A DNA stretch of 64,000 bases from NCBI RefSeq assembly GCF_000003815.2, contig NC_049993.1:18009139-18073138 (forward strand), written 5' to 3'. The stretch comes from Branchiostoma floridae (lineage: Eukaryota; Chordata; Leptocardii; Amphioxiformes; Branchiostomatidae). The notes under the pieces were generated by a model. The model saw only the letters and a list, made by a program, of their open reading frames with translations, searched no databases and was not told the origin of the DNA. Shown piece after piece: positions 1-64,000 of this stretch; position 1 is the first letter of the stretch, and each line of letters opens with the position of its first letter. The translations under genes were made by a program, and so were the position numbers.

Positions 1-706
1 GAGGGCCCTCAACCTACCAGGCAGCCACGTCAGGGCACCAAGACAAGTGACACTGCATGAGCACTTAATGAGTAAGTAGTCTCTTAAAGCTGGGATGAGT
101 TGAGACTACAAGAGAACCAAGTACTAGTTGTCTGATCAGGGAGACATTAAACAACTGATAGACATCAACCCTAGAGATCAGACTGACCCCTTCTCAACTT
201 GTGGCTCTCCTTTGACTTTATATCATGTCCAAGAGGATGTCCAGAACTCCCTAACTGAAGCTACTAGCACTCATTTTCACCTGAGTCAAGTGAGGTAGTA
301 GGCGTATTAAGCATTTTTCCCAAAGAAACAACATATGGGCTTGCCAGGGTTTCAAACCCAGAACCTCTAGATTCTACGTCAACAACCCAAACCACAATAC
401 CACCTTACTAACATGCAGTACAATATGATGTGTCATGCTAGAATATTCAATTTTTTAAATTTTCTCCTCATTTTTCTAGAGCAGCTCAATCTGAGCTAAA
501 GGGTATCTCAATAAACTCAAACTAAGGTGCATGTATACACAATAAGTATCTCCTGGCAGGGATGATATGCAGTTGATATGATGAGATGATACGTAACGAA
601 TTACAAACATTGTAAAATATTTACAGTGACACCAGCACTGTACTTCCTATCCATTGCTAAAGCTTACTAGATGTTCAACTCTTCTCTGTAAACATCTTGT
701 TCTCAG
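1..706. other. Non-coding sequence upstream of the visible EGF-CFC exons
   Basis: No exon could be supported here. This is probably intron or 5' flank of the EGF-CFC gene, whose signal-peptide exon should lie upstream. The only structure seen is a tRNA-SINE-like fragment at about 336-425. Confidence 0.5.
336..425 (-). mobile_element. tRNA-derived SINE fragment
   Basis: On the minus strand there is a B-box-like GGTTTGAAACC preceded by an A-box-like TGGTATTGTGG. The stretch around the B box resembles the SINE head at 50668-50800, suggesting the same family. It is short and decayed. Confidence 0.45.
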
Positions 707-1629
707 AACCAGCCAATCACAGCGCAGACTGCTGCGAGAACGGCGGCACGTGCATTCTGGGAAGCTTCTGCATGTGTCCTGCGAACTTCACGGGCCGTTA
801 CTGCGAGCAGCACGCGGTGACTCTTCCCTGCGGAGACGTGCCGCACAACGATTGGATGTTCCAGGGGTGTAGTCTCTGTCGCTGTGGCAATGGAACGTTC
901 CTGTGCATCGAGCACATGAGGCCCAACTGCGGTGAGCACAGCTTCATTGTTTCCAAAAATTTCATTGTTTGTTTGTTTGTTTATATAATACCTTTGCCAT
1001 GAAGGTTATGTTTTCGGAAGCATGTGTATACATATGTGTGTTTGTGTTAGCCTGGTATCCAGTTGTATTATAGCTCCCAAGTCTCCTCTGCCCTCTCTGC
1101 AAATACACAAATTTGAAGGACTCGGAAGCTATAATACGGCTGGATACAAGGCTATGTTTGTGTGTGCACGAATTGGATACTTGTACTATTACTGGAAAAA
1201 TTGGATACTACTACTACGGGATGAACAGCATGACTCAAGAGGGCCTGGATGGATTGTATTCAATTTTATATTTGGTATGTGGGTAGGTCTTGATGAGACT
1301 TCAAAATAATTATACCTTGGGCCCTCTAGGGGCTTTCTAAGGTACTACATTGAAACTTCTGGTTGGTAGGGAATTATAATAAGCAAAACAAAGTGTTTAT
1401 CATTTCTTTGAATTTCTTCCCCTCCTGTCATCCAGAATCTGAGCGAGACGTGGTGAACGTGGTCAACCGGGAGGGCAACCTGAATCCGCTGTCCGTTCTG
1501 GACTTGTTCGACCAATCACGGAACAGCAGCTCTTCTGCCCGAGGTCTACACCGCGGGATGGAGATGTCGCTTCTTGTCAGTCTCCTGGCAACCGTTGCCA
1601 TGGGAACAACATCTGGACACGCGTGGTGA
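707..1629 (+). CDS. EGF-CFC family co-receptor (Cripto/Cryptic-like), last two exons
   Basis: Exons are 707-931 and 1436-1629; the codon split over the intron is G|AA. The first exon encodes an EGF-like module (CCENGGTC, SFCMCPANFTGRYC) followed by a CFC domain (PCGDVPHNDWMFQGCSLCRC). The Thr in NGGTC is the O-fucosylation site typical of the family. The last exon ends in a hydrophobic tail (MSLLVSLLATVAMG) after a small-residue Ser/Ala stretch, as expected for a GPI anchor signal, then TGA. EGF-CFC proteins are cell-surface co-receptors for Nodal-type TGF-beta ligands. The signal peptide exon is not visible, so the gene is partial. The family call is firm; one-to-one orthology with vertebrate Cripto or Cryptic cannot be decided here. 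Confidence 0.92.
1048..1154. mobile_element. Small hairpin MITE in the EGF-CFC intron
   Basis: Two imperfect inverted arms of about 35 bp (TAGCCTGGTATCCAG near 1048; CTGGATACAAGGCTA ending at 1154) surround a short centre. There is no coding capacity. The target-site duplication was not resolved. Confidence 0.6.
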
Positions 1630-1836
1630 AATATGATTGACAGCCTCGCAAAGTTGTTGCTTGTAACTCCTGGCAACTGTTGTCATGGGAACAACATCTG
1701 GACACGCGTGGTGAAATATGATTGACAGCCTCGCAAAATTGTTGCTTGTAACTCCTGGCAACCGTTGTCATGGGAACAACATCTGGACATGCGTGGTGAA
1801 ATATTATTGACATGTGCCTCTCAAAGTTCTAACTTG
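1582..1836 (+). repeat. 85-bp tandem repeat spanning the EGF-CFC C-terminus and stop codon
   Basis: Three copies begin at 1582, 1667 and 1752 (CTCCTGGCAAC). The first contains the last coding residues, the stop codon and the start of the 3' UTR; the other two lie in the UTR. The unit is not a multiple of three, so unequal exchange here changes the tail only if it enters the coding part. Confidence 0.85.
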
Positions 1837-2674
1837 CTTGTAAAATGATGTAGTGAGGACTAAGCACAAAATTGGCAAAGGTGGCGGTATGGAAAGATCA
1901 CCAGTCGAGGAAAAGTCACTGGGGGAAAAGTCACAGGATGGTTGAAACCTGCTAAATTGCAACAAGGAATTCTGAAGCTGGCTGTACAGAAATATCCCTG
2001 AAGCGTTGTCATGGTAATTGATACAGACATGTTGAAACATGAGAAGGAGCAGGTGAAAGGGTCTCCAAGCAGATGTTGGTTGGATGAAATTTTTGACAGC
2101 CTGGCAACCCTGACACGTGTACATGGTACTCTCCAAGCAGAGCTTCGACTGTTCTCAGACAGGCTTTTGGGTGTTTTTGGAATTAAGAAAATTAGAGAGC
2201 CTGACAAAAATGCCCCCCAAACACTGCCAAAAGACAGCTGGAGCCAAACCTCTGTTTGGAGAATAGCGCATGTGTGTCAAAACCGGCAGCCAGAAAACAT
2301 CACGATCTTCCATCCAACATCTGCTTGAAAATACGTGCCACTCTGGTGTACACAAGTTTGACTCCTGGCTGTGTATGAGGAAAGTTGTGGATGGCAGAAA
2401 AGTTAACGAGTATTTATTTAGAGCAGCCGATGCTGCCAAGTTTTATTGTGTTGAATTTCTTACAGTTTCTTGATTTTTTTAATGATTTAGCTTCTAGCTG
2501 GCTGGAATATTAGGAGATAACAAAGATGCCAAAGATGTTTAATTTGCTTTGAAGGGCAAATCTGAAGTATGGTTTCATTGAGCTATCGGCATATGTTGTT
2601 ATAATCATTTGTTTATGTATATATTACAGAGTTTTACTTTCTTTGTTAATTTTTAGTCTTTTGAGTTAAAAAAA

Positions 2675-2680
2675 AATAAA
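2675..2680 (+). promoter_or_regulatory. Candidate polyadenylation signal of the EGF-CFC gene
   Basis: AATAAA preceded by an A-run about 1.05 kb after the stop codon. It is the first canonical signal I noticed downstream; it would give a UTR containing the 85-bp repeats. Confidence 0.4.
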
Positions 2681-3905
2681 GCCGCACAATCTGATCTTTG
2701 AGGAATGTCCAAGACTATTTCTATGGGCTCATATGTCAGTGTATGTATCTAAATTTCTACAAAATAGATGATACATCATTTTATTTTCAGAGGTTACGTT
2801 AAAGAATCAGCACACTATACACCCATAGAAGTACATTAAATTTTGGGCTGCGTAACCGAACCTCAACAAATTTTTCAGACTGAAAACAGTAATACATTCT
2901 GATGGTTTTGACATCCCGAAAAGGTTGGAGTCATTTTGCGCGAGCCTCTGATATTAATCAAATACGACAGAGCCGCTAAATGTGCAGCCAATGCAGACTT
3001 GCTTCAGACAGGACCAATTAAAGCTGACTCCACCACCTGAACACAAAATTTTAAAAAGCCAACGATGCTCCAAGGCACCTGATCAGATTTTTCATTACAT
3101 TTGCAGAGTAACAAGGCACACAGCATACATTTGTACAATACTTTATTTTCATTGATACTGAAGTTAAGATATTATTTATTCTCACCACATTGTCAGCCTC
3201 AAACACTGAACACTTACCATTACTTCTTACAGACCTACATATACTCACAGGAGATCTAAGTGGTTTTGTCGGCTAACTTTTCCTGTGAACATTTGAACTG
3301 AGCAATGCACATGCACGTGGGGCATGTAATGAAAGATATAAAGTGTGACAGTGCTGTTGATGAGATCACTCATACATATTTTCTCCCATAAACAGAGAAA
3401 TGATTTTTTCTAAAGACAGAAATTCAAAAATTCAAACTCTGGTGGATGAGTTTGTGATATTCCATGTTTTACCACAATCCCACAGATGTGTTGGTTACTC
3501 TTTTAACTGACATTTCAACTATAATGGCGGACTAGTATTAAGGTTTACATGTAAAGCTGGCAGCTTTTAGAGTCTTAACCTTCTCCCTTCTGTCTAACCC
3601 ATAACCAATAGAGAACTGGAAGCCAAACAGCTACTTCAGTATAGCTTAAGGCTTATCCAAAAAGCATTGACATTTCAGAGGTTAAAGATATTGCTGACTA
3701 GAGAATGTAAAGGCTTATAGCCTAAAGCGGGACACCCACAATGAGAAACAATTTTTTCTAAATTTCATCCATGATTATTAGATCATCTCACATAAGAACA
3801 GTATTAGTAAAACAGAACAGCATGATGAAACATAAATTAATCAAACAACAAAGACACCTTTAGAATAAGAAACACAAACTACAATGTATGAAATAAACCA
3901 AGCAG

Positions 3906-4070
3906 TAGTTACTCGAGCAACTGGTCCAAATTGTACTTGTCTTCATTCATAGTTAGAGTATAAAAGACCTGTTTCTTCCAGATCTCTTCAGTGTCACTGA
4001 CGAAGGATAGTGGATTCTATCCGAAACGTCTGACCTTTTCCAAAACCATATCCAGTTGCTTGAGTAACTA
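3906..4070 (+). mobile_element. Short interspersed element with 19-bp inverted ends and a hammerhead motif
   Basis: TAGTTACTCGAGCAACTGG at 3906-3924 is inverted at 4052-4070 with one mismatch. The right half (GTGTCACTGA to TTGAGTAACTA) is repeated, diverged, at about 30207-30310. Hammerhead motifs of this short type are known from Penelope-like retroelements, so this may be a fragment of one; that assignment is inference. Confidence 0.6.
3993..4034 (+). ncRNA. Minimal type I hammerhead ribozyme motif
   Basis: The order is: stem I strand GTCA (3993-3996), core CTGACGA (3997-4003), stem II GGATAG/CTATCC with loop TGGATT (4005-4022), core GAAAC (4023-4027), GTC cleavage triplet (4028-4030), stem I partner TGAC (4031-4034). 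All conserved core positions of the hammerhead are present. Stem III is reduced to about one pair, as in the short retroelement hammerheads. Self-cleavage is predicted after the GTC; activity is not shown. Confidence 0.75.
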
Positions 4071-4414
4071 CTTTTTGGTATATCTTATTACCTGGATGTC
4101 TAACATCGACGTATAATGCATGAAATGTTTAATTATTTAACCTCCCCATTTTATCTATAGCAATAATGCACTTTTCCTACCAAAGTACACACACAATAAG
4201 AAACAAGACATGGAAACAGAAACTCTAACTGCAAAAAATGCACAAACTTTGGTCAGTGCAGTAGAGATAATGAGATTACATCAAGGATGAAAACCAAAAC
4301 GTTAATAGAATAAGTTAGAATTAGAAATTCTCAGGTTGCCCGGTACTTCACCTTCCATTCATAGTAGCTTTGGACTAAACAATTCTTTTGTCCCTTGGCT
4401 CAAAAAGTTTGAGA

Positions 4415-4610
4415 AGTGCTCTATCTATTCCTATTTGAGGTCGCCCCAATTTTGACTTTAAAATCTTGATGGTAATCCAGTCTAGTCAGGACATTGAATC
4501 TGGCCCTAGTGGTTTTTAGAATCGCCTCCTAACTACCTCTGCTTGAGGTGCAGCAATTCAAGACTGACTTTCAGAAGTTGGTTGGGGAGAAACATGCCAT
4601 CTTACTATGG
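4415..4610 (-). repeat. Decayed tandem copies of the DBT terminal exon edge
   Basis: CTATCTATTCCTATTTGAGG (from 4421) and a longer stretch around 4535-4610 resemble 4641-4735, which holds the DBT stop codon and the last coding bases. The copies lie in the 3' flank or UTR and are diverged. Confidence 0.5.
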
Positions 4611-4649
4611 CCAATGTCTGGATGGTTTCACAATGCCCCCTATCTATTC

Positions 4650-7600
4650 CTACTTGAGGTGCAGCAGCATGGCGGCAGGATTTTCTAGGTACGACTTCCA
4701 GAGGTTGGAATAACGCGCCATGGTGGCGCCGTCGATCACGCGGTGGTCAGCTGACCAACTGACCGCCAGGAGGTGCGCAGCGTACACGTCACCGCTGGTG
4801 TCAAATCTGGGCAACACCTAGGGGTCAAAGGGCAACAAAAATAAGTTTTTGCTGTAATTCTTATAACTGAGAGTAATAGTTTTACATTAAGAAGGTTGGT
4901 ATAAAAGGTATACATACTTGTGATGATGATTCGTGATTTTGATATGATACACAATGTGTATGTGAGGTAGGTGCAATTTTGAAGAAAACCATCTTTGATA
5001 AAAGTCAATCACCTAAACACTCCAAATGTTAAGCCATAGTTCCTCCATGCTTGTATGACATTTTGAAGTTCATCTTCAGCTATCACTAAGACACTACACT
5101 ACCACTTAATCTATCCTTTACAAAACAGTTAAGCATATAAATGTTGAGAGTTGTCCCTACCTGTACTTTACCCAGCGCTCCTATAGCAACTTCAGGGGGC
5201 ATGATGACTGGTTTGGCGTAGGTACCTCCGATCTGAAACACACGGTTATGATTGGTTCAGACTCTCATGGTGCTCAGGCTGCAGCCAATCACATGGTATC
5301 TTTCAGTTTGAAATCAAAGGGCATCAGAGGTGAAGAATGAGCCAATTGGATCTTACAACACATTGAGGAATCAGCCAATGACATGACACTGTCAGAAATG
5401 GGTTGGTCTCTCCATATTTAGAATATTTATAATAGCCAAAGATCTGCCATTGATTAAAAACCCTGAAATCCGCTACCATGTCTACCCTTACAGGACAGAA
5501 AAAACAGATTGCAAGTGAGCAAGTGATCATGCTGTCAATACAAAAACTCATCAACTTTCTATCCAGTTTATTGTCTGTTGTTAACTGTCTCAAGAGGGTC
5601 AGATTTGACATGTTATGTCAGACCCCAAAGTTTCTCTGTGATGCGGCTGTATCTATAGGTTGAGGAGGTGGAAGTCACCAATTTAAGTAGTCATCCCCAT
5701 GGATTTTATCCTTCAAAAGTCACTGTGATGATCTTTCTGAGCCACTTCTTTTCAAATATTAGTACGCCAATTTTCCTAACAACCAAAAACAGTAAAACAA
5801 TAGAGAAACCATCCGACTCACCGCTCCTATATTGGAGAGTGTAAAGGTGCCGCCTGTGAGGTCCCCTGTGCCCAGCTTGCCCTGTAGGCCCAGGTTGTGG
5901 AGCCTGTTTAATTCTGCAGCCACCTCCAGTACAGACAGGCCCTGAACATTCTTCACGTTGGGCACCACCAGACCATTGGCTGTGTCCATGGCTAGGCCTA
6001 TGTTATGAGATGCCTGAAAAACATGTGCAAACCTTTTCAGGCACTATTCAAAGACCGGTGCAATGGCCTAGTGGGTAGAGTGTTCGCCTTGCATTCGGTA
6101 GGTCGTGAGTTCGATCCCCGGCCGAGTCATACCAAAGACTCTAAAAATGGTACATGCTGCTTTCTCTGCTTAGCACTCAGCATTAATGAGGAAGAGCATG
6201 GAAGTTAAACACACATCACTACCAGCGGACCAGCCCCCTGCTGTAGTGGCTTGCACATGTGTGGCCCAAGGGCTTTGAAGTGGGGATGGGCGCCACCCTA
6301 CGCGTCTGTAGATGCATGGGCAAACTTTAACTTTATTCAAAGTTGCATGTCTAGATAGATACTGTCGATCAAAGCTAAAAGTTTAAGCAATAAGAGAGAA
6401 CCTGCTGGTTGGTTTTGTATTTCTACCTTTTGAACATTTGTTCGCAATTTTCATCATACTTTGCTTACAGGTGGTTCTTCATCTTCCATTTCATTTTAAA
6501 ACTGTACAAAGCAAAATAGATTAATCAGTGTAACCTAGGCCTTGTGTTATCTAAATAGTGGAGGATATATCTAATTTATTCACTTCCTTGATCATATTTA
6601 CAAAAGGTGTAACAGCTACAGCATGGTGTATACAATAAGAAAGCAAAGTAACTGAAGTATTTGGACTAATGATCACTAATCAACCTCATTACCTTCAATG
6701 TCATGTTTTCACACTTGTCGTCAACAGTAGCATTCAAGACTGGATATTGTAGAAGTGCCATGGAAGCAGCCTGGAGGGAAAAAAACACAGTTATGTAATT
6801 GATCAACCTGAAGCCATATTTGCCGTTGACAAGAAGGCTATGTTTTTGGTTATAACTCAAGAAACTGTGGAAGGAATCTGTGCTTTTTGGTAGATTTGTA
6901 GTGGTTGTGGAAAGGCAGGGTAAGTTCATAAAAACCTAGCATTTTCCTAGGGTACTGCAGCGGGCTTTGTATTTGTGTGCACTTGGTTGTGGACAGTATA
7001 AGCTACTCTTCATGAATCAGACCTAAAGTCTTGAATAAAGGCATGATTATTTTCCGAAGAAATGTGTCCGTGGAACTCTATCATTTTTAATTTTTGAAGA
7101 TTTTGGAAGTCTCACCTTGATGAAGAATGGCATGAAGGATAACCTGACTCCGTACTGTTCCGCCGCCCCCTTTAACTCAGCTCTCAGCTGTACCAACGCT
7201 GTCATTTCTATCTCATCACAGTACCCAAAATGGGGGATGGACTGGGCTAGAGTCATGGACCTCACCATGGCCTTCCTGAAGCCTGTAACCATGGAAACAC
7301 TCTCACTTTCAGTCAAAACACTTTCATTTTCATTAACCAGCGCAGTCATGTCCACCTCGTCACAGTAGCCAAAGTGTGGGATGGACTGGGCTAGTGTCAT
7401 GGACCTCACCATGGCCTTCCTGAAGGCTGTAACCATGGAAACACTCTCACTTTCAGTTACAAACACTTTCATTTTCATTAAACAGTCATTAACTAGTGCA
7501 GTCATGTCCACCTCGTCACAGTAGCCAAAGTGTGGGATGGACTGGGCTAGTGTCATGGACCTCACCATGGCCTTCCTGAAGCCTGTAACCATGGAAACAC

Positions 7601-10600
7601 TCGCACTTTCGTTTCAAAGAATGGGAACACTGTCTTTTACTTTCATTTAGACACAAAGACTTTGAAGGAGTGTGTTAAGAGGGATCTTAATGTGTAGGAT
7701 AGGGCCATTTGGAAGCATGGTGTGAATGAAGACTAGCAGACTGCTACCTACCCCTGTGTCAGTGAACTTAGCAGCAGTACAATCAAACATTGGATACTAC
7801 TACTAATACTTAGAGAGTTAATGTTAGAGTTCATTTAAGTTTTTTGTTACCATTTAAATTGACATAGTTTTATCTTCCATGTATATCCGTACCTTGACCT
7901 ATTCACAAACAAACAAGTAAATAACCAATCACAACCAACACCTTGAACCTTCACTCTTCCCTTCACTTAAACTTAGTATCTACAACTACAACAGTACAAG
8001 TAGGTTTTGTAATAGAAAATACACCCACTGACCCACTAGATGAGTGATCACCCATTGTTTCCAATTTTGCAAAGGTAAGAGAAATAAAGAAATGTGTAAT
8101 CACAGTATTATACACAAAATATCAATCAAAGCGAGAAAAGCTACATATTACTTTGTCATGGGTAAAGTAAAATACAATCGGCTTCATCAACAATAATTTT
8201 ACTGCAAATTCTTGTCCAAGGGCTACTGTAGAATAATATCATAGCATCTGTCTATTCCAGTTTAAAAGCTGATCATTGTAACATTGTTGAAGAGTAAATT
8301 CATAAGTCATGTATGAGCACATTTAATAGCAATTTTTGTTCTAACAGTGACTGATAGCCATAAAAAATTTGGAGGTATGTGTGTTTACCTTTGAAAATAT
8401 GTCACTGTTAGAATAGGTGGGTTCAGTATTTACAATGATTAGTTACTACTAACTAATCATTGTAAAATTACTTATTGAACCCACTCAGTTTTTTTGAGAC
8501 AGTGAATTAATAAAGTAACTTTCCCAACATACCTTTGATTGGTTCGACTCTGTCCTCTCCCACCACGGTTGGCACAGTGGCTACAGGAAGGGGCTTGGTG
8601 GGGGCAGGGGGAGGGGTAGAGGGAGGGGGTGGAACAATTTCGGGGGTGGGGTAGAAGGGGGCCTCTGGGGTGAGGGATGGTTTCACATCTGAAATGCAAT
8701 AAATTTTAAGAAGGTATTTAAAAGGGAATGTTTTTTTTAGAATAGAGCTTACATTCTATAATAAGATATTATGCATGCTTATTTGTGTGTATGTGTGTGT
8801 TTGTGTGCGCATGTGCATGCTTTGGGTTTATGTTCATTTTTTATGTGCTGGTATGAATGTGTATGTGTCCTACATGTGTGTACTAGTAAGAAAGCATGAG
8901 CCTTTGTGTTAGTATATGCATGACTGTGTGTGTACATGTACAGTACATATTCAATTGTAATTGCATTCTCTGCCTATCTAAGAAGAAGTCCTAAAACTCC
9001 ATTCAGTTATTTTTGAGTTATTCAGTTATTCAGTTATTTTAGAATTAAAACAAAGAGATTAAAACACAGAAGCACACCTGGATCAATTTTAGGAGGCTGG
9101 GTTCCTGCTAGGAAGTTAAGAACATCTTCCTTCAGTATTCTCCCATCCTTGCCTGTGCCCATAACCTCCGAAAGGTCAATCTGTAAAAAACCAAACACAA
9201 AAAAACATTATCTCTATGTCTTAACAGCAAGCACAAACATCAAGTGTTTCAACTGCATTTTTTTGGATTCCAGAAAAAAACTTCTCGACCGGACAATCAA
9301 TATGAAAATAAAGTCTGTGAGGGAAGATTGGACCATCAGTAATGGATTCCATTTCTCCTCTCAGCCTTCTGTTTTCATCTTTTCTATTTCCATTTGTTAG
9401 CTATTTCTTTAACACTGTCCCTGCTACCTGCCCTCACCACCAGTACAAGGTTAAAATGTATCTTCTGTACTTGTAACCAAAGACCTTAACTGATAAAAAA
9501 TAAACAAACAAATAAACAAACAAACAGACCTTGTTTTCCATGGCGAGTCTGCGGACTGCGGGCGTGGCCATCACCTTCTGACCTTTGACCTGCTGGTGCA
9601 TGTGTTTCTGTTCCAAGTCCTCGTCTGAGGAGGACGTGTCAGAGGTCACCTCCGCTTGGGAGCTGTCTTCTGTGAAATTAGATATGGATCCCCCTTTAAT
9701 TATTTATTGCTGGTGCAATGACCAAGTGGGTAACGCTAGTTCACCTTTATCCGCTGGATAACCTATGTTTGTTGTTTTTAAAAACGTTGTATTTGGGGAT
9801 TTCAAGTCAACGAACGGTGGTTTCAAACTGATATTTTGAAAATCACGACCACCGACCTTCGACGTCGCCTCGATATCCCTTTAAAAAATGTCATGTTTTT
9901 AAAACAACGGATATGGGTTACCCCACGGATAAAGGTGAACTAGCGTTATAGTGTTTGCCTTGCATTCTGTCTTACATTAATTTTGTTGTACATGTACATC
10001 GTATTTCGTGTTTTAAATTCTGAACCAAGCTGTAGAATTATTCTGTACACCCAAAAAATCTTTCTGTGCACCAAAGTTTTTGGCTTAGGCACACCAGTAA
10101 ACACTTCTTACAAATGAATTTCAAGCCCTGGATATGCTTCGATAGCTAACAAAGTGATGCCAAACACTAATCTATTTCCCCAGCAGTTTTCATCCACAAG
10201 CGGTGTCCCCACAACAGCAATGTCTTCTGCTCTGTAGTACAGTGTGCGGACAATGCTCACACATACTGACAACTAACAGACACAGTAACACCTAACCTCC
10301 TTCCCCAGCAGTCTCTATATCCACCAGTGGCATCCCCACAGCTGCGATGTCCACCTCATAGTGCAGTTTGCGGACAATACTCACACATACTGACAAACAA
10401 ACATACAAACATACAAACAGACACAGTAACAACTTACCTCTTTCCCCTGCAGTTTCTATATCCACCAGTGGCATTCCCACAGATGCAATGTCCTCTATCT
10501 CGTAGTGCAGCTTGCAGACAATGCTCACACATACTGACAAACAAACAAACAAACAAACAAACAAACATACACAGTAACAGCTTACCTCCTTCCCCAGCAG

Positions 10601-13123
10601 TCTCTATATCCACCAGTGGCATCCCCACAGCTGCGATGTCCTCTACCCCATTGTGCAGTTAGCGGACAATACTCACACATACTGACAGACAGACATACAA
10701 ACAGACAAACAGCTTACTTCCATCCCCTGCCGTCTCTATACCCACCAGTGGCATCCCCACAGCTGCAATGTCCTCTACCTTATAATGCAGTTTGCGGACA
10801 ATACTCACACATACTGACAAACAAACAAACAAACAAACAAACAAACATACACAGTAACACCTTACCTCCTTCCCCAGCAGTCTCTATATCCACCAGTGGC
10901 ATCCCCGACAGCTGCAATGTCCTCTACTTTATAGTGCAGTTTGCGGATGATACTCACACTACTGACAGACAAACATACAAACAGACAAAGCATACACCTT
11001 ACCCCTACGGCCGCGTGGCGCGTTGGTACACCCGATCCCTCGATCTCGGAAGTTAAGCAACGCGCGGTCCGGATAGTGCATGGATGGGAGTCCCCCAACC
11101 AAGGATGTCCGGATTGCTGTAGCCTCACAAAGTTTTCCACGAAATCGTCTTCCGGGAGGGACGTAAAACGGGGGTCCCGTGCTCGAGGAGGTGCCTCGAC
11201 CTCGTTAAACAGCCTCATTACCCACACTTTGGGTACCTACTGGCTGCAAAATACACCCGATATTATTATCATTATCATTACCTCCTTCCCCTGCAGTTTC
11301 TATATCCACCAGTGGCATTCCAACAGCAGCGATGTCCTCTACTTCATAGTGCAGTTTGCGGACGATCCCATCATATCTGCTGGTGATGGTGACAGAGGCC
11401 TTGTCACTCTGGACCTCACAGATGGAGTCAAACTGGGCAACTTTGTCTCCTACCTGGACATACCTGAGGCAGAAATGAAATATTTCCTGTCTGTCAGTGA
11501 CTTTGGAATTATATAAATCCTTCAAAATACTGTAAATGCATTTTTAAATTCACTGTAGCGGGAAAATGGGGTGTTGGCGGTGGTCTTAATCTCACAGTAG
11601 CACCATGCACTGCAGTCTCTTACTGCCATGGAAAAACGTTTGCGGTGGTTTTAAGTTTGCGGTAAATTTGCAACGCGAAAACTGTGAACATAAAACCACC
11701 GCAAACATTTCTCCATTTACAGTATTTGCTTAGTTTGAAATTAGTAGATGAAGCTTTTTAAAGACTTGTGCAAGAGTGTAGGAAAAAAATGTCAATTGGA
11801 GAATTGAAGACAGCAATCTTTTCCTGGAGTTGAACTATGATGATGCATTTGAAAGATAATAAAGAAGTATTCAATGCTCACCATTCCTTAACACTGACTT
11901 CAGCAATGCCCTCTCCGATGTCTGACAACTTGAACTGTACAATTTCTCCACAGCAGGCTGAAAATAACACATGAAAGTGCTTCACTACATAATATATAAC
12001 AACATATAATTTTAGAAACATTTCATTTGTATTGATTGTTTTCACTACTAGTACTTAACTTTGGAGTCGTATGACAAAACATGACAAAGTAACTGTCTTA
12101 TAAACTAAAAGGGATTCACTGAGAATGAAATGGGGATACCTGTTCTAAAACTGAATACTGCTAGATATGTTTTACCTGTGGAAGTTTGAAAATGCCTGAA
12201 ATGTGCGTGTCTGTGCAGCAGCTCCCCCTGACAGAGTTTGGTCGTAGCTGCAGGTCTGGCTGAAGCACAGCGGTACAGTCTCGGTACCTACATGGGAAAG
12301 CAGAATGTAGTATCACTATGTATGTTGATGTCAATAAACATTCTGAATGATTTGTTGATAACATCTACCAAATAAGACGTTCTCTGACCTATGTGTCACT
12401 GCATCTCATGTGTACCGGTGTTACACTTGTATAATTACTGCTCTTTGTCTAACCAAGTGCCGGAGTGGTCTAACACACTAGCTTTTATGATCTTTTTATG
12501 ATGCAAAAGTCCTCAAATATGATCATACTTCTTTCTTTGTCTTTGGTCAAGGAGTGCAACTTGTCTTGCATGGTCGCACACACGAAAAAATATAATCTAA
12601 TTTCATTCTAAATCTTGAACAATCATCCTTACAAAAAAAAGAATGAAAACATAGCTGCAGGTCAAAAGTTTACAGCATCATTAGTTTCCCGCGTGACACT
12701 GGACCAACGTTTCTGATTGGTCAATCTGAAGGTGTGTCCCTCTCGTGCCCAGTGTCATGTGCTATACTGCTGTCGGGCGAAATCGGAGGCGTGTCACTCC
12801 GAAACAAACAAACAAACATGGAAACCCAGGTTACATGACCTTAGCACGCTCAGAATACACAAGATCGGGTCATACATTGCTTTTAAATTTGGTAAATTAT
12901 CTCGCCAGCTTTAAATCTACGTGTCGCCTGTCGGCCCAAACATGCACTCAGCTCTATGATTGATCACTTTGTGAGCACATGAAGAAACTACGTCGCGTCT
13001 TTACAGACTGTCTAGTGACAGTCTCTTCTCCTTGTTTACCAAAGCTGTACTTGCCTGTTGACGAAATCTCAAAATTCTCGGACAAATCCGCAAAGACGAC
13101 CTCAAAAACACACGACCCGCCAT
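4650..13123 (-). CDS. DBT: Lipoamide acyltransferase (E2) of branched-chain alpha-keto acid dehydrogenase, mitochondrial
   Basis: Exons from 5' to 3': 13123-13055, 12287-12176, 11957-11882, 11463-11282, 9669-9530, 9180-9078, 8688-8533, 7282-7116, 6770-6693, 6013-5822, 5232-5161, 4817-4650. These give 1515 nt, 504 residues, with codon phases consistent at every junction. The N-terminus ([20 protein letters not shown]) is a typical mitochondrial presequence. A lipoyl domain follows with [10 protein letters not shown] carrying the lipoylated Lys, then a peripheral-subunit-binding domain ([25 protein letters not shown]), a Pro-rich linker (exon 7), and the acyltransferase domain ending in [12 protein letters not shown] with the catalytic His and Asp. 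Human DBT is 482 residues. Intron 1 has a GC donor (CAG|gcaagt). It shares a promoter region with RTCA. Two exons have tandem partial copies (see 7283-7610 and 10170-10965). Confidence 0.96.
6054..6334 (+). mobile_element. tRNA-derived SINE in a DBT intron
   Basis: The head has an A box (TGGCCTAGTGGG) and a B box (GAGTTCGATCCC). The body runs to GCATGGGCAAACTTTAACTT. A near-identical inverted copy is at 29219-29496. Confidence 0.85.
7283..7610 (-). repeat. Two tandem copies of the 5' half of DBT exon 8 with their acceptor sites
   Basis: The real exon begins at 7282. Copies begin at 7426 and 7582, each preceded by GGTTACAG as in the real acceptor. Both encode the same block, (G/A)[13 protein letters not shown] to CDE(V)DMTALV. 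The acceptors are 144 and 300 nt upstream of the real one, both multiples of three, and the frame is open throughout, so use of a distal acceptor would add 48 or 100 residues without a frameshift. Confidence 0.85.
8418..8484. repeat. Near-perfect palindrome in a DBT intron
   Basis: TTACAATGATTAGTTA (8430-8445) and its exact complement (8450-8465) flank a 4-base loop. Outer arms GTGGGTTCA and TGAACCCAC extend the hairpin. It is probably a tiny MITE. Confidence 0.7.
9710..9975 (+). mobile_element. tRNA-SINE head interrupted by a hairpin MITE
   Basis: TGGTGCAATGACCAAGTGGG (9711-9730) matches the head of the 6054 SINE. The SINE resumes after the MITE with GTGTTTGCCTTGCATTC. The remaining tail is not recognisable. 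Confidence 0.65.
9733..9946. mobile_element. 214-bp MITE with 21-bp terminal inverted repeats and TA target duplication
   Basis: The ends begin ACGCTAGTTCACCTTTATCC and are exact inverse complements over 21 bp. TA is at 9731-9732 and 9947-9948, as for Tc1/mariner-type insertions. It splits a SINE, so it is the younger insertion. Confidence 0.8.
10170..10965 (-). repeat. Tandem array of six partial copies of DBT lipoyl exon 4 with splice sites
   Basis: Copies of the 3' half of exon 4 ([20 protein letters not shown], then DIETAGE) have donor junctions at about 10297, 10438, 10586, 10718 and 10866, plus a decayed copy at about 10178-10255. Most keep a donor-like GT (gtaag or gttagg). Upstream of each coding block is a GTTT-rich tract ending in CAG, which resembles a polypyrimidine tract and acceptor. 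Some copies carry indels (copy ending 10866), so not all can be read through. Confidence 0.85.
11001..11281 (+). mobile_element. 5S rRNA-derived SINE at the donor site of DBT exon 4
   Basis: The stretch from ACACCCGATCCC through CTCGGAAGTTAAGCAACG to GCATGGATGGGAG (about 11028-11090) reproduces the internal promoter region of eukaryotic 5S rRNA. It ends in a TTATTATCATTATCATTA tail. On the gene strand the tail starts four bases inside the intron. The likely target duplication is GGTAA. SINE3-type elements of other animals have 5S heads. Confidence 0.8.
11530..11722. mobile_element. MITE of the CTGTAAATGC family, copy 1
   Basis: It starts CTGTAAATGCA, ends with its inverse, and has TA on both sides. 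Internal GCGGTGG and AACCACCGC stretches form a long hairpin. Related copies are at 46182-46389 and 63727-63880. Confidence 0.75.
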
Positions 13124-13486
13124 CTCACACACCACGATTCACAGAAACGCTATCACGCATGTGTGTGAATCTTTGACCTTTCAACTCTACATCACCTCTA
13201 ACCTCTGACCCTGTCGGCTGCTAACGTGTTGCAGAGTTGCACAAATGATCGCAATGGTGTATTTATAGACCAAATTAAGCAGTATTAGAAAGAGACTCTT
13301 AGAGACCAAGTAGGGACAGTGGTAGAATGAAGAACTGAATGTTGTCCTGAAGTTAGGCTTTTCTTTGGTATCGTGACAGACATTGTAGCATCATTTGGAG
13401 TTAGATAAATCTTGTTGGTCTGCTTGAGAATTGAGCTTGCCAGGAATATTGTAAACGTTACTAAGGTGCATTGCGGTATCCGGAAA
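13124..13486. promoter_or_regulatory. Bidirectional promoter region of DBT and RTCA
   Basis: It is the 363 bp between the DBT start codon (13123, minus) and the RTCA start codon (13487, plus). It must hold both 5' UTRs and the core promoters unless upstream non-coding exons exist. I saw no TATA box. The head-to-head pair is conserved in human (established knowledge), which supports shared regulation. Confidence 0.7.
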
Positions 13487-16400
13487 ATGACAGCGGCAGC
13501 GGCTAAGAACGTTATCCTCATAGATGGCAGCTACCTTGAAGGGGTGAGTACACAGATAACATTGCAACATATGTTACTATACTCAAATGATTATCTACAA
13601 TTCCATCATGTGCAATAAATGTCTAAGACTAAGCTTTAATATGATACAAAGACATGATAATTTCATAATGTATGTAAAAAGTAGTATTACTGACGTCCAA
13701 CCATGCTGAACACATTCCTCCTCTCCTTTATTTCATTCATTCTATCACTCAAAACCTCTGCCCACTCATCCATTCATTCATCATTCATCCATCCTTTCAT
13801 TTCCTCCCTCTGGCTCCCTCCTCCCCGTATACTCTTCATTTCATTTGTTCTGTCACTAAATACCTCTGTGTACTTATAAATTCATTATTTATCCCTTCAT
13901 TTCTTCCCTCCATCCCAGGGAGGCCAGATCCTGAGGAATGCCACGGCTCTCAGCTGTCTCCTGTCTCAGCCAATCAGAGTCAACAACATCCGGGCGGGGC
14001 GCAGCACTCCTGGACTCAGGTCAGTCTGCTAACTCTGCTCTTCACTTCACCACAAGGAAGTTATTGTCCTGTCTGTGTGTCTGTCTGTCAGCCTGTGTGC
14101 CTGTACGTCTGTGTGTTAATCCATGTGTCTTTCTGTCTGTTTATATCACTGAAATTTTGTTTTTGAATAAGTATGTGTGTGTGTGTGTGTGTGTGTGCAT
14201 GCTGTGTTGTGTTTTTTTTGTGTCTGCCTGTGCATGTGAGTCTGTTGTGTGAGTCGGTCATCTGTGACTACTACACATATTACTACAACAACAATCCACC
14301 CATCAATGTGTTAGTCTTTTTTCTGTCCATCCTTGTGTTTGTCTGTCTGTCTGGATTGGTTTCTGCAATAACCAATATAACATGCATTGGCATAATACCG
14401 GTAGTAAGACTTATACCGGTAGATTAAAAATACTGGAACTTAAAGAGATCTACACATGCAACAATAGTTATTTCTGAGCTGTGCACACTTCAGACATCTA
14501 GGTGTCCAATACACCATTTACAAAGCATCGATAACAATGCATTCGAAGACAACAAGGCCAAAAGTTTTCAGTATACTTTTTTTTAAATTTCGGGGTAGGC
14601 AGCTCGTCGTGGGACGAACACACTGTCACATTCATTGCCAAATTTATATAGATCATAATTACACATGCTCACGGCACAAGACGAACATGATTCAACAACA
14701 ATCTTGAATTTCTGTTGGTGACCTACAACTCATGTAAAAGTGTGAAGAACCGTTGAATAGCCCGGATCTACGACTGAATGGGCAAAATTGAACGTACGCA
14801 GCCATTTTCCCACCATTTTTATATCTACGCTAGCAGTGAAGTGTTACGTCATAGCGGTTGTGACAGACAGAAGTTAAATGAAAATTATTGACAGTATACG
14901 TCCGTTTTCTCATGACATTTTGTATGCTCATGCAGGTTTATGTTTTATGCATTTACTGACAGAAAAGGAAGGAACATCAGAGGATGTATAAATGCACATA
15001 GCGGCAGTTAATTGTGCCGTGTTTCTTCCTACCGGTATTTTGTACCCCCTCCCAACCACGCGCCCGTTCGCCGTGTAATTCCGCGGCGTGTTACAATTAC
15101 AATATTACGCTTTTAGCAGGACAAGAGTGGCAGAAAAGTTACACAGAAGAAGTGGCAAGGGTAACCTATAACAGCAACATGTAACTGGAGAAAATGATGC
15201 GTTGACAATTTGTCAAATCAGTATGGCTAGAGAAATCGTCGTAAACGTACCGGTATTATGATAATAGATGTTACAGAGTTATTATGGTTGAATGTATGAT
15301 TCTATCAATGTCAAACACAGAAAAGAAGCATGGTCTGACAACTCCCTTTTCTGCCAGACCGCTGCACCTTGGTGGTTTGGGTTTGTCACATTATATCCAA
15401 CTTTTAGCATTTTTCAAAGAACGTAAACTGGATACATAATACATATGTACCTGGTTATTATAATCATCTCTCCCCCAGACCCCAGCACTTGAGTGGTATA
15501 GAGCTGGTGCGAGACTTGTGTGGAGGGAGGCTGGAGGGAGGGAAGGTCTCTTCCACTGAGATCTTCTTCACTCCGGGGGAAATTCAGGGTGGAAACTTCC
15601 TTGCCGATACACATACAGCAGGGTAAGTGTACTCATTGGTTAATGGTAGGTTAAGATAAAAGTAATACTCTTATAGAATTTTTTAGGCCTTAGAGGCAGT
15701 GGGAATGTGTCATAGGTGCCTGATAACCTGTGTTGCCCCTCATCTCTTTTCATCTTTTGCCCATGTATGTGAGATTGAATGTTAACAGCCTCCTTTACTC
15801 CTCTTGCAAAGAAATCCGGCTCTAATTATAGGACTTTAACATTATCCATTGCTTAATGGAGTGTCTCAGAGACTCAATGTGTATGTGCTGAGATACTTCT
15901 GACTTGGTATTGTAAAGTTTTGGCTAGATAAACTTTAGTTTCTTCATGATGTCATTTATCAACTTTATGTTGTGTATTTTCAGGAGTATCTGCTTGCTGA
16001 TGCAGGTATCCATCCCCTGTCTACTGTTCTCCCCTGGTCCAGCCCAGCTCACACTGAAGGGAGGAACCAACGCTGAGTTCGCTCCGCAGATAGACTACAC
16101 CACCATGGTAACACTTACATATTGTATTTGTAAAGTAAAAAAAAAAAAAAAATAGCCTCCTTTGTGGTGTTCCACGTGTGCTGACGGTTGTTGTTGGGGG
16201 CAAAACAGATTCCTGATCTTTAACATATCGCATCCAGGCTCATATACCTTTGTGGTATAAGAATCTAGCTCATGTGTTGAAAATTGCAAATCAGCGCTCC
16301 CCTAACTGCCAGTGCTTGTGGAAGGACATGAAGGAGGCTAACAAAAACATCAAGTCAAAATATTAGCATCTAAAAGTATTAGTAATCACATACAAGGTAT

Positions 16401-19400
16401 GTGGAGCAAGGCTGGAAAATTTACCCAGTTGTTTGAGTTGTATTTTGTATTAAAATCTACCTTTAATACACTACCCAGTACCAACCTATTACATGTAGCT
16501 TTAAATGCCTTTAAGTTGTTATTCAGTCTTCAGGAAACCATAATCTGTTTAGACAGAATCTAAATTAAAGGATCTGACATATTTTCACCCTTGTCCCACA
16601 GGTGTTTGGACCGATAGCTGAGAGGATGGGAGTTAAATACACCTGTGACATTAAGAGAAGGTAAGACTCAAGAAATACACAAAGACTAGACTGGGAAAAA
16701 CTTCATACATTGCTTAAACCTTCTCCTTGCTAAAGCAGACTTTTTTTGTGCCAAATTTGTATTGGTTATAGGAATAGCAACAGGAAAAATTTTAAGTACA
16801 ATGTAGCTTACAGTGCTCTATGGCTTTGTAATACCACTTGGTGGTGCAATACTTGGCTTTGCTTTCAAATCTCTAAAACTTGATATGCATGTCATACCAT
16901 GTACATGTAAATTTGTACATGCAAAAGTGTATTCTTTGTATGACTGTTTATTCTGTCAGGTAGTGGGGTTAAGGTAGTGTCTAAAGGGCTAAACAGCAGC
17001 CAATTGACCCCTTTTCTGTATAATCTATTGTTGATATTGAAGGAAGAATATCTCTTCCATAATAGCCATTGTAAAAGTGTTCTTTTTTGTTTTGCAGAGG
17101 GTACTACCCGAAGGGTGGTGGGGAAGTCAGGATCACCACCTCTCCTGTAGCAATGGTTTCTCCCATTGACCTCATGGACAGGGGTCAAGTCACAAAGGTC
17201 ACAGGGAGGGCATGGGTCGCAGGGTCACTGCCTGTCAAGGTCAGTAAAGGTGTTCTCTTTTTGACATCTCTCTACATTATGATGTCAATGTTATAGGAGA
17301 TGAATTTCATTTTAAAGCCAAGGGACTGCATGTTCAGTACCAAGGACAGATGTGACACTGGTGCTTCAATAATGTACAGAAAAAGGACAGATTGATTACT
17401 TTGTAGTGTTAAGAATTGTAATGTATGTATTCTGTATAACTGCATTTTGGCCATTTAGCTGGTGAGGCAGCTACAAAGAGAATATCTGTCAGAATATTAT
17501 GCAGCTTGGCCAGTGTGAACTTGCTAGACAGAGCTGGTTGGAAGTCTGAAGACCAGCTGTTTGCAGCCCATCCAAATCAGGGACACCAGCAGCAGTATAC
17601 TGGATTCTACTACTGGACTAAATAATATTGTTTGCAAGATATGGTAGTCCCCTAGCAGCTTCCTTTCAAACTACAGATAACAAGTACATGCAGTAGACTA
17701 GAAGGTACTTTCCCTTAGCAGAGGTCTTTGCCTTTTGACTGCTATTTGTATTTGTGTGTTGATATCGCTGGCGTTTTCATGGTGAAATCAAGGGAAGGCA
17801 TGTTCAGCACCATGGACAGTCATGGTTCTTACTGGTTATTCAACAATAGAAAAAAAGACTTCTACTATGAAAAGACTATGAAATGTTGATCAAATATACT
17901 GCAGCTTGCCTTTCTAGCTGGTAAGGCAGCCACAGCCAACCATAGATGTACATGAATCATATGCAGGAGACTATGTTTTTTTTTTCTCCTTTTCACTGCC
18001 AGTTAGATTATGATATCATCATATCATTGGTAGAAACACAATAAACACAACCGATGATGATTTTCAAGGTGAAGGCAAGGGACTGCATGGTCAGCACCGA
18101 GGACAGACATTGCAGATACAGGAAATACAAAGGGACAGTAAAATTGCTTTCGATAGTTGAAATGTTTCTATTCCTCATAACTCCAGCTTGCCCACTTGGC
18201 CAGTAAAGCTGCCACAGCCCTGATTAAGAGAGAGTTTCCTGATGTTCCAGTCGACATCGAGGCTGTGCAGGAGCCCAGACATGCCGCCTTTGGGAACGGC
18301 AATGGTATTGTGTAAGTCAAGGAACATTGCTGTTTTTCTCTCTCTCTATCTATCTTCAGGGTATATGCATTTATATCCAGTGGAAGACTTTTTAATGCTA
18401 CTTTTTTTTTCAAGTAACACTAGACATTTTGTTGTTGTCACAAATGATGTAAATTGTAGTTCCACCTGGTGTGTTACGCCGAAGGGTGGTTATACCGGCT
18501 ATGTAGATACAGATACAGAAGCTGGTGTGTTATGCTGAAGGGCGGTTATACCGGCTATATAGATACAGATACAGATATAGTAAGCAATATCTCTTTTTTT
18601 ATACCTTAAAAAAAGTCCATCATGCTTTCTTCTCTGCTTCAACAAAGATCATTTTCATGTTTACTATGAAGGGGAGCATATTGTGTTGCTGTGCTTTCTA
18701 TTCAATATTTTTCTTGTTCAAATGTTTACGAAGGTTAGATATCCAGGCAAACTCGACAAAAATTTATTACTTCCAGAGTTTTGCATGAGTGCCATCCATA
18801 ACTCTTCTTCAGCTTTACCAGAATCTAATAATAAAACTCAAGTTATGCAGTTGTAGAGATTGTATTGCCTTTTAGATTAACAGACTGATTTGCCTTTATT
18901 TTGTTTTTTATATGCTAGAATCATGGCAGAGACCAGCACAGGCTGCAGACTGGGAGGTTCAGCCCTGGGGAAGAGAGGGGTGCAGGCCGAGGATGTAGGG
19001 AGGGAGGCAGCCCAGATGTTAGTCAGGAACATGCAGCATGGAGGATGTGTGGACGAATACTTACAGGATCAGGTGGGGCATTTATACCATAATGATTATG
19101 TACTACATAAATGTGCATAATGGGTAAGAGAGGAGTCCAGGCTGATGATGTGGGCAGGAAGGCAGCACAGATGTTAGTCAGGAACATGCAACATGGGGGC
19201 TGTGTGGACGAGTATCTACAGGACCAGGTGGGGGAATTTACTGTAATGATTATGTAACTGGGTAGAATCAAAGATTGTCCTGGTAGAATTCCTATCTCCC
19301 CTAGGGAATATTGGAATTCCAATATCTCTCCTAGGAGAAGTCCAGATTCCAAATGTTAGTGAGGAACATGCAACATGGAGGCTGTGTGGACGAGTATCTA

Positions 19401-20384
19401 CAGGACCAGGTGGGTACATTAATACCGTAATGATTATGTACTACATAAATGTGTATAGTGGGGAAGAGAGGAGTCCAGGCAGAGGATGTTGGGAGAAAGG
19501 CAGCCGAGATGTTAGTCAGGAATCTGAGACATGGGGGCTGTGTGGACGAGTATCTACAGGACCAGGTACATTTACCAGATTCCATAATGCTTGAAGAGAC
19601 TCTTAATGTTACTGTTTCTAATGTTTTAGTACACACATGAATACTGGGTATAAAGAGGGGTCTAAGCCAATGATGTGGGAAGGAAGGCAGCCCAGAAGTT
19701 AGTCAGGAACATGCAATATGGTGGCTGTGTGGACGAGTATCTACAGGACCAGGTAGGGGCTAGTCCATGTAATTTGTCCAAGTGTTCAACATTTTTGTAG
19801 CCCACTACACTTGACTGTATACAAAGTATGTATTGTTTTTAGCCTTCTATTGTGAGCAACAAGAAACCTCAAGAAACTGTTGATGTATTATTTTCGTAAA
19901 ATGCAATATTGGTCTCTTCAATTATAGAGTTCAAACGCAGGCTAGTTCTTCCAACAAGTTTGGAAATGCTTTTCTGTGTCTTGATGGCTGTTAGACACAT
20001 ACATTAAGTTGTATATTTTTCACAGCTATCGTTATGTGTGACTGTGCATTGTCTAATTGCTTTTTGTCTTTCTATGTAATATACAGTTGATCCTGTTCAT
20101 GGCCCTGGCTAAAGGCAAATCCTCTGTCAGAAGTGGGCCCATTACACTACATACAAAAACTGCAATATTCATCGCTGAGACTCTTACAAAGGTATGTATG
20201 GTTGCTGAGTGTTACATTCAATGTTTTTTACAACATTTTTTTATTTTCATGTCTGTCTAGATCTTAAGTGGTTAGTCTAACAAACATGTTGTCATATGTC
20301 CAGGCCAAGTTCACAGTAACTCCAGAGGCAGGCACCAACATCATCGAGTGCGAGGGCATCGGGCTGGAAAACAGACATGGCTGA
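13487..20384 (+). CDS. RTCA: RNA 3'-terminal phosphate cyclase
   Basis: Exons: 13487-13543, 13919-14019, 15479-15622, 15984-16107, 16602-16660, 17098-17239, 18187-18311, 18919-19072, 20087-20191, 20304-20384. The total is 1092 nt, 363 residues (human 366), in phase at all junctions. The enzyme uses ATP to convert RNA 3'-phosphate ends to 2',3'-cyclic phosphates. Seen features are the N-terminal GSYLEGGGQILRN, the family signature [11 protein letters not shown] in exon 6, and [14 protein letters not shown] across exons 8 and 9, which holds the histidine that is adenylated in the family. It ends ENRHG-stop. Exons 7 and 8 have partial tandem copies in neighbouring introns. It is divergent from DBT. 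Confidence 0.97.
17300..18115 (+). repeat. Repeated acceptor-side fragments of RTCA exon 7
   Basis: AGGGA.(T/G)GCATG(T/G)TCAGCACC-like blocks occur at about 17310, 17776 and 18060. CTAGCTGG..AGGCAGC(C)AC blocks at about 17457 and 17917 resemble the start of exon 7 (CTTGGCCAGTAAAGCTGCC, from 18195). Together they look like two diverged copies of the exon 5' end plus upstream intron. Confidence 0.6.
19119..19755 (+). repeat. Four tandem copies of the 3' part of RTCA exon 8, each with a splice donor
   Basis: Copies of [11 protein letters not shown] to VDEYLQDQ end at 19227, 19409 (partial), 19565 and 19752, and each is followed by GT as in the real donor at 19073. Spacings are about 155-187 bp. 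Using the first downstream donor would run into a stop in the intervening intron, so these act at most as competing donors. None has a clear acceptor. Confidence 0.85.
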
Positions 20385-21875
20385 TGGACGTCCTTCTGCG
20401 AAACTTCTCTAAATTGTACTTCTGAATTTGCTAGTACCCTATAAGTACCAGTGGAAAGGCAATATATTTATATATTATGCAACCCATTGAAAATGCCACT
20501 TAGATCTGCATGTCTAAAAAATGAAATACAAGTTAGATTTTTGTCTTTGGTGTTCTGTTCTGAAAGGAACATGGTGTTAGGGGCTTAGACTGCAAAACAG
20601 GCAAGGCTAATGGCTTTCTCAACACTGATCACATCTTGTAGTTATAATGATAGCTACATGTACATCATACAACTGCAAATACAACATAGACCACACTTAT
20701 TGAGTGTACTCCATCTGGAAATGATACTTTGCTATGCATGTCCAAAAAATAGCATGGAACCCAGTTTTTTTCTTTGTCAGCAACATCACAGTGACTGGAA
20801 AACAGAGTTGCATGATAGGACATTATATAATGTCACACAGGCAATGTGGTATGAGAGGGTTGTAAACCAAATCCTACGTAGAACTATCCTACTTTGTTTT
20901 TGACAATGATATTGTTCATCTTGTTTCATACTTTTTCTTTGTTCATCTCTTTGTTTCTCTACCATAAAAAATTATTCTTGCTTTATTTCTATTGTCATCC
21001 TATTCACTAACTCGTGAACAAACAAGTAGTTGAATTTTGGCAGGAAGCTATCATAAGTTTATATATACTGCTAATGCTTTCTGGGCCCAAAGGCTGATGG
21101 CTTTGAGCAACAAGGCGAACAAAACAGGTTAATAACAAGAAAAGATACATTTAAAATATAATATTATTAACTGGAACTTCTGTCCACAGACTGAACCTAT
21201 GAGAGCCAAATTTGTCCAGGCAAAAATCTTTAAACGTTATGTCAAAAATGCTGGGCTCTACAGTGCAACTCAAAAGGTGACCCCTCAGTAAGTTGCCAAG
21301 TTGAGACTAGAAAAGGTAGACAGACGTAATAGTTTTGATATACATACTAGTAGATCACCACTCAGCTATGGCAATGTCTACAAGATATATATTAAGTAAA
21401 AAATTGGCATTGTGCTAGTCAAAATGATTCCTAACTTTCCTTTCTTTCTACTTTGAACAAGCATCATAAGCAAGAAAATTGCCTTTCAACCATAAAGAGC
21501 CTTGACGTACGTAGGGCAATCACAAAACTCAAATTGGCTGTCACAAATTATTAAAGCATCCTCCTATGAATGTAATTAAGCCCATCGCATACTACACACT
21601 CTTGTATCTAAGATTAGATGTATAGAATGCATCTATATACCAGTAGATGCCATACACTTTGGACAATTGATGTACAATAAAGTTATGTATTTATGATATC
21701 ACCACCTGTTCTACACGATGACGTCAATGTGAATGGTGCCCGTGCCGCCGTACGTATGGGTCTGGGGATTCCCGATTTCGATGGTATCACGTGACACACA
21801 TGTTTACCTAGCAAGGGCGCAGTGTAAACTTGTATGATAAAGGAACCGAGTAACAGCCCAGCAAACATAGCCACC
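20385..21875. other. RTCA 3' flank and region upstream of the CARD-NB-ARC gene
   Basis: No exon was recognised. An AATAAA at 21676-21681 is a possible late polyadenylation signal. The sequence between about 21720 and 21875 is the likely promoter or 5' UTR of the next gene; an upstream in-frame ATG lies at 21834. Confidence 0.45.
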
Positions 21876-24800
21876 ATGGATCGGCTCCACCGCCAAGCTA
21901 TTCTAGACTGCTATGAAGACATTTCCCGTGACATGGACCCTAAACTGGTCCTGCGATACAGCACTGTTCACTGGCGGGACGAAGACCCGGGCGTCATTCG
22001 GGCCAAGGAGAGAACCGAGGGACGTCACTCCAGTGCTAGGGCGCTCTTGGACAAGCTGTTGGGTGCGCTTCCGAAGTTCTTTCTTAACGTTTGTGTACTT
22101 TTCAAAAACAACATATCAGAAGTCCGAATAATTTCATATAACTATAAGGTTCAACTAAATGAGCGTATACGTACAACTCCCACAGCGTAGACGCAAAATA
22201 CAGGTGACTACGATCCGATACATTCCGATACATTCTACTGTTTTCGAAAATGATAGACAGCAACAGCAAGAGAAATAGATACTACCGGTGTTTTCCTGAA
22301 CGTTGCATTTTACCGGTTTTGCAGTTCAGGTATTAAAGATTGTAACATTTTGTCACTGTGTAATATGTGACATTGGATACTTTGTCGTTGACCCACAGAT
22401 CTACCGTACGATGGATTTGACGACTTTGTTCAGAGCCTTAGCGCAGTCCCGTACGATCACCTTGTGGAGCAGCTACTGGAGGCTCGGACACGACTTCGGA
22501 CAAGAGTGGAAAGGGGAGAAATAAGGATGAGGGATCTTGGAAGACGTCGACAAGGTATATATGTTGGGTTTTCTCTGTCACCTGCAGAACAGGGGGCATG
22601 CAGGGTACCGTACACGAATGTGTTGGGCGTAACAGTCTGTCGTACTATTTAGCCTTTTTACGATGTAAAGTGTTGTATTCTATAAAGGTGTCTTCTACAC
22701 AACACACATTTATAGTTCCGACTCTATATACTTTCTCTGTACGCTAATCATTCGGGGGTGGGGTGGGGGGATAAATCCAACCGTAAATGTTGCAGCAGAG
22801 GTATACGTATGTTCTTCCCCACGTCTGAACCAGGGATATCATGTAGCGCAAATGTATTGTCTACATTCTTAACGCGCGTTGAACAAATGTTTTGAGAGTA
22901 TCAAATGTCTTAAGACCTATTTTACTATTGAACCAGACCATTGAGTCATTTTATGTTGTGACTCTTTTGTGGTTAACTTCGTAGTCGAGAACGTAACTTG
23001 CCTCTCAATGATTTTGTGCAATAGAAGTGTGAACCTATTTTTGAGGTGCATGTGAAGTACACTACTAAAAGTCTCGATATGTTTTTATGAAAAGTCGTTT
23101 TTCTTTAAACTTTTTTAACTGCGTGTTTTACAGATACCACTTTCACAACATGGACACTTAGCATTTTAGTACTATCCGTTGGGATTCTAGTGGCAGGTTT
23201 GACCTGGGCGCTCAGTTTCGGAACAAAAGGTGAGTTTCTTTTCCTTTGTGGAAGACTTTGTTGCATTGCGTCTTACATCTTTATTTTCATCCTTCAGGAA
23301 AGACATTCTATAGTATGAATAAAGAGGATTGAATTACTCCTACGTACGGTATATATCTTATTCTAACGCAGGAAACATATTCATGTTACAGAAACATCTT
23401 TAATGACCGTCTTCCCCCGTCGTCTGAAGACGTTTGTGGGACGAGAGGATGTTTTCGGCAAGATCGACGCCTGTCTTGAACAGAACCAGACCTGCCTCAT
23501 CAAAGGACTGGGCGGTGTCGGTAAAACAACACTGACCATAGAGTACGCACACAGGCGTGCGAATGTGTACGATGGAACAGTGTTCTGGGTCAGGTTAGCA
23601 AGTACTAGAGACCTATGTGCTAGCATCAGTCAGTACATTTTGTACTTTAATGGGAGGGGAGAAGAATATGTGCTCTCTAGCGATGACCTGGGTTGTAAGT
23701 CCGTGAAGATGCACTTTAGAGAGTACTTGACAAACACGAAAATTTGGCTTTTAGTTGTTGATGAGGTATCTCGCGACACCATGAAAGAGCTAGGGTCCCT
23801 TCTCCCACATAGTCCCACACGGACAATGCACATTTTACTAACTTCGCAAGAATATCAAAGACTTGATATGGAGCATATTTCAGTGGTCAGTATTCCTCCG
23901 TTCAGTCACACCGAGGCCTTGGCCATGTTTGACAAAACTGTCAGACCAAGCGATGAAGATGACAGGAGAGAGATCGAAAGCCTCAGTCGGTCCTTGGGAC
24001 ACCATCCCCTAGCCTTGCAGTTCGCGTACTCATATATATCTGCAACTGACTGCTCTATCAAAGACTACCATGCCAAATATATTGAAGGCTACGCTACGCA
24101 AAAGGTAGACTTGCTAGACAAAGCTGACGTAGAACAATCCGCAAACAGGAAGATACGCCAAACATTTCAAATCACGTTCCAATATGTAGCAAACCTTTCT
24201 ACAAACGCGGCCTATCTTTTAAGTATGGCATCGTTTGTGGGTCCCGACTGCATACCCTGCCCAAAAGCGATGAGGAAAAGAATTGCAAGACTTTTTTTTC
24301 CTGCAGGGCAATTGGACAAACTGGATACGATAGAAATGGTGTCTCTTCTAGAGAGATTTTCCTTGGCTTCTCATTGCCATTTTTTTCAACCGTGTGGATT
24401 TAGCGTGAATAGAATAGTACAGGAAGTTATTGTGGCAGAAATGGACGAATTAGAGAGGCTTTTTCGTTTACAAAATGCACTGGAATACTCCGCTTTGCTC
24501 CTAAGGAACACTAAGCACACTTCCAGGGTTCAGGCCGAGTTCTTGATGTCCCACGTGCATTATGTAGCCTTGAATCTTGACAGGTACCAAACGAAAGGCC
24601 CATTCCCTGCTTCTTCTATAAACATTTTCTTTAATAAGTCCGCCGACTTTTTCTGTCGATGGGATGCGTGTGACGAGGCGTACTATTTTTTTACTCTCCA
24701 ATCAGATATTAGGCTCCGGCTGTTTTTTACCTCCATGAAAAATGGAGGACCTGGTATAGTTTTTGGTGTGTCTGTGTGTGTGTCTCTGTGTGTGTGTGTC

Positions 24801-25521
24801 TGCCTGTCTGTTTGTGTTTCCGGATATATGTGGTCAACATAACCCTAGTTGATGTTGTTTTTGTCGTTTTTATCTGTCTTTCATTTTTGTATTGTATCTG
24901 CTATGTTAGATAGTAGTAAGTCCACGGGACCTTTGCCTGTGTCAGTTTGCCATCTCTTTAACAATATCAACTTTCTCAGGAACACACTGCTTCCTTGCCT
25001 GTATAAAGATGCAGTGCATTTTCTATCAAGGACCGTGAAGACAACTCCTGGAAACAGCTGAACAACAAATACGATATTATTAGTAAGTTTCTCGACATCC
25101 TCGACCCACTGTTGAAACGTTGCCATTTTCTTGGAATCGGAGTTGCAAGAAAAAAGAAGCAAAAAATTACGAAGCAAAAGAGCACTAAACTTGCTAACCA
25201 TATTTCATTCGTTCTAAGTTATATGATTAAAAAGCGCAAGACATTGTACATCCCTTTGCCACAGTAAGCTGCACATTTGCATGTCCTGCCTTTCGAGCTG
25301 TGTTTAATTGTGAGAGCTCCTTCCCGTACATTAGGTGGGTCTGGAACACACTTGAGGAAATGTTAAGGTATTTAGACTGTTTACTGGAACATTCTCATTT
25401 TGATCTGAAATGCTGTTCCAGATTCGTTGACATTTTGGGCACCTATCTAAACTCAAACATATTCATTGACCTGACATCAAAACAAAGCAGTTATCATGAG
25501 TTAAGAAATGCTCTTTGGTGA
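21876..25521 (+). CDS. CARD / membrane segment / NB-ARC STAND protein, 3' part disrupted
   Basis: Proposed exons: 21876-22062, 22399-22554, 23134-23229, 23392-24753, 24910-about 25263 and 25335-25521. The start sits in GCCACCATGG; an in-frame ATG at 21834 would add 14 residues. Exons 1-2 (residues 1 to about 100) form a CARD-like death fold (SARALLDKLLDLPYDGFDDF). Residues about 95-114 are very basic. Exon 3 (residues 115-146) encodes a single hydrophobic helix (WTLSILVLSVGILVAGLTW). Exon 4 holds NB-ARC: P-loop GLGGVGKTT (185-193), Walker B LLVVDE (Asp 270), HHPLAL, and an MHD-like SVNRIVQEVI. Such proteins act as nucleotide-switched immune or apoptotic scaffolds. No TPR, WD40 or LRR repeats are evident. 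In exon 5 the frame shifts between about 25020 and 25060, so the copy may be a pseudogene, a sequencing error, or spliced otherwise. Confidence 0.82.
24762..24830 (+). repeat. GT-rich microsatellite in the short NB-ARC intron
   Basis: TGTGTGTGTCTCTGTGTG-type repeat. If intron 24754-24909 is not removed, the repeat is translated as a Val/Cys-rich tail that stops at 24842. Confidence 0.7.
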
Positions 25522-27981
25522 ACTTTCCTTTCGTGCAGAAACTAAAAAAATGGGATTTTTCCACAAAATACGAGAAGTCAGGACAAATCAGCCGGGAATC
25601 CACTTGATCATGACTTTAAACAGGACGTCATTATAATGGGTAGAAAACAAAAACCGAAAACACCATAGAAGCCTGCCCCTGAAAACAAAACGAAAAGAAT
25701 TCTGGTACAGACCTGCAGGTAGTCTTGTAATATGTGCATTTTGGCCAAGGGTAAGGCTATGAGCGTCTCTTAACAAGGAGGTTAAATTGGTCTTACGTAT
25801 TCCTTAGGAACTTGTAAACAGATGATAACATATCGTTAAGCTTTAGATCTTACAAATAAAATCTTGGGAATTTTATCTGATGAAATACCCTTTGTAATGT
25901 TTATGAGCATTTTCATCTTATCACTGTAGGAAGTGCAATTCACACGATTTCCTGAAATTGTGCTTTGACCTTATATATATCGACAAAAGGACATTTTCGC
26001 ACTTGGATTTCAGACGTTTGCTCTATAAATATTACTTGTAAAGGGTCATTTTTGTAAATTTCTGATACAGTGTATTTCTCACACATTCAAGGTGAGGTTG
26101 TACTTTTTTGTGTACACGTACCTTCTACCAATATTTCAACTGAATGCAGTGCTATTGATGCCACAATAAAACAATGCAATTTTGCATTTGAATGTCTTAA
26201 TGGTGATGTACCGTTTGATTTATCTAAATTTGAAATACTATAGACCTAGAGTTTGTGTGTTTTGCGTGTTGGACGTACATTTTAGAACACCTCTTGTACC
26301 ACTGCAAAGCTTTGTGTCTTGAAACCATACTTGCTGTAAAACATTTATAACTTTAAAGACAACTGCAATATGACAGGTTGTGTCTCAATTTTTGTCATAA
26401 AACTGTCCAAAAAAATGGGGCACAAGTAAAATCAGGACTGGTAAACATTTCTCCACACTCTTGCATTTACTGATTTAGCAAAGAGGTCTTCAAGGTAAGT
26501 CATCCATGTGATCAAGTTTCTATGCTTGTCTGAAGGCAAAGATGTGTAAGATTGCACATGATGTGGCCTAAATAAACACTCCTGGAAAAGTTATAGAATA
26601 AGCAGTGTATTGAAAAGTACCAAGTAGTAATCATTCAATACAGTATTACAATTTGTTTTTGACTACTATGATTACAAATACACATACATTTAATTTATTT
26701 ATCAGTATCCCTCAAAATTCAGTAACATTTGAAATGACTTCATTGAAAGAGTGCAAAACAACTACAAAAGCACCTGATACTCTGTTTGTGATCAGAGATG
26801 TCTACATACAAAGTAAATACATGGCATCAATTTTTCTCTGTCAATGACAGTCTAAATATTTCATTCAACTTATTATTCAGTGTTGTTCAATTGATCATGA
26901 ATTGCACCACTGGAAGCCTTTAGAAAGAGTAGCCATGCATGTGTGGTAATTTTCTGTGATAACTTGATCTGTAAGCTTGTACATAAAACGAATTCAGACA
27001 TACATATACTATTACATGGATCATGGACTCAATGCTTGCTACACTAGCAACATAATCATACAGCATGTTCCATACTGCACACTTGTTTCCTTGATTCTGA
27101 TTGGTTAACTTATCTGTCAATCAATGGTGATTGATGGTTGGTTGTGTTTATTGCTGACAAATACCTAAATCAATGGTGAAAAATCCCTGGAAACTTTTTT
27201 GATATGGTAAATCAGCATTGGTAGAATTCTAATGACATAAGAATATACAAAAGTGATCTTAGACTTTTCCCTCAGTAAATTTCTTAAAGCCTTGAAGGTA
27301 GAAGAAATTATGCAAGTACAATGTATGACTGGCACATAACTTACAACAACAGTGTAATATTCTATGTCAACCCCTTTACTGGTATTGCAATGGTCAAACT
27401 TGGAATGTTGGTCAGGTTTTGACTTATCAGACCTGGAGACATTTTAAAATTATGAATCAGCCAATCACAGAGCTATAAATAGTATGGTTGGAAATTAACC
27501 AATCACATGGCACCTTTAAATTACATGGCTGGTGATGGGCCAATCATATTTCATTATCTACCAGACTTACCAGAATGTGGTGGAAAGTAGCCAATCAAAT
27601 AACACCATTACAAAGTTACCAGAATGTGGTGGAATTATGGACTAATCACAGTACAGCACAATATGGCTTGGTACAGCTTAATCACAAACCACCATCTAAA
27701 TAAATTATTCACATTTATGTTTTAGATTTATTGTATTCAGTTTATTCTCATGTTTGTACAACCTCAGAATTCCCTGTACTTTCTGACAACTGAAAGGACT
27801 TTTGCTTTGACTAAGTCGGAAGTTCATCTGAGTTTTTTAACAAATGTTCTGTGTACATGTATGCACACAGAACAGAACCACTTCCAACCTCAGACATCAT
27901 GGAAAAAGGCTAAGAAATGTTCCTTCTGTGCTTCATCTTTAATACAAATGTAGGACGATTGTCTTTCTCATGTTTCTGGCA
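25522..27981. other. Convergent intergenic region between the CARD-NB-ARC gene and OSBPL9
   Basis: No exon was found. AATAAA at 25855 and 26165 could end the plus-strand gene, and a minus-strand AATAAA at about 27726 could end OSBPL9. CCAAT-containing repeats lie at 27450-27660. Confidence 0.45.
27450..27660. repeat. Degenerate tandem repeat rich in CCAATCA
   Basis: (A/G)CCAATCA occurs about every 40-60 bp, and ACCAGAATGTGGTGGAA occurs twice (about 27571 and 27619). A better-preserved CCAAT array is at 36655-36890. Confidence 0.55.
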
Positions 27982-30900
27982 TTATTGCAATTTGTCCTGC
28001 AGTTCCAGTCGCTTCTGCAAGGGGTTGTCGTAGATCCACTGTTCCCCATCCTCATGGAAAAGCTGTAAGGAAAATTAAAGCAATTTTGATTGACATCCTC
28101 ATGCTAAATTAATGCTGTGAACAAATTTAAAATGTGTGTGTGCCTGGATCTATATGTTTGTGTCCGTGTGTGTGTGTGTGTGTGTGTGTGTCCGTGTGTG
28201 TGTGTGTGTCCGTGTGTGTATATGTTTAACTATGTGTGAATATGTATGTGTCTGCCATTATGTGTGTGTGTGAATATGTATGTGAGAGAGAGTGTGTGTG
28301 TGTGCACGTGTGTGACACTGTGTATATGTGTAACTATGTGTGAATATGTATGTGTCTGCGATTATGTGTGTGTGTCTGTGTGTCTGTGTGCGTGTCTGTG
28401 TGTAAATGTGTCAGACTCTGTGTCTGTGTGTTTGTTTTAAAAGATACAGGAGACACATAACAAAACATTCTTCTTGTAATATTCCATGCAGTACAATGGT
28501 AAGAATTTTTCACTTCCGAATTTGTTTTGACCGCATATCAAAGCAATCCCTAAAAGTAAGATGCAAATCCTAGGTTTTCTTGATAGTTTGGGCACCAGAT
28601 TTTTTAGCTATCACTATATCAATGTATAAACTTTGTTTCAAAGGTTCAGAAACAAGGTTCAAAGTTGAAGGTTCACGGTACCTTGGTCTCCCATTTGACC
28701 CCAGCTTCCTTCCTCTCCCGAGCCTCTCTTCTCTGCCTTTCCTCCAGAAACTGTTTTGCCTCCGTGGCGCTGTCAATGTTCCTACTGCTGAGGGCTTCCG
28801 TCACTCTATTCCATAACCTAGGGAAGAAAACAACATCTTAACAATGACACAGTGTCAAGACCTCTATCTTGTAGGGATTAATGTCTCATGTGGGACAACA
28901 GATGGGTTTACTTCATAGCTGCACCTGTGTCCATGTACTTGCTACCAAGACTTCGTGTTTCAGTCACTTTCCTCACTATCCTGGGAAAGATGCCATGGTG
29001 GTTAGGCATTAATAATTATTATTCAACATTGGAATAGGACATTGTCAACTTATTTTCTTGAATTGTCACATTTCTGCTTGTATCATGCACTGATTTCATA
29101 CAATCATTCATTCTTTGCTGGCGGTGCTTCAGTTACAAGTTCTCATACATTTTTCTACGGAAAAGGAGCAAAAAACTATCTTGTTGGACTAATGTCTCCA
29201 AGATAAAAGTTTAAAAAAAGTTAAAGTTTGCCCATGTATCTACAGACGCGTAGGGTGGCGCCCATCCCCACTTCGAAGCCCTTGGGCCACACATGTGCAA
29301 GCCACTACAGCAGGGGGCTGGTCCGCTGGTAGTGATGTGTGTTTAACTTCCATACTCTTTCTCATTAGTGCTGAGTGCTAAGCAGAGAAAGCATCATGTA
29401 CCATTTTTAGAGTCTTTGGTATGACTCGGCCAGGGATCGAACTCACGACCTACCGCATGCAAGGCGAACACTCTACCCACTCGGCCATTGCACCGGTATT
29501 AAATGTCTCCAAGATGCAGAACACAAAATATGATTATTTAACAGCTAATTTTGAAGTTCTTCACCTCTTGGTACTGACTATTTTCCCAACACCTTGGACA
29601 GATCAAAATTGTCAAATCTGCCAGCCTCAATATTTTCCTTTTTATAAGAATAAATTTCAGACAGAAACATATCTGACTTAGAATTTCATAATATAAATTA
29701 TAATTCATCTATGAGTTTGAATCTCAGCAGTTGTTACTCACATGGACAAGAAATAGTTGCAGTCCGTAGTGAGTGACTTAATTCGTTATCAATAGTGTAT
29801 TTATCTTAGAATATTCCTTGTATATTCAAATTTCAAACTTTATCCTTTAATATGACTACCGTTTAAGCAACTTGAAGTTAATATGTCATGACTTCCACTG
29901 CACTAGCACAGTAATTTTCTAAGGTTAGAATATTATAAACTAAGAAGTAGTGACATACTTCCTAGACTCGTACTCTCCCTGATCCTCCAGCTTCTGCACC
30001 TTCTTCTTCATGATCTTCATCTTCTTGGTGTCCACAAAAACCTCCTCCTGCACAGACAGAGAGAAACAAGCAGTCATTCTCACTGCTGCTGGGAATATCG
30101 CAAATATTCACCAGGTGTTTAATACCAAGGTGCATTACACTACGATACACTGTGACTGTATGGAGGCGATCAGACATTTCAGGTAACATCCACTATCTTT
30201 TGCCAGTGTCAGTGATGACAGATAGTGGATGCTGTCTCAAAGAACTGTTGTTGTTTTTTTCCAAAACAATAAAAATTAATATACAGTTGCTTGAGGAACT
30301 GTTATTTGGCGTATTTTAAATCTTCCCGTGGATGCATAACCTTCATTGACTTACATTAGATTAATTTTTTGATGACAAAGAAAGTTTCATACCTGTCCAG
30401 TTGCCCACTTGGCATACATGACTCCGTTCCACTCCCCTTCTATCACACAAAATGGCTTCTTCTCACTTGGACCCCTGGTGTTGGGAATATTTGTACAATA
30501 AAGTCATTTTCAGTTTTACTCAGAATCAGACGGAATGTTCAACATCTTCAAAGCTTATCACCATCATTACACCATTAATCATACTCTTATCTACAGTGTT
30601 AGGGCATACTTAAAGTATGCGGTGACGTGGATGGATGGATACTTAAAGTCTGACCTCTGCTATAGGTTGTCATGTGTACTCTCACCTCTCAAATAGAAGT
30701 ACCCCCTGGAATAAAAGTATCCCCCGGACAAATCTTCAAAATCTAATAAAAGTACCCCCTGGAATAAAAGTACCCCCCGGAAAAATACCAAATTGACATG
30801 TAAACTGTGTCCATGCTTACTTCAGTCCAAGAGAAGATGATAAGCAGGTAGGCTCTTTTTATTTATTTATGTCTCAGTACAATATCAGTTAATTGTATAA

Positions 30901-33900
30901 ATAATGAACAGAATAATTCCTATGTTATTATATATTTTCTTTATCTGAGTGTCACGCCATCAACAAAGATTAAAATAAAAGTAAAAAATGAATGAAAATA
31001 AAAATTGAAGAAATAAAAAAAGAAGTTTATTTCATGATCATTGTTACAAAATAACATTTTGAAGAAACATTCCAACTTAGTAGAATACCTTCTTCACCAC
31101 TTGTGGTATTTTCAATGTTGTTGAAACCAAGAAGGTCATAGACAATGCCCCCTATCGAGACATAACGGTACTGCAGAAAATATGTCAATATCTCGCGCAT
31201 TACCGCGAGATTCGGCGTGAGTTGATGAATCCAACATGGCCGATGTTTTCGAGCCGATTGAACGCTGTGCTTTATTTTGGAAGGATTTTTTCGTTGCTGG
31301 AACATTAAAACAAGTTGACTACGGGTGAAAAGTTGTGGAAAAGTATTGGTAACTTTTTAATTTGTTTGGTTGGTGGTTCATTTCTGTGTTTTGATAGAGA
31401 ATTTACGGAAGTGAGTGGCTGTGTGTGTAGCATGTGACCTCGATGTTTGGCGATTTTTTCGTCTTTGTTCAGCGCAAATTTCAAGATTTTTGGAAGGTTA
31501 AAGATGGTCTAAAACGAAAAGGATACATTTTTTACGAGTCCAGTACCGAATCACTTGGGTTTCGGTAGTTTTGGACCTGAACAAAAACGTTTTTGCAAGT
31601 CCAGAAACGGTCTTGCGTACCGGTACGCATCCCTAGGATGTTTGGGTCATAGCGCTAGCGGCAGGGAAATCCGTGCTGCCTCGTCCGAAAAATAGTGAAT
31701 TTTAAGCAAAAATACAGCGGAAATATGGGCAGAAAATACCAAACGTTCAATATTTTGGGGTCCCTGGTTAGTAAAGAAAGCCCCAATTTGAAAAAAAAAT
31801 AAACGTACCGTCTAAAATAAGGACGTACCGGGTGGATTTTGAGGCGGAAAAAAATAAACGTACCGGTACGTTTATTTGAGAGGTGAGAGTACTATAAAGA
31901 AATGTTTCAGTTTCAATTAATTTCTTTAATGAGACCTACACATGTATCAAGGACCTACTCTTTTTTGGCATCCATAATGTCCATAGAAGTCCAAAAAGAA
32001 TTAAAGTTTACTTTGTAATTTGTAACACACAGAAAAGTGCAAGTGTGCAATAAGAAATTCTGTACTGACATGACATCTGCCTTGATCTTGTGCTTGGAGC
32101 CTCCGTAGAAAGGTTTGGTGAGGAAGTCAATGTTGCAGCTGTAGCCAGACTTGGCACACGTGATGGTGACCTTTCCTCCTAACTCCATCCAGGGGATTGT
32201 CAGGATGGACCTGGGGAAAAACATAGCAACCGTTGAACTTCTGAATCAATATAGCTGGTATAACCGCCCTTCGGCGTAACACACCAGCTTTGCAGGCACG
32301 CGGCGCGGCAGCAGCTGGTTATATTACACCACTTTTGCATATCTACATCTGCAACTATTCTTTAAAACTATCCAGGGATGATGCCCCTTCTGTGCTTGGT
32401 GATAACAAATTCCACTCTACGATAGTTCTGGGAAAATACAAATTTTTGAACACATCAATCCTACTACTAGTTGGTAACTCTTGTACTTGAAGTCATGGCT
32501 GAGACAACTTGTGTGGCTTTGTTGGCATTTAGATAAAGTATGAAGTGGGTCTAGCCTTTGGACAAGCCTGATCACCACTACATGAATTTAACTTTAAGTT
32601 TGTAGCTCTGAAACATTAGGGGCTCCCCTTATCCAGCTTGCATTGACATGTCGGTCTAAAATTTGGAAATACATGTAAGGAATTTCAATGTTATGTCACA
32701 TACTGTTTCGTGCCCAAAGATTATTCTCGGATTCTTTTTTGATAATGACAATGTACAATTTTTGTCTAGCCTCCCGAGTCTTAAGGGCTATTACAGCATG
32801 AAGTTGTTTTTCAAATCTATCAAAAATGTGTCAAAGGAACATTTTCTTACCTTCCATAGCCATTAGGAAATGTAACAATGTATTCTTCATCGTACTTGCG
32901 GACCCAAACACACCCTGTATTGGAAAGTGAATATATTTAATAAGACATAGCTACATGTACTGGCCTATACCATATTTGTTTAATGTAATATTTAACAAAT
33001 ATGATACAGGTCACACAGACCACATGAAAAAACACAACTATATCATTTTATCAGACAGTCATGAAAATTACCAATAGTTTTATGGATACAAAATATTACA
33101 ATACCAATATCTACAGGCTTTTCAAATTTTAAGGTCACAATTATCATATACTATATTTAATTTATCTGGCGTTGAAAAAACTATGCTTACCTTGCCCGAT
33201 GTTGTGTACCCCTATAGACAGACCCAAGAACTTGGACTTGGTCCAGATGTGGGCGTTGAAAGAGATATTCTTGTTGTAGTGCTCAGCATAGAAAGCTGAA
33301 ACTGTAAGAGAAAAACACACAAAAATGACGCTACTACTGCAATCCTTTGCCAAGTAAAACATATAGAACAATCAACATAAGTATTTTGACAGACAGTAAT
33401 ATTTTTACTTATAATATTATGTGGTCAATACAAGGGTTTGCAAGAATTTTGATATTTGGTTGTTTGGTAAGAATGTGAGGAAGCCTGTAAGGGAGTGAGT
33501 GAGTCTGTGTGAGAGTGAGTGAGTAAGAGAGTGGGTGGGTGAGTAAGAGGGTGTGTGAGTGAGTGAATGGGTGAGTGAGTGAGAGAGTGAGTGAGTGAGT
33601 GAGTGAGTGAGTGAGAGGTCAGTGGTTTGGTTGGGTGAGTAAGTGTGTGTGTGTGTGAGTGAATAAGTAAATTTGTGTGAGTAAGTGAGTGAGTGAGTGA
33701 GAGTCAGAGTGAGTGTGTTAGAGAATGAGTGAATGAGTGAGTGAGAGTGAATGACAGAGTAAGTACATGAGAGTGTATATGTGTGTATTTGCAAATGAGT
33801 GACTGAGAATATTCAGAGAATAACGTACTGGGTGGATGATGCGATACTTGTTCAGCTATAAACGTCACATTGTCTCTGGTCGCCCAGGGGATGGGTCCAT

Positions 33901-36900
33901 CTGTCACTAGTTCCTGCAGAACACGAGAAAATAAATTAAACTTCAGATTAAACCCTGGACTTGGAATTGGTCCTAAAAATGTTTAGGTCCAAGTCCAAAA
34001 TAAAACTTAAATATCCGGAGCCAAGTCCGGACTTGCAAAAAGCTATCTGTCAATTATATTCCCTTTTTTGTTCTTAACCATCTAAAACCTTCCATACATA
34101 GTGAAATTTGCACTGGAAAAAGAAAACATTTTGTGTTTACAATGGCTGTATACAATTTGCATGTATTTTTCACATTGCATTTCAATTCATGCTAACCTGC
34201 AATTTTGAACTGCTGGACCTGAATCCGAACCTGAACCTGAATATGAGTTTAGGTATGCACCACTACTTCAGATACTCAAGGATTCATATACTACTAGCTT
34301 TGAATTGATTTCTTTGTGTATATGCAAGTTGTAATGTTATTGTAGTATGTTCCTACAATGTATACCCATATATTTGATGACAGAGAGAAAAGATGTTTTC
34401 AGCAGCTTTCTCTTTGTTTTATCATTTTCTTTAACTGAACCAGTTATGGCATTTAATGTATTTTCATGATTTATCCTAGTACATATCACACTTATTGAGA
34501 TTTGGGCCCTAATTCATAAAAGCCTTAAGGACTGTTTACCATTGAAAGATGGGGCTAGACTACAAGACAGGGATTCTACAGTAGACCACTCCATCCTTAT
34601 AACATGTTAACACTGACTTTAAGTTACTTGAAGGATAATAAACATACCTGTTCCCCATCTAGGTTGTCCGTACCCAGATCCCAGAAGCACCTTAGAGTCT
34701 CCCCTAAGATGGGGTTGTAAGGTTTCTTGGCGACGGAGCCCTTCCTGCCTGCGTGGAAGGCAGACAGGTACCATCGGATCACCCCGATCATACGGTCCTT
34801 AGGATCCTCGAAATCTGGGATACTGCAAGAACAAGAAAAGATCCCTTGAAAATGCTACCAAAATTGTACAGGGCAGCCATCTAGTATTAATGTTAGTATA
34901 CCATCAATGATTGTAAGTTTCACACAGGACTCTTGTCCAGTGTTAGTGTTTAGTTCCACACAGGACGGCTGCCTAGTGTCAATGTTAAAAAAAATGGAGG
35001 CAAACAGTTCCGAAAAAACAATCAAAAGGACCTTTAAGTCGTAGCGAAAATATTCATGGAATTTCAGCCAAATTTTTAATTACTTAAAAGATATCTCATC
35101 ATCATTCTTGGTTGAATTTGGCAGCCTGCAACATTTCCATTTTCCAGGAAGACCACTTCAAGTCCTGTCCCATTTTACCAACATTCTAGGGCATGACATT
35201 TCTTCAGAACTCATACAGCACTTGTACCTCTAAACCCTCAGTGGGTGGTTTTGTAACTACATACACATCTCTCCTGCTCACCTGGAAAACAGATCTGGAT
35301 GTGCGAAGAAGTCGGCGTACATCTCTAACAAGGATCGCTTCTCCAAGATGAAGGTGGGAAGAACAACCTACAAGCAACAAAGAAACAAAATGTACTTTAG
35401 ACTGTGTCTTTGGTAGAAGTTGACAAGTCAGTACCATAACCAAAGGCATCACAACTCACATGGCACAAGTTTTAGACTTGTCAATTCCTCTTTTTCTTGC
35501 TTTATATTACCAAAGCGATAAAGAAACAATTTGCAATTCTCTGTCCTGTTTTAGTACACATTTGTGCTCAGTCTTGTTTTAGTTTCAAGGGAAACTTTGA
35601 AGCTTGCCTTAGTGAGGTCCATGCCCAGTTTGACTTGACCTGTGACCTATGACCCTACTGACCTTGGTGAGGTCCATGCCCAGTTTGACTTGACCTGTGA
35701 CCTATGACATTGCTGACCTTCATGAGGTTCGTGCCCAGATTGACTTGACCTATGACCCTACTGACCTTCATGCCCAGTTTGACTTGACCTGTGACCTATG
35801 ACATTGCTGACCTTCATGAGGTTCGTGCCCAGATTGACTTGACCTATGACCTACTGACCTTGGTGGGGTTAATGCCCAGTTTGACTTGACCTGTGACCTG
35901 TGCCCCTACTGACCTTGGTGAGATCCATGCACAGTTTGACTTGACCTGTGACCTATGACCTTTCACTTTTCACTTTATTTATTTAACCAGGAGTAATACA
36001 ACCTAGACCTGTTTTTCAGGCAATCCTGGGCAGAAACAATTACACAATAACATTACATAACAACACTAAATAACAACATAGCTGTAAAAGTATCATTGCT
36101 AAGCCACTGGTTGTACTTGGCGTCTAAATGTCCTAAACTTCATCATGCTACGTGTTTCCTGAGGAAACTACTGACCTTGGTGAGGTCCATGCCCAGTTTG
36201 ACCTGTGACAGGAGGTGGGTGATGACTGACTGGTGGTTCTCCATGTTCTCTGTGGACTCCTCCTCACTCCCGCTGGAGTCCGTCACGATGCAGATCCCCC
36301 CGCGCATCATCACATCTGCAGGGAAACGCAAGTGGTTAATATAACGGACATAAGAGTTTTCTACATATAGCAGTGACAAGCAGAACTCCAGTTAGAAGCT
36401 CTGGGGAAGATGTCTGACAGACATTGAAACGTCAGCAGGTGAGATAAAATGGTTATGTAAAAGAAAACTCCTATAATCTACCAACCTGATAAAATTATAA
36501 GGGTTCTGGTCAAATAGTCGTCAAAAGGATGACAGCTGAGACACAATAATTTACCGGTTGCCTTTTATTCAAAAGTCTTCATCAAAATGACAAGAGAGTG
36601 GTACCACACCGACTCTACTCTAGTTAGGGCAGGGCGCCCTGAGCAGTTTGCTCTAGGAAACAGCCAATCAGCTTACAGGAAATCGTATTGCATTGACTAT
36701 ATTGGCCAATCAGAGTACAGAGTTCAATAGCCAATCACCTTACAGGATATCCTTTTGCACTGGCTAGGTTAGGCCAATCCCAGTGTAGTTCATTGTTCTA
36801 CTGGCCAATCAGCTTACAGGATATCATATTGCACTGACCATATTGGCCAATCAGAATAAAGATTTCAGTAGCCAATATAAGGGTTCTGAATCTGAATCCC

Positions 36901-39900
36901 AAGCAGGTCCCAATGTTATGCCCTAGTCTACCCAGATGAACATGAGTACCTACATGTAGTTTCAAAACTTAGTCTCAGATAGCACATAAGGCCAGAGGCC
37001 ACACTTTTGACAGCACAGTTAAGATTCCACCACACTACACTTATCATCATGAGTTAAGGGATCTAATCCATTGCAAGTGAATCAATGGGAAAAATGATAT
37101 TTTGATGGCAGTCACTTCTAGAGGCTTGACAGCTATTCTAAAACGATGAAGGTGCATTTTCAAGCTGTGGTTTCAAATTAAATCCCTCTTAATACATGTT
37201 GACTTAGAGTATGGGAAGTTCTTTCAATTGACCAATCAAACTACACTCTTCTTTCAACAATGGAGAACAGATGTTTAGTGTGGAGTATTTACTGTTAGTG
37301 ATCCAGGGCTCTAGTCAGCGTCCGTTTTATTGTTAATTGACGGAAATTTGCTGGATGTCACAGTGACGGAAAAATTTTTAAACCAATCCGTCAACCTTGA
37401 CGGTCAAAAATCCTTGGTGGAAGCTACCGGCGGCTTGGGGACTCCGTCCACGGCCGTAAAAGCCACACACTGTTTGTTTTGATATTGTTATTATTGTTGA
37501 CGAAGTGTGTCGGCGCCCTTTTGCATACAATAAATAATGAATAATCTCATTAAAAACCCGTTTTTCAAGGTCTCAGTTCAGTCTCTATAAATCCTAGAAT
37601 AGTGTTTTCGTGTGAATAGTGAATTTGCTGACGGAAAAAAAATTTCGAGCAGGCTAGAGCCCTGTAGTGATCAGTGTTGTAACTCCAGATACATATCAAC
37701 ATTACTGTTGCAGCAAAAACACTAAAAAGGTAATAAAAACAAACCAAATTCAGAATCTGTAGTAAGCACAAACAAACATTCTGTATATAATACACCACAA
37801 AGAAGGCTGAAGAAAATACAAACTATTGAGTTACACAGCTGCTATAATCTTTTATTTTCTAAAATTGCAGCTTACCATGCAGCTGTGATGATGGTTGGTA
37901 AATTCTCAGAAGTACTTCCTATTGTTTTACGGTTAAGCGATGCTTACATAAGGCTATGTAAATCCCAGGCGAGGTTAGAGAGTTCTGGGAAGGACAGTTT
38001 TGCAGCTGCCACGTCAACCTTTCCTAAACAAACTTTGTTCAGTCTGTCATAGCAGGGGAGGAGAATGTTTTCAACAGTGTCTTTCAGTTGCAGGGCTCAA
38101 AATACTTTTTTCTGCATACCTGCACTGGCGCACTGGTGCAGGTAACATTGAAAATTACCTGCAACTGACAAATTCTACCTGCACCATTCTGAATTTAGGA
38201 AGTATGGATCACACTAGAATTGTTCAGCAACCATCGCTATTTTTTCAGCCAACAGCCAATGCAACTAATAGCAATCCATATACACCTACACCATAGGATA
38301 TCAATGTATAAAACCCAATGTGTGGACCAGTGCAGATTAGGTGCAGGTAGACACCAAAAATACCTGCACAGCTCCATTTTTACCTGCACTAACCTGCATA
38401 TGCAGACGTATTTAGAGCCCTGAGTTGGTCTGTGAACAGGACAACAATTATTTTGTCTGTGAACTATTAATTAATCCGATGGAGTTCTAATTACACTTTC
38501 ATTGGTAGCTAGAAATTTGCACTAAAGCCTAAAAGCTTTTCTTACCTCTTGGGCCAAACTCGGACTTGATGAATTATCAGACTTTAGACACAGTAATGTT
38601 TTTGACACAATACATTATCCTGCATTGTGTTTTATTTTGTTTAACTTGCTATATGCTTAGGTTGTAGAGTACAAAACCCTTATAATGCCATAGTTGTGGT
38701 TTCCAGATCATAGCAGACAATGGAAGCATCTTTCCACTGTTTTGCACTACAAACGTTACTTAGAACCATCATACAATTCATGTAGTCCAAACTATGTATT
38801 CCCGTATTGTTAAATTGCATCATTAATTCATTCGGCCTTAGCAAGAGCCAAAAGGGCTGACAGTACAAGGCCTCAAGATACATTTTTTTCTGTAAACGTG
38901 CACAATGTCAACTAGAGTTCCACGAACACATACCTTTGCCAATTAAACCAGGTATGTTATGTAGAATGATGTCTGTAGACATAAATTTGTCACTCATTAC
39001 ATTTTATTTTATATGCCTGGAGTTGGTTCATAAAATTTCGCCATTGATTATACAAATTAGATCCCTATTTACACTATTAATATCAAATTGTATCAAGCAT
39101 CACTTAAGCTATCAGCATACCAAAAATCATGATGATCCTTTCATTCTTGACTTATTCTCTTTCAAAGTCTGAAACAAAACCGGCATCTGCAGTTCAAGAA
39201 AAGACATTATAGGGGACCCAAACATACACCACTTACTCTCTGCCATCTTTCTCAACTACATGCAGTGGATCTATTGACTTTCCTCATCAATTATGCAAAT
39301 TAGCTATTAATTGGTATCTCATTATGTAAGTTTTTACTTAGGCTATCTACATACCAAAAATCATGACGATCCGTCAACACGTTCATATTTTCCATTAATT
39401 ATGCAAATGAGATCAACATTTGCATAATTAATATGTATTGACATTTCTTTTTCTCAGCTACAAATGTGACAAGTTTGAAAGTCCTATAATGGAATGCAGT
39501 AGATTTACAAACTTTCCTCATTAATTATGCAAATTAGCTGTCGATTTGCATAATTAGAATTCCATCATGTAAGTCTTCTCTTTGGCTATCTACATACCAA
39601 AAATCATGACGATCCGTCAACACATTCATATTTTCTCATTGATTATGCAAATGAGGTCAATTGCATAATTAATATGCGTTGATATTTTTCTCTTTCTCAT
39701 CTAAATATGTGACAAGTTTGAAAGTCCTATCATGAAATGCAGTGGATTTATAAACTTTCCTCATTAATTATGCAAATTAGCTGTTGATTTGAATAATTAG
39801 TATTCCACTATGTACATTGTTACTTGGGCTATCTACATACCAAAAATCATGACGATCCTTCTACACGTTCCCGAGTTATTCTCCTCCAAAGTTTGAAAGG

Positions 39901-42900
39901 AAATCGGCGGCTGCAGTTCCAAACAAGCCGTTAGGGGGTCAAAACTTACAGCACTTACTCTCTGCCCCAAGGGCTATTTACCATTTAAACATCGCGACCA
40001 CAACATGTCCAGAACATGAGATATAAAAAATTGAGTTCTGCTGCAGTACCTTAGCAAGCCGCTAGGGAGCCCATTATCGAACTTGACCTTCGTTTTCCCA
40101 ACCCCTACCCACCTACCAAATATTATCGGGATCCATCCGAGGCTTCTTGAGTTATGCACACACAGACACACACACACACAGACTCACAAGCACAAAACAT
40201 AACCATAGCCATTCTGGCACTGTGGCTATATTTGGGTGTAATGGTTACGTCATGCCCAAGCCTATAGTGTAAGATTGACAAGAAGTGACCCCAAAGGTCA
40301 TAGTTGCTGCAAAAGAGGTCAACACGACTATAAACCAGACGATAGGATTACAAGAAAATTGTTTATAGGGACAGTACATTATACATGATGGGGTGTATAC
40401 ATGCTATGTACACATAAGATTTAATAATCTGTAGACCAAGAATAAGGGCAACTAGGGGGCCCAAACTTATGTTACTAACTCCTGAGCATAAGAGCTATCT
40501 AACACCCAAAACTCGTGGCCATACCATGTTCAGAAGATGGAAAAACACACCCGGAAGTTGCGCTGCAGTACCAAGGGAAGCCGCTAGGGGGCCCATTATC
40601 GAACTCCCCCTTCGTTTCCCAGACCCCTACCCACCCACCAAATACCAGCTGCATCCGTCGAAGTCTTCTCGAGTTATGCTGTCCGCAGACAAAAGTTTGC
40701 AATTAAACCGGTGCCTGCACTTCCATGAAAGCCACTAGGGGGCCCAAACTCGCAGCAATCACTCCCTGCTTTAAGGGCTCCCTAACGCTCAAAAATCACG
40801 ACCGCAGCATGTCCGGAACGCGAGATATCAAGCATGCAGGTCCTGCTGCAGTACCTTAGCAAGCCGCTAGGAGGCCCATTATCGAACTCGACCTTCGTCT
40901 TCCACACCCCAACCCACCCACCAAATATCAGCTGCATCCATCGAAGTCCTCTCGAGTTATGCTGCTCACAAACGGGGAGAACCACACCACCAAACCGAAA
41001 ACATAACCTTAGCCATTCTGGCAAAGGTAATGATTCTTTATTTGTCATTCTAGAGGTGTCAACAATTAGAGCAACAGAAGTTTGGTGCAGGTAGGCATCA
41101 GGAATACATGTATCTGCACATCTCCAATTCTACCTGCACTAACATTTATGTATAATGATGCAGATAATAATGTTTGCAGTAGTTCTATTTTCAAGGTTTT
41201 CACTGTATCCTCTCAATTGCAACGTCACGAATATTCTTCTTCAATGTAATTCCCAAATCAACTACTGTAACAGAAAATACTGCAAGATCCACCTTTCCAT
41301 ACTGCAAAATGATACTAGTATTACTACAGCAAAAATTAACAAATCTACAGTACTCGAGCTCTGCAATACCATTGTGCAATATGTAAAACTCAGACAAGCT
41401 ATGTACTTTATCGTTTTACCACTTTTCAGCATGTAAGCTAGGAATTGTGCAATATTGTAACTTAAAGCCGTAAACCTTTTTAATAGGTTGAATGCAATAT
41501 TGACTGTCTCACTGTGACATTTCAACAAAAACATCTTGAATCTCACCTGGATTCTCCTTGCCAGGTGTTGCCCCCGTCACCGAGACCTCAGGTATGTTCT
41601 CCTTCTCCTCCTCTTGGAAGTCTTGGTCCAGTTTCTTCACCAGGTCATTGCGGCTCAAGGAGTCTTGGAAGCTGTTGGGCATGCGGCTGTGAGAATCAGA
41701 ATAGCACCGGTTAGGGCTGTGTATCTAAATACCTGTACTGTATCTTTAAAATTGATTAGGTACATGTCCGGACGTAAACATGTGTGTACCTGCATCTGTA
41801 GATAAGTAAATCCTAAATCAAAGATTTTTTTGGTGATAATTTTGCAGTTCAAAATTAAGAAAACTTTGCTTTGAGGTTCAAATATCTAAATCCTCATACA
41901 AAGATGACGATTTCTCACTTAAGAAGACAGTTGGCTACATTTACAACTTACAGATGATTGATCAAACTTGTTTAGGTACAGGTAAAGGTCCGCACCTGTA
42001 CCTAAACCTGTGTACCTGTACCTGTACCTAAAATTTTGTTAGGTACACAGCTCTAATGCCGGTACATGTCGAGCCATCTTGGGTTGCCTTCCAAACCTGT
42101 TAACTATGTCACACCTACTACCACGTCACTAAAGTGGCTATCAATGTGGGAACCCAAACAATTTTCACCCAAGCCAAAAACAACTTCCCATTTCAAGAAC
42201 CAAATCCCCCTTTTCTTATCCTAATAAGCTTACACTTCCCTCTTTCTATCTTCTAGTACAAAACAAAAGAAAAGTTTGAATGACAGAGAGTTTAGGGGTT
42301 GTGGTAACCCCCGTGGGACCCTCATGCAGTGACGCAGGCTAAAGTTGTTCCAGTAAATCCACATGTGACACATGGGCAGCCTTTGTGTTCCAGCCTGGGG
42401 CGATATGTCATGAGCCGGCACTGTTGTTAGACGGGTTATTGTTTGTTTATGGTAGACTGCATCTTTATATACACGGAAGCTTGGCTACTGTTTTACACAA
42501 TGGGTAGAACTTTATTGCGGGACAATTGTACCATGGTACTTGTATTGTATGGCAAGTTGTACATACATGTACATGTTAGTTGAACAATTGGTAATATCAA
42601 ACAATTTCAGTAGATTTATATAACAACAGCAAAGACTGATTACAATACGCTGCATCATGACTTTATCACATTGTCTCGTTTTGCATAGTGTTATACACAA
42701 ATTGGCCTACATTTTTATATGTAGATAAAAGATTTATGATCCTACAAGGTAAGCATTGTGCTCTATCCTCACATGATGAGCCAGCATTGTTATTGTTTGC
42801 TTATAGTTGACCGTACCATTTTCAGACTGGAGGGGGAACTTTTCTCATTACCAATTTACCATTATGTAACGAGTTACACTGTTATTACAGGGTATCCTTG

Positions 42901-45900
42901 GTACGTCTGGTAAGAAGAATTCTGCCCTCGGGTGATTTTTCATGAATCAGCGTTGTTGTCAGACTGCCTATTGTTTGTAGTAGACTGTACCAATTTCAAA
43001 CAGGAGGCAAACTACATATATGGTACACTGAAAGTGTTTATACTGTATTACATTTGTACTAAATTTTGCATTGCCTTGAAAATGCTAAGTTTGATATATC
43101 AAGGACAATATAAATACTGTAAGAATGTCATTGGATAAATCTAATGATTTCGTGATATTTTCTAAAGGCAGATTACTGTTTGTTTACAATGGACTATACC
43201 ATTTGCTCACAAAATTGGGGTGTCATATCCCATTTCACTTCATTGATCAAGCATCAAATTGTGAATAGTTTGCTGAATAGTGAAGGGTGTGTTTTACCCG
43301 TAGGAGATGTTTGGCATTGCTGTCAGACCAGTTATTGTTAACAGTACTAGACTATACCATTGTTGAAGTGGAGGGTTTGAAAACATACTTACAATATACA
43401 GAATCTGTCACTTAAGGTTAGACTGTACTATGAAGTATCACAAACTGCTTAACAGTTACTTGAGCTGCAGACATGATCAGTTAACAAAAAAAATTGAGTG
43501 GCTCTTGGTCTTAGAGTCTTATTTGAATCTTAAGTAAGTAGAATCTAAAGAAAACAAAACCAGAGCAATACCTTGGCGACTTCTCCGGGGAAGCCTGGTT
43601 GAACTCATCTGCGTTATATTCTGCATCTAATTCATACTGTTAACTGTACCACTTTGTTCCTTAGAATGTATTTTGTGTGTTACGGGAGAGGCCTGTAATC
43701 ACCTGTATTGTCTACCCTTCCATTATGTTATGTATAAGTTTCAGTTTGCGCCTATCTCCATTTCTGTAGCCCTTGGGCCACACACTTGTGCATAAACCAC
43801 TACAGCAATAAACAGTCAAATAAAGAGACAAACAGAAAGATACCTTGGAGACTTTTCCGGTGAGGCCTGGTAGAACTCGTCTGCATCAAAGAAGTCCTCA
43901 TCCTCGCTGCTGGAGTATGACGTCTGGGGGAGGACCGGGACCTGGAGCGCCAGCGTCACCACGGGGCCGCTGATGGGGCTGGAGGTGTGGCTGCCGGTCT
44001 GGGTACTTGTGTCTACCGGCAACACTGGTGGGGCGAAACAACAGACTTAGGCACAATTTACACCAGTTTTAACCGATGTACTATATATCGTAGTCTACTA
44101 CTGATTTTTTCAGGGCGTAAACAGAAATGAGGTGTAGTTTATCACAGTTCTACTACACCCTCCAAGTCTGTAGTACTACTGTAACAGTTCAGCAGAGGTT
44201 CTATGAGACTTTGAACCGGGTGTAAACAGAAACTGTAGTAGATTAAACCTGTCTAAGCCAACCACTTGCAAGGGACTAATCTGACTGGAGGTGTGGCTAC
44301 CAGTCTGGGTACTCGTGTCTACCGGCAGAACTGGTGGGGGGAAACAAACAACTTTGACTTATTACTAATGTCTAAAAAATGAACTATTGCAACTTCAAGG
44401 TTTACAGTTTATCACATTTGCACAATGACAACCTGACACCAATTGGAGGTCCTTAGATTATTTGGTAGTCCCATTGACGTAAACATTAAAGCATTCTGTC
44501 TATTTCCCTTCTATTTTCATTTTTCTCCAAGTCCTTGTATATAGGAAACCAAGAGATGTACATGTACAACAGACAATGGACTGATCTCATTGACAAGCCT
44601 ACCTCCTTCAAAATATAAAAAGGCAAAATGAAAACATAAATATGAAAATATTTGACAGAAATGCAGCCACTCTCTCTCTCATTGGGTGAAAAGCTAAAAT
44701 GGACATGTTATCACATGTTGAAGAGATAATGCATTGTGATGGACAATCAGGATTGGACTACATACTGGCTGAACGTAATAAATTCAAACACAATTTGTAC
44801 ATTTCTGCTATGTGCAGGCTAGGTCAAAGAAAGGTTCAAAGAATGAAAGCAAGAACTGAGGAACAGTGTGGGTGCAGCCTGACTTACAGGGAGGTGCATT
44901 ACTGAACAGTGTGGGTGCAGCCTGACTTACGGGAAGGTGCATTACTGCCGTTAGTCTGGGTGCCAGCCTCCACCAGGCCATCCAAGCCCTGCCCATAGTC
45001 TGGCACAGGCACCACAGAGGACGACACAGGGGAGAGACAGTGATAGGCAGAAAACCATAGAGACATGAGTATGTACTTCTGTTTGACGTAGAAGTGATTT
45101 GAAAAAAACTTTGCCTACTTAACAGAATTTTCAGGGACAGAGATAGACAGAAATCCATAGAGACATGAGTACTAGTATGTACTTCTAAAAAGTTTCTTGG
45201 AGAAGTGATTTGAAAACTTGGCCTGATCTAAAAGGATTTTCAGGCCTTAGTGTTACATGTAGAAGAAAGCCTGTGAGGCAAACTTTCACTGTACAGGACT
45301 AGGAGACTACAAATAACTGAGTAGCATCTCTGGTCAATCAGAATTTCATGACTGTAAGAGGATCTGCTCCCCAGTGTAAGGGCGTCTATAGCGTGTCTAA
45401 TTTCTTCTTATTCTAATAAAAGCTAAAGGTCTAAGGCCACACCAATTTAATTTCTTGGTTCACGGATTTTTTCATAAAAAATATGGAGCGAGAGGGCGAA
45501 ATAAAAATAAAAATTGTAAAATGGTTGGGGTTAAGGTAACAACTAATCAAAAACATAAAATAAAGAAAAAAAGGTTGCAGCTTGAAAAAAGGACAAAAAC
45601 ACTATTATTGTACAGTAACAGCACCTGTACCCACACTTTAAGGAGCTTATAATATAAAGGCCAATTCTTTTGACCAGAAAGTTGGTGAATGGCTTCATTA
45701 ATGGTGAAAATTTGCTGAGTGGTAATTTTTATTTTTATTTTTTTTTTCCAAAAAATAGGAGCGAGCGAATCCGTGAACCAAGAAATTAAATTGGTGTGGC
45801 CTAAAGGCGCCAAAAACACCTACGGATTTGGTGCTGCCAGTGTGTCAATAGCTGCAAACTTGCCACTAAAACCAGTGACTTATTATATCTAATAAAAGCG

Positions 45901-48900
45901 TGTTTAAATGACGCCAGGACATATGCCTGGCTAAAAGCCTGGTACGTATATCAAGCTAGTGCTTACAGTACATGTACCACCTGAACGGTTCCTATATGTA
46001 CCTGTCATCTGCCCCCCTCCCTCCTCTATAGCTTCCGTAGCCTGCTCCAGACTGGCTGTACTGCCTGAACCCGAGTTACTCAGCTGGTCTGGAAACAACA
46101 GGACACAACATCGGCCAGTTAGACTTTTCAGCCATGCAAGGAAAATATCTTTTTTTGCTAGTAAGTGCTAGTAATAATATACTGTAAATGCAGAAATGTT
46201 CGCGTTGGATTAATGTTTGTGGTTTTCGCGGTGGCCACTTCATCGGGAACTTAAAACCACCGCGAACATTTTTCTACTATAGTATTAGACTGCAGTCTAT
46301 TGTGTTACTGCAAACTTAAAACCACTGCGGAAAGTCCTTTCTGCCGCTACCGCGAAATTAGATCCCTGCGAACTTAAATGCATTTACAGTAATATACAAA
46401 TTCTAAAACAAATCCTACCATTGTAATTTTCCAACTCATCAGCTTTATTTAGGTTTTAAGACTGTGCAAAAGTTTACCTCATATGTATGCATCAAACAAC
46501 ACTAAATAGATGTGCAAAGGTTAGGTGTGACAGGTGTTATGTAAGAGACAGTTTTAGCAGCTTAATAATACAGAGGTTGTGCTACATGTAAGTAATACAA
46601 GACGGTTGACTTCTTACCTCCATATGTGAACATCCTACAAATTTTAAGCCAAATGTTTGTATGTTTGGTAATGTTTCATGACAAAAGCTTTTAAGAATGA
46701 CCACAAGCAAAACTTTGCCCCAGATGTACACAAGAAGGTTAAACATTAGAGTTAGATGGGCAAAGGTTAAGTGAGACAGGTCAATGTAATACATAACCTA
46801 CAAAACTTAAAATATAATCTGTCATAATAATCACATGTAACTGCCACCCTGAAAAATGCATCTTAAGAGACTTCCAACCCAAGTTACCCCTGGCCAGTAT
46901 AATGCACTTAACTGTGCATATCTGGTTGCTGGTCTTGGTTGCTGCACAAGAGATTTCCCAAACATTTAGCTAGAATAACGATATTGCATGTTCTTGCCCG
47001 AGGGCTTATTGCAAGTGACAAAAGGCATACAAATAATGGTAATATACAAAATAACAGCATAGTAAGCGACTACTCTAGTCTAACTTAAACTAGTTAAAGA
47101 TGTAACTTATTGGGCTTGACTTCTTTCTCTGAGATAGTGGAAGACTGTTAATGCATACTGTTTATCAGTGGTGGATATATAGAGATTAGATGTGTACATG
47201 TACACACATACATGTAAAAATTGGATGATTTTTTACCTCCAGTGCTGATATCCTCAGTTCCCGGCACCCCATTCATTGTAGTCAGCCTGCCAGAGTCCTT
47301 TTATGTCAAGGAGTGAAAAAAATGTATCAGTTTCAAGTTTGATGGTGTTTCAGTTCCCTTCAGGAGTAAAATTTCACACTGCATACAAAACAAAATTTCA
47401 GCTAGAAACAGCAGCATCAGACATACTTTAAGCACAGAAAATGCTAAACAATACTGGAATAAAATGAAAAACAGATCAGAACAGTAAAATGTGTAAAATA
47501 TATGTTTCACTTATTGTTTGAGTGTTCTTTGGCAGCTTTAAGGTCATGATTTCAAATTGCTTTAAAAAAAGACAATCACCTTCTGTAAAAAAAAGGAGAA
47601 AAAAAAGGAGAAAAAAAAAGAAAAATATGTTTGGTATCCAAAATAATGGTTTCTGAAAGACCAGCAGCATAAAGTTTTAGGCCACAAAAATCACAATTTT
47701 ATAAAAACTTTTAAATATAACACTTTTTTGGGGCTGAAGAGTTACAATAATTTTGTCTGTAATCAAAACTTTCAGTACCAGAGATGTGTGTGTGGTGTTG
47801 GTGGTGGATGTTTGCTTGGATGCCGTTCTGGTTAGTTTTATGTCACCTGCTTAGTACTTGTATCATGCAAACTCTTTTCATTATTTTGCACAATCAATGA
47901 ACTACATGTACGTATCCCTCAATTACTTTTCTTTAAATTGTACTCATCTTGTAATTTGTCAAATCAAAAAATTTCATCTTCGAAGATTCTTAATTTGGAG
48001 TTATCAAAAATAAAAGTATCACTGATATTTGATGATCAATTATCGTCACTTTTACATCTAAATTACATGTTAAGAGTTTTACCCCAAAGGCACAAGGGCC
48101 CGTGTGTATATATGCTTAATGAAACTGAACAAATTGCAAACATCTCTTAGTGTGGTGTTCCTCTGATTTTTCCCTTTAAGTCATCTTTGATCTGGCTCTG
48201 TTTAATGTTACCCATTTGAAAACAGGTTTGTTCAAAGTATGGCCATATGATCACTTCTTGGCAATGAACTAATTATAAATTAATGGGTCTGTGGTGATGG
48301 ACAGTGGCAATTATTATGCAAGTAGATAACAGTTCATCACGAACATCCGTTTTGAAGACTTGAAGATTGTACACAGGTGGGAAACAGTTGTCATTAGACA
48401 GTTCCATAGAATTTCATTCAAACAAGGATCTAAGCTGACGAGAAACTAACCAGGATGGCATTCAAGTATAGCTGAAAGTTTCTTGTTTGTGTTAAAAAAA
48501 AGCACACAACAAAAAAACACACAACAAAATCACGACCACCGATCTACACACACTGATACCATGCAGGGGGCGGACCGTACCATGTGTTCCACACAGGCGT
48601 ACTGTGGGGGGGATAGAAAAACAGGTTCAGATAGAAAAAACAGAACCGTCCAAAATCAACACCAGCAGTGATCATTTCATTCGCATGACATTAATTAGGA
48701 CAATTTCAGCAACCTCAATACCAGAACAAAAATCATTACAAGCATGGAGTTCTCACAAATACACTGTTGATGATACAAGATTGTGAGAAAAGTCAGAAAT
48801 CAAACCAGGGCTCTAGCCAGCGTCTGTTTTTCCGTCAATTGACGGAAATTTGCTGCGTGTGAAGGAAAAATTTTGAAACCAATCCGTCAACCTTGACGGA

Positions 48901-51900
48901 CAAAAATCTGATAAAAGCTCCTTGGTGGAAGCTACAGGCTGCTTGGGGACGCCGTCCACGGCCGTAAAAGCCACACACTGTTTGTTTTGCTATTGTTATG
49001 ATTGTTGACAATGTGTGTCGGTGCCCTTTCGCATACGATAATCTCATTAAAACCCGTTTTTCAAGGTCTCAGTTCAGTCTCTCTAACTCCTGGAATAGTG
49101 TTTTCGTGACAATGGGAATTGGCCGACGGAAAAAAATGTCGAGCTGGCTAGAGCCCTGAATCAAACCAAAATCAGTCAGCACTACAGTGCAATAACTACC
49201 AAGGCAGCAAGGTCAAAGAGAGAGAGTGTAGGATATCTATGTTATTAACATTTGTGTTATTCCAGAAACCTCAGGCCATTCCAGGAGCAAAAAAGAAAAG
49301 AATATCATTGGTGAAACCAAACTGTGGTACACACAAACAGGACAGGCAGTTAGAAAATGCTTGATGTGCAACACCAAAACTGAAAATTTTCCCACCTTGG
49401 CCACCTGCATCAGGACTATGCTGTGCTTAATAGACTCCAGCATGGCCTAAAAACAGAAATTACAAATAGATTAAAATGTGTTCCCATTTATACATGATCG
49501 GATACAAGCTAGGTCACGTTTGTGAAAGCATCCTTCTCATTGTAGCAACACCTAGCTGCAGTAAAAGTAGAACAAGTATTACCATGAGGAAGGTGACAGA
49601 CAGTCCACTGAAATGATAGCAGGTGAAACAAACATTGTGTGCAATGAACATGCTTNNNNNNNNNNNNNNNNNNNNNNNNNNNNNNNNNNNNNNNNNNNNN
49701 NNNNNNNNNNNNNNNNNNNNNNNNNNNNNNNNNNNNNNNNNNNNNNNNNNNNNNNTAGTTTTGACCAACTGTACATGCGGTTCATTCAGCCTGAATGGCA
49801 TTGGAATTTACAACAGACACATAACCTACTCAGTCCGCATATGTACATAAAAACAATATATATATGTATATCAAAAAATAGTATACAACATGCTTAACAT
49901 GTGTCATGTTGTGTCTGTATTGATTTTGAAACATTAAAAAAATCCACAAACAAACACACGTGCATGGTCATATTATATATGTGCTGTAATCCTTATAATG
50001 TTATTTATGAAATTTTGTTGCACTGTATCTGTATGTAGCTTAGTATCTGTATGTAGCGTAGTAGCCGTTGCCATACTACTTGTATCCTGTGTAAAGTTAA
50101 TTCATTCATTCATACTGTACTCACATTTGAAACATCCACCAAGCTCTGCAACCTCTGAGTAAAGAATAAAAGAAGACACAATCAATAACAACACTTTAAT
50201 AAAAGACAGGAAAATGAGACAGTGATATTTGACAGTCTTTTTAAGGAAGTTTCAATAGATCCTGTTTGGTCAAAAACAGAAAAAAATAGTACATCCACTT
50301 GTCAAATGAGAGGGATCAAGACCAACTAAGTAAATGGAAAAATGAGATTTGCATAACATTCCTGATCAATAGTGTCTTAACACTCTAAAATCAAAAAAAG
50401 TTTTACCTTTTTCTCATCCTCATCTTCACAGGCATCAGTTCTGGCCTCCAAAGCCTGTAGAAAAGTGATGAAAACAAGGAAAACATTAAAAATAAATACT
50501 GTATAACCAACAAACTATAACTAGCTGTCAAGTCTATATATAACTTCAACCTGCTAATTGTGGTAATCAAAAGAATTTCAACTTAAGTGATGGTATAAGA
50601 ATGTAGGCATACATTTTTTTTTTTGGATGTGAAGTTACAACTGTTTTTAGACTTAAAATGTTAGGTGGGGCCATGTGGCGTAGCTGTAGAGTGTTTCGCC
50701 CAGAAGCCAGAGGTTTTGGGTTCAAATCCTGTCATGCTTCTAATCTTGTGCCCTTGGAAAAGACTCTTAGTCTTAACACAACTTTCTTCACTCCACCCAG
50801 GTGAAAAACCATCACCATTATAATAACTTGGTTTATTTCCATCGCACCAACATTACAATATAATTACAATCTAAGATATGAGTGGACATCTCGCAGCCGT
50901 AGGCTGAATTGCATGTAAGCCACTATGTTAAAACAATTTGCTCCATCAATGAATACATTAAAAAGGTTAAGACAATAGATTCTAATATAAATATACATGT
51001 AATACTAGAAAGGCCGACATTTGCTTAAGAGCAAATACAGCATATTTCAGCCATACCCCTTCCCACGCAACATTGGACTGTTCCAAATCACCCCTGCGCA
51101 AAAATGGAACATCCTCTTAACAGTACATTATCCCCCAAAATGGACTGGTATTGTGAATTGATTCCAGGTAAAAACAGAGCTTGCTTCTATTTTTCATCCT
51201 CCTAACGCCCGGTCCCCAACGGCACTACCTTATGGGGCCCTGCTGTCCCAGGCCCTACCTACGGGTATTATGATTGTCGCCACAAACAATCTGTCAACCA
51301 ATCAGAGAACAGGCCTTCCTTGGGCTTGTTGTTGTCGCAAGCTGTCTCGCAAAGGCCGCTGGGAAGCTATGAGCCAATCATGTTACGTATTACCATGACT
51401 TTGTTTGCTCACCATGCCAACGCCCGATCCCCAACGGCTGACTGCCCATATAAGGGCAAGCTCATTAATATTCATAAGCAAGGCACCCCTAATAACCGAA
51501 TACTGTGGCTGATTTGTCAGGGTTGATATCATAGGCTTTGCCGTGATTGTCAACCCTGAGTGTGAGGGTGCTATTTTTCAGAAAATGACAATAATCACAC
51601 CTTCCATTCAGAAAATTTTCATCATGACTGAAAATTGTTGAATGATTTCATGTAATGCCATTAACAATTTTCAGTACGATAACTAGGTGTAAGTTTAAAA
51701 AAGTATAAGCTCCTTGTGATGTGGGTACATTTATTATTGCAGTGAACTTTTTTTATTCAAGTAGGACATACGATTTAATAATTATCAAGCAGGTGCAGGT
51801 ACTGTAGGAGCGTTTGTTTTCTTCAAGCTGTAAAACTGTTAAACTGTTTTACTTTGTATGCAATCAGCCATCGAGCCTATTCTTATTTTAGTTTCCTGCC

Positions 51901-54900
51901 AGACCCGGAAGATACGATTGAACCTTGTTCGAGGATTTATTTTCGTCTGTCTGGTCAGTCTGTTCATACCCTGGCGCTGAGAGTGTTTTATTGGGCTGAA
52001 ACTCTGGCAGTTTAAAGTTACTTACAATTTAAATGTTCAAAGTTTATGTCAAACAACAACAGCACTAGGAAATGTGGCCACTATAGACAGGTGGTCACTA
52101 TAGAGAAAATGCTGATCTATTGACTAGGAGCCATACGTTACACATGATTTCAGTACACTGATCATTAATCATATAAACATTGCACAGGTAAGCCAATTGT
52201 TTAGATGTACAATTAAGTTCAAATAATTCTGAAGAGAAATATTGATGAGAAAATAATCATTCTCGCCACTGTCTAACTTATAATTACGTATCAAAACTAA
52301 ACGCAGATTTTCTAACTAACGCACCTTTCGCCGACTTCATCAAAGGACCGCCGGCTATCAATCAAACACGGCTGTTGATTAGACTTAGAGCTTCAAACCG
52401 TCATGTGCTGTGTGCCAGTTGACAGCAAACTTCATGCTACGTGATGTTTTACATTGCTTGGACCTTCTTTCCTACAGCGGTGCTTCTACAAAATATTTAG
52501 ACTGTAACACTGATTCCCACATGTTTTATAGAATAGAATTTGACGCAGAACAGCGTTTTTTGCTGGGTATTTTTCTTGAAACATGTCCGTGGGAATATCA
52601 GCGAGGCGGCGACGTAGGGATATCAGACCATCAACAAAAGTCGCACGGCGGCTAACGGCGCAGCGAAGATACTAGCGCTATAAATAAGCGCTTCAACTAA
52701 GGATGGCAACCCGAACAATATTTTTGTATACTGTTGAGCTAAGTAAAGTTTGTTGTTTTTGAGGTTTTAGTTGTCATTGAAGCTTTGACCCGAAATATTT
52801 TAAAGTCAAACTGCTGAAGAGAAGTGACTGCTACGATTATCGTAGATATGGCCCTAAAAAAACTGATAAAAGAAGCCTTAAGTATAGTCTAAAATGCAAG
52901 AGCTTCCGGGGGGGCTTCACCCACCTGGGTCCCCCCCACAGTGGCCCTGCCCCTGGACCCCGCCTGGGACATTCGGCGGCCCCCGGACCCCTGTCCGACG
53001 CTTTGAAAAAATCCTGGCGAGAAGTCTGTACGGCCTGAGTCTTCAAGTTAACGTATTGTGTGGTCCCGCTTATGAATATTAATTAGCCTTCGCTTTCCTC
53101 TTCGCTGATTGGCTGAACCATTAATTGAATTAACTCTTCCTGCCGGCTAGACAGCACGTCACCGGAACGTACTGCGCCTGCGCGAACCCTGGTGGTTTGG
53201 GGCTTGGTTTGGTCAACGTTGCATTGAAATCCCGCTTGTTGCACAGTATATGTTAGAGACATGGTTTCATGTAAAACGTACACGGGATTTTACCCTTATA
53301 TACGCACGTACTTTCTTAAATGCGGCCCTTTAGTAAACCGGGGGTTTAGCAAGGTTTAGCATGTCTATACTTTTTGCGCATGCGCAGTACGTTCCGGTGA
53401 CGTGCTCGGCTAGACGCAGGTGCAGATGTCGGCTCTGTGGGGTGAACGTCCGAAAGGTCATGGCATGGAGAACGAAAGAAAACCAATTTCCCCTAAAAAA
53501 AGTGCTGTAATTAAGCCTTTTACAGTACTTTATGCCAAAAATTTTACTTGGATCATTTTACCAACTATCTTATGCCTATCTATACCAAATGTTACTCATA
53601 CCAGGGTACAGGGGTGCAAAATATACCGTTATAAGACCGTCAACAACAGTCGCACGGAGCTAACAGCGCAGCGAAAATACCATCGCTAGCGTTTCAACTT
53701 CGGATAACAAGTTATAAGTACTGTTGAACTCAGTAACGTTAAAGTTTGTTTTTAGTTGCCTTTGACGGTTTGACATGAAATAGTGTTACGCTAAACTCCT
53801 GAAGAGAAGTTAAGTGACTGCTGCGATTATCATAGATATGCCCCTAAGAACTGATACAATATAAAGCCTTCTGAATAGTCTAAAATGCGAGAGCCTTAGG
53901 CGGGCTTCGCTCTCCCTGGCGGGAACACTGCTATATACGGGATCATGAGGCCCCGCTTATGAATATTAATTAGCCTTTGGCCTCCTCTTCGCTGATTGGA
54001 TAGGTCTTTGATTCAATTAACTCTCCGGCTGACGCGCACAGGTGTGGCTCTGTGCGGGGTCACGGAAGGTCACGTCAGGAGGCCAAAAGAAAACAAATTT
54101 CCCCTCAGAAAAGTGCCAAAATTAATCATTTTAAAGTTGTTTATGTCAAAAATTTTACTTGAATCTTGTTACCAAGTATCTAATGCCTATCTATACCAAA
54201 TTTCAGGTCATTTAATTGTAATACCAGGGTACAGGAGCCAAAAGTGTCCTTTTTTGGTCAAAAATTGGCCAAAAATCGCAAAAATAAGCATTTTGTTGCA
54301 CTGTACACCAAAAGTGTTATTGAATTTATATGAAGGGATTATCAAGGCACATCTGTGTCAAATTTCAGCTCATTCGGTTGCAATACCAAGGTACAGGAGC
54401 CAAAAGTGTCCTTTTTTGGTCAAAAATTGGTCAAAAAATCGCAAAAATAAGCATTTTGTTGTACTGTACACAAAAAGTGTTATTGAATTTATATGGGGGC
54501 ATTATCAAGGCACATCTCTGTCAAATTTCAGCTCATTTGGTTGTAATACCAGGGTACAGGGGCCAAAAGTGTCCTTTTTTGGTCAAAAATTGGTCAAAAA
54601 ATCGCAAAAATAAGCATTTTGTTGTACTGTACACCAAAAGTGTTATCAAATTTATATGGAGGCATTATCAAGGCACATCTCTGTCAAATTTCAGCTCATT
54701 TGGTTGTAATACCAGGGTACAGGGGCCAAAATATACAGTTTTGGTCTAAAATTGACCAAAAACTCTCAATAAAATCATTTTAGAGGCAGATATGAAAAAA
54801 CTGAGAAAAAAGCATCAAGGTATTGGCCCATTCTACCCCTGTGCCAAATTTCAGGTCATTCGGTCCAGGAACGGCGGAGATGAATCACTTTGAAGATTTG

Positions 54901-57900
54901 ACAGGAGAAAGAAGAAAGAAAGAAAGAAAGAAAGAAGAAACACTAGAAAGGCCGACATTTGCTTGGGTGCAAATACAGCATATTTCAGCCATACCATTCC
55001 CACGCAACATTGGACTGTTCCAAGTCACCCCTGCGCAAAAATGCAATATTTTAACTGTAAGTTATCCCCAAAAGAGAACTAATATTGTGAATTGATTTCA
55101 GGTCAAAACAGAGCTTGCCCAATATGAACCGGGCCCATATGGAAGAATATAATCTTCCACAGGAGCGCCTATGCATAACTGATTGGCTTTTAGAATTGCG
55201 GCAGCTCCTATTTTTCCGAGAGTGAAAAAAACCCGCATCTTCCATTCAGAAGATTTTCATCATGAAATTACATGACGCCATTGAACAATTTCCACTTCGA
55301 TAACTAGGTCTAAGTACCGTCATAATCTCCTTGTGATGTGGGTACATTTATTATTGCATTGCTTTTTTTTAATCAAGTAGGGCATACGTTTTAATAATTG
55401 TCAAGCAGGTGCAGGTGTTGTGTAGTAGGAGTGTGTTGTTGTTGTTTTTTTTTTCAAGCTAAAAACTTCAATCTTCCTCTTGTTTTGTATGAGCCATTAC
55501 ATAAACGGAGACGTCTCGAATTTTTACAAGAATTTTACCACCCTGTCGCTTCATTTCTTTTCTGAAAAATCCCAGGACCAACAAGTTAACTTGATTTGGC
55601 TTTATCTATATATTTCATTTTCCTTCGAATTCTTTGTTAAGTATATGTCCTGTATACCACTGTTAAATTGTTTTATTTTGTATGCAATCAGCCATCGGAC
55701 GTAATCTTGTCTGAGTGTTGTAATTTCCTGCTCGTAGCGTGCGAGACCTGGAGGATAGGAGTTTCTACCTTGTTCAGGGGTTTCTTTTTGGAGGTCAGTG
55801 GTGATACTCTGGTACTAAGAGTGTTTTATTGGGCTCAAACTCTGGCAGTTTAAAGTTACTTACACTTTGAATGTACAAAGTTTACGTCAAAAAAGAACAA
55901 CAACAACACTAACGTTAGAACTACCTACATTTGTTTGGGAAAAAATACATGCATTCTCGCCACTGTCAAACTTACGTATCAAAAGTAAACGCAAACTGTC
56001 CAATTTTCCCGCGTTTTCTGCCAAGTAACATTTTCTCGATTGTCTCAACTAACCCCCAAAGTCAAATCTGCCAAAAATGATTGATAGTGCTATGCGGAAT
56101 GTTGGTAAATTCATCGACACAGACTTGTATTCTAACGTTCAATGCACGCGTACCGTCCACTGCCGCTCAAATGACACTGTCTGAACTCCAAATCCTCGCA
56201 AACTACAATTTCAAACCGGGCACAGAGTAACATATGGCCACTATAAGGCTGTAATATGCATCTGTTTGTGTATATACGGGATTGCAAGGCCCCGCTTATG
56301 AATATTAACTAGCATTCGCCTTTCTCGTCGCTGATTGGCTGGCGTCCATAAAGTAATTAACTCTCGCTCTCCCCAGACCGCTGGCACCTGTGGGCTCTGG
56401 GGTCACGGGAGTTCACGGGAGAAGGCCGAAAGAAAACCAATTTCCCCTCAGAAAAGTGCAGAAATTAATAATTTAAATTGGTTCATGCCAAAAATTTTAC
56501 TTGGATCATTTTACCAACTATCTAATGCCTATCTACACCAAATTTAAGGTCATTCCATTGTAATTCAATGGTACAGGGGGCCAAAATATACCGTTGTGGT
56601 CAAAACGTGACCTTTAAACTTCAATAAAATCATTTTAGAGACAGATATGAAAAAAATGAGAAAAAAGCACCTCGGTATTGACCCACTCTACTCTTGTGCC
56701 AAATTTCAGGTCATTCGGTCCCGGAACGACGGAGATGATTCGATTTGAAGATTTGACAGGAGAAAGAAAGAAAGAAAGAAAGAAACATTACGAATACAAT
56801 ATATTTCACCATACCATATATGGTATGGCTGAAATATAACAATATGTACTAAGACCGGCTATTTGAGCACATGTTCGTTCAAGAGATTGGTTAGATATGG
56901 TATTGGGCTTGTTTTGAAGCGCTTGGTGCGCACTGGCATGTAGTCGAGCTTATTTCCATTTCTTGTCTCCCTACCACTAACATCACCTCTTGACTGTGGT
57001 AGCCAGTCCCTGTAGAGGTCGGAGGTGAGGACATTCCTGGCGAATTTTAAACAAAGCTCGACCCTGCGTTCCTCCAGTGTTTGCAGTTGGAGAACTTCAC
57101 ACGCTAAAGCGTAGGTAGAAAACTTCCTGCCCAGGATTATTCTGGTAGCCCGTCGCTGGATGCGTTCGATCTGATCACGTTGCTTTATTGTCAAGCCCGG
57201 ATGCCAGAGTGGCGCGGCGTACTCCAGCACAGGGCGGACGTAACATGTATATACCGTTACGAGGTCTTCGGTTGGTAAGTCAAATTGACGCAGTCTGCAT
57301 AGGATGTGCAGCCTCTGGTTTCCCTTCTTGGATGTTTCTGTGACGTGAGTGTCCCACCTCAAGTCGTCTTGAAATGTAACTCCAAGACACTTGGCTACCT
57401 TGACAACTGTTAACTGGTGGCCGTTGATGTTGAGAACTGGAGGTGGTGGTGGGATGCGGGAAAAACAGATTACCATGGCTTTGCACTTGCCCGGATTGAG
57501 CTTCATGCTGTTGTCCTCAGTCCAACCTGAAAGATGGTCCAGATCGTCCTGTATGTTGGGTGGTTGGGACAGCAGTCGGGACTCAACAAGGTTGAGATCG
57601 TCTACAAATGCCCAAGACGGAGAAGCTACAATGCTGGGTAGTTCGTTAACATGGGCTATGAAGACAATTGGTCCGAGCTTTGTGCCTTGAGCCAAGCCAC
57701 ACGTAAGACGCTTTGTGTGGGACAACGCCCCCCGGTATCTCGTTCTCTGAGTCCGTCCTTCATGGAAGCTGGCGATCCACGGAATTACTTCTGGCCGAAC
57801 ACCAATCTCAAGTAGATGCTTCATTGCCACTGTGTGGTCAACAAGGTCAAACGCCTTGCTGAAGTCAGTTAAAACCCATGTGCTGCAGGTCCCCTGCTTA

Positions 57901-60900
57901 TCCGCGGTTCTGTACAGTTGATTTGCCAGATTAACTAGGCAATGAGTGGTTGAACGTCCCTTCAAACATCCAAACTGACTAGTTGATATAGATCTGTTTA
58001 TGTCCTGTAGAACCCAGGAAACGATGAAGTCCTCACAAACCTTCGCGAGGAGTGAGGTCAGGGAAACGGGTCGGAGTTGATCTATACTGGGTGGGCGGGT
58101 CTTGGGCAGAGGTACTACGACCGCTTCTTTCCACTGTTGTGGTACTACTCCCTCACGCAGCGAAGTGTTGAAGATGTCAGTAAGGGGTGTAGATATTTCG
58201 TAGGCAAACTCTCGTATCAACTTGCCCGTTATTCCATCTGGGCCCGGCGATTTTGTCGTCTTAACTCTCAGCAGTTTGTGGTACACTTCCCACGGTTGTA
58301 CGGTGGGAGGAGGGCGGGAAGGGAGGAATGCCGGGAGTTTGGACAGGTCCAGAGGGGGGAGCGACGTTGTGATGTCTGAAAACCTCGTGTTGATGATGTT
58401 TGCGATGTCGACGTCGTTTTCTGGGTCAACACCATCGACTGGTACCATCATGTCCTTTCTTTGGGTGCCTGTCAGAACTTTCAGTTCTTTGAACCAAGCG
58501 CGTGGGTTTTCTCTTTTCAACTTCTGAATTCTAGTACTGTAGAACAGTTTTCTTGCTCTCTTAATCGCTGTCTGGATCTTGTTACGGAGTGCTCACCATA
58601 CCACCCAGTTCTGTGCCTGAAACGCACGCTGTCGGGACTTGATCGCAGACTTGATCTTCGGGGACATCCACGGCTTGTCTTGTACGTGGGTTCTAATGGT
58701 CTTGTACGGAAAGTAGGTTTCTATTGCCTGATTTAAAGCTACATAGAGAGCGGAGGTTTTGCTTTGTGTTCCCTGTGCGCTCAACACCTCTTCCCAATGG
58801 TGTGTCGTAATCCACTGGCCGAAGGATCGGATGTTAGAGTCCTTCATTGGTCGTATCCTTCTCTTTGTGGTCTTGTTCACGACAGCCTGGTGTTTAGGAT
58901 GGAGTAAAACAATGCTGTGATCGCTGCGCCCCAAGGGCGAGGTTACAGTGGGCGGGTGATAGAAAACATTCAAGTTTGTGATAATGAGGTCAAGAATAGC
59001 CTCGGATCGGGTTGGAACATTAACAATCTGTTGTAGACCATTGCCAGAGCACACCCCTCTCACATCAACATGGTTAAAATCACCCATTATCAAATAACCT
59101 GCATTATCATATCTGGTTCTTAGATCATCTACCGTATCTAACAGGTGTTGCCTTAAAGCGTCTTCACAAGAAGATTGTGGCGGTGAACTAAACATTACAC
59201 TAAAATAACATCCTGGCTAGAACCCTACACTTCATTATGAAACATGTACATGTTCAGCAGATCGTCCAGGCTCCTTTCCTGCCACGTACAATCCAAAAGC
59301 AACTGTGGCCACCACCATTGACACCTTTGTGTCAAGGCCTCCAAATTGTACTGACACTAAGGCATATTGCGTTGGTGGTCTCCCTTATTCAAGAAACAGA
59401 ATGATTGACACGATGATATACTTTTGCACAATGACATACTTTTTCATATTCTTGTACGATGATATACTTCTTGTGCGATGATATACTGTCTTCTTGTACA
59501 ATGATATATAGCGGTTGCTTCAACAGAAAGAGGATGCTTAACACCATGTTAGCCCACCTTTGTCTGTTTGATAAGGATCTGCAGATAGGCGTCTGCCTCC
59601 ATCAGTTTGGTGTCAAAGTCAGCTGTTGTGGTGATGGGGTGAGAGGTCACACTAGTCGGGAACTGGGGGGGGGGGCATAAACATCTTAGTCAAACAGTCT
59701 TTTACTGGTAAAATGTATATGAATTAATGAATGAAATTACATGTATATTAAAGTGTCTTGCGTTTAGCTAACGCCAGGCCCGCGTAATTATAAGACGCGT
59801 ACCAACACAAAGCTTTATCTTTAATTAGTGCATTTTTTCTGTATCTAGTGTATCATGCAGTAAGTGTAACATACATCATAACCTACACTAGGTGACTGGG
59901 AGTGGCGAGTGATGGTGTCCTCCAGTGCTGAGATCCAACGTTCTCTCTCATCCGCATCACGGGCTGCAGAATAGTTATAGAAACATCCGTAAGCTTGTGT
60001 ACAAGTAGCACTCAGTACAGTCTACTAGACAGATGAGGTCCACCTGGCCATTTTGTGACCACATTGATGATTCCTTTAAGTTATGATCATAAAACATATC
60101 ATATTCTGTTCTTTTATCACCACCATAACTGAAAAGCAAAAAGATGAATTCATCTTACATAAATTTTATCTTGTATTTAAATGAATGTGAACTGAACTTT
60201 CTCTCTGCCAAGAGACACAACATTATTTTAATGGTTGTATCAACTCAAAAGCACTTAATATGTTTTTCTAAATCTAATACCACTTACCCTGAAAGTGAAA
60301 GGTCTTGCCGTCACAGTTGATAGTGAAAGTGCTGTCATCTTCATCATCAATTCCAATCACTGCTCCCTGCACAGGGCACAAGGTATATGTTACATCAATG
60401 AACCTTACAGAACGTACAACTTACTACAAGCAGCATTTAACTACTAGTAAGGCCACAGTATTGTTTCTTGGCAAGTCTACAAGAAGAAAGAGGCTCAGAG
60501 GGAAAGTATTATCTTAAGTTGGTCCATACAGTTTAAGGGATTAGAATGATATACTATCATATAGTAAAGTCACGTCATGTCACCACCTTGCACTATGTAA
60601 AGTACAGCATGTTCTCATACCTAAAAGCTCTATGAAGCAAGATGCTATTAAATCAAAGAGACCTTATTCATCCACCAAGTCAAGATTGTGACTTATCAAA
60701 ACTTATATATGAAATGAAATTTCAAAAACATTCAAGTTTTTAATTTGACTTTAGTAATTCTTTAAAGAAGCAGCAGATCTATTCTAAGAAACCCGCCACC
60801 ACTGAAGATTCTATTCTAGTTTGTCGTACCGCGAACATGTGGCCGGGATCATGTGGGTTGTTTTTGTCCTCAGTACCAATCCTGGCCCCCTGATAAGGAA

Positions 60901-63311
60901 AAGTAACATGGACACAAGAATTTGGAACATTAAGAATCTAGACTCTTAATTAGAGATCATCAGAGATCTGATGTCTAATGTGCCTGATTGGCCTTGAGCA
61001 CACCGGGCTACCTCTACACATCCTCCTATCACCCCCACCTAACTCCTTCTGCTTTTCCCCCTACCCGTTCACCTTTTCCCCCGGACTTCCTCTTAACCCC
61101 CGCCGAACTTCATCTGTGCCCCCGTCATTCCTCTTTACCCCCGGTGTAATTTTGCTTTTCCCCCGCCCTTTTCCTTTTCCCCCAATGGCCGCCGTCAACC
61201 CGAATTGCACGTAGTCGACACGAAAATCGTTCGGAAAGTAACAATAAAGGTTGCGCCACGGAACATGAAATAGCCTATGCTCTAGTACACATTCTGGGCC
61301 ACCTTTCTGCCAAGTGGCGTTTCACAACTCCTTCCCAGTCTGAACTGAAAAAGCATGTCCCGTCAGCAGCGCGTCGTTTGTGGCGCTCCACGTACATAAA
61401 TGCAACTAGTACTTAGTGGCTGGGTGGCGGATCGCTTGACGCCGGGGTTTTGCGGCGTTTCAGAAAATCATTAGCCTTGGCTACAAGATCAGAATCTTAT
61501 ATCATAATTCTTTATAAATGCAATGGCGAAGTGATGGATTCAATATAGTATGGGAATGATGTACAAAGAGAGTACAGAATCAATTCAAAAGACAGGCAGA
61601 GAATGCGTACACTAAGCGTCGGAATCGTTCCATGTGTAGCATTTCAAGTTTTCACTTGATGTAACAGATCTTCATAAAATGTCGACTGCGGCGTCTTTAA
61701 TACGTCACGTATGCTGTGGTTTCAATACCGTGTGTCTGTATTTGTGTTTGTGAACTGGGTGGCTGGATCTTTGATATATGGCATGCAGAACGAACACAGT
61801 CGAAATGCAGCAGGGCGTACAATACATGCGAGTAACAAGAAATGTATGAAGATAGCAAACGATATCTTGGTACTAAGGTACTGTAAATGGACACATAGCG
61901 AGTTTGTAAAAAATAATAAAGGGTATATTATGAAATGTACTCTGCCTTTACTTAGCATACCGAAAAGTCACAGTGAGATAAAAATAGCTGGGTCCCACTA
62001 TGCTGGTCGGGCTGAGACGCAGTTCCTATTCACGGGCGCGACCCTGCTCCTCGGATCGACACGGGGACTTTACCTGCGTTGTTTCCAACCTGGGTCGGTA
62101 CGTCCCTCTTTTAAAAGAACGACGTGTTAGTCCTGGGCTCCCGGGGTAACCATATCGATGCCGATATAGCGAGTCGCCCGATCGCCATAGCACAGCGCGC
62201 CGGCCTCAAGCGGTCCACCACCAGCCTCTAGGAAGTAGTGGTGGAGCGCCACAAACGACGCGCTGCTGACGGGACATGCTTTTTCAGTTCAGAATGGGAA
62301 GGAGTTGTGAAACGCCACTTGGCAGAAAGGTGGCCCAGAATGTGTACTAGAGCATAGGCTATTTCATGTTCCGTGGCGCAACCGTTATTGTTACTTTCCG
62401 AACGATTTTCGTGTCGACTACGTGCAATTCGGGTTGACGGCGGCCATTGGGGGAAAAGGAAAAGGGCGGGGGAAAAGCAAAATTACACCGGGGGTAAAGA
62501 GGAATGACGGGGGCACAGATGAAGTACGGCGGGGGTTAAGAGGAAGTCCGGGGGAAAAGGTGAACGGGTAGGGGGAAAAGCAGAAGGAGTTAGGTGGGGG
62601 TGCCTATGCAGGGACATCCAACAGCCAAACTGCCTGTCTGGATGTGCCCTGCTCTTTCAACCGTCACTCTTAGTTCCTGTGGACGTCCCCCCCAAACCAG
62701 CTGTCAGCCAATCAGAAAATAGGCTTTCCATTTTCAAAAGCTGTCTCGCATGTATAAGGTAAGCTCATTAATATTTATAAGCAGGGTGGTCAGGAACTAA
62801 GGGTGACGGTTGAAAGAGCAGGGTACATCCAGACAGGCAGTTTGGCTGTTGGATGTCCCTGCATAGGAGGATGCCTCTACACTTGTCCTTAAGTATGCTT
62901 GGTTCTTTTATCATTTATGTGGCCATCAATCACATGTGATCAATTCAAAGGATACTCTTTTCACAATTTGTTCATGTAATTATTAAACCACCAACTGATG
63001 TACCAACTGGTCAAGGGTTTGATTCCCACCAAGCGCTTATTAAGCAGAGGTTTAGTTGGCTCTGGCTGTTTCTTTACATTTTTTTTGTCTGGCTTTCTAT
63101 TCTATCCCATTTCCTTCATGTCCGCCGGCAAAAAACAGCCACAACTGAACCCTTGCTTGAAGCATTCCCACTAAGTACCTAATAGGTGTAATGCACTGCA
63201 TGGTAGTTGACTAGTTTGTCTTAAAAACAAACAGATAGACAAACAAACAGAAAGCCTCACCTTCAGCCTGACACAGCCCCTCCTGGCACCTCGCATCATC
63301 TTGTCCTTGGA
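27982..63311 (-). CDS. OSBPL9: Oxysterol-binding protein-related protein 9-like lipid transfer protein (5' end outside window)
   Basis: Exons 5' to 3': 63311-63261, 60366-60288, 59963-59887, 59662-59558, 50454-50407, 50154-50125, 49446-49396, 47297-47237, 46088-46002, 44999-44931, 44024-43844, 41686-41547, 36315-36176, 35367-35282, 34822-34648, 33913-33829, 33301-33191, 32914-32851, 32210-32070, 30474-30393, 30047-29959, 28817-28682, 28062-27982. They sum to 2169 nt, exactly 723 codons with the stop. The first exons hold the PH-domain core ([29 protein letters not shown]). Exon 43844-44024 holds a FFAT-like motif ([10 protein letters not shown]) for VAP binding at ER contacts. The ORD follows with the signature EQVSHHPP at 33829-33913. 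ORP9 moves sterol and phosphoinositide between ER and trans-Golgi or endosomes (known of the family). The first PH exons lie to the right. The intron 50455-59557 holds most of the repeats and a LINE. Confidence 0.94.
28130..28440. repeat. GT-rich microsatellite with 76-bp-scale substructure
   Basis: Long TGTGTG tracts are interrupted by CCGTG, and AACTATGTGTGAATATGTATG occurs at about 28228 and again at about 28332. The plus-strand reading frame over it is low complexity and not a gene. Confidence 0.85.
29219..29496 (-). mobile_element. tRNA-derived SINE, inverted copy, with target-site duplication
   Basis: It is the complement of the 6054-6334 element over its full length. AATGTCTCCAAGAT occurs at 29191-29204 and 29502-29515, a 14-bp target duplication that shows retroposition. 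An A-rich stretch separates the left duplication from the SINE tail. Confidence 0.9.
30201..30310 (+). mobile_element. Diverged copy of the hammerhead-bearing element
   Basis: It shares GTGTCA(C/G)TGA, GATAGTGGAT and CAGTTGCTTGAG(T/G)AACT with 3991-4070. The hammerhead core is broken (GTGATGA for CTGANGA and CAAAG for GAAAC). Stem II is kept as AGATAG/CTGTCT, with one compensated pair relative to the 4005 copy. Confidence 0.6.
30679..31889. mobile_element. 1.2-kb non-autonomous DNA transposon with TA target duplication
   Basis: The ends CTCTCACCTCTCAAATA and TATTTGAGAGGTGAGAG are exact inverse complements, flanked by TA (30677-30678 and 31890-31891). Subterminal GTACCCCC and ACGTACCGG motifs recur. 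The middle (about 31140-31330) is G+C and CpG richer than its surroundings and looks like captured genomic sequence. There is no transposase. Confidence 0.75.
33486..33800. repeat. GTGA/GAGT simple repeat
   Basis: GTGAGTGAGTGA-type array with variants. On the minus strand it reads as a spurious Thr-His-Ser-Leu repeat protein. Confidence 0.9.
35605..35965 (-). repeat. Minisatellite built from the 3' edge and donor of an OSBPL9 exon
   Basis: About seven units of 45-56 bp resemble TGACCTTGGTGAGGTCCATG followed by CCCAGTTTGACTTGACC, the last bases of exon 36176-36315 plus its donor. On the gene strand most units read GACCTCACCAAG|gtcag or a variant, so the downstream intron carries a series of copied 5' splice sites. 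Confidence 0.85.
36398..36436 (+). ncRNA. Decayed minimal hammerhead-like motif
   Basis: Stem I GCT/AGC, core CTGGGGA (A6 replaced by G), stem II GATGTC/GACATT, then GAAACGTC at 36426-36433. The architecture is that of 3993-4034, but one invariant core base is lost, so activity is unlikely. Confidence 0.5.
36655..36890. repeat. About 70-bp tandem repeat with CCAATCA motifs
   Basis: GCCAATCA(G/C)CTTACAGGA is repeated at about 36661, 36730 and 36802, with ATATTGGCCAATCAGA between. It sits in an OSBPL9 intron. Confidence 0.75.
37304..37664. mobile_element. hAT-type MITE, copy 1
   Basis: It starts CAGGGCTCTAGTCAGCG and ends GGCTAGAGCCCTG. An exact 8-bp target duplication TAGTGATC is at 37296-37303 and 37665-37672. 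It is 361 bp with no coding capacity. Copy 2 is at 48806-49158. Confidence 0.93.
38091..38422. mobile_element. MITE with CAGGGCTC ends
   Basis: CAGGGCTCAAAATAC and GTATTTAGAGCCCTG are inverted ends. The flanks share AGTTG (38086-38090 and 38423-38427). The inside repeats TACCTGCA on both strands. A fragment of the same family is at about 41083-41145. Confidence 0.75.
39000..39930. repeat. About 243-bp tandem repeat, four copies
   Basis: CAAAAATCATGACGATCC recurs at about 39121, 39355, 39598 and 39841, with TTAATTATGCAAATTAGCT in each unit. Each unit is rich in TTATGCAAAT octamer-like motifs. It lies in an OSBPL9 intron. Confidence 0.75.
39931..41035. repeat. Interspersed repeat copies with GCCGCTAGGGGG motif
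   Basis: AAGCCGCTAGG(G/A)(G/A)GCCC recurs at about 40056, 40569 and 40857, followed by CCCACC(C/T)ACCAAATA and a TCGAGTTATGC(T) block. One unit ends in a CA microsatellite (40150) and another in ACATAACCTTAGCCATTCTG. The family is unknown to me; open frames here are not genes. Confidence 0.6.
41711..42056. mobile_element. MITE with 18-bp TTAGGGCTGTGTA ends
   Basis: TTAGGGCTGTGTATCTAA at the left and the inverse of TTAGAGCTGTGTACCTAA at the right (16/18). Internal GTACCTGTACC repeats are present. The target duplication was not resolved. Confidence 0.6.
43561..43625 (-). repeat. Copy of the 3' end and donor of the OSBPL9 FFAT exon
   Basis: TACCTTGGCGACTTCTCCGG matches the donor side of exon 43844-44024 (TACCTTGGAGACTTTTCCGG). 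The copy covers the last 15-18 codons plus the donor. Confidence 0.7.
43735..43808 (-). mobile_element. tRNA-SINE tail fragment
   Basis: GCCCTTGGGCCACACACTTG and CCACTACAGCA match the body of the 6054/29219 SINE family. No tRNA head remains. Confidence 0.55.
44272..44345 (-). repeat. Copy of the 5' end and acceptor of the OSBPL9 FFAT exon
   Basis: GGAGGTGTGGCTACCAGTCT and following bases match 43981-44035. On the gene strand it encodes [16 protein letters not shown] and keeps a CCACCAG acceptor. With the copy at 43561 it brackets the real exon. Confidence 0.8.
44858..44906 (-). repeat. Copy of the 3' end and donor of OSBPL9 exon 44931-44999
   Basis: GGAACAGTGTGGGTGCAGCC through GACTTACAGGGAGGTGCATT repeats the sequence at 44905-44945. 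The donor (gtaagt on the gene strand) is preserved. Confidence 0.75.
45435..45801. mobile_element. PIF/Harbinger-like MITE
   Basis: Perfect inverted ends of about 34 bp begin GGCCACACCAATTTAATTTC. A 3-bp target duplication TAA is at 45432-45434 and 45802-45804. GGCC ends with TWA duplications fit Harbinger. No ORF. Confidence 0.85.
46182..46389. mobile_element. MITE of the CTGTAAATGC family, copy 2
   Basis: Full-length copy with CTGTAAATGCA inverted ends and TA on each side. The whole element can fold on itself (GCGGTGGCC near the left, AACCACCGCG near the middle). Confidence 0.8.
48806..49158. mobile_element. hAT-type MITE, copy 2
   Basis: Same family as 37304-37664: CAGGGCTCTAGCCAGCG at one end and its inverse at the other. 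Exact 8-bp duplication AATCAAAC at 48798-48805 and 49159-49166. Confidence 0.93.
49656..49755. other. Assembly gap (100 N)
   Basis: A run of exactly 100 N, the usual placeholder for a gap of unknown size. It lies in an OSBPL9 intron between the exons at 49396-49446 and 50125-50154. Confidence 0.99.
50668..50810 (+). mobile_element. tRNA-derived SINE, second family
   Basis: A-box-like TGGCGTAGCTGTAGAG and B box GGGTTCAAATCC about 40 bp apart, then a tail with TGCCCTTGG and AAGACTCTTAGTC. It has a different body from the 6054 family. Confidence 0.65.
51195..51570. mobile_element. hAT-like MITE with CATCCTCC ends
   Basis: An exact 8-bp duplication CTATTTTT (51187-51194 and 51571-51578) brackets CATCCTCCTA... 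and ...GTGAGGGTG. The interior shares CCAATCAGA, AAGCTGTCTCGCA and AGCTCATTAATATT with the MITE at 61019-62873. Confidence 0.8.
54205..54740 (+). repeat. About 162-bp tandem repeat
   Basis: AAAAGTGTCCTTTTTTGGTC recurs at 54241, 54402 and 54565, with a fourth partial unit at 54728. Because two intervals are near multiples of three, a long repetitive reading frame runs through 53996-54613; I do not regard it as a gene. Confidence 0.85.
54901..54942. repeat. GAAA microsatellite
   Basis: (GAAA)n at the junction of the two large repeat units; a similar tract at 56755-56785 occupies the equivalent place in unit 2. Confidence 0.85.
56859..59215 (-). mobile_element. 5'-truncated non-LTR retrotransposon (CR1/Jockey type), one in-frame stop
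   Basis: One reading frame runs from 59195 to 56859 with a single TGA at 58593-58595. The C-terminal part of an APE endonuclease is present ([18 protein letters not shown]). Reverse transcriptase follows with [12 protein letters not shown], motif [13 protein letters not shown], motif C FVDD, then [13 protein letters not shown] and [14 protein letters not shown]. The 5' half, including most of the endonuclease and ORF1, is missing. It lies in the same orientation as OSBPL9 in its intron. Confidence 0.9.
60830..60889 (-). CDS. Candidate optional in-frame exon of the OSBPL9 PH domain
   Basis: A 60-nt open block with acceptor CAG and donor gtacga encodes [20 protein letters not shown]. It is phase 0-0 and lies between exon 63261-63311 and exon 60288-60366, which begins [12 protein letters not shown]. 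The shared GA.IG.(E/D)D start suggests it is a diverged duplicate of the start of that exon. Inclusion would add 20 residues to a PH-domain loop. It was left out of the main model. No human equivalent is known to me. Confidence 0.5.
61019..62873. mobile_element. hAT-like MITE split by a foldback transposon
   Basis: Ends CATCCTCCTATGCAGGGACA and its inverse are flanked by an exact 8-bp duplication CCTCTACA (61011-61018 and 62874-62881). A second element (61030-62602) is inserted 11 bp inside the left end, duplicating CCTAT. Without it the MITE is about 277 bp. Confidence 0.88.
61030..62602. mobile_element. Foldback transposon with 362-bp inverted arms
   Basis: Arms 61030-61391 and 62241-62602 are inverse complements with only a few mismatches seen by eye; the ends are CACCCCCACC/GGTGGGGGTG. 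The target duplication is CCTAT (61025-61029 and 62603-62607). Each arm carries about eight TTTTCCCCC-like subterminal motifs. The 849-bp centre has a 139-codon plus-strand frame (61711-62130) with no domain I recognise and no transposase. Confidence 0.9.
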
Positions 63312-63726
63312 CTGGAAAAAATGGGAAGAAAAATCAGGGTGAAAAACTGCCTTCTTTCTAGTTGAAATGAACCATTTTATTTGATGTTATAATGTAAATT
63401 GTGGTCTCTTTTAGTTTTACTCTCACTCAAGTCTTTGTGGTAGTTTTATGTTTGTCTTGTTTTTGTTCATGGTGTCTTCTAAGTTAGTCTAACCGCAAAT
63501 ATAATATGCTTCCAATATACTTATAACTTAAGTCTTCTATATGTTTTTTCAGCAATCAGAAACTTGAGCATAACTTGCATTTATGTCTTTTCAAAGTCAA
63601 TGAGATTTCATAAAAGTCACAGAAATAAACAGAATAAAACGCCAATGCAGTTCACATTTAGATGTTATTGTAGGTCAATTATCATTAATCTTTTCCTTCC
63701 TATCAATCACTATTATTAAAGTAGTA

Positions 63727-63880
63727 CTGTAAATGCATTAAAGTTTGCGGGGATTTAATTTCGCGGTAGCGGGAAAAAGGACTTTTCGCGGTGGTTTTAA
63801 TTTCGCGGCAAAACCATAGACTGCAGTCTAATACCATAATAGAAAAATGTTCGCGGTGGATTTAAATTCGTGGCGAAGTG
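63727..63880. mobile_element. MITE of the CTGTAAATGC family, truncated copy
   Basis: The left end CTGTAAATGCATTAAAG is preceded by TA. The interior GCGGTGG and TAGACTGCAGTCTA match the 46182 copy in inverse order. The right end is missing. Confidence 0.65.
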
Positions 63881-64000
63881 GTGAAAATAGAAGGCAGAAG
63901 ACATATATCTAGTACGATTTACTGTTTCTGTAGATGATCTACATCGTTCAATCTCGATTGAAGTGTAACGTTACCATCACGAATTATAAATTATGATGGC

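Follow-up and report, generated by a model that had tools for sequence, protein, structure and literature searches.

On the forward strand of the window, the complete 64 kb stretch of Branchiostoma floridae DNA analyzed here, we identified a gene whose exons encode, in this order, a CARD_2 domain, one predicted membrane helix and an NB-ARC domain (Table 1). The exons start at 21876, 22399, 23134 and 23392 with phase-1 introns joining them, and their limits and phases agreed with the original prediction; a single predicted membrane helix between CARD and NB-ARC, a basic stretch N-terminal of this helix and the phase symmetry (1-1) of exon 3 were likewise borne out. Judged by their order and phases, exons 1-4 are probably joined in one transcript.

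Table 1. Features of the gene in the window (feature, position, strand, description).
Exon 1	21876-22062	+	187 nt, phase 0 to 1, GCCACCATG start context; first half of CARD_2, residues 1-62
Exon 2	22399-22554	+	156 nt, phase 1-1; second CARD half and basic stretch, residues 63-114
Exon 3	23134-23229	+	96 nt, phase 1-1; acceptor TTTTACAG, donor AAG/GTGAGT; single predicted membrane helix
Predicted membrane-spanning segment LSILVLSVGILVAGLTWAL	23157-23213	+	residues 123-141, within exon 3
Exon 4, part alignable to paralogs	23392-24728	+	NB-ARC, weak DUF7779, start of C-terminal region
N-Q-T sequon immediately 5' of P-loop	23484-23492	+	N-x-T at same site in 12/12 family genes
Walker A GLGGVGKT	23505-23528	+	kept in 12/12 family genes
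(TG)n-containing stretch with end of exon-4 frame	24729-24944	+	no match among six paralog proteins
C-terminal-region remnant HLFNNINFLRNTLLPCLYKDAV	24945-25016	+	exon-4 frame; weak alone, E 0.002-0.54 vs six paralogs
Remnant of last part of C-terminal region (HPFATVSCTF...)	25237-25488	+	different frame; E 8e-8 to 2e-12 vs six paralogs

Pfam searches assigned residues 1-88 of the window protein to CARD_2 (PF16739; E 8.8e-7, 29.3 bits vs a gathering score of 28.2) and residues 177-348 to NB-ARC (PF00931; E 1.7e-6, 27.9 bits vs 23.5). The nearest solved relative of the CARD was RIG-I (PDB search, E 3e-4), and the sole match of exon 4 to profiles of solved structures was AfsR (E 0.001 and 0.008). 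The weak DUF7779 match sits at the position of the winged helix, and the Walker B aspartate is present in all seven rows of the exon-4 alignment. For the paralogs L038 and L034, the exon-4 NB-ARC scored 22.5 and 17.1 bits, under the Pfam cut-off of 23.5.

The 3' half of the window copy is disrupted. The original prediction had let the gene run to 25521, but we found no clean gene end there: the alignment of exon 4 with its paralogs stops at ~24728, past which the frame crosses a (TG)n tract and ends at a stop codon (24840-24842), with just fragments of the C-terminal region of the family surviving downstream. Because the CARD, helix and NB-ARC are kept but the 3' half is disrupted, the window copy represents a truncated form or else a copy in decay.

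Including the window copy, at least 12 related genes are found in this genome, and all 12 have, in front of the NB-ARC exon, a phase 1-1 helix exon of 96-120 nt whose length is divisible by 3. Exon 1 has a counterpart in eight other family genes (69-81% identity), and paralogs on seven other contigs repeat the order, strand, few-kb spacing and phase-1 joins of the window gene. One paralog carries HEPN_DZIP3 in place of the CARD and retains the helix and the ectodomain, with the same kind of helix exon adjoining the NB-ARC behind the HEPN exon. In this assembly, five members (L030, L031, L033, L037 and L039) show damage or gaps; L034, L035, L038 and L052 are intact. The helix exon of L032 is interrupted by two in-frame stops, with exons 1 and 2 and a 1121-aa exon 4 open. 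The pN/pS ratios of the CARD exons (0.29 and 0.30, the latter for exon 2 in 10 genes) are close to that of the NB-ARC exon (0.31), which is under purifying selection; the helix exon evolves faster than these domains (0.69, 10 genes).

The window helix LSILVLSVGILVAGLTWAL averages 2.32 on the Kyte-Doolittle scale and sums to -1.2 kcal on the biological scale, and this sum lies between -0.3 and -2.4 kcal in all family genes (12/12, L032 with the stop masked). Compared to this, the three most hydrophobic exon-4 stretches of each of seven proteins summed to +6.3 to +12.4, and the next-best stretch of L052 to +4.5; with all of these values positive, exon 4 gives no support for another membrane segment, and no second span is predicted. 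Sequence prediction thus yields one segment and no second, as expected of a type II single-pass protein, and by eye no signal peptide was seen in the N-terminus MDRLHRQAILDC. A strict filter, defined post hoc with a threshold drawn from the family's own range, selected exons of 90-120 nt in phase 1-1 that have good splice sites and encode such a hydrophobic helix. Over the two strands of the 64 kb window, exon 3 was its sole match; this result and the counterparts in 11/11 other family genes ruled out a chance reading. When neutral drift was simulated (four copies, d = 0.25), only 10-17% of the helix exons remained open and as hydrophobic.

Lysine and arginine are more frequent in the 20 residues N-terminal of the helix than on its C-terminal side in all 11 genes with a readable N-flank (that of L039 is broken, and the gene was omitted). 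Net charge (K+R minus D+E) is higher on the N-flank in only 9 of these 11; it is tied in L034 and reversed in the window copy (N-flank +2 vs C-flank +3), where K+R amount to 5 vs 4.

Six full-length exon-4 proteins contain 82 N-glycosylation sequons as compared to 47.6 +/- 6.3 after shuffling, a count reached in 0/2000 shuffles, and to 43 reversed motifs; L030, L031, L033 and L037, in which exon 4 is broken or gapped, were left out. Control genes of the NB-ARC type were assumed to be cytosolic. Among them, eight frames, the longest of L001-L008, showed 25 sequons vs 28.4 shuffled and 32 reversed. Because these controls are distant from the family, the two nearest non-family relatives, L053 and L054 (24-28% identity), were also scored, giving 6 and 7 sequons vs 4.3 and 4.6 expected, with no significant enrichment. 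Exon 4 of L052, scored separately, has 21 sequons vs 9.8. The excess is individually non-significant in L032, L038 and L039 (p 0.10, 0.13 and 0.31), and counting by distinct alignment columns leaves only 40 sequons vs 29 reversed. Cysteine is the best-kept residue of exon 4, with 23 columns conserved in at least five of the six proteins and pairwise retention of 0.93 and 0.69, followed by tryptophan (0.92 and 0.62); in three control pairs, cysteine retention was 0.32-0.57. The truncated window copy, scored alone for sequons, has 2 of the 7 conserved sequons left in its surviving stretch (3 in all, 1.9 expected) and retains 11/11 conserved cysteines. On the CARD side, 0 sequons were found in 9 x 114 aa, which says little because the nine CARDs contain only 11 asparagines. 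Taken as sequence signals, the sequon enrichment and cysteine retention of the paralogs agree with an NB-ARC located outside, and flank charge fits such a placement in most genes.

The paralogs favour a predicted topology in which CARD and NB-ARC lie on opposite sides of the membrane, and we consider it probable that the family encodes type II receptors with a cytosolic CARD and an external NB-ARC followed by a ~700-aa ectodomain. Alternatively, the helix could be re-entrant, peripheral or part of a hydrophobic core, tethering an ordinary, entirely cytosolic CARD-NB-ARC protein to the membrane face. Known CARD-NB-ARC proteins act in the cytosol, where a strictly kept Walker A motif (12/12) would be easier to understand; the purifying selection on the NB-ARC exon points in the same direction, as does the window copy, which is sequon-poor and has no net-charge bias to the N-flank. 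However, the helix sum is negative in every family gene, no second hydrophobic stretch is able to pair with the helix, and the sequon and cysteine patterns of the paralogs are unlike those of other NB-ARC-type genes, leaving us to regard an all-cytosolic protein as unlikely.

The original prediction had held that opposite sides make no sense and that the helix should accordingly be re-entrant or toggled by splicing, a view that the analysis does not support: the sequon and cysteine patterns of the paralogs and, in most genes, flank charge agree with an NB-ARC on the outside. If such a toggle operated, inclusion of the helix exon would give a membrane form and skipping a soluble cytosolic CARD-NB-ARC sensor. 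Skipping would preserve the frame in 12/12 genes, yet with each of the three introns in phase 1, the symmetry of exon 3 follows automatically and carries no information by itself. Only L032 hints at skipping, in that its stops make the full protein obtainable in no other way, but this gene may merely be in decay, which is also the apparent state of its C11 neighbours L030, L031 and L033. With its presence in 12/12 genes and a strong GTGAGT donor in 10/12, the helix exon looks constitutive, and the exon-4 sequon and cysteine signals imply that translocation is usual; we thus rate a splicing toggle as distinctly improbable. It is more improbable by far that the CARD and helix exons form a separate transcript for a MAVS-like CARD-TM protein that happens to adjoin an NB-ARC gene. 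CARD_2 does cover RIG-I/MAVS-type CARDs and MAVS combines a CARD with a membrane anchor, but seven other contigs carry paralogs with this arrangement and its phase-1 joins, and a helix exon of this type also lies next to the NB-ARC behind the HEPN exon.

Under the type II topology, the N-terminal CARD (CARD_2, or HEPN_DZIP3 in one gene) would reside in the cytosol, and the phase 1-1 exon, probably always included, would provide a signal-anchor helix directing the NB-ARC, the winged helix and the ~700-aa cysteine- and sequon-rich C-terminal region to the lumenal or extracellular side. There, the NB-ARC and C-terminal region would act as sensor for a putative ligand and as oligomerization switch, and clustering of the ectodomains could gather the CARDs beneath the membrane, either seeding CARD filaments or recruiting the CARDs of caspases or adaptors. 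Such a protein would follow the receptor logic of Toll-like receptors using STAND parts. A bolder version, which we judge rather unlikely, is that extracellular or lumenal ATP, for instance from damaged cells, loads the external NB-ARC and causes it to oligomerize, making the protein an ATP-gated receptor that clusters RIG-I/MAVS-type CARDs or HEPN domains, with the N-terminal domain exchangeable via phase-1 exon shuffling.

NB-ARC and NACHT switches are regarded as intracellular nucleotide sensors. If the type II topology is true, the usual site of such ATP-binding switches would be reversed, with the switch outside and the CARD inside, and a membrane receptor would have direct input to CARD signalling; the 2026 sea-cucumber claim would, moreover, extend to another lineage and to another STAND class, NB-ARC. 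The family sequences bear features expected of an NB-ARC on the outside, namely sequons, conserved cysteines and one signal-anchor-like helix behind a presumably cytosolic death-fold or HEPN domain, and make the question of STAND ATPase function outside the cytosol testable.

The original prediction knew of no described animal STAND protein so arranged. No CARD-TM-NB-ARC protein was seen in the literature searched, but membrane NACHT proteins have been published from sea cucumber, anthozoans and a sponge. AjNLR-new from sea cucumber is reported as a membrane NLR-like protein with its N-terminal domain inside and its NACHT outside the cell (PMC13133943, J Biol Chem 2026). By description, it resembles what is predicted for the family, a membrane protein with an external STAND domain, but it has Ig domains in place of the CARD and a NACHT in place of the NB-ARC, and belongs to a different animal phylum. 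AjNLRC4 from sea cucumber, described as a plasma-membrane STAND protein, likewise resembles the family in its predicted membrane location, but it differs by two membrane helices, with Ig outside and NACHT inside (PMC8699970). Predicted membrane-bound STAND proteins are also reported from anthozoans, whose NLRs have 3-5 membrane helices at the N-terminus (PMC5094078), and from a sponge, whose NLRs contain membrane domains (PMC12909245). They are like the family in this respect, but of the NACHT/NLR type and, in anthozoans, with several N-terminal helices; an external ATPase is not claimed in the portions of these reports consulted. Within the lancelet expansion of Apaf-1-like proteins (PMC11747288, PMC2246300), which by description share a CARD, an NB-ARC and a C-terminal region without known domains with the family, the CARD-CARD-NB-ARC protein BbeApaf-J is a dsDNA binder captured from cytosolic extract and, unlike the window family, has two CARDs and no membrane helix mentioned in the relevant part of that account (PMC11747288). 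If BbeApaf-J is kin to the family, this cytosolic capture would count against the external NB-ARC model.

In Apaf-1 and CED-4, an N-terminal CARD precedes an NB-ARC with P-loop and winged helix. Whereas their CARD is directly joined to the cytosolic NB-ARC, the window family has the predicted helix exon in between; the sensor-1 position of its exon 4 reads LLTS[Q/N]E, in contrast to the TTR-type motif of Apaf-1 and CED-4, and Pfam found none of the WD40 repeats that are a feature of Apaf-1 in the window protein or in the two paralogs scanned. Nor does the window protein conform to an NLR (NACHT-LRR): its NACHT match (Pfam, E 0.027) is under the cut-off, and no LRR family was listed in the scans of the same three proteins. 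The CARDs of RIG-I and MAVS are of the CARD_2 type like that of the window protein, RIG-I being the closest solved one, and the MAVS CARD is membrane-anchored, as the window CARD is predicted to be. The family differs in that there is no helicase match and that the predicted anchor lies between the CARD and a large C-terminal part rather than at the C-terminus. A lineage-specific expansion in oyster comprises proteins with a cysteine-rich ectodomain, a membrane helix and an intracellular DED-TRADD-N (PMC8195603). These proteins match the topology predicted for the window family in having a cysteine-rich ectodomain and one helix, with a death-fold domain beneath the membrane. Their order is the opposite, the oyster ectodomain being N-terminal; DED and TRADD-N stand in place of the CARD, and the material consulted describes no STAND domain outside the cell.

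In C15:18009139-18073138 of the 513-Mb assembly, we recovered from the sequence the four exons that the original prediction had assigned to a gene with a membrane helix between CARD and NB-ARC, and all three introns, when rebuilt, were in phase 1. The CARD had RIG-I as its top match among solved structures (E 3e-4), and the DUF7779 match, located at the winged-helix position, rose slightly above the cut-off in the paralog L038.

Features of the window (residue numbers refer to the window protein)
Feature	Position	Strand	Remark
Exon 1	21876-22062
Exon 2	22399-22554
Exon 3	23134-23229		helix exon
Exon 4	23392 onward		NB-ARC exon
CARD_2	residues 1-88		Pfam, above gathering score
Single strongly hydrophobic segment	residues 123-141		from exon 3
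NB-ARC	residues 177-348		Pfam, above gathering score
DUF7779	residues 413-500		Pfam, under cut-off
Family C-terminal remnant	24945-25016
Family C-terminal remnant	25237-25488		another frame
Exon-like stretch	7192-7613	minus	3 tandem copies, period about 156 bp, single open frame
Lipoyl-like repeats	10271-11321	minus	5 matches to an 11-letter protein pattern, 4 in tandem array, period about 148 or 280 bp
Diverged tandem repeat	53996-54749	plus	two overlapping frames open (by eye)
Long frames resembling non-LTR retrotransposon endonuclease/reverse transcriptase	56859-59216	minus	by eye

Elsewhere in the window, the lipoyl-like repeats encode the second half of the domain; that at 11289-11321 has an upstream half attached, and stops interrupt some of the rest. 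In this array, a single exon of an E2-like gene, which we take to be branched-chain E2 (DBT)-like, appears to have been duplicated repeatedly. The exon-like copies at 7192-7613 probably stem from the same E2-type gene, again presumably of that name.

Searching this assembly with the CARD-helix portion and, separately, with exon 4 yielded, both searches combined, at least 12 family genes, namely the window gene and those in the paralog loci L030-L039 and L052. Over most of exon 4 they share about 54-70% identity with the window copy, and the next matches beyond the family are 23-28% identical, save one short 37% match. Two more distant NB-ARC genes, L053 (C13) and L054 (C223), show 24-28% identity, with coiled-coil-like sequence before the NB-ARC and TPR-like repeats after it (by eye); an upstream frame of L053 has HEPN-type matches, all below cut-off. 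CARD exon 1 was detected in nine of the 12 family genes and was not found in the retrieved stretches of L037, L039 and L052; exon 2 was detected in 11, being degraded in L039. A helix exon lies upstream of exon 4 in all 12, measures 96, 102, 108, 114 or 120 nt, every length a multiple of three, and carries the donor GTGAGT in ten. With a helix threshold derived from the family itself, a strict exon filter returned solely exon 3 from both strands of the window. It was passed in 8/11 exon 2-exon 4 intervals, the window's among them, and failed in three, owing to somewhat lower splice scores in L031 and L035 and to the stops in L032. In drift simulations with four starting copies and 0.25 substitutions per site, an open, equally hydrophobic exon survived in only 10-17% of runs. 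In the twelfth gene, L052, no CARD was matched; exon 1 instead codes for HEPN_DZIP3 (E 7.6e-31), and its end is in phase 1. Next come a helix exon of 102 nt (phase 1-1) and an intact exon 4, and the whole protein has 1443 aa. Because L052 combines HEPN_DZIP3 with the helix exon and exon 4, the helix is linked to the NB-ARC part rather than to the CARD.

Flank charge, the absence of a second hydrophobic segment, sequons, cysteines and sequon-free CARDs together point to a type II membrane protein, with the CARD (or HEPN) predicted inside and the NB-ARC and C-terminal region outside; most weight comes from the sequon and cysteine evidence. Lys plus Arg in the 20 residues N-terminal of the helix exceed those on the C-terminal side in all 11 genes with a readable N-flank (L039, whose N-flank is broken, was left out). 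Net charge favours the N-flank in nine of these, with L034 equal (+3, +3) and the window copy reversed (+2, +3), and exon 4 lacks a second segment approaching the insertion threshold. Six full-length exon-4 proteins (L032, L034, L035, L036 to the end of the retrieved stretch, L038 and L039) carry 82 N-x-S/T sequons; their shuffled sequences give 47.6 +/- 6.3, and the reversed motif occurs 43 times. For the longest frames at eight further PF00931 matches (L001-L008), assumed to be cytosolic, the corresponding figures are 25, 28.4 and 32. The excess in the six family proteins is smaller when counted by distinct columns (40 vs 29). Per protein, it reaches p <= 0.004 for L034, L035 and L036, with 0.10 for L032, 0.13 for L038 and 0.31 for L039. 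L052 has 21 sequons vs 9.8 expected, the window copy alone 3 vs 1.9 (p 0.29), and the nearest non-family relatives, L053 (6 vs 4.3) and L054 (7 vs 4.6), show no significant enrichment. Eight sequon columns are common to at least four of the six proteins, and the sequon immediately N-terminal of the P-loop is N-x-T in 12/12 family genes. Where Asn is kept, S/T at +2 is kept in 202/249 comparisons, vs 1714/2606 for other residues. Cys shows the highest retention in either half of exon 4 (0.93, 0.69; Trp 0.92, 0.62), with 23 columns kept in at least five of six proteins, and only 0.32-0.57 in three control pairs. Across nine CARDs (1026 aa) there is no sequon, but there are also just 11 Asn.

The window exon 4 can be aligned to the paralogs until about 24728, followed by a (TG)n tract and a stop at 24840-24842, and roughly 500 paralog residues have no counterpart. 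Its retained part keeps 11/11 conserved Cys and only 2/7 conserved sequons, and the copy may be a truncated form or decaying. The architecture argument is based on the intact paralogs L034, L035, L038 and L052, plus L036 to the extent retrieved; L030, L031, L033, L037 and L039 are damaged or gapped in this assembly.

All 12 family genes have the Walker A motif GLGGVGKT, and all carry LLTS[Q/N]E at the sensor 1 position, where Arg is usual in NB-ARC proteins. pN/pS is 0.31 for the NB-ARC (seven genes) and 0.29 and 0.30 for the CARD exons (nine and ten genes), compared to 0.69 for the helix exon (ten genes) and 0.59 for the C-terminal region (six genes). Given these motifs and ratios, the NB-ARC probably retains nucleotide binding, and it may sense the third phosphate in an unusual way.

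From the observed anatomy and sequence statistics, we infer splicing, membrane insertion and topology, and consider the family protein most likely to be a membrane receptor. Its external NB-ARC and C-terminal region would sense a putative ligand, and oligomerisation of this external part would cluster the CARDs beneath the membrane, presumably to signal. A splicing toggle between membrane and soluble forms, as raised in the original prediction, is possible, and the sole locus in its favour is L032 (C11:13590400-13599000, reverse strand), in which the helix exon has two in-frame stops and exons 1, 2 and the 1121-aa exon 4 are open. L032 offers a natural test of helix-exon skipping.

The literature covered, as search results and excerpts of papers, yielded no CARD-membrane helix-NB-ARC protein. 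Lancelet NB-ARC proteins with odd domain combinations are described in the accessible parts of earlier reports (PMC2246300; PMC2575513), BbeApaf-J among them (PMC11747288), and the words transmembrane and membrane are absent from the accessible text of the 2007 paper (PMC2246300). According to excerpts of the respective papers, there are anthozoan NLRs with several N-terminal helices (PMC5094078) and sponge NLRs with membrane domains (PMC12909245), and AjNLRC4 has its NACHT on the inside (PMC8699970). The sea-cucumber AjNLR-new is described with its Ig inside the cell and its NACHT outside, in what the paper calls 'the first report' of an NLR arranged in this way (PMC13133943); the external STAND domain there is a NACHT, and in the present family an NB-ARC is predicted to lie outside.
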